From: Dryococelus australis
Lineage: Eukaryota; Arthropoda; Insecta; Phasmatodea; Phasmatidae
DNA: 64,000 nucleotides
Direction of reading: 5' to 3'
Assembly (NCBI GenBank): GCA_029891345.1
Contig: CM057000.1
Coordinates: 129,183,338 to 129,247,337, forward strand
Positions 1 to 64,000 of the stretch are shown piece by piece (within the stretch, counting starts at the first letter, position 1; the number at the start of each line of letters is the position of its first letter). The notes beneath the pieces were generated by a model. The model ran no database searches and was not told the origin of the DNA. It saw only the letters and a program-made list of their open reading frames with translations. The translations under genes and the position numbers were made by a program.

Positions 1-589
1 TAAAATGAATACTAGAAATAAAAATTTAGTGGTTTTGTGTATTTGTTAAATTATTATGAATATGAAATTATAATGCCTACCTATCAAAATAAAAAAAAAA
101 ATATATATATAAAGCCATATCTCTCGTAGGGGTGGGTGATATGGCTAATGGCTTAACAATGTAAAATTCTCTGGCTAATGGCTTAGTAATGTAAAATTCT
201 CAATTGCAATGGTAACTGGTTTTCCAAATAAAATCAGTAAGTCTATAACAATTATGAATTTTAACTTAAATTTTCTCTTCTTGTTTACTTCTTTGCCAAA
301 ATAACATTATTTAAAAAACATGTCAAATAAGCCCAAAAATGGAATGTAATTAAGTTTTTCTTATTCTGCATTGTTTGTTTTTCCAAGTAAATAATACTGC
401 TTCCTTTATCCCCCCCCCCTCCTCCACCAAAACCACACACTTAAAACACAAAATTAAAAAAAGTAAAGATCGAACAACATCAGCCACATAAGCACCAAAC
501 TTCTAAATAAATCCAAAACAAAAGAAATTATGCACAAACTGTTGAAGGGTTTTTTTTTTTTTTTTGTTCTTTGCATGTTTTATGTTATT
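1..589. other. AT-rich non-coding DNA
   Basis: No gene is seen here. The stretch is AT-rich with short homopolymers, including a poly-C run near 411-419 and a poly-T run near 550-565. Small open frames are low-complexity. Confidence 0.6.
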
Positions 590-1340
590 CTTTTCTTGTG
601 TTTCTTTTTTCATTTCCAATATACCACACATGTTGCAAATGAAACCATACAGGTACATATATCATGTTGCCATCTACCATGCCTGGTACATTTAATCCAA
701 TCTGCTGTTGATGAAGTGTGTGCCTAGTTCTCGAAACATTCACAGCACTAGTTTTCATCAAAACTGTCACTATCTTCACTTGAGGTAAAATACACATCAT
801 CATCTTCACCACAAGATGAATAGTCGAAGAATTTTTTTTTTTTAGATTGTTTCGATGGACATTTACGTGTAGTGCGCTTCTTAGGACTCTCCGAGTCTTT
901 TGTTAATTTTTCCGGATCCTTTGCAGCAATACGTTTTTTTTTCGCGTCGACTCTCTTCCTCCTTTTATCTTCCAGCAAATCAGGATGGGTAACTAGTTGC
1001 GCACGTTTTGGTATGGGAGATACTGCATTTATCACTTTGGTTGGTGTCACGTCTTGGATGAAGATGCATGGAGGCAGAGAAGCTGGAAAAGTGGTAACAG
1101 TTTTCGTCGGTTTGACAGCAGAAGACCTGGCAGGAGATACAGTAGCAACACCTGGTTGTGGAATACGATTACCCTCCATAGCAAAAGGATCGTCATAATC
1201 CAATTTCGAAGGAAGCGTCCCTTTCTGCAGGAAGGGACTGGTCAATTGGACCAGACCGTCTTAAATAGGCATACTCTGGAATTACTGGGGCGTTTAGCGG
1301 TACTATTCCTATAGCAGACTTGCCAACTTTTAAAGTTTCC
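590..1340 (-). pseudogene. C-terminal part of a pogo-superfamily transposase (remnant)
   Basis: Read on the minus strand, the part near 1330-1250 gives SAIGIVPLNAPVIPEYAYL, which fits the 'TGI.PFNP..IPD.AF' segment that follows the DDE core in pogo/Tigger-like transposases. The 165-codon open frame 1245-748 continues with a Pro/Ser linker, a Lys-rich stretch (KRRKRVDAKKKRIAAKD) and an acidic Ser/Asp tail. Past two in-frame stops it continues as CECFEN and DWIKCTRHGRWQHDICTC, like the C-terminal cysteine-rich, PHD-like finger that many insect members carry. The catalytic core is absent. It is a dead C-terminal fragment of a plain DNA transposon. Assignment to the superfamily rests on motif order, not on a search. 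Confidence 0.62.
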
Positions 1341-2860
1341 AATCAGTAAAATGGATTAAAACTATTGAAACACGCGTAAACTGCCAGCGGCAATTTCACA
1401 TACACTAATTTTCTTAACATTAACACGTAATTTCAAGTAATAAAATTTCCACAATTTCGCAATGAAAATTTAATACAATCAAACATTTTTTCAGAGTTTC
1501 AGACCAGAAACTATGATTTCCCTAGAGAAAACTTATAAATCATCGAAATGTATGTGCTTAGTATGACGTGCAAAGCATAAATATACTTATTCCTTGCCTT
1601 GGGTGAAATGTACATTAATTTCAGATAGCTTCCATGCCGTGTTTATTTTTACATTTATAGTAGTTTGTAGGTTTTTGTTGGTCATTTTCACAGATCGTAC
1701 ACACGTAAAATAAATATGTAATAACGGTTGTAAACAGAAATAGCACGTAAAAAAATAAAAGTACTTGCACTCAGATTACCGAACATAAGATTACTAAATT
1801 TTGAGTTGTCTATAAACGTAGCACAGCCGCAATGTATCATTGTTAAACAGCTGCTGTCTATGAAGAAAACAATGACTGTATTGTAAACAAATGCTGTGAT
1901 CAATGTAGGTTACCATTCCAACCTACCTAGTTTTTGTAATGGCAAATTCATACTTCTAGGGCTCCGTTAATTTTATTGACAGCGGATTGGATGGGGTAGG
2001 GAGAGACTTTTTAGTTTAACGTCTTTCATGAGACGGCGTTGTTTTCCACCTCTTCTTACGAGACTATCATTTTTAATTGCACACTCTTCAAATGGGAGAG
2101 TCCAAAATTTGCTAGTTATTTTGTAAATTCGTGATTTGACATGTGCAGTCACTTGTTTAGCACTCGCGGCAATGCATCATTACATTAACAGTGAAACATA
2201 TTGTTATCTAAATGTAATGCTTCAAAAGGTCATAATATTTCTGCAAATATCACTGGAATGCTACGAATACATTAATAAATAAGAAAAATTGTTAATTAAA
2301 AAAATGGCACCGATTTTGTCATTTTGTTGTTTCTGCTAACATCCGCTAGATACAAAAATACCAAATACCAATCACCAAATTTTTGTACACGAATTCGGGT
2401 CACGTGATCATTTCGTTAACAAAATCTGCCAATTCGGCCTCAGCCTCAGATTATTATATAACCTGTCAAGTTTTAACCGAAAGAAAACGTGATAAATATG
2501 AAGTTAGTACCAATCCGAATATTAAACACGCTTGAGACGTAAATATTTTTGGCGAAGTTAGTTTTCCATACAGTAAAAGTGTTATTTTTACACTGCAAAA
2601 CAGATCTGAAATAATAGTTTTCTACGCCACGTATATTTCAAACATTTTAATAACCGTTTCAAAATACGTTATTTACAATACACATTGACTTACTAATTCC
2701 TATTTGCAACTCCTGAATACACGTTAGAATTCTTACTACATGTTTCACTGTCATCAATAAAAATTATTTAGCTGAATCATTAAATAAATACATTTCACCG
2801 GCTTTCCGAAACTAGTAATCTCACTGCAGACCGAAAACACTGCTGCTTCGTGACAATTGG
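1341..2860. other. AT-rich non-coding DNA
   Basis: I see no gene, repeat boundary or RNA gene in these 1.5 kb. The open frame 1903-1688 on the minus strand is short and AT-driven, and I do not support it as a gene. Confidence 0.5.
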
Positions 2861-2998
2861 GAAAATGGCGGACCAAGCCATTCTCGTGTTGCTAATTTAA
2901 CATTTCACGCATCGAACAAATGTATCGATACGGACGCCGCGATACTCGATACTTTCGATACGTCCGGATATCGAGATATCAAAGAATCGATAGTCCCA
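2861..2998. promoter_or_regulatory. Promoter-like patch with ATGGCGG and TATCGATA motifs
   Basis: An AAAATGGCGGAC motif lies at 2863-2874, matching the YY1/Pleiohomeotic core. A perfect TATCGATA, the DRE bound by DREF/BEAF in insects, lies at 2923-2930. Within the next 60 bases there are repeated half-sites (actcgata, ttcgata, gatatc, aatcgatag). The patch is richer in GC than the flanks. DRE and YY1-type sites cluster in housekeeping promoters of insects, so this may be a promoter or boundary site. No gene downstream in either direction could be recognised, so the function is inference. Confidence 0.3.
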
Positions 2999-4017
2999 TC
3001 TCTTAAGTAAATATTCACTCTAAAATTTTTCCCAGTATCGGAATTCGGAAAAAAAAAAAAAAAAAAATCAAGGTGTCTCCGAAAATCGTAAAAAAGGCAT
3101 GATTTCCATACATTTTAAGGAAAAATCGTAAAAGTTTACAAGTCTTCTATAGTCTTGAATCAGCATCTTGTAAGGTAGCGACCCGAGACCAAGCACTCTT
3201 CAGGAGCAATCCAAAGTGGTGACGTTCAACGGCATGACTAAGCATATGGTTATTAGATGCATCTGTCCAATAGGCATTTAATGGCTTTAAGAAGGTACGA
3301 TCGAGCACGGTGCTGGAGATAGTGTGTTGTGTAGCTCGGCAGAGACAAAATATAAACATTATCAACGGAAGTATGTCTGAAGAGTTGACACGCAAACCAT
3401 GTCCATCCAAAAGAAGGCATTTCCCTGCATTCTTTAGAGGCATAAAGAAGTTTTAAAGCCAGTACATGAAAATGTATTCGTATATGGGTCATTTTCAAAA
3501 AATATTGCCCACTTGGGATTTCTAAAAATGAAAAATCAAAATTCTTAAATTTTACATTGGTATGTATTTTTTAGCCCCACAAATATTAAATTCAGTTGCA
3601 ACACTAAGGAAACACGAGATTTTTTTTTAAGGCATTCCTGTAATTTAACAGCTTTCGAATGATCAGGTACACATTTTACTTACGGTTGTCACTGTGGCTA
3701 ACATCAGCATAAAAATTGAAATATATAATTTAAAAATGTAAAAGTCACAGTTTTAAAGTAGCATAGTCTCACTGAAAATCTTAACACATGGAAGACTACA
3801 TAAAACTTTTAGATTACTATATAATTTATACATTTTTGCAAGAGTGTTAACATTCAGTTACATTTGTAGTGATTTTTAGATGTAGATTAATATTGCATTG
3901 GCTGGTGCTGTGACAACATACATAACTTAAAACACTAAGAAGACTAATATTATGCCATTGCTAATTATTTTTTCCTTCTGCTCTGTTACAATTAATAAGC
4001 CGTGCAAACAAGGTAAC
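2999..4017. other. AT-rich non-coding DNA
   Basis: No gene is seen. A poly-A run lies at about 3050-3067. The minus-strand open frames 3443-3147 and 3498-3253 overlap each other in different frames and match nothing I know. Confidence 0.5.
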
Positions 4018-4337
4018 ACACAGGAGGCCAGAGTAACGCACAGGAGACCAGAGTAACAAACATGAGACCAGAGTAACAAACATGAGACCAGAGTAACAAC
4101 AAACATGAGACCAGAGTAACAAAATACATTACAAGTAACAACATGAGACCAGAGTAACAACATGAGACCAGAGTAACACATAACAGGAAGACGCCAGAGT
4201 AACACACACTGAGACCAGAGTAACACACATGAGACCAGAGTAACCAGAAGAGTAACACACATGAGACCAGAGTAACACACATGAGACCAGAGTAACACAC
4301 ATGAGACCAGAGTAACACACATGGAGACTAGAGTAAC
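4018..4337. repeat. Minisatellite, ~20-bp unit
   Basis: About 15 tandem copies of a unit close to agaccagagtaacacacatg. The most uniform copies are at the right end (4255-4325), where successive units are nearly identical. The left copies vary in length with insertions such as 'aacaaa'. The unit is not a multiple of three, so the antisense open frames across it (63-131 codons, e.g. 4322-3927) are products of the repeat and are not taken as genes. Confidence 0.9.
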
Positions 4338-4479
4338 ACTTATTACATTACTTTTAAAGTGTTATCTTCTAAGATTTGTAATTACTGTGAAACCATTACT
4401 ATAATTTAGAGTATCTTTACATATTTTGTATGCTTTGTTTTGGTTCTTAATGTTGAATATGTGTTTTTTAAAATTTTTT
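4338..4479. other. Spacer without recognisable content
   Basis: AT-rich DNA between the minisatellite and the pogo-like remnant. It may be decayed transposon sequence, but nothing could be matched. Confidence 0.4.
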
Positions 4480-5050
4480 CACGTCATTCTGAAGCTCTTC
4501 TTCTAATTCTTTCAGGCTCATTTGTTAATAACAAACCCGACTCGTCCATGTTGTAGATGTTACTTGGTCTACACAACAGATATCTTCAGTCAAGGTATGC
4601 AATAGCTAAGAATAGGCTTTAAATTCTTCCTTGTTCATTCCTTCTGCACGATTTGATATTCCTCGAGATTTCCTAACACATAAATCTCTGTTTCTTTTCA
4701 TAAAAGACTTGTACCAATGGCAGCGCGCTAACCGTATCCTTGTTGAATCGCTGTGCCTTATTCTTGAAACCGTTTCTTCTAAGGTGTCTCCCAGCTGGAG
4801 CAAAGCCTGCTGCCTGACGCTTTTGAACTTCCTTTAGGCGTCTTCCCCTCACAATGGAGGTTGACCAAGTTTCCCTTTTATGAAACGCCCTGTGGTTAAT
4901 CTAGTGCGCAGCGTTTCCCCCGGGATGTTATTTCCCTCGCAGCTTGCCTAGTTGGTATGTTTTCATCCCATACCGCACTTGTAGCCTTTTCTGAATTCTT
5001 CCTGTGTCCACGCTGCCAGACTGATTTCCCTAGGTCCGTTAGGATGTACG
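4480..5050 (-). pseudogene. N-terminal half of a pogo-type transposase (remnant)
   Basis: Minus-strand translation shows the pogo domain order in shifting frames. First comes a psq-type HTH: WDENIPTRQAAREI near 4960-5000, then TTGRFIKGKLGQPPL near 4860-4910. The CENP-B/Tc5 HTH follows in the open frame 4803-4606, with WYKSFMKRNRDLCVRKSRGI and NRAEGMNKEEFKAYS. Past a stop codon the start of the DDE core appears, NIYNMDESGLLLTNEPE (about 4562-4512), holding the first catalytic Asp. Several frameshifts and stops are present and the rest of the core is missing. It differs in sequence from the pogo-like copies at 590-1340 and 15675-17639, so it is probably another lineage. Confidence 0.72.
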
Positions 5051-5202
5051 CATTTTCAACCATTTGAACTGGAACGAGAGATAAACTATAATAACTTTAC
5101 TTACAAGCTCAAATGGTTTTTTTTTAAATATATAATTTCTTAAAATTAAGAAAAAATTGTGTAAGTTACTTTCACATTTTCAAGACACGTCAATAACTTA
5201 AT
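5051..5202. other. Short AT-rich spacer
   Basis: Nothing recognisable lies between the pogo-like remnant and the next inverted-repeat element. Confidence 0.4.
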
Positions 5203-5941
5203 CAGTAGCACCCCGAGTTACGTAATCTGCGACTTATGTACATTCACAATTATGTAAGTGCTTGAAAGCATGCCGAAGAAAAGCGTGTGAGATCGTGGTC
5301 TATCTAGTGCTGGCACATCGCGTACACGACTATGACCTCACGTTTGCGCAGCTGCCCGCGTGACCTCGACCGCCACAGCGTACGGGTAGCAGCAAACTGC
5401 CGACTCCTACAAAGTTTCGCTTATTTCGTGGGTTCTGGCTGTGTGCAGCGGACTGTATATTAGCAAATTTTCTTTATTTACCTCTTTGTCACCTTGGCGC
5501 AAAAGTCAGAATGTTCGCCGCCGTATCTACTACAGAGACAAAGGGAAAACAGTCAAGTTGCCACCTTATATTTTTTTATAAGAACAGTTAATATTTCTGG
5601 GAGTTTTTATGTTTCTGTAATATATATTTACCATAATTTTACTTTCGTTAAAGTACAGGCAACATTAAACTTTATGACGTAAATTTTGCGTGTGCGTGTA
5701 ATTTTTTGCTTGAGATAACATTTACGCACATGGGTAGTAAATGTTGTTTACATTTTTGTTGTTCCTTTTTTTTTTTTACACTGTACAAAAATACAATTAC
5801 ACATATTTGCGATCTTCTTTGAATATTACTGGTTTTTCATGTTGCACTTAATTAATCAACAGATTAATTAAACTCGAGATAACATGAGAGTTACGTAACT
5901 GATGCTAAAGCATAGCCCATACGTATGTCGAGGTGTTACTG
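5203..5941. mobile_element. Non-autonomous DNA element with pogo/Tigger-like ends
   Basis: The left end reads CAGTAGCACCCCGAGTTACG and the reverse complement of the right end reads CAGTAACACCTCGACATACG. They match at about 16 of 20 positions. CAG termini followed by 'ACCTCG' are typical of pogo/Tigger elements. The right end is followed by TA, the expected target duplication; the left flank (ttaat) has only a degraded version. The 739-bp interior has no transposase. The open frame 5494-5682 is short and unrecognised. The pogo-type remnant just to the left could be an autonomous relative, but that is not shown. Confidence 0.5.
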
Positions 5942-7343
5942 TATATAAATATACTATGGGTAAATTAATTATTTAACTATACGTTTTATCTCCCTTCTAC
6001 AAAATGCGTCTTATCTTCCAAAAGGATGGGTGATACGGGTCACACCCTAGATGTGGTTGAAAATGGTGGGGCTTGCACGAGACTGCGTTAACACAAGACT
6101 AGCTCAATACTCTTCACAACTGCGCACCATCACTTATTTCGAATGACAGAAAAAGTGGATATAAAACAATACAACTCCAACACGAATAAACTTACAGTAG
6201 TTAGCAATCGTGTATTTATTAGGAAAGTGCTGTAATTTTTAAAAGCAAACTATGCTCGAAAACGGAAACCTACACTCCCGCAGACTAAAGGAGACTGCGC
6301 GCAAGATGACTGCTTATCAACTCTTTGCCTCCCGCAGAATGCTGGGAGTGCTTATCATTTCCCGCATTTGCCTTATACTAACAATTCTATCCAACGAATG
6401 TTTGGCAAGGTTATCTTTTCTCAGCTAAATTCAGTCATCAAATAAATGAAATAAGCTGCAGTTATTGTTTCACTGAGCTAAATAAAACTTGTAAAATGTA
6501 TAGAACTGTAGTTTGTATAAATATAATCATAAGGATCTAACTGTAAAAACCTGACTAGTGATTATTTATACAAAGTTAAGTTTCTGATTAACTGTGTCAT
6601 TGCTTTGGATATATATATATATATAACCCAATGCGACACTAAGCTGGAAGCCGCATAAAACTTGCGACACCACAAGAAACTCGACACAAAAGTAATGGTA
6701 CACTTTTTCGTGTCAAATTTAATGTTTCCCGAAACTTATCGCAAAGTGTCCTGCTGGCGTAGGTCAAAACTGATGTTTCTTTTTTCGCTTACTTCCACAG
6801 AAAAATCATTCAAAGATGACACATAAATCGCTGTTAATAAAATCTATTGCAAAGTTTGACGTATGGAAATGGAAGGTGGTGAAGGTATCCTTGAATAGCT
6901 AGGCGTAACACGATTAGTTAGCAAGATAGTAATTGGTAAACAATTTATTTATTTTTATTTCGTGAAGAGTTACAAATGTTTCTCATTTGCACGCGAACCT
7001 CGACGTTCTGAGAATAAAGTACGAGCATTGCGGAAACGGGCAATCTTATTATTTCGCGCTAACCTCCAGCTCGAAGATTACGGTGCGAAAAAAAAAAAAT
7101 ATATTGCGCTTCATGCAGGAGCCTTAGTGAGAAAATATCCACGAGATCTTATCTGGATAGAGGCAACCTTCTTTGTTTGGCTGTCAAGGAGAACAACTTT
7201 GCCTTCCTCTTCAGCCATCTTAACTATTGTGGTCATTGTTGCATTTCTTTTCGGAGAAAGTTTCCCTTCAGGCTGCAGTGAAAAACCCCCCAGTAAAGGT
7301 TGAACTACTTCTAAGAAATCTTTTTTTGCAATACATGATATAT
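5942..7343. other. Non-coding DNA, no gene seen
   Basis: AT-rich sequence with a (TA)n tract near 6610-6626. The open frames 6962-7303 (+) and 7407-7111 (-) overlap on opposite strands. The latter begins inside the LTR at 7344. Neither resembles a family I know. Confidence 0.45.
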
Positions 7344-8057
7344 TGTTACATGCAAACGCCTGAGGGACGTATCTGAGTTCGTGAGAGATGGAGTGCTTAA
7401 TAACCATAAAAATTAAAGAACACAGCTATTATTTACAGCATTAAATTATCTGTCTCCACTTTAACTGTTTCCATTTAACAGTGAACGTAATATTTGATGT
7501 CTATTTCAACTCTAATTAACATCCTTCTTAATTTTCTCTGTTGGTTACAGTTAATTAACTCATTATCAACTTGTACATCTGTTGCCATCATTTATAATGT
7601 CTTTCACTCACGCCTCTAGTAAAATAGTCCAGCCTGCCAGCCACGTCCTTAACTGCTCGATACTCGAAGTCGCAGACTTCCCTTTCGCTGGCCAATTCTC
7701 CCGCTGCTCTTCTTCTATCGCTCGGAACTCAACCACTCATTCACTCATCAACTCCAACTCAACTCGCGGCCTGGAGGCCTACCGCAATATTTATAGTATT
7801 CCCCTGATCTTCTCTAAGGTTCATCGTACCTCGAGTCCCACTGAGAGAACGAGGTCAGTTATCCACAACATTCTTCACATAAAAGAAGAAAACAATACTG
7901 CCAGGATAATCAGCGTGAGTGAAAGAGATTAAAGTATCAGGCTAGTTTTCTGTAACTGATACATGGCCGCTGCTATCACATAATGACTCTGTCCTCAGAT
8001 TCACTCGCTCACGCCAGGCGGGTCAAGGTCAGCAGCGCAGACCAGCGACACGTAACA
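7344..8057 (-). repeat. 3' LTR of the Ty3/gypsy fossil
   Basis: About 714 bp, bounded by inverted TGTTAC and GTAACA termini on both strands. It is collinear with the LTR at 10010-10679 and with the solo LTR at 62902-63859, which lies in the opposite orientation. Shared blocks include the tcaaggtcagc region near 8026 and attatttacagcattaaatt near 7430. Confidence 0.75.
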
Positions 8058-10009
8058 CTGCCCCCACCTCCTGCCCCTCCTGTTCTTCCCGAACAGACTC
8101 TGCTACGTCCGGACCTTCATTGAGTGCCAGTCGGTCGATGTCGATAATCTTCGGCTCCACCCGAGAGCCTCGACAACAAATCCGAAATATAGCATAATTT
8201 ATCTTCTTCGGACTCATGTAAGGGCCCCTCCAAACATTTCTGTAGATTCGAGTACTCTTCATCTGTGTGGTTTGTACAGCCAAACCAGTTGTCCTAGAAA
8301 TACCTCGTACGACATTCTACTATCATACCAGGTCTTCATCCTGTCACTATACGGTCGTTTGTACCTTACAGGACAAATCATTTCATTAATGTTTTGAAAA
8401 AATAAAGCAACTCCAGAATTTTCCCTTATATCTTCCTTTAGACCAATCTGAAAAATGCTGGCACTTGCGGTTGATACTGCAGGCTGTAGCTGGATCCTCG
8501 TCCAAAGGACAATGAAGCACTGGTAGCTCCTGTCGAGTGCCTCTCTTTCTAGAATTCACGCAAGTGGTTCTTTGACCACCGAACACATTCCTTCATGGGA
8601 TTGCTATAAGCAGAGGTACTAATGAGAGGTGCTAATTCTCTCAGTCGCTTTCCATGACATGGGAACCTCTCTCTTTTATATGGTACACTGTTCACAGGGC
8701 TTCTGGACAGCACTCTTAGGTCATGCGCATTTTCCGACTGCTTTGTGAGGTGTGCAGCTTGCAGCATCAGTTCGTCGATGCGGTGTTTCAGTTGTTGGGC
8801 ATATGCACGAAACTCATAAATTTCTCTAAGCGAGTGCTTTTATACGCCCATCGAGAACATTTGATCTTCACCGTGCCATCTCTTTACTAGCTGCTGCTTC
8901 TGTTGTCAATAAGCTCCTAGGTGCCCCAGCTGTCCACGTGACCAACACTCCCTCCGTTTGGGTCGGGGAGGCGAAGCTCTTTAGCACGAATCCTGGAAGC
9001 GATATCCCTCAAAGCCAACTGCAACTCGTTCAGTGTCTTCGTCATTCTATCTTCGTATTTATTCAGCTTCACTGTGCCTATTGAACTTCGGGATGTGGGC
9101 TCCTGTCTTGTATACTCCACCTCCAGTGCTCGGGCCAGGGTGTCTTGCATGTTGTGGGGTGAAGCCAGACCTACCACTTGCCGTACCTCTGTGTCTGCTA
9201 TGGAATCGATGAAGAAGCCGACTGATATATGATGTCACGCGCCTCCTCGGAGCACCCTTCCAGAGATAGGTGAGAGAGCCGCACGATGTCTTACCATAGC
9301 TCCTGCAGTGGCTCCCCTGGTCGCTGGGTGCGGCTACGCAGTTGTTCGCGGCGGGCATGTGGCAGGTACCGGTCGCCGAAACGTAACTCCAAGGCCGACA
9401 CCAGTGTGGGGTACTCCAGTCGATGTCGCTCTGGCAGAGATTGTAGTATACTCGATGCGGGGCCTCTCAGTACAGCGGCGAGGTAGTATGCCCGCTGTTT
9501 TGTTGTCCAGCCATTTAGGTTAGCGACTATTTCCAACTGGTGTTTGTACTCCCACCATGAAGTCTGGCCATCGTAAGGGGCGGGCTTAATTGAAACTCCC
9601 TTCCCCACTGCCAGCTGCGCGACACCAATTCCACAAGGCTGCTGGCTCTCCTCCGAGGTCGCTGTGTTAGTGACTACGGTTACTGCTTCCCCACTTTTCT
9701 CGTCTACCGATGTGGTGCTTGTGGAAATTCGTGGCCAAAGAAATTCCTCCATCTGCTTCTCTACTGCATTGATCGATTTCATTTCATGCTCGACACTTCC
9801 CACCCTGTCATTCACACTGTTCATTCTCACTGTCAATTTCCCCGTCCACACAGTCAATTCTCGTGTTCACCAACTCGCCAATGCTTTCTATTTTCCTATC
9901 AACTAAATCACTGGCGTTACTTATCTCGCCATTTACATTCTCATTTCCACTTACAACTGCTGAACTAATTTGGTTATTTACAGTTTCGTTCACACACTCT
10001 TTCCCTCTT

Positions 10010-10679
10010 AGCGAGGGATGGAGGTCTTAATAAAAAAAACTATAAGAAACTAAATTTGATTTCTTATTTATTCGCTCTGCTATTATTTACAGCATTAAAT
10101 TATTTGTCTCCACTTTTATTATTTTTATTTAACAGTGAGCGCAATATTTAATCTCCATTTAAAATCTAATGTTGTACTTTATATTGTCTCTGTTGGATAC
10201 AGTAATTTAACTCATACTCATACCACATGTTAAGTCGCCATCATGTATGTATTTCACTCAAGCATCTAGTCCACTAGTCCAGCCTGCTAGCCACGCCCTT
10301 CACTGCTCAATACTCGCAGTCGCAGACTTCTCTTCACGCTATCACTTTTCCCGCTGCTCGTCTTCTGTCATTCGGAACTCAACCAATAATTCATTCATCA
10401 AACTCCAACTCAACTCGGAGGACTGCCGCAATATTTATAGTCTTGACCCTATCGCCTGGAAGGTTTAACGCACCCCGAGTCGCGCTGAGAGAACGAGAGG
10501 TCAGTAATCCAGACCATTCTTCAGATAAACGCAAGAATCAATACTTCAAAGGTAAGCAGGGTGCGTAAAAAAGAGATTAAGGCGTCTGCTTACTTTCTGT
10601 AAGTGATACGCCCGCCGCTATCACATAACTACTACTCCTCTTCGCTCGCTCGCACGGCGCCGACCAGCGATCCGTAATA
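10010..10679 (-). repeat. 5' LTR of the Ty3/gypsy fossil
   Basis: The block attatttacagcattaaatt at about 10083 and the outer end gcgatccgtaata match the other two LTR copies. Its inner boundary near 10010 is less clear than in the other copies, because the last ~50 bp seen in them do not align here. Confidence 0.65.
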
Positions 10680-13600
10680 ATACGTATTTAAACACGTTAC
10701 ATATTTTACCAAGCCTTAAAAAGACCTTCCATGCAAAACAACGTGCTTGTGTTTATGCATCATTGTGTTTTCCTACCATAATAAATTCAATAAGGCGCAT
10801 AGTCTTTCTTTTGGGATAGGTTTCCAATACAAATATTTAAAAAAACTGAGTCTTTTAATAATAATAATAATAATAATTATAGAAGGATAACCGATTTAAG
10901 TAATTACTTTTAAGGCAAGGAGGATTCAATTCTTCACCAGAAGTTTTTGAGATTTGTTCTACGATTGCTGCTCCGGGACAAGAGTTGAGAAATTTATGAA
11001 TTCAAATAATTCCTAATATTTTGGGATTTTTTAAATGTTAAACAATATTCATTGGTCCGTTTTCGCGCAAAATAAATCGAGATATTTACCCCTCAGCGTG
11101 GCACTATTGCCACGGTGATCTGTTCACCAAACGGAATGCTAGATGCTGTGGATTCGCTAGATATAGGATTACTCTTCTCCATCGTAGATTACTATACTAA
11201 TCAAAAAAATAAAATTAAAAAATATATAAAAAAAAAAAAAAAACAGTTTTTGTAAAAAGGCTCTTTAGAGGTGTCAAATGACCGCGCACCAATCTACAGA
11301 ACTTCTCGGTGATTACGATATAAACAGTATGGCGTCAGCATATACGGGCCGTACTGGAAGTACGAGGTGCATAGCGCATGCCAACCACGAGTCCCAATAT
11401 TGAAGAGTATTACTTCGAATAGGAACAACTCTCTAAACTACAAGACTTGGATATAAAAGTTGAGCTCGCGGTTTATACAAGTATTACTTTTCGTATGAAT
11501 GGTTTAAACCCAGCAACGCTGTGTTAAATGTCTTATTTCCCGTGTTACAGGACATCGTCATATTCCCGCACTGCCTGCCGTTAGTGGTCGTGGCCGCTCT
11601 CTAGGAACACTTGTAGACGCGTTGGTACATGCAATATCACAAGAATTGCTTTAAACGGCGGCAATAGTTTTTCCTTACATGGCTTGCGCCTCTTGCTAAC
11701 GTTGTGCCGAATGTGTTGGAGAATGTCTAGCCTAGCCAAGCCTTCTACGATGTATGCAGTTCTTAGAAAAGCTCCTTCGTTCCACACCAGCGTCCCTTAA
11801 ACCAGACTCTTCTTGTATCCTCGTATAAGAAACAATGGCGTGTGGTTCAAGAACCAAGGATGCAACTACAGTATGATTCGGAAATCTGTAAAGATAGGGA
11901 ACGTGGGAATTTATACAATACGCTCAATATGGCTTCCATCCTGATGTGCAGACGTAGTTCCCATTTACCGAGGACATGATTTAGGACTTTAAGGGGGAAG
12001 TGTCCCAGCCATCTTGGATTTACGTAATATTCCTACGTACCTTCATTTCCAGAGACAGCATTTAAAAACCAAGCTGCATGTCGAGGTGCAGCACAGGGAA
12101 CAACTTGAAATTGTCATTTGGACATCCAAGTTATATTTCTTACACGATTCGTTTCAGATCTGTAACCATAATAAAAGATTGCCGAATCGTTAAATAATTC
12201 AAACCAACGAGGGAAAATGCAGATATAACTGAAACATACAAACTTGTAAGAATTTTGCCGAGTATTCATGCACGTTACATAAAGCTTTTTATTTTATAAT
12301 TTATGGCCATAAATTTTGATTATAAAAATTTGTACAAAAATCCAAATCCAATGGAAGGGAAACCAACTACTTAGTTGAACGCTGGGACAGTGTCGATACT
12401 CCTCTGTCTTGTATAATCTTCATCCCGTACTTCAGACGCCTTCAAATGTCCCCAGAGGTGACAATTCAAGGTACTCAAGTCTGGAACCTGGCTGGACTCT
12501 TAACTTATCCTCAGTTCAGCTGACATCAGGCGAGTGCTTCTGTGGGAGATCTTGACGACCGCTGCCACAATCAATTTGGAATTAAGTTGGACTTTTTTCG
12601 GCGGTCACCCAATTCGTCTTTCGTCGTCGACACGACTTTTATATCTGAATTCTGATATCTCTTTCGCTACTGCAGGTCGTGTGAAAGTTGTCCGGGTAAG
12701 GTGTCTGCGGTTAAATTCGTTCGTAATTTGTAGGTAAACTGCAAGTACCGGCGTGCAGGACGATGTTAATAAGCTCCTCCTCCATTAATGCCATAGTCTG
12801 TAGCTATTAACCTGCACAAACAGAAAAATATGTTACGATGTGTTTTCTGCCTTTTGAAACAACCTGCACGTAGCTGTCATATCCAAAATAGTTCCTGCTG
12901 AAGTTGTTCTTGAGATGGTCGGGAACATAACGATCGAAATTTTGCCAGAGCTCCATAATGCTGATACCGCACGTGAAGATGTTTTGTCGACAGAACATCT
13001 TTCACGAGGTCCAGAAAAACTTGTTATAAATAAATATCAAACACCGCAATCCGTTAAGGTTGGATAGCAGCACACGCGCATATGTATAAGATTGTCGTTG
13101 TAAGATCGATGTTGGGAACCTCCGATCATCGTGGCGTTTGGACTGGCAGGGCCCTGTACATAACTGTTTCCATGTGAAGAAGCAGTTCTTTGTGAACACG
13201 ATCTCATCAGTAGGCCTACACAGGATACGACACATAAATTGAAAGTCGAAATCATCTTCAGATAGAGAGGCTACGAAAAATAATATGAGGCATTAACAAA
13301 TGTTCAGTTTGCTTTATCACAGTCTAACTATACTCAACTATATCTCTCCACCTCGGTTATTCTACAATAAAACCGTCGCAGAGCAGATGCCAGACACACT
13401 ATACTAGGGATTTCATCCAGAAACAACAGGGTCACAAGACATTGACATATTTAGCATAGTTCAATACTCAAGATACGCACTGAGAAATTATCACACCCAA
13501 GGGGCAGATTTTTAGTATCCACTAGCTGATTAGATCTTAACCAAATAATTACAATTATATATACATTTCTAAATTCAATAATTTTGGTTATTGTGAATGA

Positions 13601-13722
13601 TGTAATTGTTTTTAAAAAAATTCCGCAGAAAGTGTGGTGAAATGTAACATGTGGAGAAAATTTGTGTGTGTATTATATATATATATACATAATATGCTAA
13701 TTTTTTCATAAATACCAGTCGT
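10680..13722. other. Non-coding DNA, no gene seen
   Basis: Three kilobases without a supportable gene. An (AAT)n microsatellite lies at about 10858-10876 and a poly-A run near 11229-11243. Several short open frames (for example 11787-11581 and 13235-13002 on the minus strand) are isolated and unrecognised. Confidence 0.5.
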
Positions 13723-13724
13723 TA

Positions 13725-13950
13725 CAGGCTGTTCACGGTAAAGTGAGTACTTTTGAGGCCCTAGTTAGGCCCTTTTTTTATCCTTTCGCCACTTTTTAAA
13801 ATAAATATTGGAATGTAAACAGTAAACACAGTGTATATTTTTTAACCAGACTCGAAAATTAACAACTATGGCTACAATAAAATATATTTATTGACTATTA
13901 TTCCAAATGAGAGGGCTTCAAAAAGTGCTCACTTTACAGTGAACAGCCTA
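13725..13950. mobile_element. Short pogo-like MITE, copy A
   Basis: 226 bp with terminal inverted repeats of about 28 bp (core AGGCTGTTCACGGTAAAGTG) and TA on both sides. The inner sequence of each end also matches the matching end of the 1,965-bp element at 15675-17639. The left part reads 'gaggccctagttaggccc' and the right part ends in 'attccaaatgagagggctt'. It has no coding capacity and must have moved with a transposase supplied in trans. Confidence 0.88.
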
Positions 13951-13952
13951 TA

Positions 13953-14284
13953 GTATATTTCATTTAATTCAAAATACAGACATTGTATCTCCCCTCTTCC
14001 CCTCTCTGTGCGGTGAGCTGCAGTGAAGCCTCGCCCGAATGAATGGTAATTGTGATAAAATTCCTACAAAGATTCAAACTTGAGCAACACAAATTCCTAG
14101 CGCTGAAAAACAATTGAACATTCTCAAATACATTACAGCCTGCCTCTCGTCTCGTCGACACCCAATGTAGAAGACGCTGCAAATTGCCGATGACAACCTG
14201 GGTGCCGTTACTCTCGCAAAGGTCGGAGGAGAACGGCCCAAAGTAGGAACAGGCCGATACTAACCTAAATGACAACTGACAAGG
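13953..14284. other. Spacer before the 53-bp minisatellite
   Basis: No independent gene is seen. A long minus-strand open frame (14812-13964) runs from the minisatellite through here, but its upstream half is repeat and the rest is unrecognised. Confidence 0.4.
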
Positions 14285-14712
14285 AATCGAGGTATGGGTA
14301 AGGCTGGCCAGTGCGCACGCGCAGGAGGGAGGGAAACACAAGAGGTATGGGGAAGGCTGGCCAGTGCGCACGCGCAGGAGGGAGGGAAACACTAGAGGTA
14401 TGGGGAAGGCTGGCCAGTGCGCACGCGCAGGAGGGAGGGAAACACTAGAGGTATGGGGAAGGCTGGCCAGTGCGCACGCGCAGGAGAGAGGGAAACAAGA
14501 GGTATGGGGAAGGCTGGCCAGTGCGCACGCGCAGGAGAGAGGGAAACACAAGAGGTATGGGGAAGGCTGGCCAGTGCGCACGGGCAGGAGGGAAACACAA
14601 GAGGTATGGGGAAGGCTGGCCAGTGCGCACGCGCAGGAGGGAGGGAAACACAAGAGGTATGGGGAAGGCTGGCCAGTGCGCACGGGCAGGAGGGAGGGAA
14701 ACACAAGAGATA
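14285..14712. repeat. Minisatellite, 53-bp unit
   Basis: Eight tandem copies of a 53-bp GC-rich unit (ggtatggggaaggctggcca, then gtgcgcacgcgcaggaggga, then gggaaacacaaga). Copies are near-identical, with small deletions in some units. The period is not a multiple of three. Even so, the unit has few stops, giving open frames of up to 282 codons on the minus strand and 168 on the plus strand. I treat these as by-products. Confidence 0.92.
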
Positions 14713-15674
14713 AGGGGCCGGAAGAGGAGATAGGGGCACACGTGAACCACGGTACTAAAAGAGAAAGAAACCGCGGAGTAGTGACGGCTAGACGTAAAGG
14801 GAGCGCTGTCATCGCGCTGAAGTCAGCGCATTATATAGACAAATGTGCATTCAAAACAGAAAACAGCTAAACTCTGGAAGTAAATGCTTCAGGCCAGTTC
14901 CGCGTGGACGAGCTTTTTACGCATTAAGTAAAGCGCACTAAATTCAACACTTCCGAGAGCAGTTTTTAAAAGCGCCATTTGCAAAGGGCGTTAACAAAAT
15001 ATAATTTTTAGGAAGTGCGCGAGATGGAATATGTTGATATTTTATATATATATATATATGTTGGAACAAGGTTGTGTTACCAAGCAAAACATTGCAATTG
15101 CAAATATGTATAAACTTAATTAAATATTGCCACCAGGATAGTTTGAACTACCGTGTACGTCATTAATATTAACGTATGTGCCCTTTTCGCAGTGAATATT
15201 CCCCAATAGGACTGGTGAATTCAATGGCAAAGTGGACAGTTGTTAATGTTTAGACGTAATGTGCATCTCTACTGCGGTTTTTTAAAAGTAAATGTATATT
15301 CTGCAAAAAAAAAAGTCTCTTCATTTGGGCTTTAACAGCGAAACAATTTTATATATAGCTCACATGTCCAAAGTAAAAAATAAATAATAGGGTTTTAATT
15401 GTTATGTTAAATTTAAAATGTATATAGTTCCTCTATATCAAGCAGATAAATGTTTTTAAAATAATAAACCAAAATTCGCACAGCTTTCACTTGTTTTCTT
15501 ATTGTTTTGCAACAGAGTAAGAAAGTTTGTTAGGCGCGCATATCAGCAATAATCGTTTTCGATAAAGGAGTTTAATGGCAGTAACCATAGTAAAGCATTA
15601 GTCTTCTTTGCTGGCAGTGAATAAATTTGAGGTAATTCTGCTCCGTGAATTAAGTAAGTACTTTGATATTATAA
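14713..15674. other. Non-coding DNA, no gene seen
   Basis: AT-rich with a (TA)n tract near 15044-15060. Nothing else could be recognised. Confidence 0.5.
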
Positions 15675-17639
15675 AAGGCTATTCATGGCAAAGTGAGCAC
15701 TTATGAAAGCCCTCTCATTTGGAATAATATTCGATAGAAAAATTTTATTTTAGCTTTAGGCGTTAACTTCCGAGAAAAGGTAAGGTAATTTGCCAGTAAT
15801 TTTCATAACAGATACATTTTAATAGTTTTCTGAATTCGACAATTTTCAAAAACAATTTAAATGTATCAGCCACATCTTAACGTCATACAACAAAATTACT
15901 GTTATAGTTTTCTCCTACTTTTAATTTTCGATAAAAGTGCAAATGTTTGTGCGGTAAGGTATGTTTGCAATAGGGGGAGGTAATTTTGCAACACTAGTAA
16001 GGCAATTTCACATTAAAAAGTTTTTCATACATGTCTGAGTTACTTGCACACACATTCGTTTAATCAGAGTCAGAATCGCCTCCACACGTGTCGCACATGT
16101 AGACTATGTCGTCACTTGGGCGTTTTTTGGCACTATTCATGGTATGGTGCCCTGCAGAATGAGCACTGAATCCATTTTGCACAGGTCTTCTTTGAAACAG
16201 CCATTGAGAAGAACTGGAAACACACACACCACATTCCCAATAATCTGCCTTCATCGTATGTTTTTCTGGCCTTTTTTTTTTTAAGAACTTTTGGTCTTGT
16301 GGGTATATTGACTCTGCAGTCCAGAACATCCAGGTTGAGGGTTTTGTGCCGAATGCTCAGGCTCTGGTGGGTTGAGGCATTTGGCTGACTTATCTTTGTT
16401 TGACTGTTTCGACAGCCATCCTTTTATGAGCACCGTGTGAATCCATTAACAGAACCACTGGTCTTGCATCAGGAATTGAAATGACAAAAAACTGGAACCA
16501 CTCAAGAAATAGTTTTGTGCATATCCACCCTTTAGGGAAAGTTTCATTACAGCATTCGGCAAGCTGTTATTTTTTCAAACTGTCATTCCACCTCACACCC
16601 TTAAATATGATCATAGGCAGAATAAAAGTACTATCAGCACAAACACAACCTACAAGAGTATGGATTTGACCTCGTTCTCCATAACTTCTCTTGCAAACGT
16701 ATTTTTTCCCAACTTGACAGATAACTTTGTTTGGTTTGACTACATAAGTAAGTCCTGTCTCATCAACATTCCAGATTCTGGAAGGCTGATATTTAATTTC
16801 TAATTTGCACAAAACAGGGCATCTAGCTTACTGAAATAGTCATCGACAATGACAGGGTTTGCCATTGACGCACGGTATGCGGAGAGATTTTCAGGAACTC
16901 TTGGGCATAAATTAGAGCGTTATTTAAATTTTGAATACCACCACCATTTCCTAGCAATTTTTTTTGGCAGGTTTCAACCAGTGTTGTCGATTTACTGACT
17001 CAGCGAGGTCATATGCGAGCTTTCTTACTTGGATCGCAGTGAGTCAAAGTCCAAGTTCTTGCATTTCAATAACAAAATTTAACACACACTGTTCAATGTC
17101 TGAAGGTAGGGCGAATGGTCCTCACAGTTTCAACACTTGGGGATGGTTTAAGTCTTCATTGTCACTGATGAATTTTTTTGGTGTGTTGTGAGGTATACCA
17201 AACAATTTTGTTGCTTTATAGATAGTTATGTTTTCACGCACTACTGTTTTCGCAGCGCTAAGTAAGTCAAGAAATTTCATAGTTTCTGTAACGGCAAATT
17301 TTTTTAATACAAAGCTTCACGGCAGACATTTTCGGCTTCACTTCACGTATGAAAAATGCCGTAGCAGATGTAGAGAGCATACAATGAGCTGCACCTACTG
17401 TTGGCGAAGGGTCGAACTACTAGCGAGTAAGGAAGTTCAGGACGATGTGAATGAAAAACTGCTGCGAAATTACCAGTGCTGCAGAATTATCTTGCGTTAC
17501 CCTACTGTGGAATGTACACTCTGCGTTGATTACTTGCACAGCAATATTTAGTTAAAAAGGTGGTTAAAAAGTTAATTTTGGCTGAAAGGAAAAAGGCAAC
17601 TAGAGCCTTAAAAGTGCTCACTTCGCCGTGAATGGCTTA
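15675..17639 (-). mobile_element. Pogo-like DNA transposon, decayed, parent of the MITEs
   Basis: The ends (ggctattcatggcaaagtga at the left, cttcgccgtgaatggct at the right) form the same inverted repeat as the MITEs, next to TA. On the minus strand the transposase order is complete at the N-terminus. A psq-like HTH (KTVVRENITIYKATKLFGIP, then NTPKKFISDN) lies near 17270-17150. RKLAYDLAE follows near 17010. The CENP-B/Tc5 HTH (VPENLSAYRASMANPVIVDD) lies near 16900-16840. The DDE core has its first Asp in WNVDETGLTYVV (frame 16812-16567) and its second in PVVLLMDSHGAHK near 16430. The usual 'PPHTTHLLQPLDV' segment with the third acid was not found. A Cys-containing tail, VYMCDTCGGDSDSD, ends at 16060. 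Several frameshifts and stops show it is inactive. Confidence 0.85.
16060..17300 (-). pseudogene. Pogo-type transposase pseudogene
   Basis: This is the coding part of the 15675-17639 transposon. The longest intact pieces are 81 codons (16812-16567, start of the DDE core) and 89 codons (16329-16060, C-terminal tail with CDTCGGDSDSD). Pogo-type transposases excise and reinsert DNA at TA sites using a DDE/D catalytic triad. Here two of the three acids are visible in separate frames and the third is missing, probably by internal deletion between about 16400 and 16330. The pieces before 16812 need at least three frame changes to follow. Confidence 0.75.
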
Positions 17640-17999
17640 TACAGATGTTCCGTGTTGTCATTAGAATAGGACCCCCTTTCCCCCTCACTATCAGCTTAAT
17701 ACACCGCGCTATATCAAGGTCAGCTCGCATCGTTGTCGCATACCCGACTGAATCGAACCGTTTATATATCAAGGGCGATGTCTGTGTTGCAGATTCGTGT
17801 GTGTTGTACCTACTGTTTACGTCAAATATTTCGAGTGAAGGCCGAGTCTTATTTCACACCCCGTTCACCTCGTCAGTCTCTGGTTTGGCCTGTTCCATCC
17901 CTCTTATCGACCACAAGGAGTGCCGTGAGGGAACGGCCTCTCGTCGGCCCCAAGGAGTGTCGTAGTGAACGACAGTTTCAAAAAGAAGAGTTTCGAAGA
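17640..17999. other. Unassigned DNA between transposon and SINE
   Basis: Moderate GC. A repeated phrase occurs at 17918-17933 and 17951-17961 (caaggagtgccgtgagg and caaggagtgtcgtagtg). The two short plus-strand open frames here are not recognisable. Confidence 0.4.
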
Positions 18000-18263
18000 T
18001 ACAGTACTAGGTGAGTGAATAGATTTGGGCGGGTTCTTAACAGCGCGGTCTTGAGAACCGATGAGGGTGATCGAGGTGAGTATGGAGTGACGCAGGAATG
18101 AAGGGGCAGAGGGAAATGGGAGATCCCCGAGTAAACCACCGGCCAACGACATAGTCCGCCAAGATTCACACATGCGTAAATCCGGTGACCCGGCCGGGGA
18201 TTGAACCTGGATCTTCTTATTGGGAGGCGAGCAGGTTAACCGCTCAGCTACCGCGGCCTCTAC
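18000..18263 (-). mobile_element. tRNA-derived SINE, copy 1
   Basis: Reading the minus strand from 18263, the head is GGCCGCGGTAGCTGAGCGGT, followed by GGTTCAATCCCCGG about 45 bp later. These fit the A and B boxes of an RNA polymerase III promoter in a tRNA-like fold. The body (tggcggactatgtcgttgg, then gtttactcggggatct) matches the copy at 53728-53968 and the plus-strand copy at 38227-38485. Confidence 0.72.
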
Positions 18264-18589
18264 AGTAGTAGATGTTCTGGGTTTAAGTCCCTGGCAAAGC
18301 GTCGATGTATTAATTTGACAAAAATGAATTTATGTTATCGTATAAGCACAAATAAAAGGATAAATAATGTATGTAATAGTATAAGTACAATAAAAGTGGA
18401 TAGCAATTTTGCAAACTGACGAGACATATTAGCTTTGTTAACAATGTATATTCACTGTTTTTGAGGAAGCTTAGGGAAAACAAACTATTCCTAGCTCATT
18501 AATTAAAAAGTGATTAAATTAAAATTAATGAATGACACTGTCGAGTAGATGTATCAGCAAGATATAATCTAGTTTCGATATTTAAAACG
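18264..18589. other. Non-coding DNA with a short tRNA-like T-arm
   Basis: 18269-18295 reads ttctgggtttaagtccctgg, like a tRNA T-arm/B box. It may be the end of a second, truncated SINE. The remainder is AT-rich. Confidence 0.3.
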
Positions 18590-19262
18590 GCTGAGCTAAG
18601 CAAGAGCTGTCACTATCACATTCACTAGACATTTCTCGCTCACTGCAGCTGTCACGGTGTGAATTTGTTTACGTTGTCTTCATCTGCTGCTGACTCCCTG
18701 AGGCAGTCATTCTTCCAGTACTCTTCAATTCCTCCAACGCGTCTGCAATATCCCACCCAGTCTTCCTGCGTTACTGCTTCTATTGTCAGCCTCCGTGGTA
18801 ATCACCTCATGTCGATTTTACCTTGTAAATCAACTGCCTACACAACTGCCTTCTTGCGACCCCATGTGCCCAACAATAAGTCTGTCTGCTGCATTGCCGC
18901 TTTCTATAAATCCTTCAACGTCATCATTCCTTTGCCAGCACTTATTAAATGTGAAATAAGTGCCACTCCATGTTTCGTCAATGTAAAACAAGTCCCAGTC
19001 TTCTCTCCTCTAATTTTTGTCAAATACTTTGAACGCCACATTACTATGTCGGCTCATTTAACAAGAAACAACCGCTTCTATTGTGATATTTTCCACAAGA
19101 AGCCCATGTCTTTGAGCAATCTACGTAGAGGCGAATCACACCAATTATGCCCTTTTTTTTTTTTTTTTTACGCAGAACTGGCATGCCTACAGTTGCTACG
19201 AATTTCTTGTCGATGTAAAATTCTCTATCAGTGCCCCTTATCACACGACTGTCAAAGTTAAC
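18590..19262 (-). pseudogene. DDE transposase remnant, unassigned family
   Basis: On the minus strand near 18990-18930, one frame reads DLFYIDETWSGTYFTFNKCW. Further along it gives ESGNAADRLIVGHMGSQEG. This is the pattern 'YLDETWV....T..KCWQ ... G.G.RLI..HAGS..GFV' of a DDE-type transposase group common in insect genomes. Near 18770-18690 another frame reads TIEAVTQEDWVGYCRRVGGI and EEYWKND, followed by an acidic SECDSDSS tail, the usual C-terminus of that group. The middle, with the second and third catalytic acids, is deleted. The plus-strand open frame 18659-19261 is its shadow. I cannot name the superfamily with confidence. Confidence 0.6.
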
Positions 19263-20724
19263 GATAACAATTTCTGTAGTTTTTTTTTGGCCCGAAATGA
19301 CAGAGAAATGTATACGCTAACTTATTTTTAGGCATTTTGTTTCAAGTTTACCATACACATTATAAACATATAAATGTATACCGCGCGGTAATGCATGTCC
19401 TAAAGCTTCGGAACAATATGTAAATGAAAGAACGAACTAATTTCACTTCCCTATTAATTTGTTATCTTTAAAATACTCGGGTTTATTACAAAATTTCTTT
19501 ATTTGATGTAGGTAAATAAAACATAATATCAAAAACATTTTCTTTAAAAATATGTTTAAAATTAAGTTTCGATGTGCGCTTATAGCAATACGAACTTTGT
19601 GTAAAAGTACCACAAAAAATAACTTTTCTGTCTAAAAATTATATATATATATACTAGTACTGCAGATTGCGCAATTATCAATATAGAATTTTCTATATTA
19701 AATTTTAACGGAAACTTATATTCAAATACATTAACGAGTAGCTTTAACATGTACATTACAAATTGCAATTAAGTAATGAGGACTGCCCCAAATTTACGAT
19801 TTTTAAATAAAATCATTTGATTGGTTTGGTCGACTGATAAAATTACTTGCATATATTACTGAAAAGTCACGGATGACACTTTACTATTGATGCAATGTTT
19901 TAAAAGCATACCAGTTCAGTCAAGAAAATTACCCTTGCCTTTGATGCTGTTATGCGAAGTGTGTATCTTTATCTGTCAAAGTTAATAAAAATTATTATAA
20001 ATTCATCACATTACAGATTTAATAAGGGCTACGACTGGCTAGCGCATGGAGTGCATTACAAGGGTTTGATACAAAACACAAGTTTCCATATAGCTGGATA
20101 TTTTGTAGTGACGTCCAAACACCATGTTAAAGTTCTCATTGAAACTCGTAAAAATTATTATTGGCGTAAAATGGCTAAAAAAAGGTGCTTTCATAAATAG
20201 TTTTAGCCACATACATTTGTATAAACTTAAGTGTTGTCTTCAAGATCATATACTTTCTTCTCATTAATGTTCCTTTAATAAAGAGGTTCGCTGCTGAAAG
20301 TCCCGTGCAGGGGAGTCTCAGGCAGTGACACAGCATGCAAGTTGAGCGCCCTGTTCGTACAGGAGGACGAAGCTAGTGAGGCGCGAGCAATAGTTCGCCT
20401 TAGAGTTCGCCCGTTTTGAGGACCCCGATTGCACCAATATAATTGCAGGTAGTCTGAACCCTTAATAGGAGATACGGTGAACAGTGTAAGCATTGATTTC
20501 TTAACTTCGCTTTCCTAGAGTTGTTTTAGGCTCGTCTCTCCCTGCTTTATTTGCGAATTCTTTCGATGGACGCCGTACTTACTCTGTGTACTTCGCAGCT
20601 CTCTCTGTGGCTTTGTTAATTAATAGGAACCAACGAATATTTATACCTTGCCTCTGCATCACTAGCTTCTACAACACTCCTAATGACTTATCTTTCCTTG
20701 CTATGTATAACTTGTTTATATGTA
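19263..20724. other. AT-rich non-coding DNA
   Basis: No gene was recognised. Short open frames at 19952-20200 (+) and 20493-20275 (-) are isolated. A (TA)n tract lies near 19640-19653. Confidence 0.5.
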
Positions 20725-20956
20725 TAGGCTATTCACGGTAAAGTGAGTACTTTTAAGGGCCTAGTTACTTTTTACTTTCAGCATTTTTTTTCTTTAAACA
20801 TGCTTTTAAATAAATATTGTCATATAAGTAATAAACACGTGTATATTCCACCGTACTTGGAAGTTTAACGTCTATGGCTGAAGTAAAGCATACTTATTGA
20901 CAATTATTTCAAATAAAAGGGCTTTCGAAAGTGCTCACTTTACCATTAATAGCCTG
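20725..20956. mobile_element. Short pogo-like MITE, copy B
   Basis: 232 bp. The ends aggctattcacggtaaagtg and ctttaccattaatagcctg are inverted copies flanked by TA on both sides (20723-20724 and 20957-20958). Subterminal parts match those of copies A, D, E and H and of the element at 15675-17639. Confidence 0.88.
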
Positions 20957-21130
20957 TACATATCGGGCCGAACATTACTCGCCATTGTTAACTACTGCGA
21001 GGAACGAGGGTTAGTGAGTTTCGCATGACACGTAGCACGGCGTGAAGGTGTGGCCATTTTCTTCCCAAACCCTTAACATCCCTTTTCACAGACCATCACC
21101 CTCGCCAGCGAAATATCGCGAGTCTTACAA
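20957..21130. other. Left flank of the large minisatellite
   Basis: Unique-looking sequence. The minus-strand open frame of the array ends here at 21073 (residues VMVCEKGC). No promoter element was recognised. Confidence 0.4.
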
Positions 21131-24100
21131 GCGACATGGCAGAAAAGGAGAGCGCTGAGAGCGTCCGAGGTCAGTCGCCCACCAGGGACGTGGAAAAGGA
21201 GAGCGCCGAGAGCGTCCGAGGACAGTCGCCCACCAGGGACGTGGAAAAGGAGAGCGCCGAGAGCGTCCGAGGACAGTCGCCCACCAGGGACGTGCAAAAG
21301 GAGAGCGCCGAGAGCGTCCGAGGACAGTCGCCCGCCAGGGACGTGGAAAAGGAGAGCGCCGAGAGCGTCCGAGGACAGTCGCCCGCCAGGGACGTGGAAA
21401 AGGAGAGCGCCGAGAGCGTCCGAGGACAGTCGCCCGCCAGGGACGTGGAAAAGGAGAGCGTCCGAGGACAGTCGCCCATCAGGGACGTGGAAAAGGAGAG
21501 CGTCCGAGGACAGTCGCTTACCAGGGACGTGGAAAAGGAGAGCGCCGAGAGCGTGCGAGAACAGTCGCCCACCAGGGACGTGGAAACCCGCCAGAGACGT
21601 GGAAAAGAAGAACGCCGAGAGCGTCCGAGGACAGTCGCCCGCCAGGGACGTGGAAAAGGAGAGCGCCGAGAGCGTCCGAGGACAGTCGCCCGCCAGGGAC
21701 GTGGAAAAGGAGAGCGCCGAGAGCGTCCGGGGACAGTCGCCCGCCAGGGACGTGGAAAAGGAGAGCGCCGAGAGCGTCCGAGGACAGTCGCCCGGAAGGG
21801 CCGTGGAAAAGGAGAGCGCCGAGAGCGTCCGAGGACAGTCGCCCACCAGGGACGTGGAACAGGAGAGCGCCGAGAGCGTCCGAGAACAGTCGCCCCAGGG
21901 ACGTGGAAAAGGAGAGCGCCGAGAGCGTCCGAGGACAGTCGCCCGCCAGGGACGTGGAAAAGGAGAGCGCCGAGAGCGTCCGAGGACAGTCGCCACCAGG
22001 GACGTGGAAAAGGAGAGGCGCGCGAGATGCGTCCGAGGACAGTCGCCCGCCAGGGACGTGGAAAAGGAGAGCGCCGAGAGCGTCCGAGGACAGTCGCCCC
22101 AGGGACGTGGAAAAGGAGAGCGCCGAGAGCGTCCGAGGACAGTCGCCCGCCAGGGACGTGGAAAAGGAGAGCGCCGAGAGTCCGAGGACAGTCGCCCGCC
22201 AGGGACGTGGAAAAGGAGAGCGCGAGAGCGTCCGAGGACAGTCGCCACAGGACGTGAAAAGGAGAGCCGAAGTCGAGGACAGTCGCCCCCAGGACGTGGA
22301 AAAGGAGAGCGCCGAAGCGTCCGAGGACAGTCGCCCACCAGGACGTGGAAAAGAGGCGCCGAGAGCGTCGAGGACAGTCGCCCCAGGGACTGGAAAAGGA
22401 GAGCGCCGAGAGCGTCCGAGGACAGTCGCCCCAGGGACGTGGAAAAGGAGAGCGCGCGAGAGGTCGAGGACATCGCCCACAGGACGTGGAAAAGGAGAGC
22501 GCCGGGACAGTCGCCACAGGACGTGGAAAAGGAGAGCGCGAGACGTCGAGGCAGTCGCCCCAGGACGTGGAAAAGGAAGCGCCGAGAGCGTCCGAGGACA
22601 GTCGCCCCCAGGGACGTGAAAGGAGCGCGAGAGGTCGAGGACAGTCGCCCCAGGGACTGGAAAAGGAGAGCGCCGAGACGTCCGAGGACTCGCCCACAGG
22701 GACGTGAAAAGGAGCGTCCGAGACAGTCGCCCCAGGGACGTGGAAAAGGAGAGCGCCGAGAGCGTCCGAGGACAGTCGCCGAGGACAGTCGCCCCAGGGA
22801 CGTGGAAAAGGAGAGCGCCGAGAGCGTCCGAGGACAGTCGCCCCAGGGACGTGGAAAAGGAGAGCGCCGAGAGCGTCCGAGGACAGTCGCCCACAGGGAC
22901 GTGGAAAAGGAGAGCGCCGAGAGCGTCCGAGGACAGTCGCCCATCAGGGACGTGGAAAAGGAGAGCGCCGAGAGCGTCCGAGGACAGTCGCCCGCCAGGG
23001 ACGTGGAAAAGGAGAGCGCCGAGAGCGTCCGAGGACAGTCGTCCGCCAGGGACGTGGAAAAGGAGAGCGCGAGAGCGTCCGAGGACAGTCGCCCAACAGA
23101 GACGTGGAAAAGAGAGCGCCGAGAGCGTCCGAGGACAGTCGCCCGCAGGGACGTCGAAAAGGAGAGCGCCGAGAGCGTCGAGGACAGTCGCCAACAGGGA
23201 CGTGGAAAGTTGAGCGTCCGAGGACAGTCGCCCGCAAGGGACGTGGAAAGGAGAGCGCCGAGAGCGTCCGAGGACAGTCGCCCGCCAGGGACGTGGAAAA
23301 GGAGAGCGCCGAGAGCGTCCGAGGACAGTCGCCCATCAGGGACGTGGAAAAGGAGAGCGTCCGAGGACAGTCGCCCATCATGGACGTGGAAAAGGAGAGC
23401 GCCGAGAGCGTCCGAGGACAGTCGCTCACCAGGGACGTGGAAAAGGAGAGCGCCGAGAGCGTCCGAGGACAGTCGCCCGCCAGGGACGTGGAAAAGGAGA
23501 GCGCCGAGAGCGTCCGAGGACAGTCGCCCTCCAGGGACGTGGAAAAGGAGAGCGCCGAGAGCGTCCGAGGACAGTCGCCCACCAGGGACGTGGAAAAGGA
23601 GAGCGCCGAACGCGTCGAGGACAGTCGCCCACAGGGACGTGGAAAAGGAGAGCGCGAGTGTCCGAGGACAGTCGCTCACCAGGGACGTGGAAAAGGAGAG
23701 CACCGAGAGCGTCCGAGGACAGTCGCCCATCAGGGACGTGGAAAAGGAGAGCGCCGAGAGCGTCCGAGGACAGTCGCCCATCAGGGACGTGGAAAAGGAG
23801 AGCGTCCGAGGACAGTCGCCATCAGGGACGTTGAAAAGGAGAGCGTCCGAGGACAGTCGCCCACCAGGGACGTGGAAAAGGAGAGCGCCGAGCGCGTCCG
23901 AGGACAGTCGCCCCCCAGGGACGTGGAAAAGGAGAGCGCCGAGAGCGTCCGAGGGCAGTCGCCCATCAGGGACGTAGAAAAGGAGAGCGCCGAGAGCGTC
24001 CGAGGACAGTCGCCCAACAGCGAGTGGAAAAAGAGAGCGACGAGAGCGTTCGAGGACAGTCGCCCACCAGGGACGTGGAAAAGGAGAGCGCGAAGCGTCC

Positions 24101-26528
24101 GAGGACAGTCGCCCACCAGGGACGTGGAAAAGGAGAGCGCCGAATGCGTCCGAGGACAGTCGCTCACCAGGGACGTGGAAAAGGAGAGCGCCGAGAGCGT
24201 CCGAGGACAGTCGCCCGCCAGGGACGTGGAAAAGGAGAACGCCGAGAGCGTCCGAGGACAGTCGCCCGCCAGGGACGTGGAAAAGGAGACGTCGAGGACA
24301 ATCGCCATCGACGTGAAAGGAGGCGTCCGAGGACAGTCGCTCACCAAGGACGTAAAAAAGGAGAGCGCCGAGAGCGTACGAGGACAGTCGCCCGCCAGGG
24401 ACGTGGAAAAGGAGAGCGCCGAGAGCGTCCGAGGACAGTCGCCCATCAGGGACGTGGAAAAGGAGAGCGTCCGAGGACAGTCGCCCCAGGGACGTGGAAA
24501 AGGAGAGCGCGCGAGAGCGTCCGAGGACAGTCGCCCACCAGGGACGTGGAAAAGGAGAGCGCCGAGAGCGTCCGAGGACAGTCGCCCCAGGGACGTGGAA
24601 AAGAGAGCGCCGAGAGCGTCCGAGGACAGTCGCCCACAGGGACGTGGAAAAGGAGAGCGCCGAGAGCGTCCGAGGACAGTCGCCCGCCAGGGACGTGGAA
24701 AAGGAGAGCGCCGAGAGCGTCCGAGGACAGTCGCCCATCAGGGACGTGGAAAAGAGAGCGCAGGACAGTCGCTGGCGGGAAGGAGAGCGTCCGAGGACAG
24801 TCGCCCACAGGGACGTGGAAAAGGAGAGGAAGCGTCCGAGGACAGTCGCCCACCAGGACGTGGAAAAGGAGAGCACCGAAGAGCGTCCGAGGACGTCGCC
24901 GCAGGGCTCAGGGACGTGGAAAAGGAGAGCGCCGAGAGCGTCCGAGGACAGTCGCCCACAGGGACGTGGAAAAGGAGAGCGCCGAGAGCGTCCGAGGACA
25001 GTCGCCCACCAGGGACGTGGAAAAGGAGAGCGCCGAGAGCGTCCGAGGACAGTCGCCCGCCAGGGACGTGGAAAGGAGAGCGCCGAGAGCGTCGAGGACA
25101 GTCGCCATCAGGGACGTGGAAAAGGAGAGCGCCGAGAGCGTCGAGGACAGTGGCCCGCTCAGGGACGTGGAAAAAGGCGAGAGCGTCCGAGGACAGTCGC
25201 CCCCAGGGACGTGGAAAGGAGAGCGCCGAAGCGTCCGAGGACAGTCGCCCACCAGGGACGTGGAAAAGGAGAGCGCCGAAGCGTCCGAGGACAGTCGCCA
25301 CCAGGGACGTGGAAAAGGAGAGCCGAGAGCGTCCGAGGACAGTCGCCCACAGGGACGTGGAAAAGGAGAGCGCCGAGAGCGTCCGAGGACAGTCGCCCAT
25401 CAGGACGTGGAAAAGGAGAGCGTCCGAGGACAGTCGCCCATCAGGGACGTTGGAAAAGGAGAGCGCCGAAGCGTCCGAGGACAGTCGCCCCCCAGGGACG
25501 TGGAAAAGGAGAGCGCCGAGAGCGTCCGAGGACAGTGCCCACCAGGGACGTGGAAAAGGAGAGCGCCGAAGCGTCCGAGGACAGTCGCCCCCAGGGACGT
25601 GGAAAAGGAGAGCGCCGAGGCGTCCGAGGACAGTCGCCCACCAGGACGTGGAAAAAAGGAGACGCCGGGCCCGTGAAAAGAAGCGTCCGAGGACAGTCGC
25701 CCGCAGGGACGTGGAAAAGGAGAGCGCCGAGAGCGTCCGAGGACAGTCGCCCACAGGGACGTGGAAAAAGGAGAGCGTCCGAGGACAGTCGCCACCAGGG
25801 ACGTGGAAAAGGAGAGCGCCGAGAGCGTCCAGACAGTCGCCCCCAGGACGTGGAAAAGGAGAGCGCCGAGAGCGTCGAGGACAGTCGCCCCCAGGGACGT
25901 GGAAAAGGAGAGCGCCGAAGCGTCCGAGGACAGTCGCCCCCAGGGACGTGGAAAAGGAGGAGGCGTCCGAGGACAGTCGCCCACCAGGGACGTGGAAAAG
26001 GAGAGCGCCGAGAGCGTCCGAGGACAGTGCCCACCAGGACGGAAAAGGAGACGCCGAGACGTCGCCCGGGAGGAAAGGAGAGCGCCGAGAGCGTCCGAGA
26101 CAGTGCCCACCAGGGACGTGGAAAAGGAGAGCGCCGAGGACAGTCCCCCCCAGGGACGTGGAAAAGAGAGCGCCGAGAGCGTCCGAGGACAGTCGCCCAC
26201 AGGACGTGGAAAAGGAGAGCCCGAGAGCGTCCGAGGACAGTCGCCCACAGGGATGGAAAAGAGAGCGCCGAGAGGTCCGAGACAGTCGCCCGCAGGGACG
26301 TGGAAAAGGGAGCGCCGAGAGCGTCCGAGGACAGTCGCCCCATCAGGGACGTGAAAAAAGGGCAGCGTCCGAGGACAGTCGCTCACCAGGGACGTGGAAA
26401 AGGAGAGCGCCGAGAACGTCCGAGGACAGTCGCCCGCCAGGGACGTGGAAAAGGAGAGCGCCGAGAGCGTCCGAGGACAGCATCGCTCGCCGAGGAGGAC
26501 GGGATAAGGAGAGCGCCGAGACTTTAAT
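21131..26528. repeat. Large minisatellite, 51-bp (17-codon) unit
   Basis: About 5.4 kb and roughly 105-110 tandem copies of a GC-rich unit that translates as ESAESVRGQSPTRDVEK on the plus strand and LGALLFHVPGGRLSSDA on the minus strand. A recurring 42-bp variant lacks nine bases (three codons, AES). It appears near 21460, 21500, 23360, 23790-23850, 24460, 25410, 25770 and 26370. Because unit and variant are multiples of three and stop-free, very long open frames arise: plus 21136-22257 (373 codons, starting gacATGG), 21599-23977, 23104-26553, and minus 24876-21073 (1267 codons). The blocks 22200-22720 and 24760-26350 are rich in single-base indels. The repeat is certain. Whether any frame is a gene is not; no unique coding sequence adjoins it. 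Confidence 0.95.
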
Positions 26529-27314
26529 ACCTCCGAGATACCACCATCCTTGAAATACTCATTAAATTAAAAATTAATAAAAATAAAAGAATTATAACTG
26601 CTTAGTTCTCCAGAAATTTACGTAGCTAAATAAATTATTATTGTTAAAGAATAGTAAAAATTGTATGGACAATGTTCTAGAGCTCGGACGAAATTAATAA
26701 GGGTAAGTTACATATTCTCACAAATCAAAACCAAGAACAAGGAAAAAGTCCTTCTATTAAAATATCATTCACGTTAACTCTTAGTAGAAATTAAAATATT
26801 TTGAAAACATTCAAGGTTTTCAAATTATATGCTCCGACAGTTAATGAGTCTTGTGTGCGCAGACCTCTGGTTCCCATCTTAATTTTTAAAAATATACTTA
26901 ATAGAGTGCTTCTTTAAAATTCATGAAAACTGAAGTTTGCACCTCGGTTGACTAGGATAGGCGCTTCAAGTTTTAATATAGAGCTGGCATCATCTGTATA
27001 TGTGCGGGATTCGCACCTCCATCATGGCGCCGGCGCTTCGCTGAACGGCGTCCTTTGGTCGTCTGGAACCACTAAAATAACATCTACCTATTTTGAAACT
27101 CAGCCCTCTTCTATATTGGCTGGCTTCAAAACCTATACTTAAATTTCTGGGGACGAAATCACATCCTGAACTTCCGCTGGCGCTGAGGATATTAAAGCTA
27201 AAATCCCAGCGTAAATTCGGCGGACCACTCGTTCAAACGTTCCTTCCAGAAGCCCCTGAGTTCCGGCAACTATCTCTCGAACTATCTTAACATGGAGAAC
27301 TACTTCCGGTAGAA
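26529..27314. other. Non-coding DNA, no gene seen
   Basis: AT-rich on the left and moderately GC-rich from 26980 to 27270. Two overlapping short plus-strand open frames (26948-27142 and 27093-27290) are unrecognised. Confidence 0.45.
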
Positions 27315-27865
27315 ATCTATACTAATATTATAAAGAGGTAATGTCAGTCTGTATATCTGCTTATGTGTCTCGGGTAATATCGTAAACTACACGGCCGATT
27401 TTTATAATTCTTTCACTATTGGAAAACTACACACTTCCAGATGGACATAGGCATACATCAGGTGGGACCAAAGAGGCACAGTGGGTATAGTAATGCCACG
27501 TGGAGCGGCAGTGACCTAGTGACTAGAGAACTCTCAAGTGGTGCTGCAGTGGCTCGATGGATACGAATATATAAAGTGGGGCCAGTGCCCAGTGTGGCCC
27601 GGGGTGGATAGAAATATATCAAGTGGGGACACAGTGGCCCAGTGGATAGAAATATATCAAGTGGGACCACAGAGGCCCAGTGGATAGAAATATATCAAGT
27701 GGGGACACAGTGGCCCAGTGGATAGAAATATATCAAGTGGGTCCACATATCCCAGTGATCTTATATTATTATAATATTATAAATTCGCGGGTAGTCGCAA
27801 ACATATAGGTATATATTTTAATAACCTCATAAAACCTGAGGGAAGCGATGCCCGGCTGTTGGTAA
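27315..27865. mobile_element. Helitron-like non-autonomous repeat (candidate)
   Basis: From 27315 the sequence reads tctatactaatattataaag, then 'tcgtaaactacacggccgattttt' in parts and 'aattctttcactattggaaa'. From memory this is a widespread arthropod repeat start often classed with non-autonomous Helitrons. Around 27785-27860 an end-like stretch (gaagcgatgcccggctgttgg) resembles the GC-rich hairpin side. A minisatellite lies between. Helitrons start TC and end CTRR; the TC is present, and a clear CTRR end is not. No Rep/helicase is encoded. The class is uncertain. Confidence 0.35.
27545..27757. repeat. Minisatellite, ~38-bp unit
   Basis: About five tandem copies built on cagtggatagaaatatatca followed by agtggggacacagtggcc. 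Copies alternate between 'gggacacagtgg' and 'gaccacagagg'. Degenerate units extend left to about 27455. It sits inside the Helitron-like repeat. Confidence 0.85.
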
Positions 27866-28837
27866 ATAGTAAAAGAACAAAAATATTAAATACCAGTAAA
27901 ATAATAAAGAGAAATAAATAATTAAATTCCGAAAATTAAGAAATTAATACTAAAAAATAACATGATATAAATTTATTCATTAAGATATTTAGGTCAGAAT
28001 ATATTAGATCTCGGAATACTATTTAAAATAGCATAGAGCTTGATAAAATAAAATGGATGTGTGGTTTACAAAATTATTAATACATAATTTCAACTTTACT
28101 GAAAGTTAAATTGTACGGTTGAAAAATTATTATTCAATGAAAATATGATAATGTCCAAAACATGTGAGACAGATTAATATTCTTTAAAAAGAAACGCATA
28201 CTGAACTTGATATAGTGAAGCACTATAACGTGCCAATAACATCGTCACGCATGCACTTATTTAAGAAGTTTATAGGTAAGTAATAAGCCTTTTCATGTCA
28301 GAAATATCGAAGCCTTAGTTATCCTTCAATGAGACACACGCACACTTCTGAGATGGTGTAGACGATTGCTTGGTTTGATTTGAAAATCTTAAACAGGCAC
28401 TGAGGACTTCGCAAAAGTCAGCAGTTGCCGAAAACGTAGTTGTAATGCCATGCTATGTTTGGCCGGAACAGCTTCCCTGAATATGGTATCTTGTTTTGGC
28501 TGGACCAGATTGATTAAAGATTTTAATTCAACCGGGAACATTATTGTGAAATTTTCATATTTCCCACCGAGTACCTTGAATTTCAGAGTTTTAATACGAT
28601 TTTTTTTTAATCGAAAATTTGCTTATCATTAAAATGTACACAAACGAAATTAAAACGTCTACGTCTTGTCCAATAGTGACATAGCGCAATATACAGTGCG
28701 GGAGGAAATTGCTAGAAAAAGGAATGAATACAAAAAAATTAGAAGGAAATTTTGTCCATTGATTATGATTGGCTAACACTTGGTTACCTTACACCGGTAT
28801 GTTGAAGTTGGTTCACCATCACGCGTGGAAAATCTAC
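27866..28837. other. AT-rich non-coding DNA
   Basis: I see no gene, RNA gene or repeat structure here beyond AT-richness. Confidence 0.5.
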
Positions 28838-29386
28838 CAAAAAGTAATTGGGCACTTGTCCACAATGTTTGCTCGGTGGTTGTCACCCCATTAGAATCTC
28901 GTAGTGCCACCTCTTGCGGCTATAACAGCAGCCACCCTGTCTGGCATGCTCTCTACGAGCGTTTGCAGGACATCCACGGGATTCGTCGCCATTCCTCTTG
29001 CAACCATTCCATGAGTTGAGCAATGGATTTTGGCCGCGCCGGACGAGCCCTCGCCCGGCGATCCAATTCGTCCCAAATATGTTCTATGGGGTTGAGGTCG
29101 GGGCTCTGGGCGGGCCAGTCCAATCGGCCAACATTGTTGTCGGCATACCACTGCATAGTAGCCCTTGCAACATGGCACCTGGCATTGTCATCCTGGAAGT
29201 AACACGGGTCCATTCCGTAAAAACGCCACAATGTTGGGAGTATTTCATTATCCAGAATGTTACAATAGGCCTCTGTGTTCATGCTACCTTGGACAAACAC
29301 CAGCGGTCCTACGCCGAAGGCCGTGAAACACAAGTCAACTGACATACAGAATTACCTATCTTCACGGGTACCCAATTACTTTTTGG
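28838..29386 (-). mobile_element. Internally deleted Tc1/mariner element (DD34E)
   Basis: 549 bp flanked by TA (28836-28837, 29387-29388), with inverted ends CCAAAAAGTAATTGGG at both sides. It keeps only the C-terminal part of a Tc1-type transposase on the minus strand, so it is about one third of a normal 1.6-kb element. The N-terminal HTH domains and the first catalytic Asp are gone. A cut-and-paste transposase of this type would act on TA targets, but this copy cannot make one. Confidence 0.9.
28891..29345 (-). pseudogene. Tc1 transposase, C-terminal part
   Basis: The frame 29345-28953 holds the second catalytic Asp in QDDNARCHVAR and the Glu in DLNPIEHIWDEL, with 34 residues between them, which is the DD34E spacing of Tc1. 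The true C-terminus, LVESMPDRVAAVIAARGG then TTRF, is in another frame and ends at 28891, so a frameshift lies near 28,990. The family usually ends 'SMPRRVQAVI.ARGG.T.Y', which fits. Confidence 0.9.
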
Positions 29387-31250
29387 TAGATAGTGCATAT
29401 TTATGTCGCCGAGTGAACACACAGCTGCGCGGGCTACCTGAACAGGACATGTGAGGCATTCGGTAGCTCAGACGGTTACTTTAAATTTAAATTTTTGTTT
29501 CTTTAAACGTCTAACTACATTAGAGAGTTAATGCTCAGATGACACAAGCCAGTATACCCAGAGGCCAACGACTGGAGCAAAAAAATTGTTCTACCGATCT
29601 TTTGCGCAAGCCAGGTTTATTTGACAAAAACCAAGAATAAAGTTTGTCCCAGCTAAATTGAGCTCAGCACATTAAGTTACCACGTATTTAGTTTATTTGA
29701 GGAATGTTGTACGGAAGGTGATGATTTTGTACGCACGCATTTTATTATTAACCTATTCGCTAAATTTTAATTAAGAAAGGGGATCAGCATCTTGGTTATT
29801 TATACTGATGAAAATTCAGAGCCTTAAAGCAGTCATTAACTTTGGATCATAATCTCTTATCGTCAAATGAGAATTGTTTCTTCCTTTCCTTTAGTAAATC
29901 CTTGAATGCTAATTTTAATGAGTGCACTTTTTTTTTGTATTGTTCATTGAAGCAGTTAGTTTTCTTGATAATTCGTGAAAGGGTTGTGCTTCTGTTTAAT
30001 TATGTTCTGTACTACAAGTGTTCTCATACAAAAGGTACGAGAAAAATGTTTTGCGAGTCTTTTAATCCATTGCAGTGCTGTGTCTATGTGTACTTGATAC
30101 GTAATTATCTGATATAAAAGACAAGGGTCACAGTATACGAGGGTATACTTACTGGCTAAGTCCTCATTTAAAGATAATTCTTAACATCTATATTTTGCTT
30201 CATTCTGAAATTTATGTATTTTCACACGCCCGCATTCCCAGGAGAAATTCCAGCTTCGCCTCCCCTCTTTTCCCTTCTGTTCCTGACGCCTAAATGTCTA
30301 GAGGTGACTGGGCTACGCGCTTGGTATCGGGGGGGTCGAAGCTCTATAGGGATTTCGTGGGCCACTAAATTATGAGGTAGAAGGACTTCGCCAACTGTTG
30401 AAAAAATAAAAATAATGCTCTTTAATAAAGAAAGCTGTATATTTTATAAACAGTGTAACTATTTTTAAATATACTTAACTCACAAATACATAAAGTTTAA
30501 TTATTCTCATCATTCATAAAATACATTATTTTTATGTAGGCATGCACTGTCAGTGCCTGAGCGTTGAGTTTTTCACTCGTTTTGTATCCGTTGTTATGTT
30601 CGTTGCGAGAGAAGTAGGATAATGTTTGCAACCAATTGCAGGAATTGGAATAATTGAGCTTTATTAAATTTTCAAATGCTGATTGCCTAAGAATAAATGG
30701 CACAAGAGTTATTGATATCAGCGACAATGCCTTTTCAAAATAAATACATATGTATAATTAGCATCTTATAAATTATGCAGTTAACAGAGTAGCCAACCTA
30801 TTATTCTCTACCATCAATTGTTAAACACACATTTAGTTCCATCTTACCGTTTGTAAAGGCAGCATTTAATTATAACATTTTTACCAAATTGTTATTAGTA
30901 GTAACTAAAACGTCTGTCCGAAAATTGAAATAATTGTGTTTTAAGAGTTGAACGGTTGGCAGCAAATTCTACCTAATAGCCCAAACAGAGGAAAATGACG
31001 ACCCGCCAAAACAGCATTGAGCTTCTCTGTATCTTACTTGTTTTGTGCTTGGTATTTTACCCTCAACCCTACAGCTCTTTAGTCCTCTCTGCCACATACA
31101 CAACATTTTACTGAAAGAAATACAATCAAAAATATAATTCTTAACTATCCACATAGTGTTTTAATAAATAGGAATTTACAGATTGGCGCTGTATCTTTTC
31201 CACATAGTTACATATTCCCAGTAGTATATAATAATAGTATAACTGTAGAG
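29387..31250. other. Non-coding DNA with one tRNA-like A-box block
   Basis: At 29453-29492 gaggcattcggtagctcaga is followed by cggttactttaaattt. The same block occurs at 33800-33838. TAGCTCAGACG fits a polymerase III A box, so it may be a truncated SINE head. No gene was recognised in the rest. The open frame 29842-30117 is AT-driven. Confidence 0.4.
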
Positions 31251-31645
31251 ACATGCGCGTTCTCGTCTCAGAGGTCATACCGCTTTACTTGGAGTTTTCC
31301 CCTGTTTCTCTTCGGGCGGTGGCCAGGGTGGAATCAAGTTTCTTACCTCATCTATACCTCCGGGCTGGTCTTAATTAATACACGACACACTTGTGCAAGG
31401 TCCGCCACAGCGGCCGGTATACGGGCTAGTGTGGCACCCGTCATGGCATTCCCCGCCTTGTACGGCCGGATTTCCTACCAGGTTTGGTAACTGGGCATGT
31501 CCTATTTTTTCGTGGCAGGTTCCACACAGTCTTTCGCACCTGGCCAATCACGTCGCAGTTTCAGAGTGTAGGACGCTCCCATTGGCTACTACTTGGAAAC
31601 ACGAGTTTGTGAAGAAAGCGAAAAGGACGCCTCCATCTTGATTAT
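31251..31645. promoter_or_regulatory. GC-richer patch with opposed CCAAT boxes
   Basis: CCAAT in tggccaatca lies at 31541-31550. An inverted copy, attggct, lies at 31581-31587. They are 37 bp apart in a patch that is richer in GC than both flanks. Paired CCAAT boxes of this kind mark NF-Y-bound promoters. An 82-codon open frame (31393-31641) covers the patch but is unrecognised, and no first exon could be identified. Confidence 0.28.
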
Positions 31646-32296
31646 ACATCCGTGAGGTTGATACTTCAGCTAATAGATTTAAAATACGACAACGATGAAT
31701 AATATTGGCTAAGACAACTTTTAATTACTTTTTAAAACCGTTCTAAATACTTAAAAAATTACCTACTCTATGAAAATATTAATTCGAAGTATTTACCGTA
31801 TATACAATACATAAACTAAAAGCTAGCGTGTGAACTGGTCGTACAATGGTAAAGTTGCGGCGTCTGCTACACTAGTGCATTTTTTTGGGCGTGAGTTCAA
31901 AACCCCGTCGGACCCTATTTTGCAACCGGTAAGTAATTGTAGTCAAAATTAAAAATAACACACTCTTAATCTAGTGATTAAGCCATTTTCAAGGAAATGA
32001 ACGACCAGTAAGCAATAAATTTATGTAAAAGGTAAACAGTAATATATCAATATTAAAGTATGCTAGCTAGTAATTTCATAGGCTTACGCAAGTAACGAAC
32101 TGGTAGCAGTTTCCACGAATGGAGTTCATATTTACTACAAACCACACACTGCGCACCCACCGAGGGTGACAAATGCTAGTATGCGAACTGTCGTGTAATA
32201 TGAATCTTCTATGGCGGCTTATATAGCGGCTGGTATACCAGCTCGTACACCAGGGCTTGTAGAAGATTTTAGAAGAACCAAGTACGGCAGCAGGTA
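31646..32296. other. AT-rich DNA with a tRNA-like block
   Basis: 31835-31915 reads like a decayed tRNA-type sequence on the plus strand: tcgtacaatggtaaagttgc at the head and gtgagttcaaaaccccgtcg at the T-arm position. It is probably a SINE or tRNA pseudogene. No gene was found. Confidence 0.35.
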
Positions 32297-32525
32297 TAGC
32301 CTGTTCACGGTAAAGTGAGCACTTTTTAAGGCCCTTATAAATTTTTCCTTTCTTCAAATTTCCATCTTCCTGCTGATTTTTAATATGAACATTGCAGTGT
32401 GACCAATAAACACATTTCACCACCACCAAAATATAATGCCTTCGGCTGCAATAAGATATATTTATAGGCGGTTAATGACTGTTGGGAGGGCCTTAAAAAG
32501 TGCTCACTTTACCGTGAACAGCCTA
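32297..32525. mobile_element. Short pogo-like MITE, copy D
   Basis: 229 bp with TA on both sides (32295-32296, 32526-32527). The ends tgttcacggtaaagtgagca and tgctcactttaccgtgaaca are near-perfect inverted copies, so it is one of the best-preserved members. No coding capacity. Confidence 0.92.
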
Positions 32526-32768
32526 TAACGTGTAATATCAGCTTTACCTTCGCTTTCCTGTCCTCGTACCAGATGCCAAAAATCTACCCTCCAGATGGTT
32601 GTCATGCGCTTGTCGCACGGACTGTCTCGGCCCAACTTCTCTTCGCGCCACGGCGAACAGACTTCATATCCAATGTATACGTTTCACACGATGCACGCGC
32701 CTTGTTCGCGGCCTCGTAAAAACTTGGGTGTGGGGACTTCAGAGCCCCTTCGAACTACGACGGACATC
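32526..32768. other. GC-rich block, left part
   Basis: GC-rich DNA interrupted on its right by the element at 32769-33594 and seemingly continuing at 33595-33830. Open frames here (for example 32599-33048) run into the inserted element and are not supported as genes. Confidence 0.4.
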
Positions 32769-33594
32769 AGGGGCCTATTTCATCAAAGTTACAATTCGAC
32801 AGGTGACAGGTAGCACGAGATTGCCAGGCAGGTTTACATTCCGACAAATGTGTGTTTTCATAAAAGCTGACAAGTTTGCAGAACTGTATGGCAATTTGAC
32901 AAATGGTTGTTTCACAAAAGTTTTGAGCCGACAGGTAAAAATCCGACAAATGTGTCAAATATTACACTACAGACTGTTTTTGAACCAGATAAGTATGATC
33001 ACTCGGTGGCATATCTACAAATTTGTAGAATTGTCACTGCAGAAGTGACAGGCAAGCTTTCCTACGTAACCAGTAATTTGTCATGTTTACATAACACGGC
33101 ACCATGGCAACCAAGGGATCAACTGAATGTAATTAAATAAAAAATAAATAAATAGTGTGAATTAAAACACATCTTCCATATAGCACAACCGTTTCCTCTC
33201 GAATCAGCTTTAATATAACAATCTCATCCACATTACTCGATATTCTTCTGCTACGGTGAAAAAAATTATGCGGGAGGAATTATTATTTACTACTTAATTA
33301 TTTGTGGTAGGAATCGACTGTTCATGAATCGCACATAAGGCTGCGATCGATTATCGTAGGCGCGCTTGAGCGCTATATAACGTGTAATAAATGAAACGTA
33401 AGGTTTGACATTTAATTGTCGCGTTTATGAAACTTATTTTAAGGCAGACAATTTACACATTTTTGCTTGTCAAGTAAGGGGAATTTGTATTATCTACGCA
33501 ACACAACATTGTCATGACATCATGATAAATTTGTCGAACTTGACATAACTGCCGTGTGCGTCACACCTGCCCATGTTTTATTAAATAGGGCCCA
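32769..33594. mobile_element. Non-autonomous inverted-repeat DNA element
   Basis: The left end, ggggcctatttcatcaaa, and the reverse complement of the right end, gggccctatttaataaaaca, form imperfect inverted repeats. The interior is AT-rich, whereas both flanks are GC-rich. Internally, motifs such as tccgacaaatgtgt and gttgtttcacaaaagtt recur, suggesting old subrepeats. There is no transposase. The superfamily cannot be set, because no clear target duplication was read. Confidence 0.5.
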
Positions 33595-33830
33595 GGTGAC
33601 GCGTCTGGTGGCCCGTGTCTCGCCCCCCGCACCCAATCCGGGCCACGCTAACGAGTAGACGTTTCTGCCTTGCGTTTTGTACGCCCTGAAGGCCTTCTCC
33701 TGCGTTAACTTACGTAAACGTTTTCTTTTCCGAGCTGCACGTTTCCGCCGAAGCTTGGGCGTGACGGCGACACTTCCGGGCGGCGTTCGGCACGCACGAG
33801 AGGCATTCGGTAGCTCCGCCGGTTACTTTT
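33595..33830. other. GC-rich block, right part
   Basis: GC-rich sequence (tggcccgtgtctcgcccccc and following) ending in the gaggcattcggtagctc block at 33800 that is shared with 29453. No frame could be assigned to a known protein. Confidence 0.4.
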
Positions 33831-35077
33831 AAATTGAAATCTGACGTAACCAGCTCCTCGCGACTTCAAAGTCCTGATAATTACATCACTGGGACAACGT
33901 GCCACATGCGTTCGCACTCGCCTTACCAATATTTTGCATATGAAGTACTTATTACTACTAGGCATCACCAGCAGTCCCATTTTCTGCGATCGCAATTATA
34001 CAAGTTTTACATTAACAATTAGTAAAAAGTCATTCAAACAAAAATGGCATACTTTTATATCAAAACAAGTTAAAACGCTTGAGATACGCCATATTTATGA
34101 AACAACCAAACATCGCACACACATGGGTTTGATTTAAAAAGTGTGAAGATACCCCGAAGAGACTATACCTACACTAAGAGTGGTGCATACTGTACGTTCG
34201 GTCTTCTTACGGAATTAACATACATACTGTTTGTAAACGTTCGGAGCATTGGTTGGCAACACAATGGCGCCAAAGGAAAACAGTTTCGATTATACAAATA
34301 TTCTGTTTCGGGGTATGAAATAAATTTCAAAATCTCAAAGAAAATTTCTCAAGTTTGCGTTTGTTTATAATATATATATATATATAAATAATAAACGAAT
34401 TATTATATTATATAAAAATATTGCAAGCGATAAGCTGGAAACAGAAATTTTTTATATTAAAAAAATGTTTTGGAATTATTTCAACCACACTAAATTTTGA
34501 AATAAAAATTAATTATTTCCAACACACAATATTAAGGTTAAACGAAAACAATATTTTACCCTTAAGAAACAAATAAAAAAAAATAATTAAGGGTGAGGGG
34601 CTCTAACCCAACCAAAAACAGGGCATAGTTCCCTCTCCTAACCTCCAATGAAGGGAAATGCCAAATGAAAAAAAAAATCAATTAAGGGTAGGCCTATCGC
34701 ATCTTAACAAAAACAAAGGGATAGGAAACTTCCTGCGGTCATAAAACCTAGGGCTTCCGAAGAAAAAAAGAGAAAGAGCAATCAAAAATACCAATACTGA
34801 CATCGCGCTTAACAAAAAAAAAAAAAAAAAAAAACTTAATTTAAATCAAAATTTAAAAAAAAAAATTTACCCCGAAAATACGCGGCGCAACAATACCTGT
34901 TTTTTTTTTTTTTTACGATGTAGGCCTATATTACCTGCTAAAATCACTTTTTTTTTTTTAAAAACACTATACAATGACGTTTCCTCAGTAAGTAGGTATG
35001 CACTTGGCTGTAAGTATTTAGCTTGTTCGAGACAAAAGTCATACAGGACTTAGGAATCACTTTTTTTTTTTTTTTTA
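33831..35077. other. AT-rich, homopolymer-rich DNA
   Basis: Many poly-A and poly-T tracts (for example about 34810-34833, 34850-34866, 34900-34915) and a (TA)n near 34370-34387. No gene was recognised. Confidence 0.5.
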
Positions 35078-35231
35078 AGCATCGAAGTGTAAAAACTAGC
35101 AGATTTGTAAAAATTTTCCTTTCCTGAAAATGCCACAGTTTCACTTGACCGACGCATGGATAAAGTGATGAGGCCCACAGTAGATCTGAATCAGGAATTT
35201 CAAAAGTACTCATTTTGCCGTGAATAGCCTA
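35078..35231 (-). mobile_element. Long-type pogo-like MITE, copy I, truncated
   Basis: The right end, caaaagtactcattttgccg then tgaatagcct plus TA, is the family terminus. The interior (gcatcgaagt, then ccacagtttcacttgaccga, then gataaagtgatgaggccc) is the reverse complement of the interior of copies F and G. The other end was not found, so this copy is truncated. Confidence 0.7.
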
Positions 35232-38226
35232 TACATAAAGGCACAGCGATTGGCTGCCTAGGCTGATAACTTCAAGGATTTTTTCGTACTTTTCAATAAT
35301 ATTTACTGGCGTCGTATCTTGAATTTAAAATAATTATGTGGACATATTTGCCCGACACAAATAACAACAAAATAAGAATATAGTTAACTTGTTTTTGTAA
35401 AATTTCGATGCTGGTGTAGGGATAAAGAAATAATATAAATAGGAATTCATTGGTTGCGAGAACCTCAAAAGAGACCTCGTTTTTACCCTTTTAGCTCTGA
35501 AGTGTTACGGAGAAAAGAGAAAAAATTAAATCTTTTGGAACTGCTGGAGTTTGCAAATTTTTAATATTTCGGTCATTCTCTCATAAATGTGCAATTTGGA
35601 TACTAAATTTTCCAAAATTTGAAATTTTATATTTTAATTGTTTTTTATTTACAAGGTACACTTCAGCTTATACACTGTTAACTGTAGTATTTCTACTAAT
35701 CGAAAAGTATTATTTTAGCTGCAGTTAGTTTTTTAAATAATTTCGCATTCACGAGGTAAGAATAACCGTCACGGAGATGAGAATAAAGTTAATGGACTGA
35801 AGGATCACTAGAAGCAAAATAATTAGGCAAACAACACCATAAATGGAAATAAAATGTATTTATATCAAGAATGAACAATTCACTAACAAGCTAGCTTTGC
35901 TATCATTAAGTGCCACATTGTTTTGTTTGTTAGGAAGTTATTTGCTCTGGGTATTAGACTGCAGTTGCAAGCTGTTATTCAGTCTTATTAGTTATCGAGT
36001 AATATATAGGAGTAATATTTTTATAAAAACAAAGAATCAAAAAATATTTAAAGTTCATCCAAGTGAACATTTTCCCGACAGCACAAGGATCTTCCATTGT
36101 GTTCTCTGGAGTACATTCCATAAAATTTTATTCCGATGTAATTTACTCTTAAACAGAAACATATTTTCAGGGACTGAACAAAAGCACATATGTAACTTAT
36201 GGAAGTGGCAAAATCCAAAATGGGTGGAGTTTGCTAAAGGTCGAATAACTCAATTTTAAATGAGCATTTTCATAGAGTAACTGCTTATGAAGATTTAGTA
36301 ATGAATCATTACGCATTCTTTCGGTTTTTTTTTTTTTGCATTTATTGAGAGAATGGGATCCTCCTGTCCTGGCACAGTCTACTGTTTTAATCCTTTTCCA
36401 AAAAATTCTCTAACACATTTAGTTGCTAAATAGTAAACATTCTCCAACTTTCTACATCTTTAACTCATCACACTGAATCTGCTGAGCAACACGAGCATGT
36501 TACATTTTCCAAACTGTACACAGTGCTTGCTGACATAGCATAGTCTAACTTGTAGGTTATAAGTAATTTTGGCATAAGACCTGAAGTACGAGTACTATAG
36601 TGCTTTTCGTATTTAAAATGGCCAACTAGATGAAAATATGAATAAATCACTATAGACTATACAACAAAAGTCCATGTCCAACAATGACTATTTACAATAC
36701 AGCAGATCACAACAGTACGAACATTTTGCGTAGCAACCTTATTAAAGTTCAAAGGAGAATCCACTGGTACGAAGATATTTGCCCAAGCAAATACAGTAAA
36801 TTCTTACAGTAAATTATTCCTCATCATCAAAACGAGCTGCGATATACTGTCAACAATGGTGAGTACAAAATCATCAATACATCACCAATTAGGAGTATTT
36901 ATATTCTCGTGCGTGTTTTTGCCCTTTTACTTGCATTCGTGCGACAGTAACTCAAGCACCTCGCTGATCAAAATAGCAGTTAGTCGATATTTTCCGGCGA
37001 CTGGCTAGGATTAGAACTACACGTTAGATAGGTTCCTTATAACTAAGGGCAGGCGGGCTACATGTTCTGAACGGCATAAGGCCGGTGTCGTAATATGCGT
37101 CTGTGCTGCTACGGCTAAACGGGATGCTCAGTTTGACGGTATGGGCCCCAACACATGTGTTGTAAATGCAAGGTGTCTCGAAAGCAAAATGGGTCACGGC
37201 TACAAGTTGTCTCTGGACAACATAAACAAAATATTGCAAATTCGTTTTCTCGGAAAGTTATTTTCTTAGTAAATATGTAAAACTCAGTCCAAGTACAAAG
37301 TTTTCTCTCATAATCTGTAAGCAAAGTTAGAGGACTTCTTGTTATTATCTTAATGAGGAAGTAATTACGATAGATCGTAAGGAAATGCCACCGTCTAATT
37401 TTCAAGTCCGAAAATTTCCCTCGGCTATCATAACGTATATATTTTTTCACCTAAAGGAAAGTGTAACGGTCGAATGTTATATGTTTCTCGATTTTTAGAA
37501 TATGTTTTGTGACTTTAATATAATAATTGCTAGTTTGGGGGGGGGGGGGAAGTTGGAGTGCGAGGTGTAATGTGAGAGTAACATTATATTATGTTCAATT
37601 TTTTAGAATTTTTTAGATTTATTTTGCTAATTTGATAAATATTGCCAGGGGTGGTGAGGAAGAGAGTGAAACAAGTTTGGCTATAGGTGGGGTGAGGGTG
37701 GTTGCGGCCTGCAAGTATTAAGGGAGCCCCCAAATATTGCAAATTGCTCGAAAATTGCCTTTGGGGGTCTCACTATTGGAATTTTGCGGCATGAAATTTC
37801 TTATGGAAAATGGGAAGTTTTGAGGGAAATATACAGATTTCAAGGGGAAAATGGTCGATCTTAAAGGAAAAATTGAGAATTCTAACGGTAAAATGGCCGT
37901 TCCAGGCCGCTGGCCGCAGCCACACACTCACATTTAAAATACATTATCGCATTATCCCCATACATACGCTACTTGCATAGTTAGATTATGTCGCTATTGC
38001 ATTACTACTTGGTTGAAAGTTTACTTATTAAATATACGGATCTTATTTGTGTCAAAACTGTGCTCGCCTCAATTAAAGCATCGAGTTTTTACCATTTTAT
38101 AAAATAAATAAATAAAATAAACTGGTACTGTGTCGCTACACAGAGAGAATTACTGCGAAGTCGGTACCCGAGCTTTACCCCCACATTATCTTTGATTGGT
38201 CTCTGTCTCTCGTTGCATACCTTTGG
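35232..38226. other. Non-coding DNA, no supportable gene
   Basis: The longest open frame, 35843-36259 (+, 138 codons), contains a hydrophobic run near residues 17-55 but has no recognisable motif, in AT-rich context. A poly-G run lies at about 37539-37552. At 37740-37905 purine-rich phrases recur ('gggaaat', 'aaggggaaaa', 'taaaggaaaaa') without forming a clear repeat. Confidence 0.45.
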
Positions 38227-38485
38227 CGTGGTGGGGCGCGGTGGCCGAGCGGTTAGACTACTTGCCTCCCTCTTAGGGCGAGCCAAATTCAAACCCCGAC
38301 CGGGTCACTCCGTATTTTCGCCAAATGGTAATCGTGCTGGACGATGCGCTGCTGGTCGGTGGGTCTTCTCGGGATCATCCGTTTCCCCCGCCCTCGCATC
38401 CAAGCGCTGCTCCATCATCACATTATTTCACCATCATCGTCTCGCAAGACCTCGCTGCAAGAGCCGACCAAACTCTCAACTCAAC
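38227..38485 (+). mobile_element. tRNA-derived SINE, copy 2
   Basis: The head gcgcggtggccgagcggtta (A box TGGCCGAGCGG) and aaattcaaaccccgaccggg (B box) are spaced as in a tRNA. The body (ggtcggtgggtcttctcggg and tctcgcaagacctcgctgca) matches copy 1 in reverse. It is the only copy on the plus strand. Confidence 0.72.
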
Positions 38486-39190
38486 AACTTTGGTTGGCGA
38501 GTTTTGGATTTCTTATTATTCAATTTATTACAGTACAGATGTTATAGCTCATGACAACACATTTAGGCTTTCTATTCTATTCTTCTCTGCATAAATTTTC
38601 AAGGAGTCTAATTTATTTATTGAATCATAAAAATTTTTAATGTGATAAGTTGTATTATTTATAATTGCAGTCTTAGAAAAACGTTCAATAGTCACGTGTC
38701 ACTGTATGGATTAAACTACAATATACTATGCAGAAATTATAGTTTTATAATCGAGAAAGTTATTTGCGATGAATGTAATTAGATTACTAAAATCCCAAGT
38801 ACAAAGAAATCCCCAAGAGTATTTCCAAACCAATGGCGAAACAGTTGAGTATTTAATGTCTTGGCATTATGGAAACTGATGGAAATAATAGACGAAATAA
38901 ATTTAAAACAAAAGGTGAATAAATATCTCGCGCAACTTTCACCTGTCTTGAGACGAAATTTCTCATGTTACTATGAATTCCAATTGTACGGCAATTTCTT
39001 AATAAGTGGGTGGTATGGTATGATCGATACACTTTTTTTGGTACATTTATTTTGGCTACCGATATTTCTGTAGTGCTCCCTACAAATTTAATTTTCTGGA
39101 TACTGCTGTATGAGTGCTCCTTTCTCAATACAAGATCATATTTTCGTAAATTATAAGACCCCTGCATATTTCGCTCAGTCAGTTTTACAA
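38486..39190. other. AT-rich non-coding DNA
   Basis: No gene was recognised. Opposed short open frames at 38853-39167 (-) and 38861-39073 (+) overlap and neither resembles a known family. Confidence 0.45.
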
Positions 39191-39380
39191 TACCACAACA
39201 AGTTACAACATTGGGCCTTTGGATTAGGCCACCAAGATCACTCGACCTTACACTTTTGAATTTGGGCCTTGGATTAGGCCACCAAGATCACTCGACCTTA
39301 CACTTTTGAATTTTGCTTCTGGGGTGTATATACAGGGAAAACTAGACATCGACATAAATGCGTCCAAATTTCAGCCGGAA
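39191..39380 (+). pseudogene. Transposase C-terminal scrap with 50-bp tandem duplication
   Basis: Translation of the second copy gives WIRPPRSLDLTLLNF. This resembles the 'WPPRSPDLTPLDFFLWG' motif of insect DDE (mariner/IS630-like) transposases, in which it holds the last catalytic Asp. Upstream domains are not recognisable. The 50-bp stretch 39211-39260 is repeated almost exactly at 39261-39310, differing only in the placement of one T. Confidence 0.5.
39211..39310. repeat. 50-bp tandem duplication
   Basis: Two adjacent copies (gattaggccaccaagatcac and gaccttacacttttgaa shared). Near-identity points to a recent duplication. Confidence 0.93.
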
Positions 39381-39781
39381 CCTTAACTGTAGGAACCAGT
39401 TAAAATTTAAATTAATCTAAAATTTATTTTTTAATTTTTTTTTATGTCCAATATTTATTTATTTTTTATATTTTCAATTGAGTACACATATAAAATGAGA
39501 AAAATCGTTTGCATAAAGGCTAATTTTCAACATGTTTAATTTTGTCATAACTATTTCCTATTTAGACATGTTTATTTCGTATCTGAGAGCACAGAAATTA
39601 TAGTGATATACCTCTGATATTCAAGTAAGGCAGTTTAGCTGTAATCCTATCGTGCAAACTATAGTGATTATCCAATCGTTTATAAATAAAGCATCTTTAT
39701 TATTTTATTTATTTTTAAAGTTTTCTTCAGCAGCAGGTTAGCTTTTGAAGCACATGCATTTAATATCATATTGCTTGCTTA
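39311..39781. other. AT-rich non-coding DNA
   Basis: I see nothing beyond AT-rich sequence between the transposase scrap and MITE E. Confidence 0.45.
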
Positions 39782-40012
39782 TAGACTGTTCACGGTAAAG
39801 TGAGCGCCTTTGTAGCCCTAGTTACATTTCCTTATCAGCCATTTTTTATCCTTTAGCTACCTTTTAAAATAAATATTGTCATACAAGAAATAAGCATAGT
39901 GTGTATATTCCATCACAATCTAAAGTTAACATGTAATGCTAAAATAATGTTATTGATTATTATTCCAAATGAGAGGGCTTTCAAAAGTGCTCACTTTACC
40001 GTGAATAGCCTA
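39782..40012. mobile_element. Short pogo-like MITE, copy E
   Basis: 231 bp flanked by TA (39780-39781, 40013-40014). The left part (agccctagttacatttcc, then taaaataaatattgtcatac) and the right part (attccaaatgagagggcttt) match the two ends of the element at 15675-17639. Confidence 0.9.
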
Positions 40013-40090
40013 TACAGGCAAAATATAACTGAAATCAATACTGAAAATATCATTAAAATAATTTTTTCTTCACATTTTTGTATACTCAAG

Positions 40091-40276
40091 GAGAGGATCA
40101 GCCAGCAGGAGGTGGAGGTCCTATCAAGAGGGCAGCGGAAAGGAAGAAGGAGCTGCAAAGTGTGGAGGTGGCTGGCACAGTGCTTCGGAGCAACTAGAGG
40201 CGGCGGCCGCCGCCAGGGAGACAGCAGAGTTGCGCAGCAAGGTGGAGCCGCCAGCAGCACTCTGCTCCAGGACAAG
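40091..40276 (+). CDS. Exon-like GC-rich island (candidate exon)
   Basis: A 186-bp block, much richer in GC than its flanks, is bordered by a pyrimidine-rich stretch ending ag (tttttgtatactcaag) and by GACAAG followed by gtaggc, a good donor. The length is exactly 62 codons. The first frame is open and starts ERISQQEVEVLSRGQRK. Other frames contain KRAAERKKELQSVEVAG and ASEQLEAAAAARETAELRSK, which look like coiled-coil. It may therefore be an exon of a coiled-coil gene whose frame has been shifted by decay or assembly error. No parent gene is recognised. Confidence 0.33.
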
Positions 40277-40557
40277 GTAGGCCTACACTTGCTTTGCCTC
40301 ATCTATTGGACCACGTGGCTTGTTAGGCGCGCACTCCTAATGACGAGTTTCAACCAACAAAGGAACCTTCAAGGAAAACGAGCACAGAATACTGTGCTAG
40401 CTAATCTCTGGTTAAACTGGAGCAAAACTCTATCTACAGCTAACAAATTCTCGATAACATAGAGGATTGTGGAGTTTAGTTTGGTTCCAGTGAATGCGAG
40501 AAATTTCAGGTTCTCTGACCGTAACCCGCATCATCTCCCCAGTCGGGAAACAAACTA

Positions 40558-40977
40558 TAGCCTGTTCACGTTAAAATGAGCACTTTTGAAAGCCCTGCTA
40601 AAAATCTAACTGTATACCCGTTGTGTGTTCCTCCGCCGTATGTAAAATTAACATTGTCATGGGCCTCGTCACTTTATTCAGCCGTCGTTCGAATGAGACT
40701 GTGAAATTATTAAGAAAGTAAATACTTTACAAACATGCAAATTTTTTAACTTCGATGCATTAGAAAGACAGAAAGCGAAAGAAATGATATTAAATAATCA
40801 CAAATGGTTAGCTAAAATTTTTTATTCGACGTTAAGATATGGAACTACTTTCCAACCATCGTTGCTAACTTTACTGGGCACATGTCACTCAGTACGCCCA
40901 TTAAAATATATGCATGCACAGGCAGAGACTTTTTTCTAAGGTTCATTTCTAAAGTGCTCACTTTATCGTGAACAGCA
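40558..40977. mobile_element. Long-type pogo-like MITE, copy F
   Basis: About 420 bp. The ends cctgttcacgttaaaatgag and tgctcactttatcgtgaaca are family termini, with TA at the left and a degraded site at the right. The interior (gtatgtaaaattaacattgt, gagactgtgaaattattaag) matches copy G and reversed copy I but not the short MITEs, so it is a separate subfamily. Confidence 0.82.
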
Positions 40978-42250
40978 TTTGCCTGCTTTTTTTTTTTTTT
41001 ACTGCCGATAGGACAATATGATTTGGAAGCGGTGGATGCTGGACAGGAGCAGGTAGATTTTCTCGTCTGACCAAGGTGACACTAACCAAATAACGTCCTC
41101 GATAATTATCATTAATATACCTTGTCCACGCGCTGGTAAGCCACCTGCTCTGTCACGACCTGTCACGCAGATGTTAGGGGAATTTTTACTACCCTCTGTG
41201 CGTGATAATATGACGTAAAACCCAATACACTATTGTGTCACACACCTACCAAAGCGACGACTCCTGGCCAAAAAAAAAAAAAAACTAAATGGTCCATTGA
41301 CACGATGAACATTGCCTTGTGTCTGGAAGAATAGGAGCTGTGTAAGAAAAGCCACATCAGTCACATTCGCCATGTACGAAAAATGCAGGATCTGTGTATG
41401 TCCTACGCTAGTTGTAGAACAGGGGTGCTTTGTGGAGCGTAAATCTATTGCATAACTTTAATTCACTGCAACCTCCCCCTTCCCTTTTTTTCCATACGGA
41501 TAAAAACTATTGGAATTTAAATTATTAATAAGCCTTTCATTTCAATAAAATTACAATTGCTGTAAGCTATGATGCATGTTATTATTCTATATTAAGTAAC
41601 ATTTGTTCTAATAAATCAAAGAAAACAGGGAAAAGTCGGGGAATTTCATACGACAGGGAAACGTCAGGTAAATAAATGTCAGGGAATTTTCCCCAAGGTT
41701 AGGGAAGATGTAAATATTGCTACTCTACAAAATTTGTTAGTAGTGTGAATACAGGATGATGCGATTATGACCATATCGATTTTAAAATTTCCAATTTTAT
41801 GTTCGTGAACTAGCAATAATACAACTTTGCCAAGTGTCACAGGGCCTATACGTGCAAAATAAAGATTTGCGCGTTTGTGATGGGCTTTGTGGGAGTGTAA
41901 ATCTAATGCATAACTTGAATTCACTGCAACACACAATGACTCTTGCCTCGCAGAGAGCTGTCAGGATGTTTACCCACTTCGTGATCCGACACGCAGTGCA
42001 ATCGACGCACTCTGATACACTTGCCACCAGGCAAGTCATTTAGTGATGACGAAATATGTCAGTTCACTCAGTGGCTATTAACAGCTGGTATGTAGCCTCT
42101 CCGTGATTCAGAGAGCACAGCATCACCAAACATACGACTGACATGCACAAGAACCTGATACGACAGACATTGCTTTCCATTGCCATTTTTAAATACTTTT
42201 TAGGTAAAAAAATATGTACCCATTAATAAATAGAAATTTCATGTTCCAGG
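40978..42250. other. Non-coding DNA, no gene seen
   Basis: A phrase occurs twice: 41440-41470 (gcgtaaatctattgcataac, tttaattcactgcaac) and 41893-41931 (tgtaaatctaatgcataact, tgaattcactgcaac), about 455 bp apart. This suggests an old direct duplication. No gene was recognised. Confidence 0.45.
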
Positions 42251-43657
42251 AAAAAACTGATTTGCAACTGAAGAACCACCAGGCTCGAGAATTCCCAGTC
42301 TTACAAAAACATATATTGACAAAAGCTGAACAAAGTCCTACAGAAAATGAATTGGTGACAAGAGAAGAACACGACGCTGCTCTGAAAGAGCTCGCATGCA
42401 CAAAAGCACGATTCGTCTCTATGGAATCGGAGATTCTAGCTCTGAAATCAAAGGTCGGCGAGCTGCAACAAGAATTTTCAGAGCGAAAAACACACTATCA
42501 AGCACCTTCACCAGACGATGGAGCAGCGATGCTCTTGAGCGACTTACACAATGAAAAGCAGGACGAGAAGTTGCAATTAAGTGAGCTGAAAAAAGAACGC
42601 ACTTTAAAATATAAGGAGCTGATCGAAATCAAACAAGATCATTCGAAAACAATCCAAGAATTCAACGAATTAAAGAACGTTCACCAAACTACACTGACAG
42701 AGATGAAGAAAGTAGAGGAAGAGAACTCTGAAGCAAGACAACGACTCCATGAAATGGAAAACTACTATGCCTTAATGGAAAAGCAAATACAAGAAAAGAA
42801 GGATGCTTCTGTACTTTAAGCAAAGATTGGAAGAAGTGTCAATAGCATTAATATCAAAAACAAAGAAGTGGAAAGCATGGATAAACATCTCCACAACATC
42901 TCGCAAAAACTGAGCAACAAATTACCGAATGCACCAACATAAAAACTGAAATAAAAGAAAAAACGGCAGAAAATGAAATTCTCCAAAGACACATTTTCAG
43001 AATTAAAGAAGAGTATGTCAGAAAAACAGTGAGCTAGTTCGATTAACAGCAGCACGAAAAAGCCAAGAAATCAAACTGAATAAATGTAAGGATGCGTATT
43101 TAAAAACAAGCCAGGCTTCGTGCGAGAAAACAAACGACAGGGCTAAGCGACAGACAAATGCTCACTGACGATAGGCGATATTTACAACAAGCCTGCGAAA
43201 TTGAAGGCGAGACAGTTCATGCAGAACACCATTCTAAACAGACACAACAACTATAGAAAGAAAAACATAAAACGAGATTTTATTACAGCAGGTCCGAACA
43301 ATTTGAAACTGCACAAGTCGCAGATTCCATGAAATACTGTAAATTTTCGCCACGAATATGCAAGCGTTGCGATTGTTACGGGCACTAGCCGCAGATTGCC
43401 GTCTGACACCAATATGCGAAAAGTGTTCACAGGCGCATCCCGCAAACAAATGCCACGTCCCATCAACGGACCATAGCGCCAGTCCCGAATGCAGCAACGA
43501 ACATGAAAGTATTTCTCCGACAAAACCAGAAAGATACTTCACCAAAGCAGTACACCATCCTAAAACGGCAATAAGCCAACAGCATCTAGCAACTAAAAGC
43601 AATAGTTCGCCAGCCTTAAAGACCAGTATAAAACGAATGACAATCAGTTTGCCTTAG
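42251..43657 (+). pseudogene. Decayed coiled-coil coding sequence with Cys/His clusters
   Basis: The open frame runs to 42819 (about 190 codons after a splice-acceptor-like ttcatgttccag). It is charged and heptad-like throughout (LVTREEHDAALKELACTKAR, MESEILALKSKVGELQQE), a long coiled coil. Coiled-coil-like coding continues past 42820 in interrupted form. At 43330-43500 Cys/His clusters appear in neighbouring frames (ICKRCDCYGH; CEKCSQAHPANKCH; HSASPEC) that resemble zinc knuckles. A coiled coil plus knuckles would suit ORF1 of a LINE, a gag-like protein or a host gene. No reverse transcriptase follows. It is probably dead; its origin is open. Confidence 0.45.
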
Positions 43658-43696
43658 CCTACCTGTAAAATTTAAATTGAAAAGAATGAGTTTGTG

Positions 43697-44318
43697 TAGC
43701 ACGATGAAGGCATTTTCCATAGCACGACGGAGGCCCATATTGCATAGCAGCACGATGGGGACCATTCGCATAGCACGATGGGGGATCTCTCAATAGCACG
43801 ATGGGGCCCATCTCGCATAGCACGATGGGGGCCCATCCGCATAGCACGATGGGGGCCCATCTCGCATAGCACGATGGGGGCCCATCTCGCATAGCACGAT
43901 GGGGGCCCATCTCGCATAGCACGATGGGGACCATCTCGCATAGCACGATGGGGCACCATCTCGCATAGCACGATGGGGCCCATCTCGCATAGCACGATGG
44001 GGGACCATCTCGCATAGCACGATGGGGGCCCATCTCGCATAGCACGATGGGGTCCATCTCGCAAAGCACGACGGTGGCCCATTTCGCAAAGCACGATGGG
44101 GGAACATCTCGCATAGCACGATGGGGTGCCCATCTCGCATAGCACGATGGGGCCATCTCGCATAGCACGATGGGGGACCACTCTCGCATAGCACGATGGG
44201 GGACCATCTCGCATAGCACGATCGGGGCCCATCTCGCATAGCACGATCGGGGCCCATCTCACATAGCACGACGGTCCCATTTCGCATAGCACGATGGGGG
44301 CCCATCTGCGTAGCACAC
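43697..44318. repeat. Minisatellite, 25-26-bp unit
   Basis: About 24 tandem copies of catctcgcatagcacgatgg followed by gggcc or ggacc. Copies at the left edge are the most diverged. Length changes of one base between units rotate the frame, so the three long minus-strand open frames across it (186, 214 and 176 codons) are by-products. Confidence 0.93.
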
Positions 44319-44471
44319 AATTATAGTAGAAGGAACATTTGATTTTTAAGCATCATGTGTGGGTAAAGTTTCTGATAGGTGAAGGAGACAAGTGTTTACA
44401 CAAGATTTAGAGAGAGGGCTCCTTTCGGAAGCAAAATTAAGAAAGAGTGCGCAATAATATAGTGCAAGGTT
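44319..44471. other. Spacer
   Basis: No feature was recognised between the minisatellite and the next open frame. Confidence 0.4.
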
Positions 44472-44837
44472 ATGCATAAAAAATGCACATGTCTTCGAAG
44501 ACTATATTCGACTGTCGAAGGTCGAAAAATAATTGGGCAAAATATTCCTCGCCTCACAGCCGCTGCTGTTGTGCCATTAGACATTCAAAAGGGAATATTG
44601 AGAAACTTGGAAAGATCTGAGAAACGAACCCCCCCCCCCCCCTCAAAATTTTTTTTAAGGGACCATTCATCGTGCCGTCATTCTGCTCCAGACAAGAGTG
44701 AAATTGTGAATAATGTTCCATACTTAAACAAGACAAAACTAATGGATAAAATATTAACATTGCTGGATCCCACTGTCATAAAAGCTGATGGTTTCATTTT
44801 GAACGAGACAACACAGTTGAAAACCTACACTCTTTGA
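44472..44837 (+). CDS. Unrecognised 121-codon open frame
   Basis: The start is unproven. It has no signal peptide or membrane segment. A poly-C run (44629-44642) gives a PPPP stretch in the middle and may hide a frame change. The C-terminal half (NKTKLMDKILTLLDPTVIKA) looks more protein-like than random. It lies 540 bp before another unrecognised plus-strand coding block at 45379. I cannot name a family, and it may not be expressed. Confidence 0.22.
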   Translation: MHKKCTCLRRLYSTVEGRKIIGQNIPRLTAAAVVPLDIQKGILRNLERSEKRTPPPPSKFFLRDHSSCRHSAPDKSEIVNNVPYLNKTKLMDKILTLLDPTVIKADGFILNETTQLKTYTL

Positions 44838-45378
44838 TCTATAAGCTGATCTGTGGCAAGAGAGATCTGCAAGAAGTAATTTTCTAAAATATGCACTGTC
44901 ACCCGTAGTAACGTCATTCCTGGCCATGTACGATTCTCCACAGGCATCACGATAGTTATTTTGCTACTGCGTCATCGACTGGTGGCATGAAGGTATACAT
45001 TACCATATCGGAGCTGAGAGGCCGACACTGAGGAGTCTGCATAGAATGATCTGCAGTGAGAGAGGAGTCTGCAGTGACATACTGTTACAGCGATCTGTGT
45101 TAACAGGTAAAAACAAAGCAAATCATGAAAATGTTAATGATATTAAAAATATAAAACATTCGAGCCTGTATTGATTATCAATATGGCAGCACATTTCTCT
45201 TGTCCTTGTTGGCGTATATAATAGTCTGTACGGGTTTGATTTCCCTTAAAGATACCTGAAGACACATATAGCTTCAAACACTTATGAAAACTGAAAATGA
45301 TTCTTTTGGTTGAGATTGCTGTAAATGTATTCTTTCACAACATTGCCACGCTGAATAATGTCATATTTTGTACTGTTT

Positions 45379-45870
45379 CAGAAAATCTGCCAGATACGAA
45401 AACTGCAGCTGCGCTGCTCATACCTCTGTATGCGATAAGCATCCCTCCAGCCCGCAAAAACCGAAGGAAAGAAAAATCCTGGAAGCCAGTTACGTCGGAA
45501 ATACGTGATAGTTTCGTAGCCCACGTACCAAGGGCAGCAGGTGTGCACATGGCCGTGGAGGCTAGGAGAAATAAACTTAAACGTTTAGGTAGGACATTCC
45601 AGCCCTTGGTTATAACTACAGGAGAGAGATTTACAGATACATTGAGTGCATATGTTTCCATCGACTACACATATTACCAAATTCGCACTTTTATTGAAGC
45701 TGTAGACAGTGCATTAAAAATTATTCATGCTACTGGCGCTAAGTACCCTGAAAAAGCAGGAGATATTTGGTTATGAATTCAAACTGGATTTTATAACATC
45801 AAAACAAAGTATGATCGTATAAAGCAGCCAGTTAAACGGTTTTTGGCAAACCTTAGTATTTTGGAATAAA
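45379..45870 (+). pseudogene. Exon-like coding block of an uncharacterised arthropod-type protein
   Basis: A good acceptor, ttttgtactgtttcag, precedes 45379. The frame then reads LPDTKTAAALLIPLYAISIP and later SWKPVTSEIRDSFVAHVP, RRNKLKRLGRTFQPLVITTG and YYQIRTFIEAVDSALKIIHA, up to a TGA at 45774. Homology-like sequence (IQTGFYNIKTKYDRIKQPVK) continues in the same frame past that single stop to about 45868. From memory it resembles an uncharacterised family seen in many insect gene sets, often in multiple copies and perhaps transposon-derived. The premature stop argues for a pseudogene or a repeat-borne copy. Confidence 0.4.
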
Positions 45871-46511
45871 ACAAAATGCACATGTGCTATGGTTGTTCGA
45901 CAACTTTCGTTATAGCTTCGCAACTAACTAAACGTATGAGAACAGACTGCATAAAGTTGGCTGGTAATAGAGAATTCCACTGTGGGAAAGTAGCATACTT
46001 TCAACATTTTTCTTCAGTAGCTTCTCTCGAGAAACATATAGTATTAATGTGAATTTCAGTCTACTCAAAATTAGATACAAATTCTTGTCTAGCTTTTCCA
46101 AGTGCAATCCAATCAACAAATCAGAGCGCGTCAACAATCTCAGAATATCCTATGAATACCATTCGTATGCTAGAGGATCATCTAGAAAATATTCATATCA
46201 TCACTATTTGGTACGCTAAGTGTAGTGCATAGCACAGTACAGTTTGTTGTTGAGAAATTTGAACAATTTGTATCTAAATAAAATAAAAAGGTATAGAACA
46301 TAATTTGCATGAGGCAGTAAGTAGAGAGGATGTTCCAACAAATGTTCAATCACGACATACGGTACTGTCCGAGTATTCTGATTGCCTAACAGCATTAAAA
46401 TCGGAACATAAACTTTTCCAATTTTGAACAGTCCGGAACTTATGTCAGGCTAATATAAATTTCTATTGGCAAACGCATGGATCAAAGACATGCTCAAATG
46501 GGTTTTGGAGC
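45871..46511. other. AT-rich non-coding DNA
   Basis: No gene or repeat was recognised here. Confidence 0.45.
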
Positions 46512-46692
46512 TGTACCCTCCATCATGCATATTATATACCAATCACTGCTGTTTGCCTGTACCCTCCATCATGCATATTATATACCAACACTGCTGTTTG
46601 CCTGTACCCTCCATCATGCATATTATATACCAATCACTGCTGTTTGCCTGTACCCTCCATCATGCATATTATATACCAATCACTGCTGTTTT
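46512..46692. repeat. Minisatellite, 46-bp unit, four copies
   Basis: Four almost identical units beginning gtaccctccatcatgcatat and ending actgctgtttgcct. Only single-base differences are seen, for example caacac for caatcac in one unit. The near-identity points to recent expansion. Open frames of 77-104 codons here are by-products. Confidence 0.95.
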
Positions 46693-47654
46693 TTTGAAAA
46701 GATATTCTAGAACACTTGGAGTATTTAAAGGACAGTACTGCCAATGTAGAAAACATAAACATGACAAGGTGTGGCGTTAAATCTCGGCATAAAATGAAGG
46801 TGATCATTTTAATCTCCCCGTAGTGGTCTTCTGTTTTGAGGTTGACATCTGCTGGGTAGTCATGCAACAATTTATAAACTGGGAGGACTATATTTACCAT
46901 TGCCTTTTCTACCTACTGGTTACTTTTCTCTTTTGAGCAATATTTCATACTGAATATCGTTCATTCTTCAGACAGAAAAAAGTTTGGCAGCAAAATAGTT
47001 TTTCAGAAAGTAATTGAGCGACTAAAACAGGTGCACAGCATTGGTATATTGGTGATCACTGAAGTCTTTATTGGAGTTGCAAATTTCCGTGTTGCGTGTT
47101 TGATCGGTGGTAATGACTGTTTAAATGGTATGTTAGGTTTCCTATAAAACTGTCACAAATCATTGTTTTAGAATTTGTGTAGCTAACAGAACACGTACAA
47201 ACTGCGTACTTTGAGGACAGTGCATCGAGATATATGGAAAATTATGCATATCAATTAGTGTTAAATGAACCATATAGGACTAGCATTAAAGGAAAAAGGG
47301 TGTTTTTCTTGGATTAGATGGCTTCTGCCTGTTCGAGCACGTTTCAGTAAACATTATGCATGAATATTTAGACAGCTGTTGTTACGTAATGATGTTTGTT
47401 ATAATGTACTTAGTGCAAGAGGCCAAACTAGTGCCACGGAATATTTTACAAGCCCGATTAATAAATTTTTAATATGGTCCAAAATAGTTCAAAGCCTTCC
47501 AAAGCAGTGTTTAACAAAGAGTCTAGTTTAGGGTTAAAAACCTCAGATTCCGATATGCTTACATTAGCAAGATATTTTGGCCTACTACGTCCCAAATCAC
47601 GGCTAAGTTTGCAATTTGTATCTAGCTTTACGTAAGCCTACACTCTAAATTTGA
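46693..47654. other. Non-coding DNA, no gene seen
   Basis: AT-rich. The minus-strand open frame 46900-46634 overlaps the minisatellite edge and is unrecognised. Confidence 0.45.
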
Positions 47655-47830
47655 ATCAGTGAGAATTTCACTGTTTCAATCAGTCAACAGTAACTGACTG
47701 ATTCAACAGTCACTTCAGTGAAAAAATGCCACATTTCCTTCACTTATTGATTCAGTCACATTTTCCACTGATTCGTAAGTCAAGTTTTTCACTGTTTTTC
47801 AGTGGTTTGTTTGTCGACTGATGGATCCGT
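47655..47830. repeat. Cluster of cactgattcagtca-type motifs in both orientations
   Basis: Within 175 bp, short motifs such as tgactgattca, cagtcac, ttcagtg and tttcactg recur about a dozen times in both orientations. A foldable core lies at 47680-47710 (caatcagtcaacagtaactg). It could be a decayed tandem repeat or a cluster of binding sites. Nothing shows which. Confidence 0.45.
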
Positions 47831-49210
47831 TAAACCAGGCAGGTATATAAAATGAAATAATTATTTTGTATGGGAAAATAAATTAATAACCAAAAGAAGA
47901 ATCAAAACAAGAAAATATTCTCTTGTAATATATTGTTATTAGCAACAACGTGTTGATTTTAATATTTTGCTACATATCACATGTTTAAAATTGTTCATTT
48001 GACTTATCACGGCAACCGGCAGAAATATTTCTATAGCATTTATTATGGTATTTCAGTAGTACGAGAAAAATTGCAGTGATATTATAAACTTGTTGTTTGG
48101 ATAAAGCAGTTATATTGATTTTTAATAATTTTACACACGTCAAACTTGTTTTTATGGAAAATATTTATTTTTGAATGTGGTCTAGCGGAATTTGAAAACT
48201 CTTTTGACATCTTTGTAGTCACCATCTTGAACGTGGAGGATATTCATGCAGTGTAGTGAGTGGCGGCGTTAAAAGTGGATAAGTTGTAAATCTTACTTAT
48301 TGCAGTGCTATTAGATTTTTATGGCTTCAGGATCTAATGTCACGCCTATAATAGTCTGATTGTGAAACTTTTGAGGGTAGATTGAAATATTTTTAAAAGT
48401 CTAAAATATTCTAGTAAGCCTACCTCTCATTGTGGATTACAGGTGAAGGTCGGGAAAAAACCGTCGCGAGAAAACCGACCGAAAAGGCTACTTTTTCTAC
48501 GTATGCTGTAAGAGATTTAAAAAAAGGAGAAAAGGTTCCAAGAGTTTTTGTCACAGAACGTTTTCAAAAATACGTATAATTTATTGCGTATAGAACTATT
48601 TCGTGAATTACATTACACCAGCCAGTACATACGCTTATTCTTATTCCAATAGGAGGGCGAAACGCACTGAAGGAAAAAATTGCATGATTTCGTCCCTATC
48701 CTTCAACGTCAAACATTCATATTAGAAACAAATATAGCTTCCGGTATTTGCTGATGATTTTCTTATATTAGTGATTTGCTATTCTAGTGATTGCATGCAG
48801 GGGAAATCACGGATTCCTCACCTGATGCTGCATGTGCTAGCCACGTAACCGAGAATGAGTACGAGAAAATGTTATGGACACCAATAAAGAACAACTTAGC
48901 ACAGTCATAGACGATTTACTCATATGTCTCAAGATACTATCGTCGAAAAACACTGAGTAAGGATTTTATGTATGGATATATTTTCTGAATACATGTGAAT
49001 TCCTGAAAGTAAGGAACATATTCAACACTGAATTCATTTTTGCAGCAATAAATAATTTCAGATAATGTTAATTACCGATATTCCGAGACATTTTTTTAAT
49101 ATAACAGATGTTTTTGAAATCTTATTCATCAGCTCGTTCCATAATGAAAAATCCAAAGTAAGCCTATCAGAAGTAACGATTTATTATATGTTGCTATTAT
49201 ACACACAGTC
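47831..49210. other. AT-rich non-coding DNA
   Basis: No gene, RNA gene or repeat structure was recognised. Short open frames (for example 49065-49301) run into the foldback element. Confidence 0.45.
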
Positions 49211-49984
49211 AGTATTTGTAAAAGGACAGCTCTGGTGCAAGTGGCGCCTGGCGCAGGGCTGGCGGTGGCCATCTTGGATAACGTCGTGCGGAACTTCCTG
49301 ATCTACCATTCCTGTTGGGAATCGGCCATCTTGTCAGCCAGTATGGCCTTGACCTTTCATTTTCGAGCTCAAATTCGGATTTGAAATCCCAAATTTGGAT
49401 TTTCAAACTCTAATTTGGTTATTGATTCCGAATTTTGTTTTGAAGGTCTCCGACAGCGTCCATCTTGGTTTTCACTTCCCGTTCTTGCATTCCATCGTCG
49501 AAGGTTTCCTCGGGATCCTCCCATGTTTTCTTACTTTAACATTCCACCTTTTTTCCTCTTCCTCTCGTTCTCTCTTCATTAGTTCTCTTATTCCCAGAGG
49601 GGGTTTTTCCTTCCATCTCGTTTGTCGTCTGCTGGTGTCGGCCATCTTGTTTTGTAATAGTCTGCTGGAGGCGGCCATCTTGTTTGCCGTCCATATTTGA
49701 TTCCCACATCGGCCGCTAGAGTGTGTGCTTGCGGCCACCTTTGATTCTCACACTTGCCACCAGAGCGAAGTTCCGCTGGTCGCAGCTAGAAGCGCTGGCG
49801 GTCATATTGTGTTCGCTCATAGTCCGCCAGGAGCGCTGGTAATTTATTTTAAGTGTGAACTCAAAAAATACTGGAGTTGTGCGGTTTCGTTCCGGCAACC
49901 CTCAATCCCACAGCCAAGTAGCTTATACGTATATCAAGATGGATGCCTCCAGCAGACGACTACAAACAATATGTGTGTCAAACG

Positions 49985-50017
<33 letters not shown>

Positions 50018-50738
50018 GATTACAAGTCTGTCCGGCGAGTGCGCATTCTCTCGTAACTGTCTTATTTCAACTCTTATCGGTCTTCATGCGATGGTAGTCT
50101 TGTGGTTAGTACACAGGATTGGCGGCCGAAGAGTCGCACGACTCCAGTATTTTTTGAGTTCACGCTTAAAATAAATTACCAGCGCTCCTGGCAGACGAAG
50201 AGCGACACAAAATGACCGCCAGCGCTCCTAGCTGCCACCAGTGGAACTTCGCTCTGGTGGCGAGTGCGAGAATCAAACAATAGCCTCAAGCACACAGCCG
50301 CCTCCAGCAGACGACTACAAAACAAGATTGCCGCCTCCAGCAGACGACTACAAAACAAGATGGCCGACACCAGCAGACGACAAACGAGGTGGAAGGAAAT
50401 ACCCCCTCTGGGAATGAGAGAACGAAGGAAGAGAGAGGAAGAGAGGAAAAAAGGTGGAATGTAAAAGTAAGAAAACTTGGGAGGACCCCAAGGAAACCGT
50501 CGGCAGTGGAATGCAAGAACGGGAAGTGGAAACCAAGATGGACGCCGTCGGAGACGTACAAAACCAAATTTGAAAGAGAAAATCCAAGGTCAAGGTCATA
50601 CTGACTGACAGGATGGCCGATGCCCAACAGGAATGGTAGAGCAGGAAATTCCGCACGACGTCATCCAATATGGCCGCCGCCAGCCTGCAGCCCTGCGCCA
50701 GGCGCCACTTGCACCAGATCTGTCCTTTTACAACTACT
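49211..50738. mobile_element. Foldback element with very long inverted arms
   Basis: The left arm, about 49211-49885, and right arm, about 50126-50738, are inverted copies along nearly their whole length. Matching anchors are agtatttgtaaaaggacag with ctgtccttttacaactact, gtggcgcctggcgcagggct with its reverse near 50694-50711, and ctggagttgtgcgg with cgcacgactccag. Arms carry an internal ~33-bp tandem subrepeat (cctccagcagacgactacaa). The ~240-bp loop holds a poly-T run of about 30 (49988-50017) and a tRNA-like phrase near 50090-50130. There is no transposase. The long arms and subrepeats recall foldback (FB-type) elements. Open frames on both strands are shadows. Confidence 0.85.
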
Positions 50739-53713
50739 CTGGTCCGAAAAGAATTGGGGATCAGTTGGTTGATGCAATTACCATTTTTATTAGCATTTGA
50801 AATACAAATCTAATATCTTAGATGAATAAAGGTAATTTACATGATAATCATTACAGATGTACACAGTACTGTTACTTGCATTTTAAATTTTGTTTAAATA
50901 TTGTTTCTAGAGCTGATTGTTTTTTCTACGGACGAGACAACCACTAGATATCTGAATAAGCCTTCATCCAAGGATATTCCCAGGCTCAGAACATACTCGA
51001 GACGCCAACAACAAAATATTACGCTTGCAAGAGCTCCAATTCCTCTGCTTGAATGAAATTGCAGTCCGGTAAGAATAAAAACAACTATCACAAGATTGAA
51101 AACAATATGTAATTGATTCTTTCTGTTGTTTCTCCCGTTTGAATAATGGCAAAGCAAGTTGATATTTCAAAATAAAAAGTTATGTGATATATTGAATTTG
51201 ACAGTACTAAGAATTTACTAACTTCAACTGATCATCCAAACTTTCATAGAACTCTTTGATCACAGATTTCGATCGGGCACCTTAATTTTTTAAGAACAAA
51301 ATTAAAGTTAATTTATTCGCAGTGTTTCAGTGGTTGACATAAATTGTGCAATATTTTCTTACAGTGACAAACATCTTTGCGAACTTCTCTTTGAAGCCCA
51401 ACACTAGAGGGCCAACAGTATGGTAAATTGGCTCATCACCACAAGGAGTGTACAGGACGATGATACATATTAATATCTGAGAAGAGAATAGAACTTGTGA
51501 GCTGCTTCACGTACGAGTGTTTTGTGTGCGACAGCAGTGGTAGAATCTACACTGAACCACCCGAAACAAACGTAATGAATACTGCGTTTGCGTGGGGAGC
51601 AACGGCTTGTCGGCATGGGACATAGTCAAGCCGAAGAAATGTTCTTGTGGGATGAATACTCCTGTCGCGTCAAAAACACTTCATTCTTCATGAGAAAATG
51701 GTGGAAGATGTAAGTTTGTTTTATATTTATTTCTTATTTAGTTGCATAGGGGTGGGCATTTTTCAAGACAGGCCGCAATGATATTTAACTTTTTGATCAA
51801 ATCTGTACTTACCTGTAAATATAATACAATAAGCGTTAATTACTTAAACTTTTAGGAAATGCTATCTTAGAATAACTAGAATAACACAACAATTGTTTAT
51901 AGCTTAAAATTCTCCACGTGTACAATATTTTTGAACTGCGACTTTGATTTGGTTTCCTGCAGATTTTATTTATTATTGCTGTCGCAAACAATGTACATCA
52001 GGAACAGTAATCGATGAAAATTTCACTTTTTCCTTCAGGATGCGTAGATTTTTAAATTATATTTTCGCACTGAGAGGTTCACAATTCTTGGCTAAGCAGC
52101 ATTCAAGCATCTTTCTATTTGTTTTTATTAACATTTTTTCCCCTCTACCTTTCAGAAAAGGGCAGTAAAAATACACAATAGTGCTAAGCTATGCCCACAA
52201 AGCAATTTTCGCACGTTTTTGTGTCTACAATCTTAGCAAATCACTCAGAAAAGAAACAGTAATGAAAATTATTTGAACTTATCTTAATAAAATGTGACAG
52301 TTACTCATAAGCGTACATTCTTATGCAGGTTTGGAAACAAAAACTCTTCCAGATAATGTCTGCGGCTGTGGAATAAAATATATTGGCGGTCGAAAAGTTG
52401 GACATGGAAGGATATCTAGCTCTACATGATTGTGTTAGGCGCAAGAGAAGATAGGCCATGGGTATTCCGCACACTCTGGAGTCGTAAGTTTGGCTAATGA
52501 TGTTACTACACCTATAAATCATTTACAACTATCCGTAGCAAGTGTGAAAGAGTAACCGTACCTGAAAGAAATAAGAGAATCAGTACCCTTAAAATGGTGT
52601 TAACCACCGTTTACTTGCAGGCCTGATTTTTAATATACAAAAGGAAACGCGCATTCCACGTTGAAGCGTGTCTTCTGTTGGTAAGCATGTGAGAATTATT
52701 AAACCCACACCTCAAAATTAATTATATTAAGTGAATTTTCGTAAAAGTAATATTTCTTTTATCTAATATCGACACGTGTTTAATGCAGGTACGATAAATA
52801 ACAGATAGTGCCGGCAAATTATGGCCCATTTACCCCCGTCTTAGGATTTAGTTGCAAATATTCGTAATTATAACTGATGACGATAACCAGCAGTTTCCCA
52901 TATAATAATGTTCTTCTCTTATATAGGATTTGATGTTTTTTTGTGACTTGATATTATTAGTAATGTCAAAGTTTGGCTGTAGAATGTCGCGCAAGGAACT
53001 TCTGAGTTAACAAGGAATTTTTTGGAGGGCACGTGGAAAATTTCCATTTCCTTGTTTTACTACAAAACAGTCAGCAATTTGTGACAATGTTCCGTTAAAG
53101 CATTGCAATATGTTGCTATAACACATTCCTCACTGAAATCTAGGCATATCATAGAACTTGCATAATATTCCACTGAAACATTTTGTCTTTTTAATATCAA
53201 AAATTGGTCATGATACAACGTAATATATGAAACCGTCTTATATATTTATCATTTGTATCTCTATATATTAGCACATAATATTTTATGAAGTAAGAAAATT
53301 CTCGGTATTTTGACATTCATGGAATCCTAACTCTGGATTTAACATCATTTTTGGGAAATTTTTAGCTCTAGATTGTTATTTTTTTACGAAGGCTTTGTTT
53401 CTAGGACATATAGTTGACTCCGCAAACAACCTTTATTGGGCTTACCAGAAAACTGCACTTTATGAGAGAATACCCAGTGTCAAAGTTTTGGAAGAGGAAC
53501 CACCCAAAACCTATAAAAAAAAAAAAAATAAATAAAAAAAAAATTGCGACCATGTTTCCCTGAATAAATTTCATATAAAATTTAGTTTTGTATAATAATT
53601 TAAATGAATATTTTAGATACATGTTCAATAATATATTAATTTAAGAAAAAGCATTAAAACCTTGTTTGAATATCTTATGCCTACATTTCCATTATAATGA
53701 TTAAAACGACACC
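50739..53713. other. Non-coding DNA, no gene seen
   Basis: Three kilobases of AT-rich sequence. Open frames of 60-87 codons (for example 51157-50894, 51944-52168, 52522-52301) match no known protein. A mixed A-run lies near 53513-53543. Confidence 0.45.
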
Positions 53714-53968
53714 TGTGCGGTAACTTATGCGAGTTGAGAGGCTTCGGCCGCTCTTTGCATCCGAGATCCTCAGGGTCGATGATGAAATTTGCTTGATCTG
53801 GGGCAGCACCGGAATGAAGGACGGGGAAAAGGGAAATTCCCGAGTAAACACCGCCAACCAGCGGCGTAGACCGGCACGAATCCCACATGCGAATCCGGGG
53901 ATTGAACCCCCAGGTCGCCCTTGGTGGAGGCGAGCGCTCAAGCTGCTTGGCCGCCGTCCACGGTCCAT
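53714..53968 (-). mobile_element. tRNA-derived SINE, copy 3
   Basis: Minus strand from 53968: head ggacggcggccaagcagctt, B-box region gggggttcaatccccggatt, and body gtttactcgggaatttccct shared with copy 1. The body end (ctcggatgcaaagagcggcc) extends to about 53714. Confidence 0.72.
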
Positions 53969-54599
53969 GTAACAACGTGATAGTGTTTTGACTCTTTTTC
54001 GAGCAATACACAGTAAGGATATTCTTCTTCCTTTTCAAGGTAAATTTTATTTATTATACAGGCTAACTTTTGGCCTATACCGAAAAGTTGTAGTAAATGA
54101 ATTCCAGGATAAAAAAAAATGGAACTACTATTTTAATGGAATCAGCTCTTACGCTTTTAGAACGAACCACTGGCAGTTGAAATTGTTGTAAAATATTCAG
54201 TGTTCGCAGGTTCTCTAAACACCATAATATGACCATATCGCATAGAAAACATTCGTGATCATACCATTTTATGAGATTTTGTAAGTATTTGTGGCTGGAA
54301 ATAAAAATGAAAAACCATTGCACATACTATTAGCGATATCACAAGAAATCCTTTTCATGTACTGCTACCGTTTGTGAAGTCAATGGCAGTTTCGTGCTTA
54401 CCAACAACAGAGAACTTAATCATGTTAGTGCAAGCCATGCAATGGACACACCAGAGAGGCGCACATTACCCTGGAGTAGCTGCATTTTAGAGTTGAATGC
54501 ATTTGCATTGTACTTTGCAACTGTTGTTTACAAGATCACGACAGTCCTTCCACACTGTAGGAAAATACTTTCACTTCACCACCTGCATGCCTATCTACC
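53969..54599. other. AT-rich non-coding DNA
   Basis: No gene was recognised. Short open frames lie on both strands. Confidence 0.45.
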
Positions 54600-54935
54600 T
54601 GGCAAATGTTGCTAAACTCACCTGTGCCAGGCAATTCACGTGAATTTTTTTTATAAATAATTGCAAGGAATATATTTTCCTCGCTCCAGAGTGACTGGGA
54701 TTCCCGGGCTTAGATCTGTAGTGGAAGCAATGCGGAAGAAGCAAGGCGAAGCAGGAACAGCGACAGAATACAATGGTGTGGGAATTACGAGTACCCCGAC
54801 ATAACCCACAAGCCAAATGCAACATCTATCACCTTTTCTTCATGCGAAAAATTCGAGGCGACCCGGCCATGATTCAAACCCGGATCTTCTTGGTGGAATG
54901 AATGCGCTCTAGCTGCTACAGCACAACAGCTTGTT
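54600..54935 (-). mobile_element. tRNA-derived SINE, copy 4 (diverged)
   Basis: Minus strand: tgtagcagctagagcgcatt at the A-box position, gatccgggtttgaatcatgg at the B-box position, then gtcggggtactcgtaattcc matching the body of copies 1 and 3. It is more diverged than the other copies. The lower boundary near 54600-54660 is approximate. Confidence 0.6.
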
Positions 54936-55643
54936 CTCTTCTACGAACACATCTAAGTGGATAATGTTCGAACGGCGACTGTCTACAGTAAGATTGCAGA
55001 GCAACACTATTTCAATTAAAACAGTCGTTTCAAGATATTTGTAGTGATTTATTATTAATATTTTCTTCTATTTCATTTACTGAACACATCCATAACCAAA
55101 TGTTATCTTATATAAAACTTAAAATTTGAATTACAAAAACAGTATGAATGATTTTCTTACTAAGTGTCATCCGGAAATGAGTACCAAAAAACACTACCCC
55201 GTTATTATTACATTGGGGAAATTTTGGTCTCCATGTGGGATATATCATCATATGGGCGTCCAGCAAAGTCTCAGAACCTTTTCAAATTATACAATTCTAA
55301 TGACATAATTAGACATGTAATCTAATTATATTAAAATAATTACATAAACTACATTTTATGGTGTTATTTTTGGGAAACATAGCCATGAATTGTTTGAGGG
55401 AGTGGGTTGTCTTCCTAAACATTGACAATGGGTGTGGATGTGATATCTGCCATGTTGCGGGTCTTCCTTATGAAGTGCAGTTTCCTCCCTCTTCCATGTC
55501 CATAATTTTAACATATCTTTATAGCAAAACCTACTCGTCTGAAACATTTGTCAATGTCTTATGTGATGGTTGTCAAACTCCCAATATTCTAAAATGTCTT
55601 GTGGAATTATTATTTTACTGATAACTAGAACCATAACTTAAAT
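54936..55643. other. Non-coding DNA, no supportable gene
   Basis: Overlapping opposite-strand open frames at 55356-55621 are unrecognised. Confidence 0.4.
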
Positions 55644-55919
55644 TTGCTAATATATGTCATATTTTCCAGGATTGTATTACTGTTGGAAGAAAAAAAAAGG
55701 TACTCTACTTTGAAATCAAGAACATGTTTTGTTATGAGTGTGCAAACACAAAGTCTTAACGAACCCAAAACTCATACATGCAACCAAAATTATTATGGTC
55801 CATCATCTGGGATGAAGCAAACGGTAACCAAGCCTATACAGTGTTCGCAACCTGTGTGTGAAGGAGATGTGAATGCTGCTGACTATGAAGTGTGCGAGTC
55901 ATATGAACAGCGGTCTTGA
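55644..55919 (+). pseudogene. Possible scrap of a Mutator-like transposase
   Basis: The 91-codon frame contains KTHTCNQNYYGPSSGMKQT. This resembles the 'H.C..N..G.S..ME' motif of a transposase-like protein family frequent in arthropods. The following 'IGDGDSSV' motif of that family is not seen, and nothing downstream to 56400 extends the match. This is a weak call; it may be chance. Confidence 0.25.
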
Positions 55920-57769
55920 ACAACACACTTCTCGCATGTAAGTTAAAACCGAAGATGCTACAACTATCGAAGGACATCGAGAACGAAAATGGGACCGAGT
56001 CTGCTGCCGATGATGTTGAATATTGTATACTTATGATTGTGTCAACTGCAAAATATAAACTTGTTGCTGCAGATAAGGTCTACTAAAAGTTGGAACAGAA
56101 GAAACATGTATCGAACATAGTATTCTGGGCCAGCCTACTCCTCGCAGCAGAACATAGATGCGAACATGTACCATAAGCCTTCTGTGAAGCGTGTTGTGAA
56201 ATGGTATTTAAGTTCTTAATGACCTGGTTGACAAGACTACAGATGTTGGTTCCATTACAAAGACACGAATATCTTTCTGCCAGCGAAGAAATAATTTCGA
56301 TTGATTAACTCCGAGAGAGGCTATATTTAATGGACAAATCTTGGGTGTGATGTGGTTATGAAAATTAATAAAGAAAGACTTATTTTCAACTTCCTGTCAT
56401 CAAAGTTAAGCTTAAACTTTATCAGCATCTCGATTGGTAGTGGTATTTGTGTACTTTTAGCATAGCTTGGTCGGAGGCCATAACGTGGGGGAAAATTGTT
56501 TTGCTATTCTACTATACTAACCAAGGTGCCCCCCCCCCCCCACCAAATTGATCTTGTCTAGCAAAGACTGATTTACATTGCTCGTCGTTTGTGCAATACA
56601 TCATGTTGGCATGTGTATTTTTCCCTTTCGTGCATTCTTAACAGTCGGCTGGAGAAACTGAGATGGTGAAAACAAGAAGCAGCCAACGATAGGGGCCCGA
56701 GTTCGAGACTTGCCCCACTCAGTAGTTACTATCTTCAGGATGTTTGAGTTAACAAATGTCTTGCTGCACTTGCTCCCCCGATGAACGACAGACATTGCTC
56801 TTCTCGTTTTACAGGTTATCACTATGGGTAAACACAACATCGCAGTTTCACAGTGGAACATTACGTACGCTGGGAGCTGACTACTTTCATGTCGGTGTAC
56901 ATTACTAAAAGTATTTCCACAATAGTAGTACTGATACCTTAATGCTGGCAGTGACTCTTCAGGACCCCTTGCTGATGATGTCTATGGTAATACAAATGGT
57001 ACATCTTCAACCGCTGATTCCATCTTCATATTGTAGCAGAGTAAACAATCGCAGTGGTCGTAAAGGTCTGCTTTCCGTCTCGCTCACAGGCGAAATGACA
57101 TGATGCTCGCTTGTCCACACTGCATGCTAGTTTGTGTTTGCAGTCTCAGGCTTCCTCGACTTCTGGCTGTGAAGTTAGCCTCTCAAATTCTTTACTCTCT
57201 CATCTTACACGATCGTCTTCATTCGAATACTTCATGCTGTGTGCATGCAAGGCACACACTTATTTCACATCGCACCACATGGGTGGGTATTTTAGACGAT
57301 GGCAGTTACTATCTTTGTGACTTAGGCAGTGGAACCTTGCTTCCACTCGCTTCCCGACGAACGATTGCCTTTTCACTGCGGGCGAACATGCAATTACTAC
57401 TTTCATGTTGGCATACATTACCTATGACATGATTGGGCCCTCTGAAAATTGAACCTGCGATACCTTATTTTCAAGATGATGCACTGTCTCCACTGCCGTC
57501 GGGGTGCATGCATTAGTTCCTTTCAATAGCATATGTAACAAGTATGTACATTTGTCAAGGGGTGGTGATGTACTTACAGTACTTGCAGGTGTCTAGTTAC
57601 TTTCTTGGTCGGTAATATATACCGTGAATGGGGACGCAGGACAGTCATTGTGGTCTGTGCTTCCAGTAAGTTCACGACGAGATGTCCTCGCAAGGCACAG
57701 GTCTTCAACGCTACACAAATTAAGATAAACCTCTGCTCTGCATTTTGTAAGCGAGTACATAGTTGGCGT
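55920..57769. other. Non-coding DNA with old direct repeats
   Basis: ctactttcatgtcggtgtac at 56881 recurs as ctactttcatgttggcatac at 57398. 'tgataccttaatg' near 56932 recurs as 'gcgataccttatt' near 57457. 'agttactatct' occurs near 56724 and 57305. The spacings are 517-580 bp, suggesting a diverged duplication. A poly-C run lies at 56529-56543. No gene was recognised. Confidence 0.4.
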
Positions 57770-57792
57770 TGTGTGTGTGTGTGTGTGTGTGT

Positions 57793-57840
<48 letters not shown>
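57770..57840. repeat. Compound microsatellite (GT)n(GA)n
   Basis: About twelve GT repeats (57770-57793) followed directly by about 23 GA repeats (57794-57839). Confidence 0.97.
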
Positions 57841-57843
<3 letters not shown>

Positions 57844-59617
57844 TGCGATACCTCCTTGCTTGTCATGGGTAATTCGTTTCGTGAAATTAGCTTATAGCAT
57901 TATAAATGGTATGTACTCAAAGTAAGTACATGTAGTGTTTGCTCCAGCGGTGTAGTCTCTCTTACAAAACAACATGCGCCACTAGTCGTGTATGTGATTA
58001 CAGTTCTGGTACTAGGTACTCAATTCTTTTCGTATAGGGCAATTCATTCGACTGGCCTGCCACCCTGGTGTCTCTCGGCTAATACCATCCTTCCACTTAC
58101 TTGCGCATGACGCTCGTGCTGTCAGTCGACCACAGCCTTACAGATTCTCACGTTGCTCCTGCGGCGGGAAGGAAGCTTTCTTCTACTGGCGTTGGCCGGT
58201 TTTGTTTTTGTTGCACTCTGTTCGTATGGACGCCGTTCAGCCCAGAACAGTCTGGTCATGTCCGCGCTCGTTGTTGCGGTAGCGCGAATGACAGAGTATG
58301 ACTGTCCTTCGCACTCAAGTCTCGGTACATGACGAATCACAGGTGCAGGATACTCCGGTCTTGTCCGTGCATGGTCTTGGACCCCCAGTGGCGTGGGCAT
58401 AATGTAAGTACGAGCAATGAAGGTGCAGGTCGGACAGAGTATGTACAGGCCCGATATATGTATAAAAAAATTGGGTCATAAGATACTGCCTTCGATGGGT
58501 AGAGTTATCGTGAACCAGTTTTAGTCGTGGTGTGGCGTCGCGTAGAAAAGGCCCACGCTCCCACGACTTCTCCCCCCCCCCCCCTAAAATAAACTGTTTA
58601 TCGTTTGTTGGTATCAACGAACACCCCATGGAATAAATCTGCACCGTGGAACTCACGAGTTGAGTTGACTGAGAACATGTCGCTGGCAAATTTTGACTGG
58701 GAAAAAAATTGTCAGTCCGACCTGGCACTCGCCTCGTGTAATTTTTGTGCATTTCTTAAATTTTACATTAGTATTAAGACAGTAGGTAACAGCATCCACG
58801 TAATGTTTACAAATACTTGGTCCTCCCCTGAGAAAACGGCAGTATTCTGCACAATATATGACAGATATTCGGGCATACTTCCTCACAGTTCGTTACGCAT
58901 CAGGGCAAGGGAAATATTTACCATCCGCCCGACACCAGATACAGTACCTAGCAACTTGGGAGTTGCAGAAATTTGCACTATTTCAGGGCAAACTCAAATT
59001 ACAATATACTGTATATCACTAGGAGACAATTTTAAATATACGTCATGATATACCAGCTGGGATATGTACGAAGCGAAAATACGAAGTACCAGCCCCAACT
59101 ATCACTTTTCAAGTCATAGCTATAACCATGATTCGAGTATGATTAGCGTAACTACAGAGCAGGCCGAAGCTGAAACTATGCCGTTCATCCAGGGAACGCT
59201 AAATGTGGGTTAATAAAATTCTTTCGATTTTTCTACGTTTTAGCTATGCATAATATGACAAAACAAGCATTCACTTTGTAATTGATGAAAGCTATCTACC
59301 TCGAGAAATCTACCGTCATCTTGTTTCATTGCCTTAATCTTTCGCAATTATAATATTTGAATAAGTTTGTAGTCGAGGTTTACTGCTCTATTCTTTTTTT
59401 TTCTTTTTGAAACGAATGTAAACCTCGACAGTTCTGAATAATTCACATACAAGTTTGAGGTATTGAAACTCGTGTTAAAATATACCCGGTCGGTATTGGG
59501 AGTCTTAAAATACCCTACAGGTGAAAGAGTAATTCTCAACTTACGATATTGTTCGCTCCGTGAGAATCATTTAATAAGTCGTAATGGTAGACTTAAATTG
59601 AGCATCATAATTAACTA
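57841..59617. other. Non-coding DNA, no supportable gene
   Basis: A GC-moderate part at 58090-58400 has overlapping open frames on both strands. The 147-codon frame 58605-59048 (+) has no motif I recognise. A poly-C run lies at 58569-58584. Confidence 0.4.
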
Positions 59618-59970
59618 TAGGCTATTCACGGTACAATGAGCACTTTTGAAAGCTTTGTATGCACGTCGTGTATTATTCCACCGTATGTAAAATTAACGTT
59701 GCCATGGACCTCGTGACTTTATTCTTGCGTCGGTCAAGTGAAACTGTGAAATTATTAGAAAAGTAAAATTACACAAATCCGCACATTTTTACACTTCGGC
59801 ACATTAGAAACAAAATAAAAAACCGAAAGAAATAAGTTAAGTCATTATAAATGGTTACCTAACACTTTTTATTTGACGTTAAGATATGGAATTACTTTCC
59901 CTCCATAGCAGGAATAGTGACTTTTTCTAAGGCTGATTTCAAAAGCGCTCATTTTATCGTGAACAGCCTT
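59618..59970. mobile_element. Long-type pogo-like MITE, copy G
   Basis: About 353 bp with TA at the left (59616-59617). The ends ggctattcacggtacaatga and gctcattttatcgtgaacag are family termini. The interior (ccgtatgtaaaattaacgtt, gtgaaactgtgaaattatta) matches copy F. Confidence 0.85.
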
Positions 59971-60284
59971 TCACAATAAGTTACCGATATAGCCTAACTA
60001 ACGAACCTACTTTCTTAGACAATGGATGCAAATTATTTTGATTAAGTTCTTAAAATATTATATGGTAGGTGGATCTTCACATCTCGTTGACAGCGATATC
60101 GTAAGAGATGGAACCAAAAACAAATGCCATGCTAGTGAGACAGTTGCATATACACACGTGTCTTACTCGCGACTCGAACCCAGAACATCTTGCATCATAA
60201 GCTGCTATGCTACCAACTGCATAACTGAGGTTGGATTCGGACCATCAACTTCGATTGTAATCAGTCTATTGTTTTGGTAGACTG
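59971..60284. other. Spacer with a minus-strand tRNA-like block
   Basis: Reading the minus strand from about 60245, cagttggtagcatagcagct and ttctgggttcgagtcgcgag sit at D-arm and T-arm positions of a tRNA-like fold. It is probably a SINE head or tRNA pseudogene. An 84-codon plus-strand open frame over it is a shadow. Confidence 0.4.
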
Positions 60285-61860
60285 GGTAGACACGAGCCAC
60301 TTAAATAATGTATCTACGTGGCCTACCGTACAATTACTTGTGTGCAGAATTTGGTGCAAATAGGTTGCTTGGTACCCGAGATATGGCATGAAAGCTTGTT
60401 CTCTCATTTGGCACTACCTTTAAAAAAAAACCTAAAAACATATCCGTATATGCATCCATAATGCTTCTAAAGGATTACGTCAGGATTGAAAAGTTTGATT
60501 GAATTTTGTCAAATTATTTAATAAATATGATAATCTAATATAAATAACTTATAATGTGAGTTCACTTAAAACTATGACAGTGGTAAATGAAATTGGTTAG
60601 ACCACATTGTTTCGTAGATATAGCATACTGTGCTTCAATGTTTATATGGCCGCTATTTCGAAAAGTGTGGCACTCTTAAAACATAGCATATGAATTTTCA
60701 TACCCTACCACAGTATCACTAATTGACTAATTGGGAACTTCGGATAGTTTTATTTTATTCATGTGGCACCATCGTACAAAATTGGGGGGGGGGGGGGGAG
60801 AAGGGGACCTGTATAGACATTTGATGGCTGTAATAAGTACTGCCATCACATAAAGTTGAGTAGAGCTTGGCTTCGTTGTTTCGTAGAAATAGCATACCAA
60901 GATAAAATATTTATAACGTCGCCATTTTCAAAATCAGTGTCAATACCCGCTTGAAAAATGCCCGTTTACATGGCCCACTGAAGTACTACTTATCTGCGAA
61001 ATATGGTAGTAATCTTCAGTGTTTCTGGAGATATGTCAACTTTATTTGTTCTATTTTACAAAATCAAATATGAAGGTAGACATTTGATCATTGTAAAAGT
61101 TACTGCCAGCATATAAAGTTGAGTTTAAATTGGTCACATAGCTTCGTAGAATTATAATGCTAAGCTAAAAAATTTAGTACCGCTATTTTGAAAATAAATG
61201 TGCCACTTAAAACATGTCAGTTTACATGGCGTACTGTAGTATTACTCGACTTATATTTGGCAAGAATCTGTCGATTGTTTCCAGACATAATACGTCTGTA
61301 TATTTCATGTGGTGCTATCGTACACAATGGCAAATAAATAGGCTCTATGTTAACACATTTGATGCTTGTAACAGTTTCAGGATAAAAAGTTTGGTCAGAA
61401 TCGATCAAACGGTATAGTCTTGTAGCAAATAAATCAAATATTTATACGGCCAACATTTTGAAAATAAGTGCCTGGATCATTTAAATTGTAAAATATTAAG
61501 TAACATGGCCTACAGTAGTAGGGAGTCGGTCGTGGTTCCGGATATATATCTTAAGAGCTTTATTTGTTCATTCTGTACTGTCTTCCAAAATTGAGGACCA
61601 ACAACATTATCTTTATAAATGCAATTCTTACACCATGCACTATCAAAATTAATTTGGTATAAATCGGTCACATGGTTCCCGAAACACAAGTGTCCTAAAT
61701 TATAGAATTGCCGCCATTTTAAAAATAAGCATCCGGCTTGATTGATAATTATAGAAGATTGATGCACTTACTACATACTACATATTGACCATAAAGTTTA
61801 TTGAAATTCGGTTCGCGGGTTTTAAAGTTATAATGAGAGGGAAGGCGGGGAACACAGCCA
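60285..61860. repeat. Diverged tandem array, ~265-bp period, dimeric
   Basis: About five to six diverged units. Anchor motifs of the form ttcgtagaaatagcatacc lie at about 60613, 60880, 61143 and 61418 (spacings about 267, 263 and 275). A second anchor, acatggcctacagtagta-like, lies near 60320, 60969, 61225 and 61503. Each unit has two related halves (for example gcgaaatatggtagtaatct...ctggagatat and taaagttgagtttaaattgg...cgtagaatta). The basic repeat is therefore about 130 bp and the 265-bp period is a dimer. Divergence by eye is high, so the array is old. Confidence 0.68.
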
Positions 61861-62901
61861 GGTGATTACTTAAGCCTATCTTTCCTTCGAAAAAAAAACA
61901 CTTTTCAACTACTTTATCAGAGCTTTAACTGGGAACAACCTCGTTAAAATTGTTTCTAGAATAATCTGTAGGACCCACTGCCTGCTGTGGTCATGTCTTT
62001 ATTTAAATCTTGTTTAATTTCTTTTATCACAAATAAGCCAGAATGTTCGTGTGAATGGCATGAGCAGGCCATGAATTAACATGCCATGGCAAAACTATGC
62101 ACAGCAATCATTCAACAGAAGCGGTCAATGAAGCGTTTTCTCCAGTTCGTCATGTTCCGAATCACTAAACAACGTAAACTTCCTGTAGATATCACACAAC
62201 TCCAGTTTTTAAAGGAAAGCATGGCAGACTGCTGCAACTATATCACATAAGTGATCAAGACTGTCTCTCGAAGTCTAGAATATAAGATGTGACGTTACGC
62301 AACTTTTCCCACAAGCGAAATAAAATTGTAACGCATATGATATAAATAAATATATATATATAATATATATATCAAGTTTTGTGTGTTTAGGACATTGCCT
62401 CGTTTTTAAACGTTTTGGTTTGACGAAACTAACTTCTTATCACACACATTCCTTTCTAACAGTTCAGCGAAATGTCTTGATTGAGGTCAGGGGCGTTGCT
62501 TAGCCGGATATTACAGATAAAGGCGGCCAAGGCTCCATTTGTTGTGTCTTGAGATAAGATGCGTCACATTTCTAGTATTAACGCTTGAAATTAGCAGAAG
62601 AGTTCTCATGCAGTATCTCACCTTTGCTGCGCCATCCACTAATAACTCAAATATTGCAGCCTTTTTAGTATTTTTGGTCGTTCAAAACTGTGTGGTCTAC
62701 GAAATCAGTTTCCATTTTATAAATACGTTGTTTTAGCTTACAGCAATTATTCCGCTATATTTTCAAACTGCAATTAATCTTGAAGGAAGACTACCGGTGT
62801 TCGAAATGCAGTGTGTACCTGCAATAACACACAGCACTTAAGCTATGCAAACTTAGAAGTTACTTCGTTTTACGATGTATACTGAGGAATTGTATTTATA
62901 T
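61861..62901. other. AT-rich non-coding DNA
   Basis: Contains a (TA)n tract at about 62340-62372. No gene was recognised; the open frame 62539-62736 is isolated. Confidence 0.45.
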
Positions 62902-63859
62902 TGCTACGTGTCGCTGGTCTGCGCCGCTGACCTTGACCCACCCCGCTCGAGTGGACGGAAAAGGACAGTAGTGATTATAAAAGGGCAGCAAGTCAATGGA
63001 ATGTTTTGAATGACAAACTAGCGATAATCCTTGAGTTGTGAAGGCATCCTGCCGCGGTAGCCCTTTGGTGTCCCACCGCTCCTGACCTTCGGCGGATAGG
63101 AATGCTGCGTTTATTTGAAGAATGCTCTGGGTTACCGACATCATTCTCTCAGCGCGACTCGGGGTGCGTTGAACCTTCCAGATGGCCAGGGCGAACGATA
63201 TCTAGGTGTGACAGGCCTCCGAGTCATTGTAATTGTTGAGTTAAGCAGCGATAGAAGACAAGCAGTGAGAAAAGTTACCAGTGGAAGGGAAATCTGCGAC
63301 TGCGAGAATCAAGCAGTGAACGGTGCGGCTGGCAGGCTGGACTATTTGACTAGACGCGTGATAGACCGAACATGTGTTAATAATGAGTACGAGTTAATTG
63401 AGTGTAACCTACCAGAGACAATTAAGAAGAACGTTAACTAAAATTGAAACAGATAAATACTGAGCTCACTGTTAAATAAAAATAATAGCCGAGACGAATA
63501 ATTTAATGTTGTAAATAAGAGCTGTATGACTAAACTAGACATAAAATATAGTTATTTTATTTTTATTAAGACCTCCATCCCTCACGAACTCAAATACGCC
63601 GCTCAGGCGTCCCATGCAGGTATAGGCTGTTCACGGTAAAGTGAGCCCTCTCAACAGACATTAACCACTAATAAAATGTATTTTATTGCAACCTCAGGCG
63701 TTTACTTTTGGTAGTGGTAAAATGTACACACTGTGTTTATTAATCACAAAGCAATATTGCAAAAAAAAAAAAAAAAATGCCGGCAAGATAGAAATTGGCT
63801 GAAAGAAAAATTTTGCAGGGCCTAAAGAAACACTGCTTTACCGTGAACTGCTTATAACA
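62902..63859 (+). mobile_element. Solo LTR of the Ty3/gypsy family, interrupted by MITE H
   Basis: Starts TGCTACGTGTCGCTGGTC and runs collinear, in opposite orientation, with the LTR at 7344-8057. It reaches gcgtcccatgcagg at 63620, then TA. After the MITE the sequence resumes as TA then ACA, completing the family's GTAACA-type end at 63859. ATAT lies directly outside both ends (62898-62901 and 63860-63863), a plausible 4-bp target duplication. No interior is present, as expected after LTR-LTR recombination. An old fossil. Confidence 0.72.
63623..63854. mobile_element. Short pogo-like MITE, copy H, inserted in an LTR
   Basis: 232 bp flanked by TA (63621-63622, 63855-63856). The ends ggctgttcacggtaaagtga and tttaccgtgaactgctta are family termini. 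The insertion site is the TA of the LTR's terminal GTAACA, so this copy arrived after the LTR element. Confidence 0.88.
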
Positions 63860-64000
63860 ATATAATTGTATAAGATTATGCTAAGTAGTTAGTATAATTT
63901 CCTGTAATATACGAAAGTTACAATAAATATACAAACTGTGTAATTTTTATTCATGATTACTTTAAGCAGTGGCGGAGCAAAAAATCTTAAATCTGTTCCG
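63860..64000. other. Window edge, no feature seen
   Basis: AT-rich sequence with nothing recognisable. Confidence 0.4.

Follow-up and report, generated by a model that had tools for sequence, protein, structure and literature searches.

A long, damaged transposon and five MITEs of about 230 bp carry the same inverted ends in the window analyzed here, by which we mean the whole stretch of 64,000 nucleotides from Dryococelus australis. This raises the question of whether the long element gave rise to the short ones, as the initial annotation proposed in calling it their "visible parent", or whether it is only a relative of the sequence that did.

A decayed pogo-type element

The 1,965-bp element with MITE-type inverted ends that had been reported is real. 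Its ~40-bp TIRs agree end to end at 27 of 41 positions, and at 23 of the first 28. The right flank is TA (17640-17641), while the left flank is AA (15673-15674), presumably a decayed TA. We recognize the following features.

15675..17639, minus strand (the strand of the transposase remnant): decayed pogo-type DNA transposon of 1,965 bp, identified by its inverted ends, flanks, and DDE_1 match
17122..17316, minus strand: psq-type HTH remnant (PF05225, 19.6 bits, cut-off 20.4)
16567..16827, minus strand: opening part of the DDE domain, carrying the motif WNVDETG, an open reading frame inside the read-through DDE_1 match
16390..16566, minus strand: DDE region that includes the second catalytic Asp (LLMDSHGAH; DDE_1 E 2.2e-05 with this piece alone)
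16060..16177, minus strand: possible C-terminal PHD-type zinc finger remnant (PF00628), split over two frames

The transposase remnant lies in a minus-strand frame that runs from 17316 to 16390, where a psq-type HTH is followed by a Tc5/CENP-B-like HTH stretch and then by the first half of a DDE domain. The DDE part of the remnant, as initially described, is borne out. When the frame is read through with stops written as X, Pfam detects DDE_1 (PF03184) at E 2.9e-08 and 33.9 bits (cut-off 22), covering positions 4-99 of the 177 in the profile. The DDE_1 catalytic domain is thus present, over a partial profile only. The two HTH domains are less secure, as both matches fall under their curated cut-offs. 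HTH_psq, listed above, drops to 15.5 and 16.0 bits in longer readings of the element, and HTH_Tnp_Tc5 reaches 15.0 bits against a cut-off of 22.2, only with that piece searched alone; Pfam does not report it for longer readings of the remnant.

Two Asp motifs, WNVDETG and LLMDSHGAH, are readable in the remnant. Among the pieces searched singly, only 16390-16566 matched DDE_1; the WNVDETG piece (16567-16827) on its own matched no Pfam family, and a third catalytic Asp was not found by profile search. The main frame (17316-16390) contains nine stops ahead of the closing one, several of them at places where the reading seems to shift into other frames. With many stops and part of its catalytic domain missing, this copy is dead.

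A PHD-type finger at the C-terminus is suggestive at most. A 39-amino-acid sequence, put together by eye across two frames, matches PF00628 at E 0.0015 and 19.0 bits (cut-off 24), and a longer 74-amino-acid piece gives E 0.12 only. We rejected a TAT_ubiq match in one frame (E 0.018, under cut-off) as noise. The transposase remnant has no match in the PDB at E up to 1. Searches with an 80-amino-acid DDE piece returned four pattern-matching stretches among viral contigs and 34 pattern matches among bacterial and archaeal genome contigs, with no confirmed relative in either set. The 23-base core of the TIR has no exact match in the viral contigs, and an Rfam scan of the 64-kb window returned nothing at gathering scores.

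The portions of PMC7386202, PMC7325037, and PMC8472432 that treat the pogo superfamily describe a TA target duplication, a DDE_1 domain, and a psq/Tc5-type HTH order. The corresponding portion of PMC7386202 adds TIRs of mostly <=60 bp and a total length of 1.2-5.2 kb, and the catalytic triad is given, in what these sources say of it, as DD(29-56)D, alongside an N-terminal DNA-binding motif such as HTH_psq, HTH_Tnp_Tc5, or CENP-B_N. The long element resembles the superfamily in its TA, its DDE_1 domain, and its length, and would also agree in the psq/Tc5 order of its putative HTH stretches; it differs in being decayed and in having HTH matches under cut-off. Both its ~40-bp TIRs and its 1,965 bp lie within the ranges given, and TA, as a target duplication would leave it, is seen on both sides of all five MITEs described below, and on the right side only of the long element. 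Where PMC7386202 deals with Fot and Fot-like elements, it assigns them the pair HTH_psq and HTH_Tnp_Tc5 and TIRs of mostly 40-60 bp. Since both HTH matches are below their cut-offs, we do not place the element among the Fot elements. Most of the latter, in the passages of the same three papers that concern them, have a TAA target duplication, whereas the family studied here has TA. The TIRs of bee Tigger elements, at 10-33 bp in the relevant part of PMC8472432, are shorter than the ~40 bp of this family.

Short copies that combine both ends of a long element

The five MITEs are given below, with strands relative to the plus strand of the long element. The copies that the initial annotation had called A, B, D, E, and H are assumed to be copies A, B, C, D, and H here.

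13725..13950, minus strand: MITE A, 226 bp, TA on either side
20725..20956, minus strand: MITE B, 232 bp, TA on either side
32297..32525, minus strand: MITE C, 229 bp, TA on either side, in a subgroup with H
39782..40012, minus strand: MITE D, 231 bp, TA on either side
63623..63854, plus strand: MITE H, 232 bp, TA on either side, in a subgroup with C

A profile built from these five MITEs, without the long element, matches that element in two blocks, at 15676-15774 (profile positions 2-100, E 2.3e-21) and 17505-17638 (profile positions 103-235, E 9.8e-23). A profile of A, B, and D finds blocks at profile positions 2-100 and 101-233. Blocks that lie far apart in the long element are therefore adjacent, or nearly so, in the coordinates of the MITEs. 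We find that the five MITEs correspond to the left ~100 bp of the long element joined to its right ~137 bp, which accounts for nearly the whole of each MITE. The five-MITE profile also gives weak opposite-strand matches at 17638-17605 (E 0.00078) and 15714-15676 (E 0.002); these are the inverted termini themselves. The long element can be divided accordingly.

15675..15774, plus strand: left ~100 bp, retained in the MITEs (five-MITE and interior-only A/B/D profiles)
17503..17639, plus strand: right ~137 bp, retained in the MITEs (same two profiles)
15775..17502, no strand assigned: 1,728 bp without a counterpart in the MITEs, containing the recognized coding remnants and bounded by the best single join, 15774|17503 (A, B, and D together)

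The match had been said to go beyond the termini, and it does. We trimmed 42 bases off each MITE end and used 20 shuffled windows, with dinucleotides kept, as a control. The interior-only A/B/D profile still finds both blocks, at 15717-15774 (28.2 bits) and 17503-17593 (40.0 bits); no shuffled window scores above 13.0. For the interior-only profile of all five copies, the blocks score 23.9 and 45.7 bits (best shuffled, 10.5). The interior-only C/H profile, whose best shuffled score is 9.3, finds the right block at 25.2 bits and misses the left one. This same C/H profile detects A (39.8 bits), B (19.1 bits), and D (18.5 bits) over most of its length, again against a best shuffled score of 9.3. 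Thus, both subgroups have the same rearranged interior.

Taken copy by copy, the subterminal similarity is uneven. Local alignments to the interior of the long element, with 100 shuffles per copy, are clear for A (35 vs. a shuffle maximum of 25), B (39 vs. 23), and D (39 vs. 23), and modest for H (27 vs. 23). MITE C alone shows no subterminal similarity above its 100 shuffles (21 vs. 21). The link of C and H to the long element runs partly through A, B, and D. All five copies nonetheless have the makeup of two ends of a longer element, with TIRs and target-site duplications, C being weak when considered singly.

The position of the join was scanned by scoring all left ends from 80 to 124 against all right starts from 1810 to 1849, in element coordinates. 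Scored jointly, A, B, and D favor 100|1829, which is 15774|17503 in the window (score 333.5), closely followed by 100|1832 (333.0). The initial annotation had placed the join near a GTTAAC/GGTAAC sequence and suggested microhomology. This proposal is not supported, as the GTTA join at 15765|17500 scores 310.5 for the same three copies and is outscored by a later join in each of the five copies taken singly. The raw scores, without shuffle control, are 93.5 for the GTTA join against 104.0 for the copy's own best join in A, 109.0 against 119.0 in B, 108.0 against 115.0 in D, 69.0 against 73.0 in C, and 58.0 against 65.5 in H. The sequence of the long element shows no microhomology at 15774|17503, although the true parent may have differed there.

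The best joins of single copies are 104|1837 (A), 100|1829 (B), 99|1829 (D), 100|1833 (C), and 109|1837 (H). Left ends thus fall at 99-109 and right starts at 1829-1837, a spread of up to 10 bases. The best local alignment of A extends to position 160 of the long element, beyond the join, whereas the join scan places its break at 104|1837. A join that is nearly common to the five MITEs points to one deletion followed by amplification. A single founder deletion is therefore probable for all five, although the tree is unrooted and a single origin is not provable from it. Together, the two-block match and the common join support the claim that the MITEs are internal-deletion derivatives, with a member of the long element's family as their source.

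The same ends with other interiors

Three further elements in the window share the ~40-bp ends.

40558..40979, plus strand: element F, 422 bp, with the same ~40-bp ends and an interior unlike that of the long element
59618..59970, plus strand: element G, 353 bp, with the same ~40-bp ends and an interior in common with F (and in part with X)
35060..35231, minus strand: element X, a one-ended fragment (F/G profile E 6.1e-26; interior-only, 75.2 bits)

On the right side, F has TG and G has TC in place of TA. Across the window, the interior-only F/G profile, run to E 0.5, picks up F, G, and X and nothing else. Comparison of F, G, and X with the interior of the long element gave nothing beyond shuffles, the nearest case being F reversed (22 vs. 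a shuffle maximum of 23). A six-frame search returned end matches and matches of 8-15 residues at E 0.32-0.71. We therefore reject F, G, and X as deletion products of the long element, since their interiors do not match it beyond shuffles. These interiors come from another source. In F and G, the full five-MITE profile does reach ~60 bases beyond the terminal repeat, at 40662-40558 (F, 30.5 bits) and 59706-59618 (G, 18.2 bits). Once the termini are taken away, all that is left is a single G match of 6.7 bits, which scores less than the shuffled windows. A faint subterminal kinship is possible.

It may be, although we hold this only tentatively and think it rather doubtful, that one set of TIRs serves at least two unrelated MITE interiors, one in A, B, C, D, and H and another in F, G, and X. 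If true, one pogo transposase would amplify independently derived or captured interiors, and the lineage of the long element would be the source of only one of them.

With the long element, the five MITEs, F, G, and the fragment X, there are nine elements with common ends in 64 kb. When elements are this dense, a long copy is expected to lie near short ones, so that their closeness, initially described as rarely seen, is unremarkable. The inverted ends of MITE C are nearly perfect (38/41), while those of the other seven two-ended elements agree at 23-31 of 41 positions; end homogenization or a younger age are possible explanations.

The window contains other repeats, and parts of it resemble repeats common in large arthropod genomes. 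A 5.4-kb array at 21142-26521 has a 51-bp unit (17 codons) that reads EKESAESVRGQSPTRDV in frame at its start; its many length changes of 1-2 bases could reflect decay or long-read assembly error. At 49211-50738, a large inverted repeat that resembles a fold-back or long-TIR element has arms several hundred bases long, with pieces that are 84-96% complementary. A dispersed repeat occurs at either end of the window in inverted pieces (7356-10496 and 62902-63610), and the matched part of the latter copy ends 13 bases before MITE H starts. A gag-like open reading frame at 9291-9866 matches Retrotrans_gag at E 0.0043, its 17.7 bits falling short of the 24.1 cut-off. On the minus strand, 28953-29351 holds a DDE_3 remnant (E 1.5e-08, 35.0 bits, cut-off 28.6), by appearance of a Tc1-type transposase.

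Parent or relative

Identity to the long element is 71.1% for A, 77.1% for B, 74.9% for D, 62.7% for C, and 62.5% for H. Among the MITEs, pairwise identity is 75.7-78.6% within A, B, and D, 73.0% for C and H, and 63.0-71.8% between the two groups. In an unrooted neighbor-joining tree (1,000 bootstrap replicates), C+H is supported at 100%, A+C+H at 86%, and A+C+D+H at 85%, groupings that place the long element next to B. Six informative columns are common to the long element and B alone. The long element is no nearer to the MITEs than A, B, and D are to each other. Thus, the description of this dead copy as the visible parent is not upheld; judged by its sequence, it is a decayed relative of the MITE parent and no recognizable parent itself.

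We consider it very probable that the long element is a dead copy of the pogo superfamily and that the five MITEs derive from another copy of its family by internal deletion, probably through one founder. The long element would be a damaged member of this superfamily, which is regarded as Tc1/mariner-related and as moving by cut-and-paste. The founder, a copy of the same family, would have kept only about its first 100 bases and its last ~137. What was deleted is presumably represented by the interior of the one long, damaged element in the window. An intact transposase of the family, recognizing the ends that were kept, would have moved the founder in trans. The founder would then have spread and split into the subgroups A/B/D and C/H, with all copies decaying afterwards.

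It is unlikely that the parent was another long member of the TIR family, perhaps the source of F, G, and X as well, and that the long element seen here is a cousin, alike in its subterminal parts through shared transposase-binding sequence and not through descent of the element as a whole. This reading agrees with the presence of the ~40-bp ends around another interior in F, G, and X, and with C and H being just 62-63% identical to the long element. However, the A/B/D match covers 58 subterminal bases in one block and 91 in the other, reaching the join on both sides, which would exceed the expected need of binding sites.

Descent from the long element itself, when intact, with each MITE arising by its own deletion through GTTAAC microhomology, is very improbable. 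Although the long element belongs to the same sequence family, groups with A, B, and D rather than with C and H, and has GTTA near both break regions, the five MITEs have nearly one join, and the GTTA join is worse in each. Moreover, its identity of 71-77% to A, B, and D is about that of these copies among themselves (76-79%), and we therefore reject it as the literal parent. Chance similarity or a simple-sequence artifact has a negligible probability: the regions are AT-rich by eye and copy C, taken singly, does not exceed the highest of its shuffles, but the two ordered blocks (E ~1e-21 to 1e-23), which remain far above shuffled windows without the TIRs, refute it.

Descent of the five MITEs from another copy of the family would follow a known route. 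The Arabidopsis Emigrant MITE family reportedly arose from a pogo-like transposon, a finding attributed to Feschotte and Mouches (in 2000), and Lemi1 proteins are said, after work by Loot et al. in 2006, to bind the TIRs and subterminal repeated motifs of Emigrant MITEs. The Emigrant/Lemi1 case is cited in PMC7386202, PMC3517528, and PMC5454002. As in Arabidopsis, the MITEs here probably come from a pogo-like element; the long copy here differs in being dead and decayed, and it would belong to another sequence family. The part of PMC3517528 on the Drosophila Mar MITEs (hAT) explains them by internal deletion of a long element, relic copies of which survive, and by later amplification. Mar, as described there, is like the present case in having MITEs formed by internal deletion alongside relic long copies, and unlike it in being hAT, whereas the long element here is pogo.

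The origin of MITEs by internal deletion and subsequent spread is the textbook route, and in this respect the locus is ordinary and introduces no new principle. It provides a base-level example of MITE formation in a pogo-type family, probably by one internal deletion, with a decayed long relative nearby. Together with the corrected join, this is useful for the repeat annotation of this genome.
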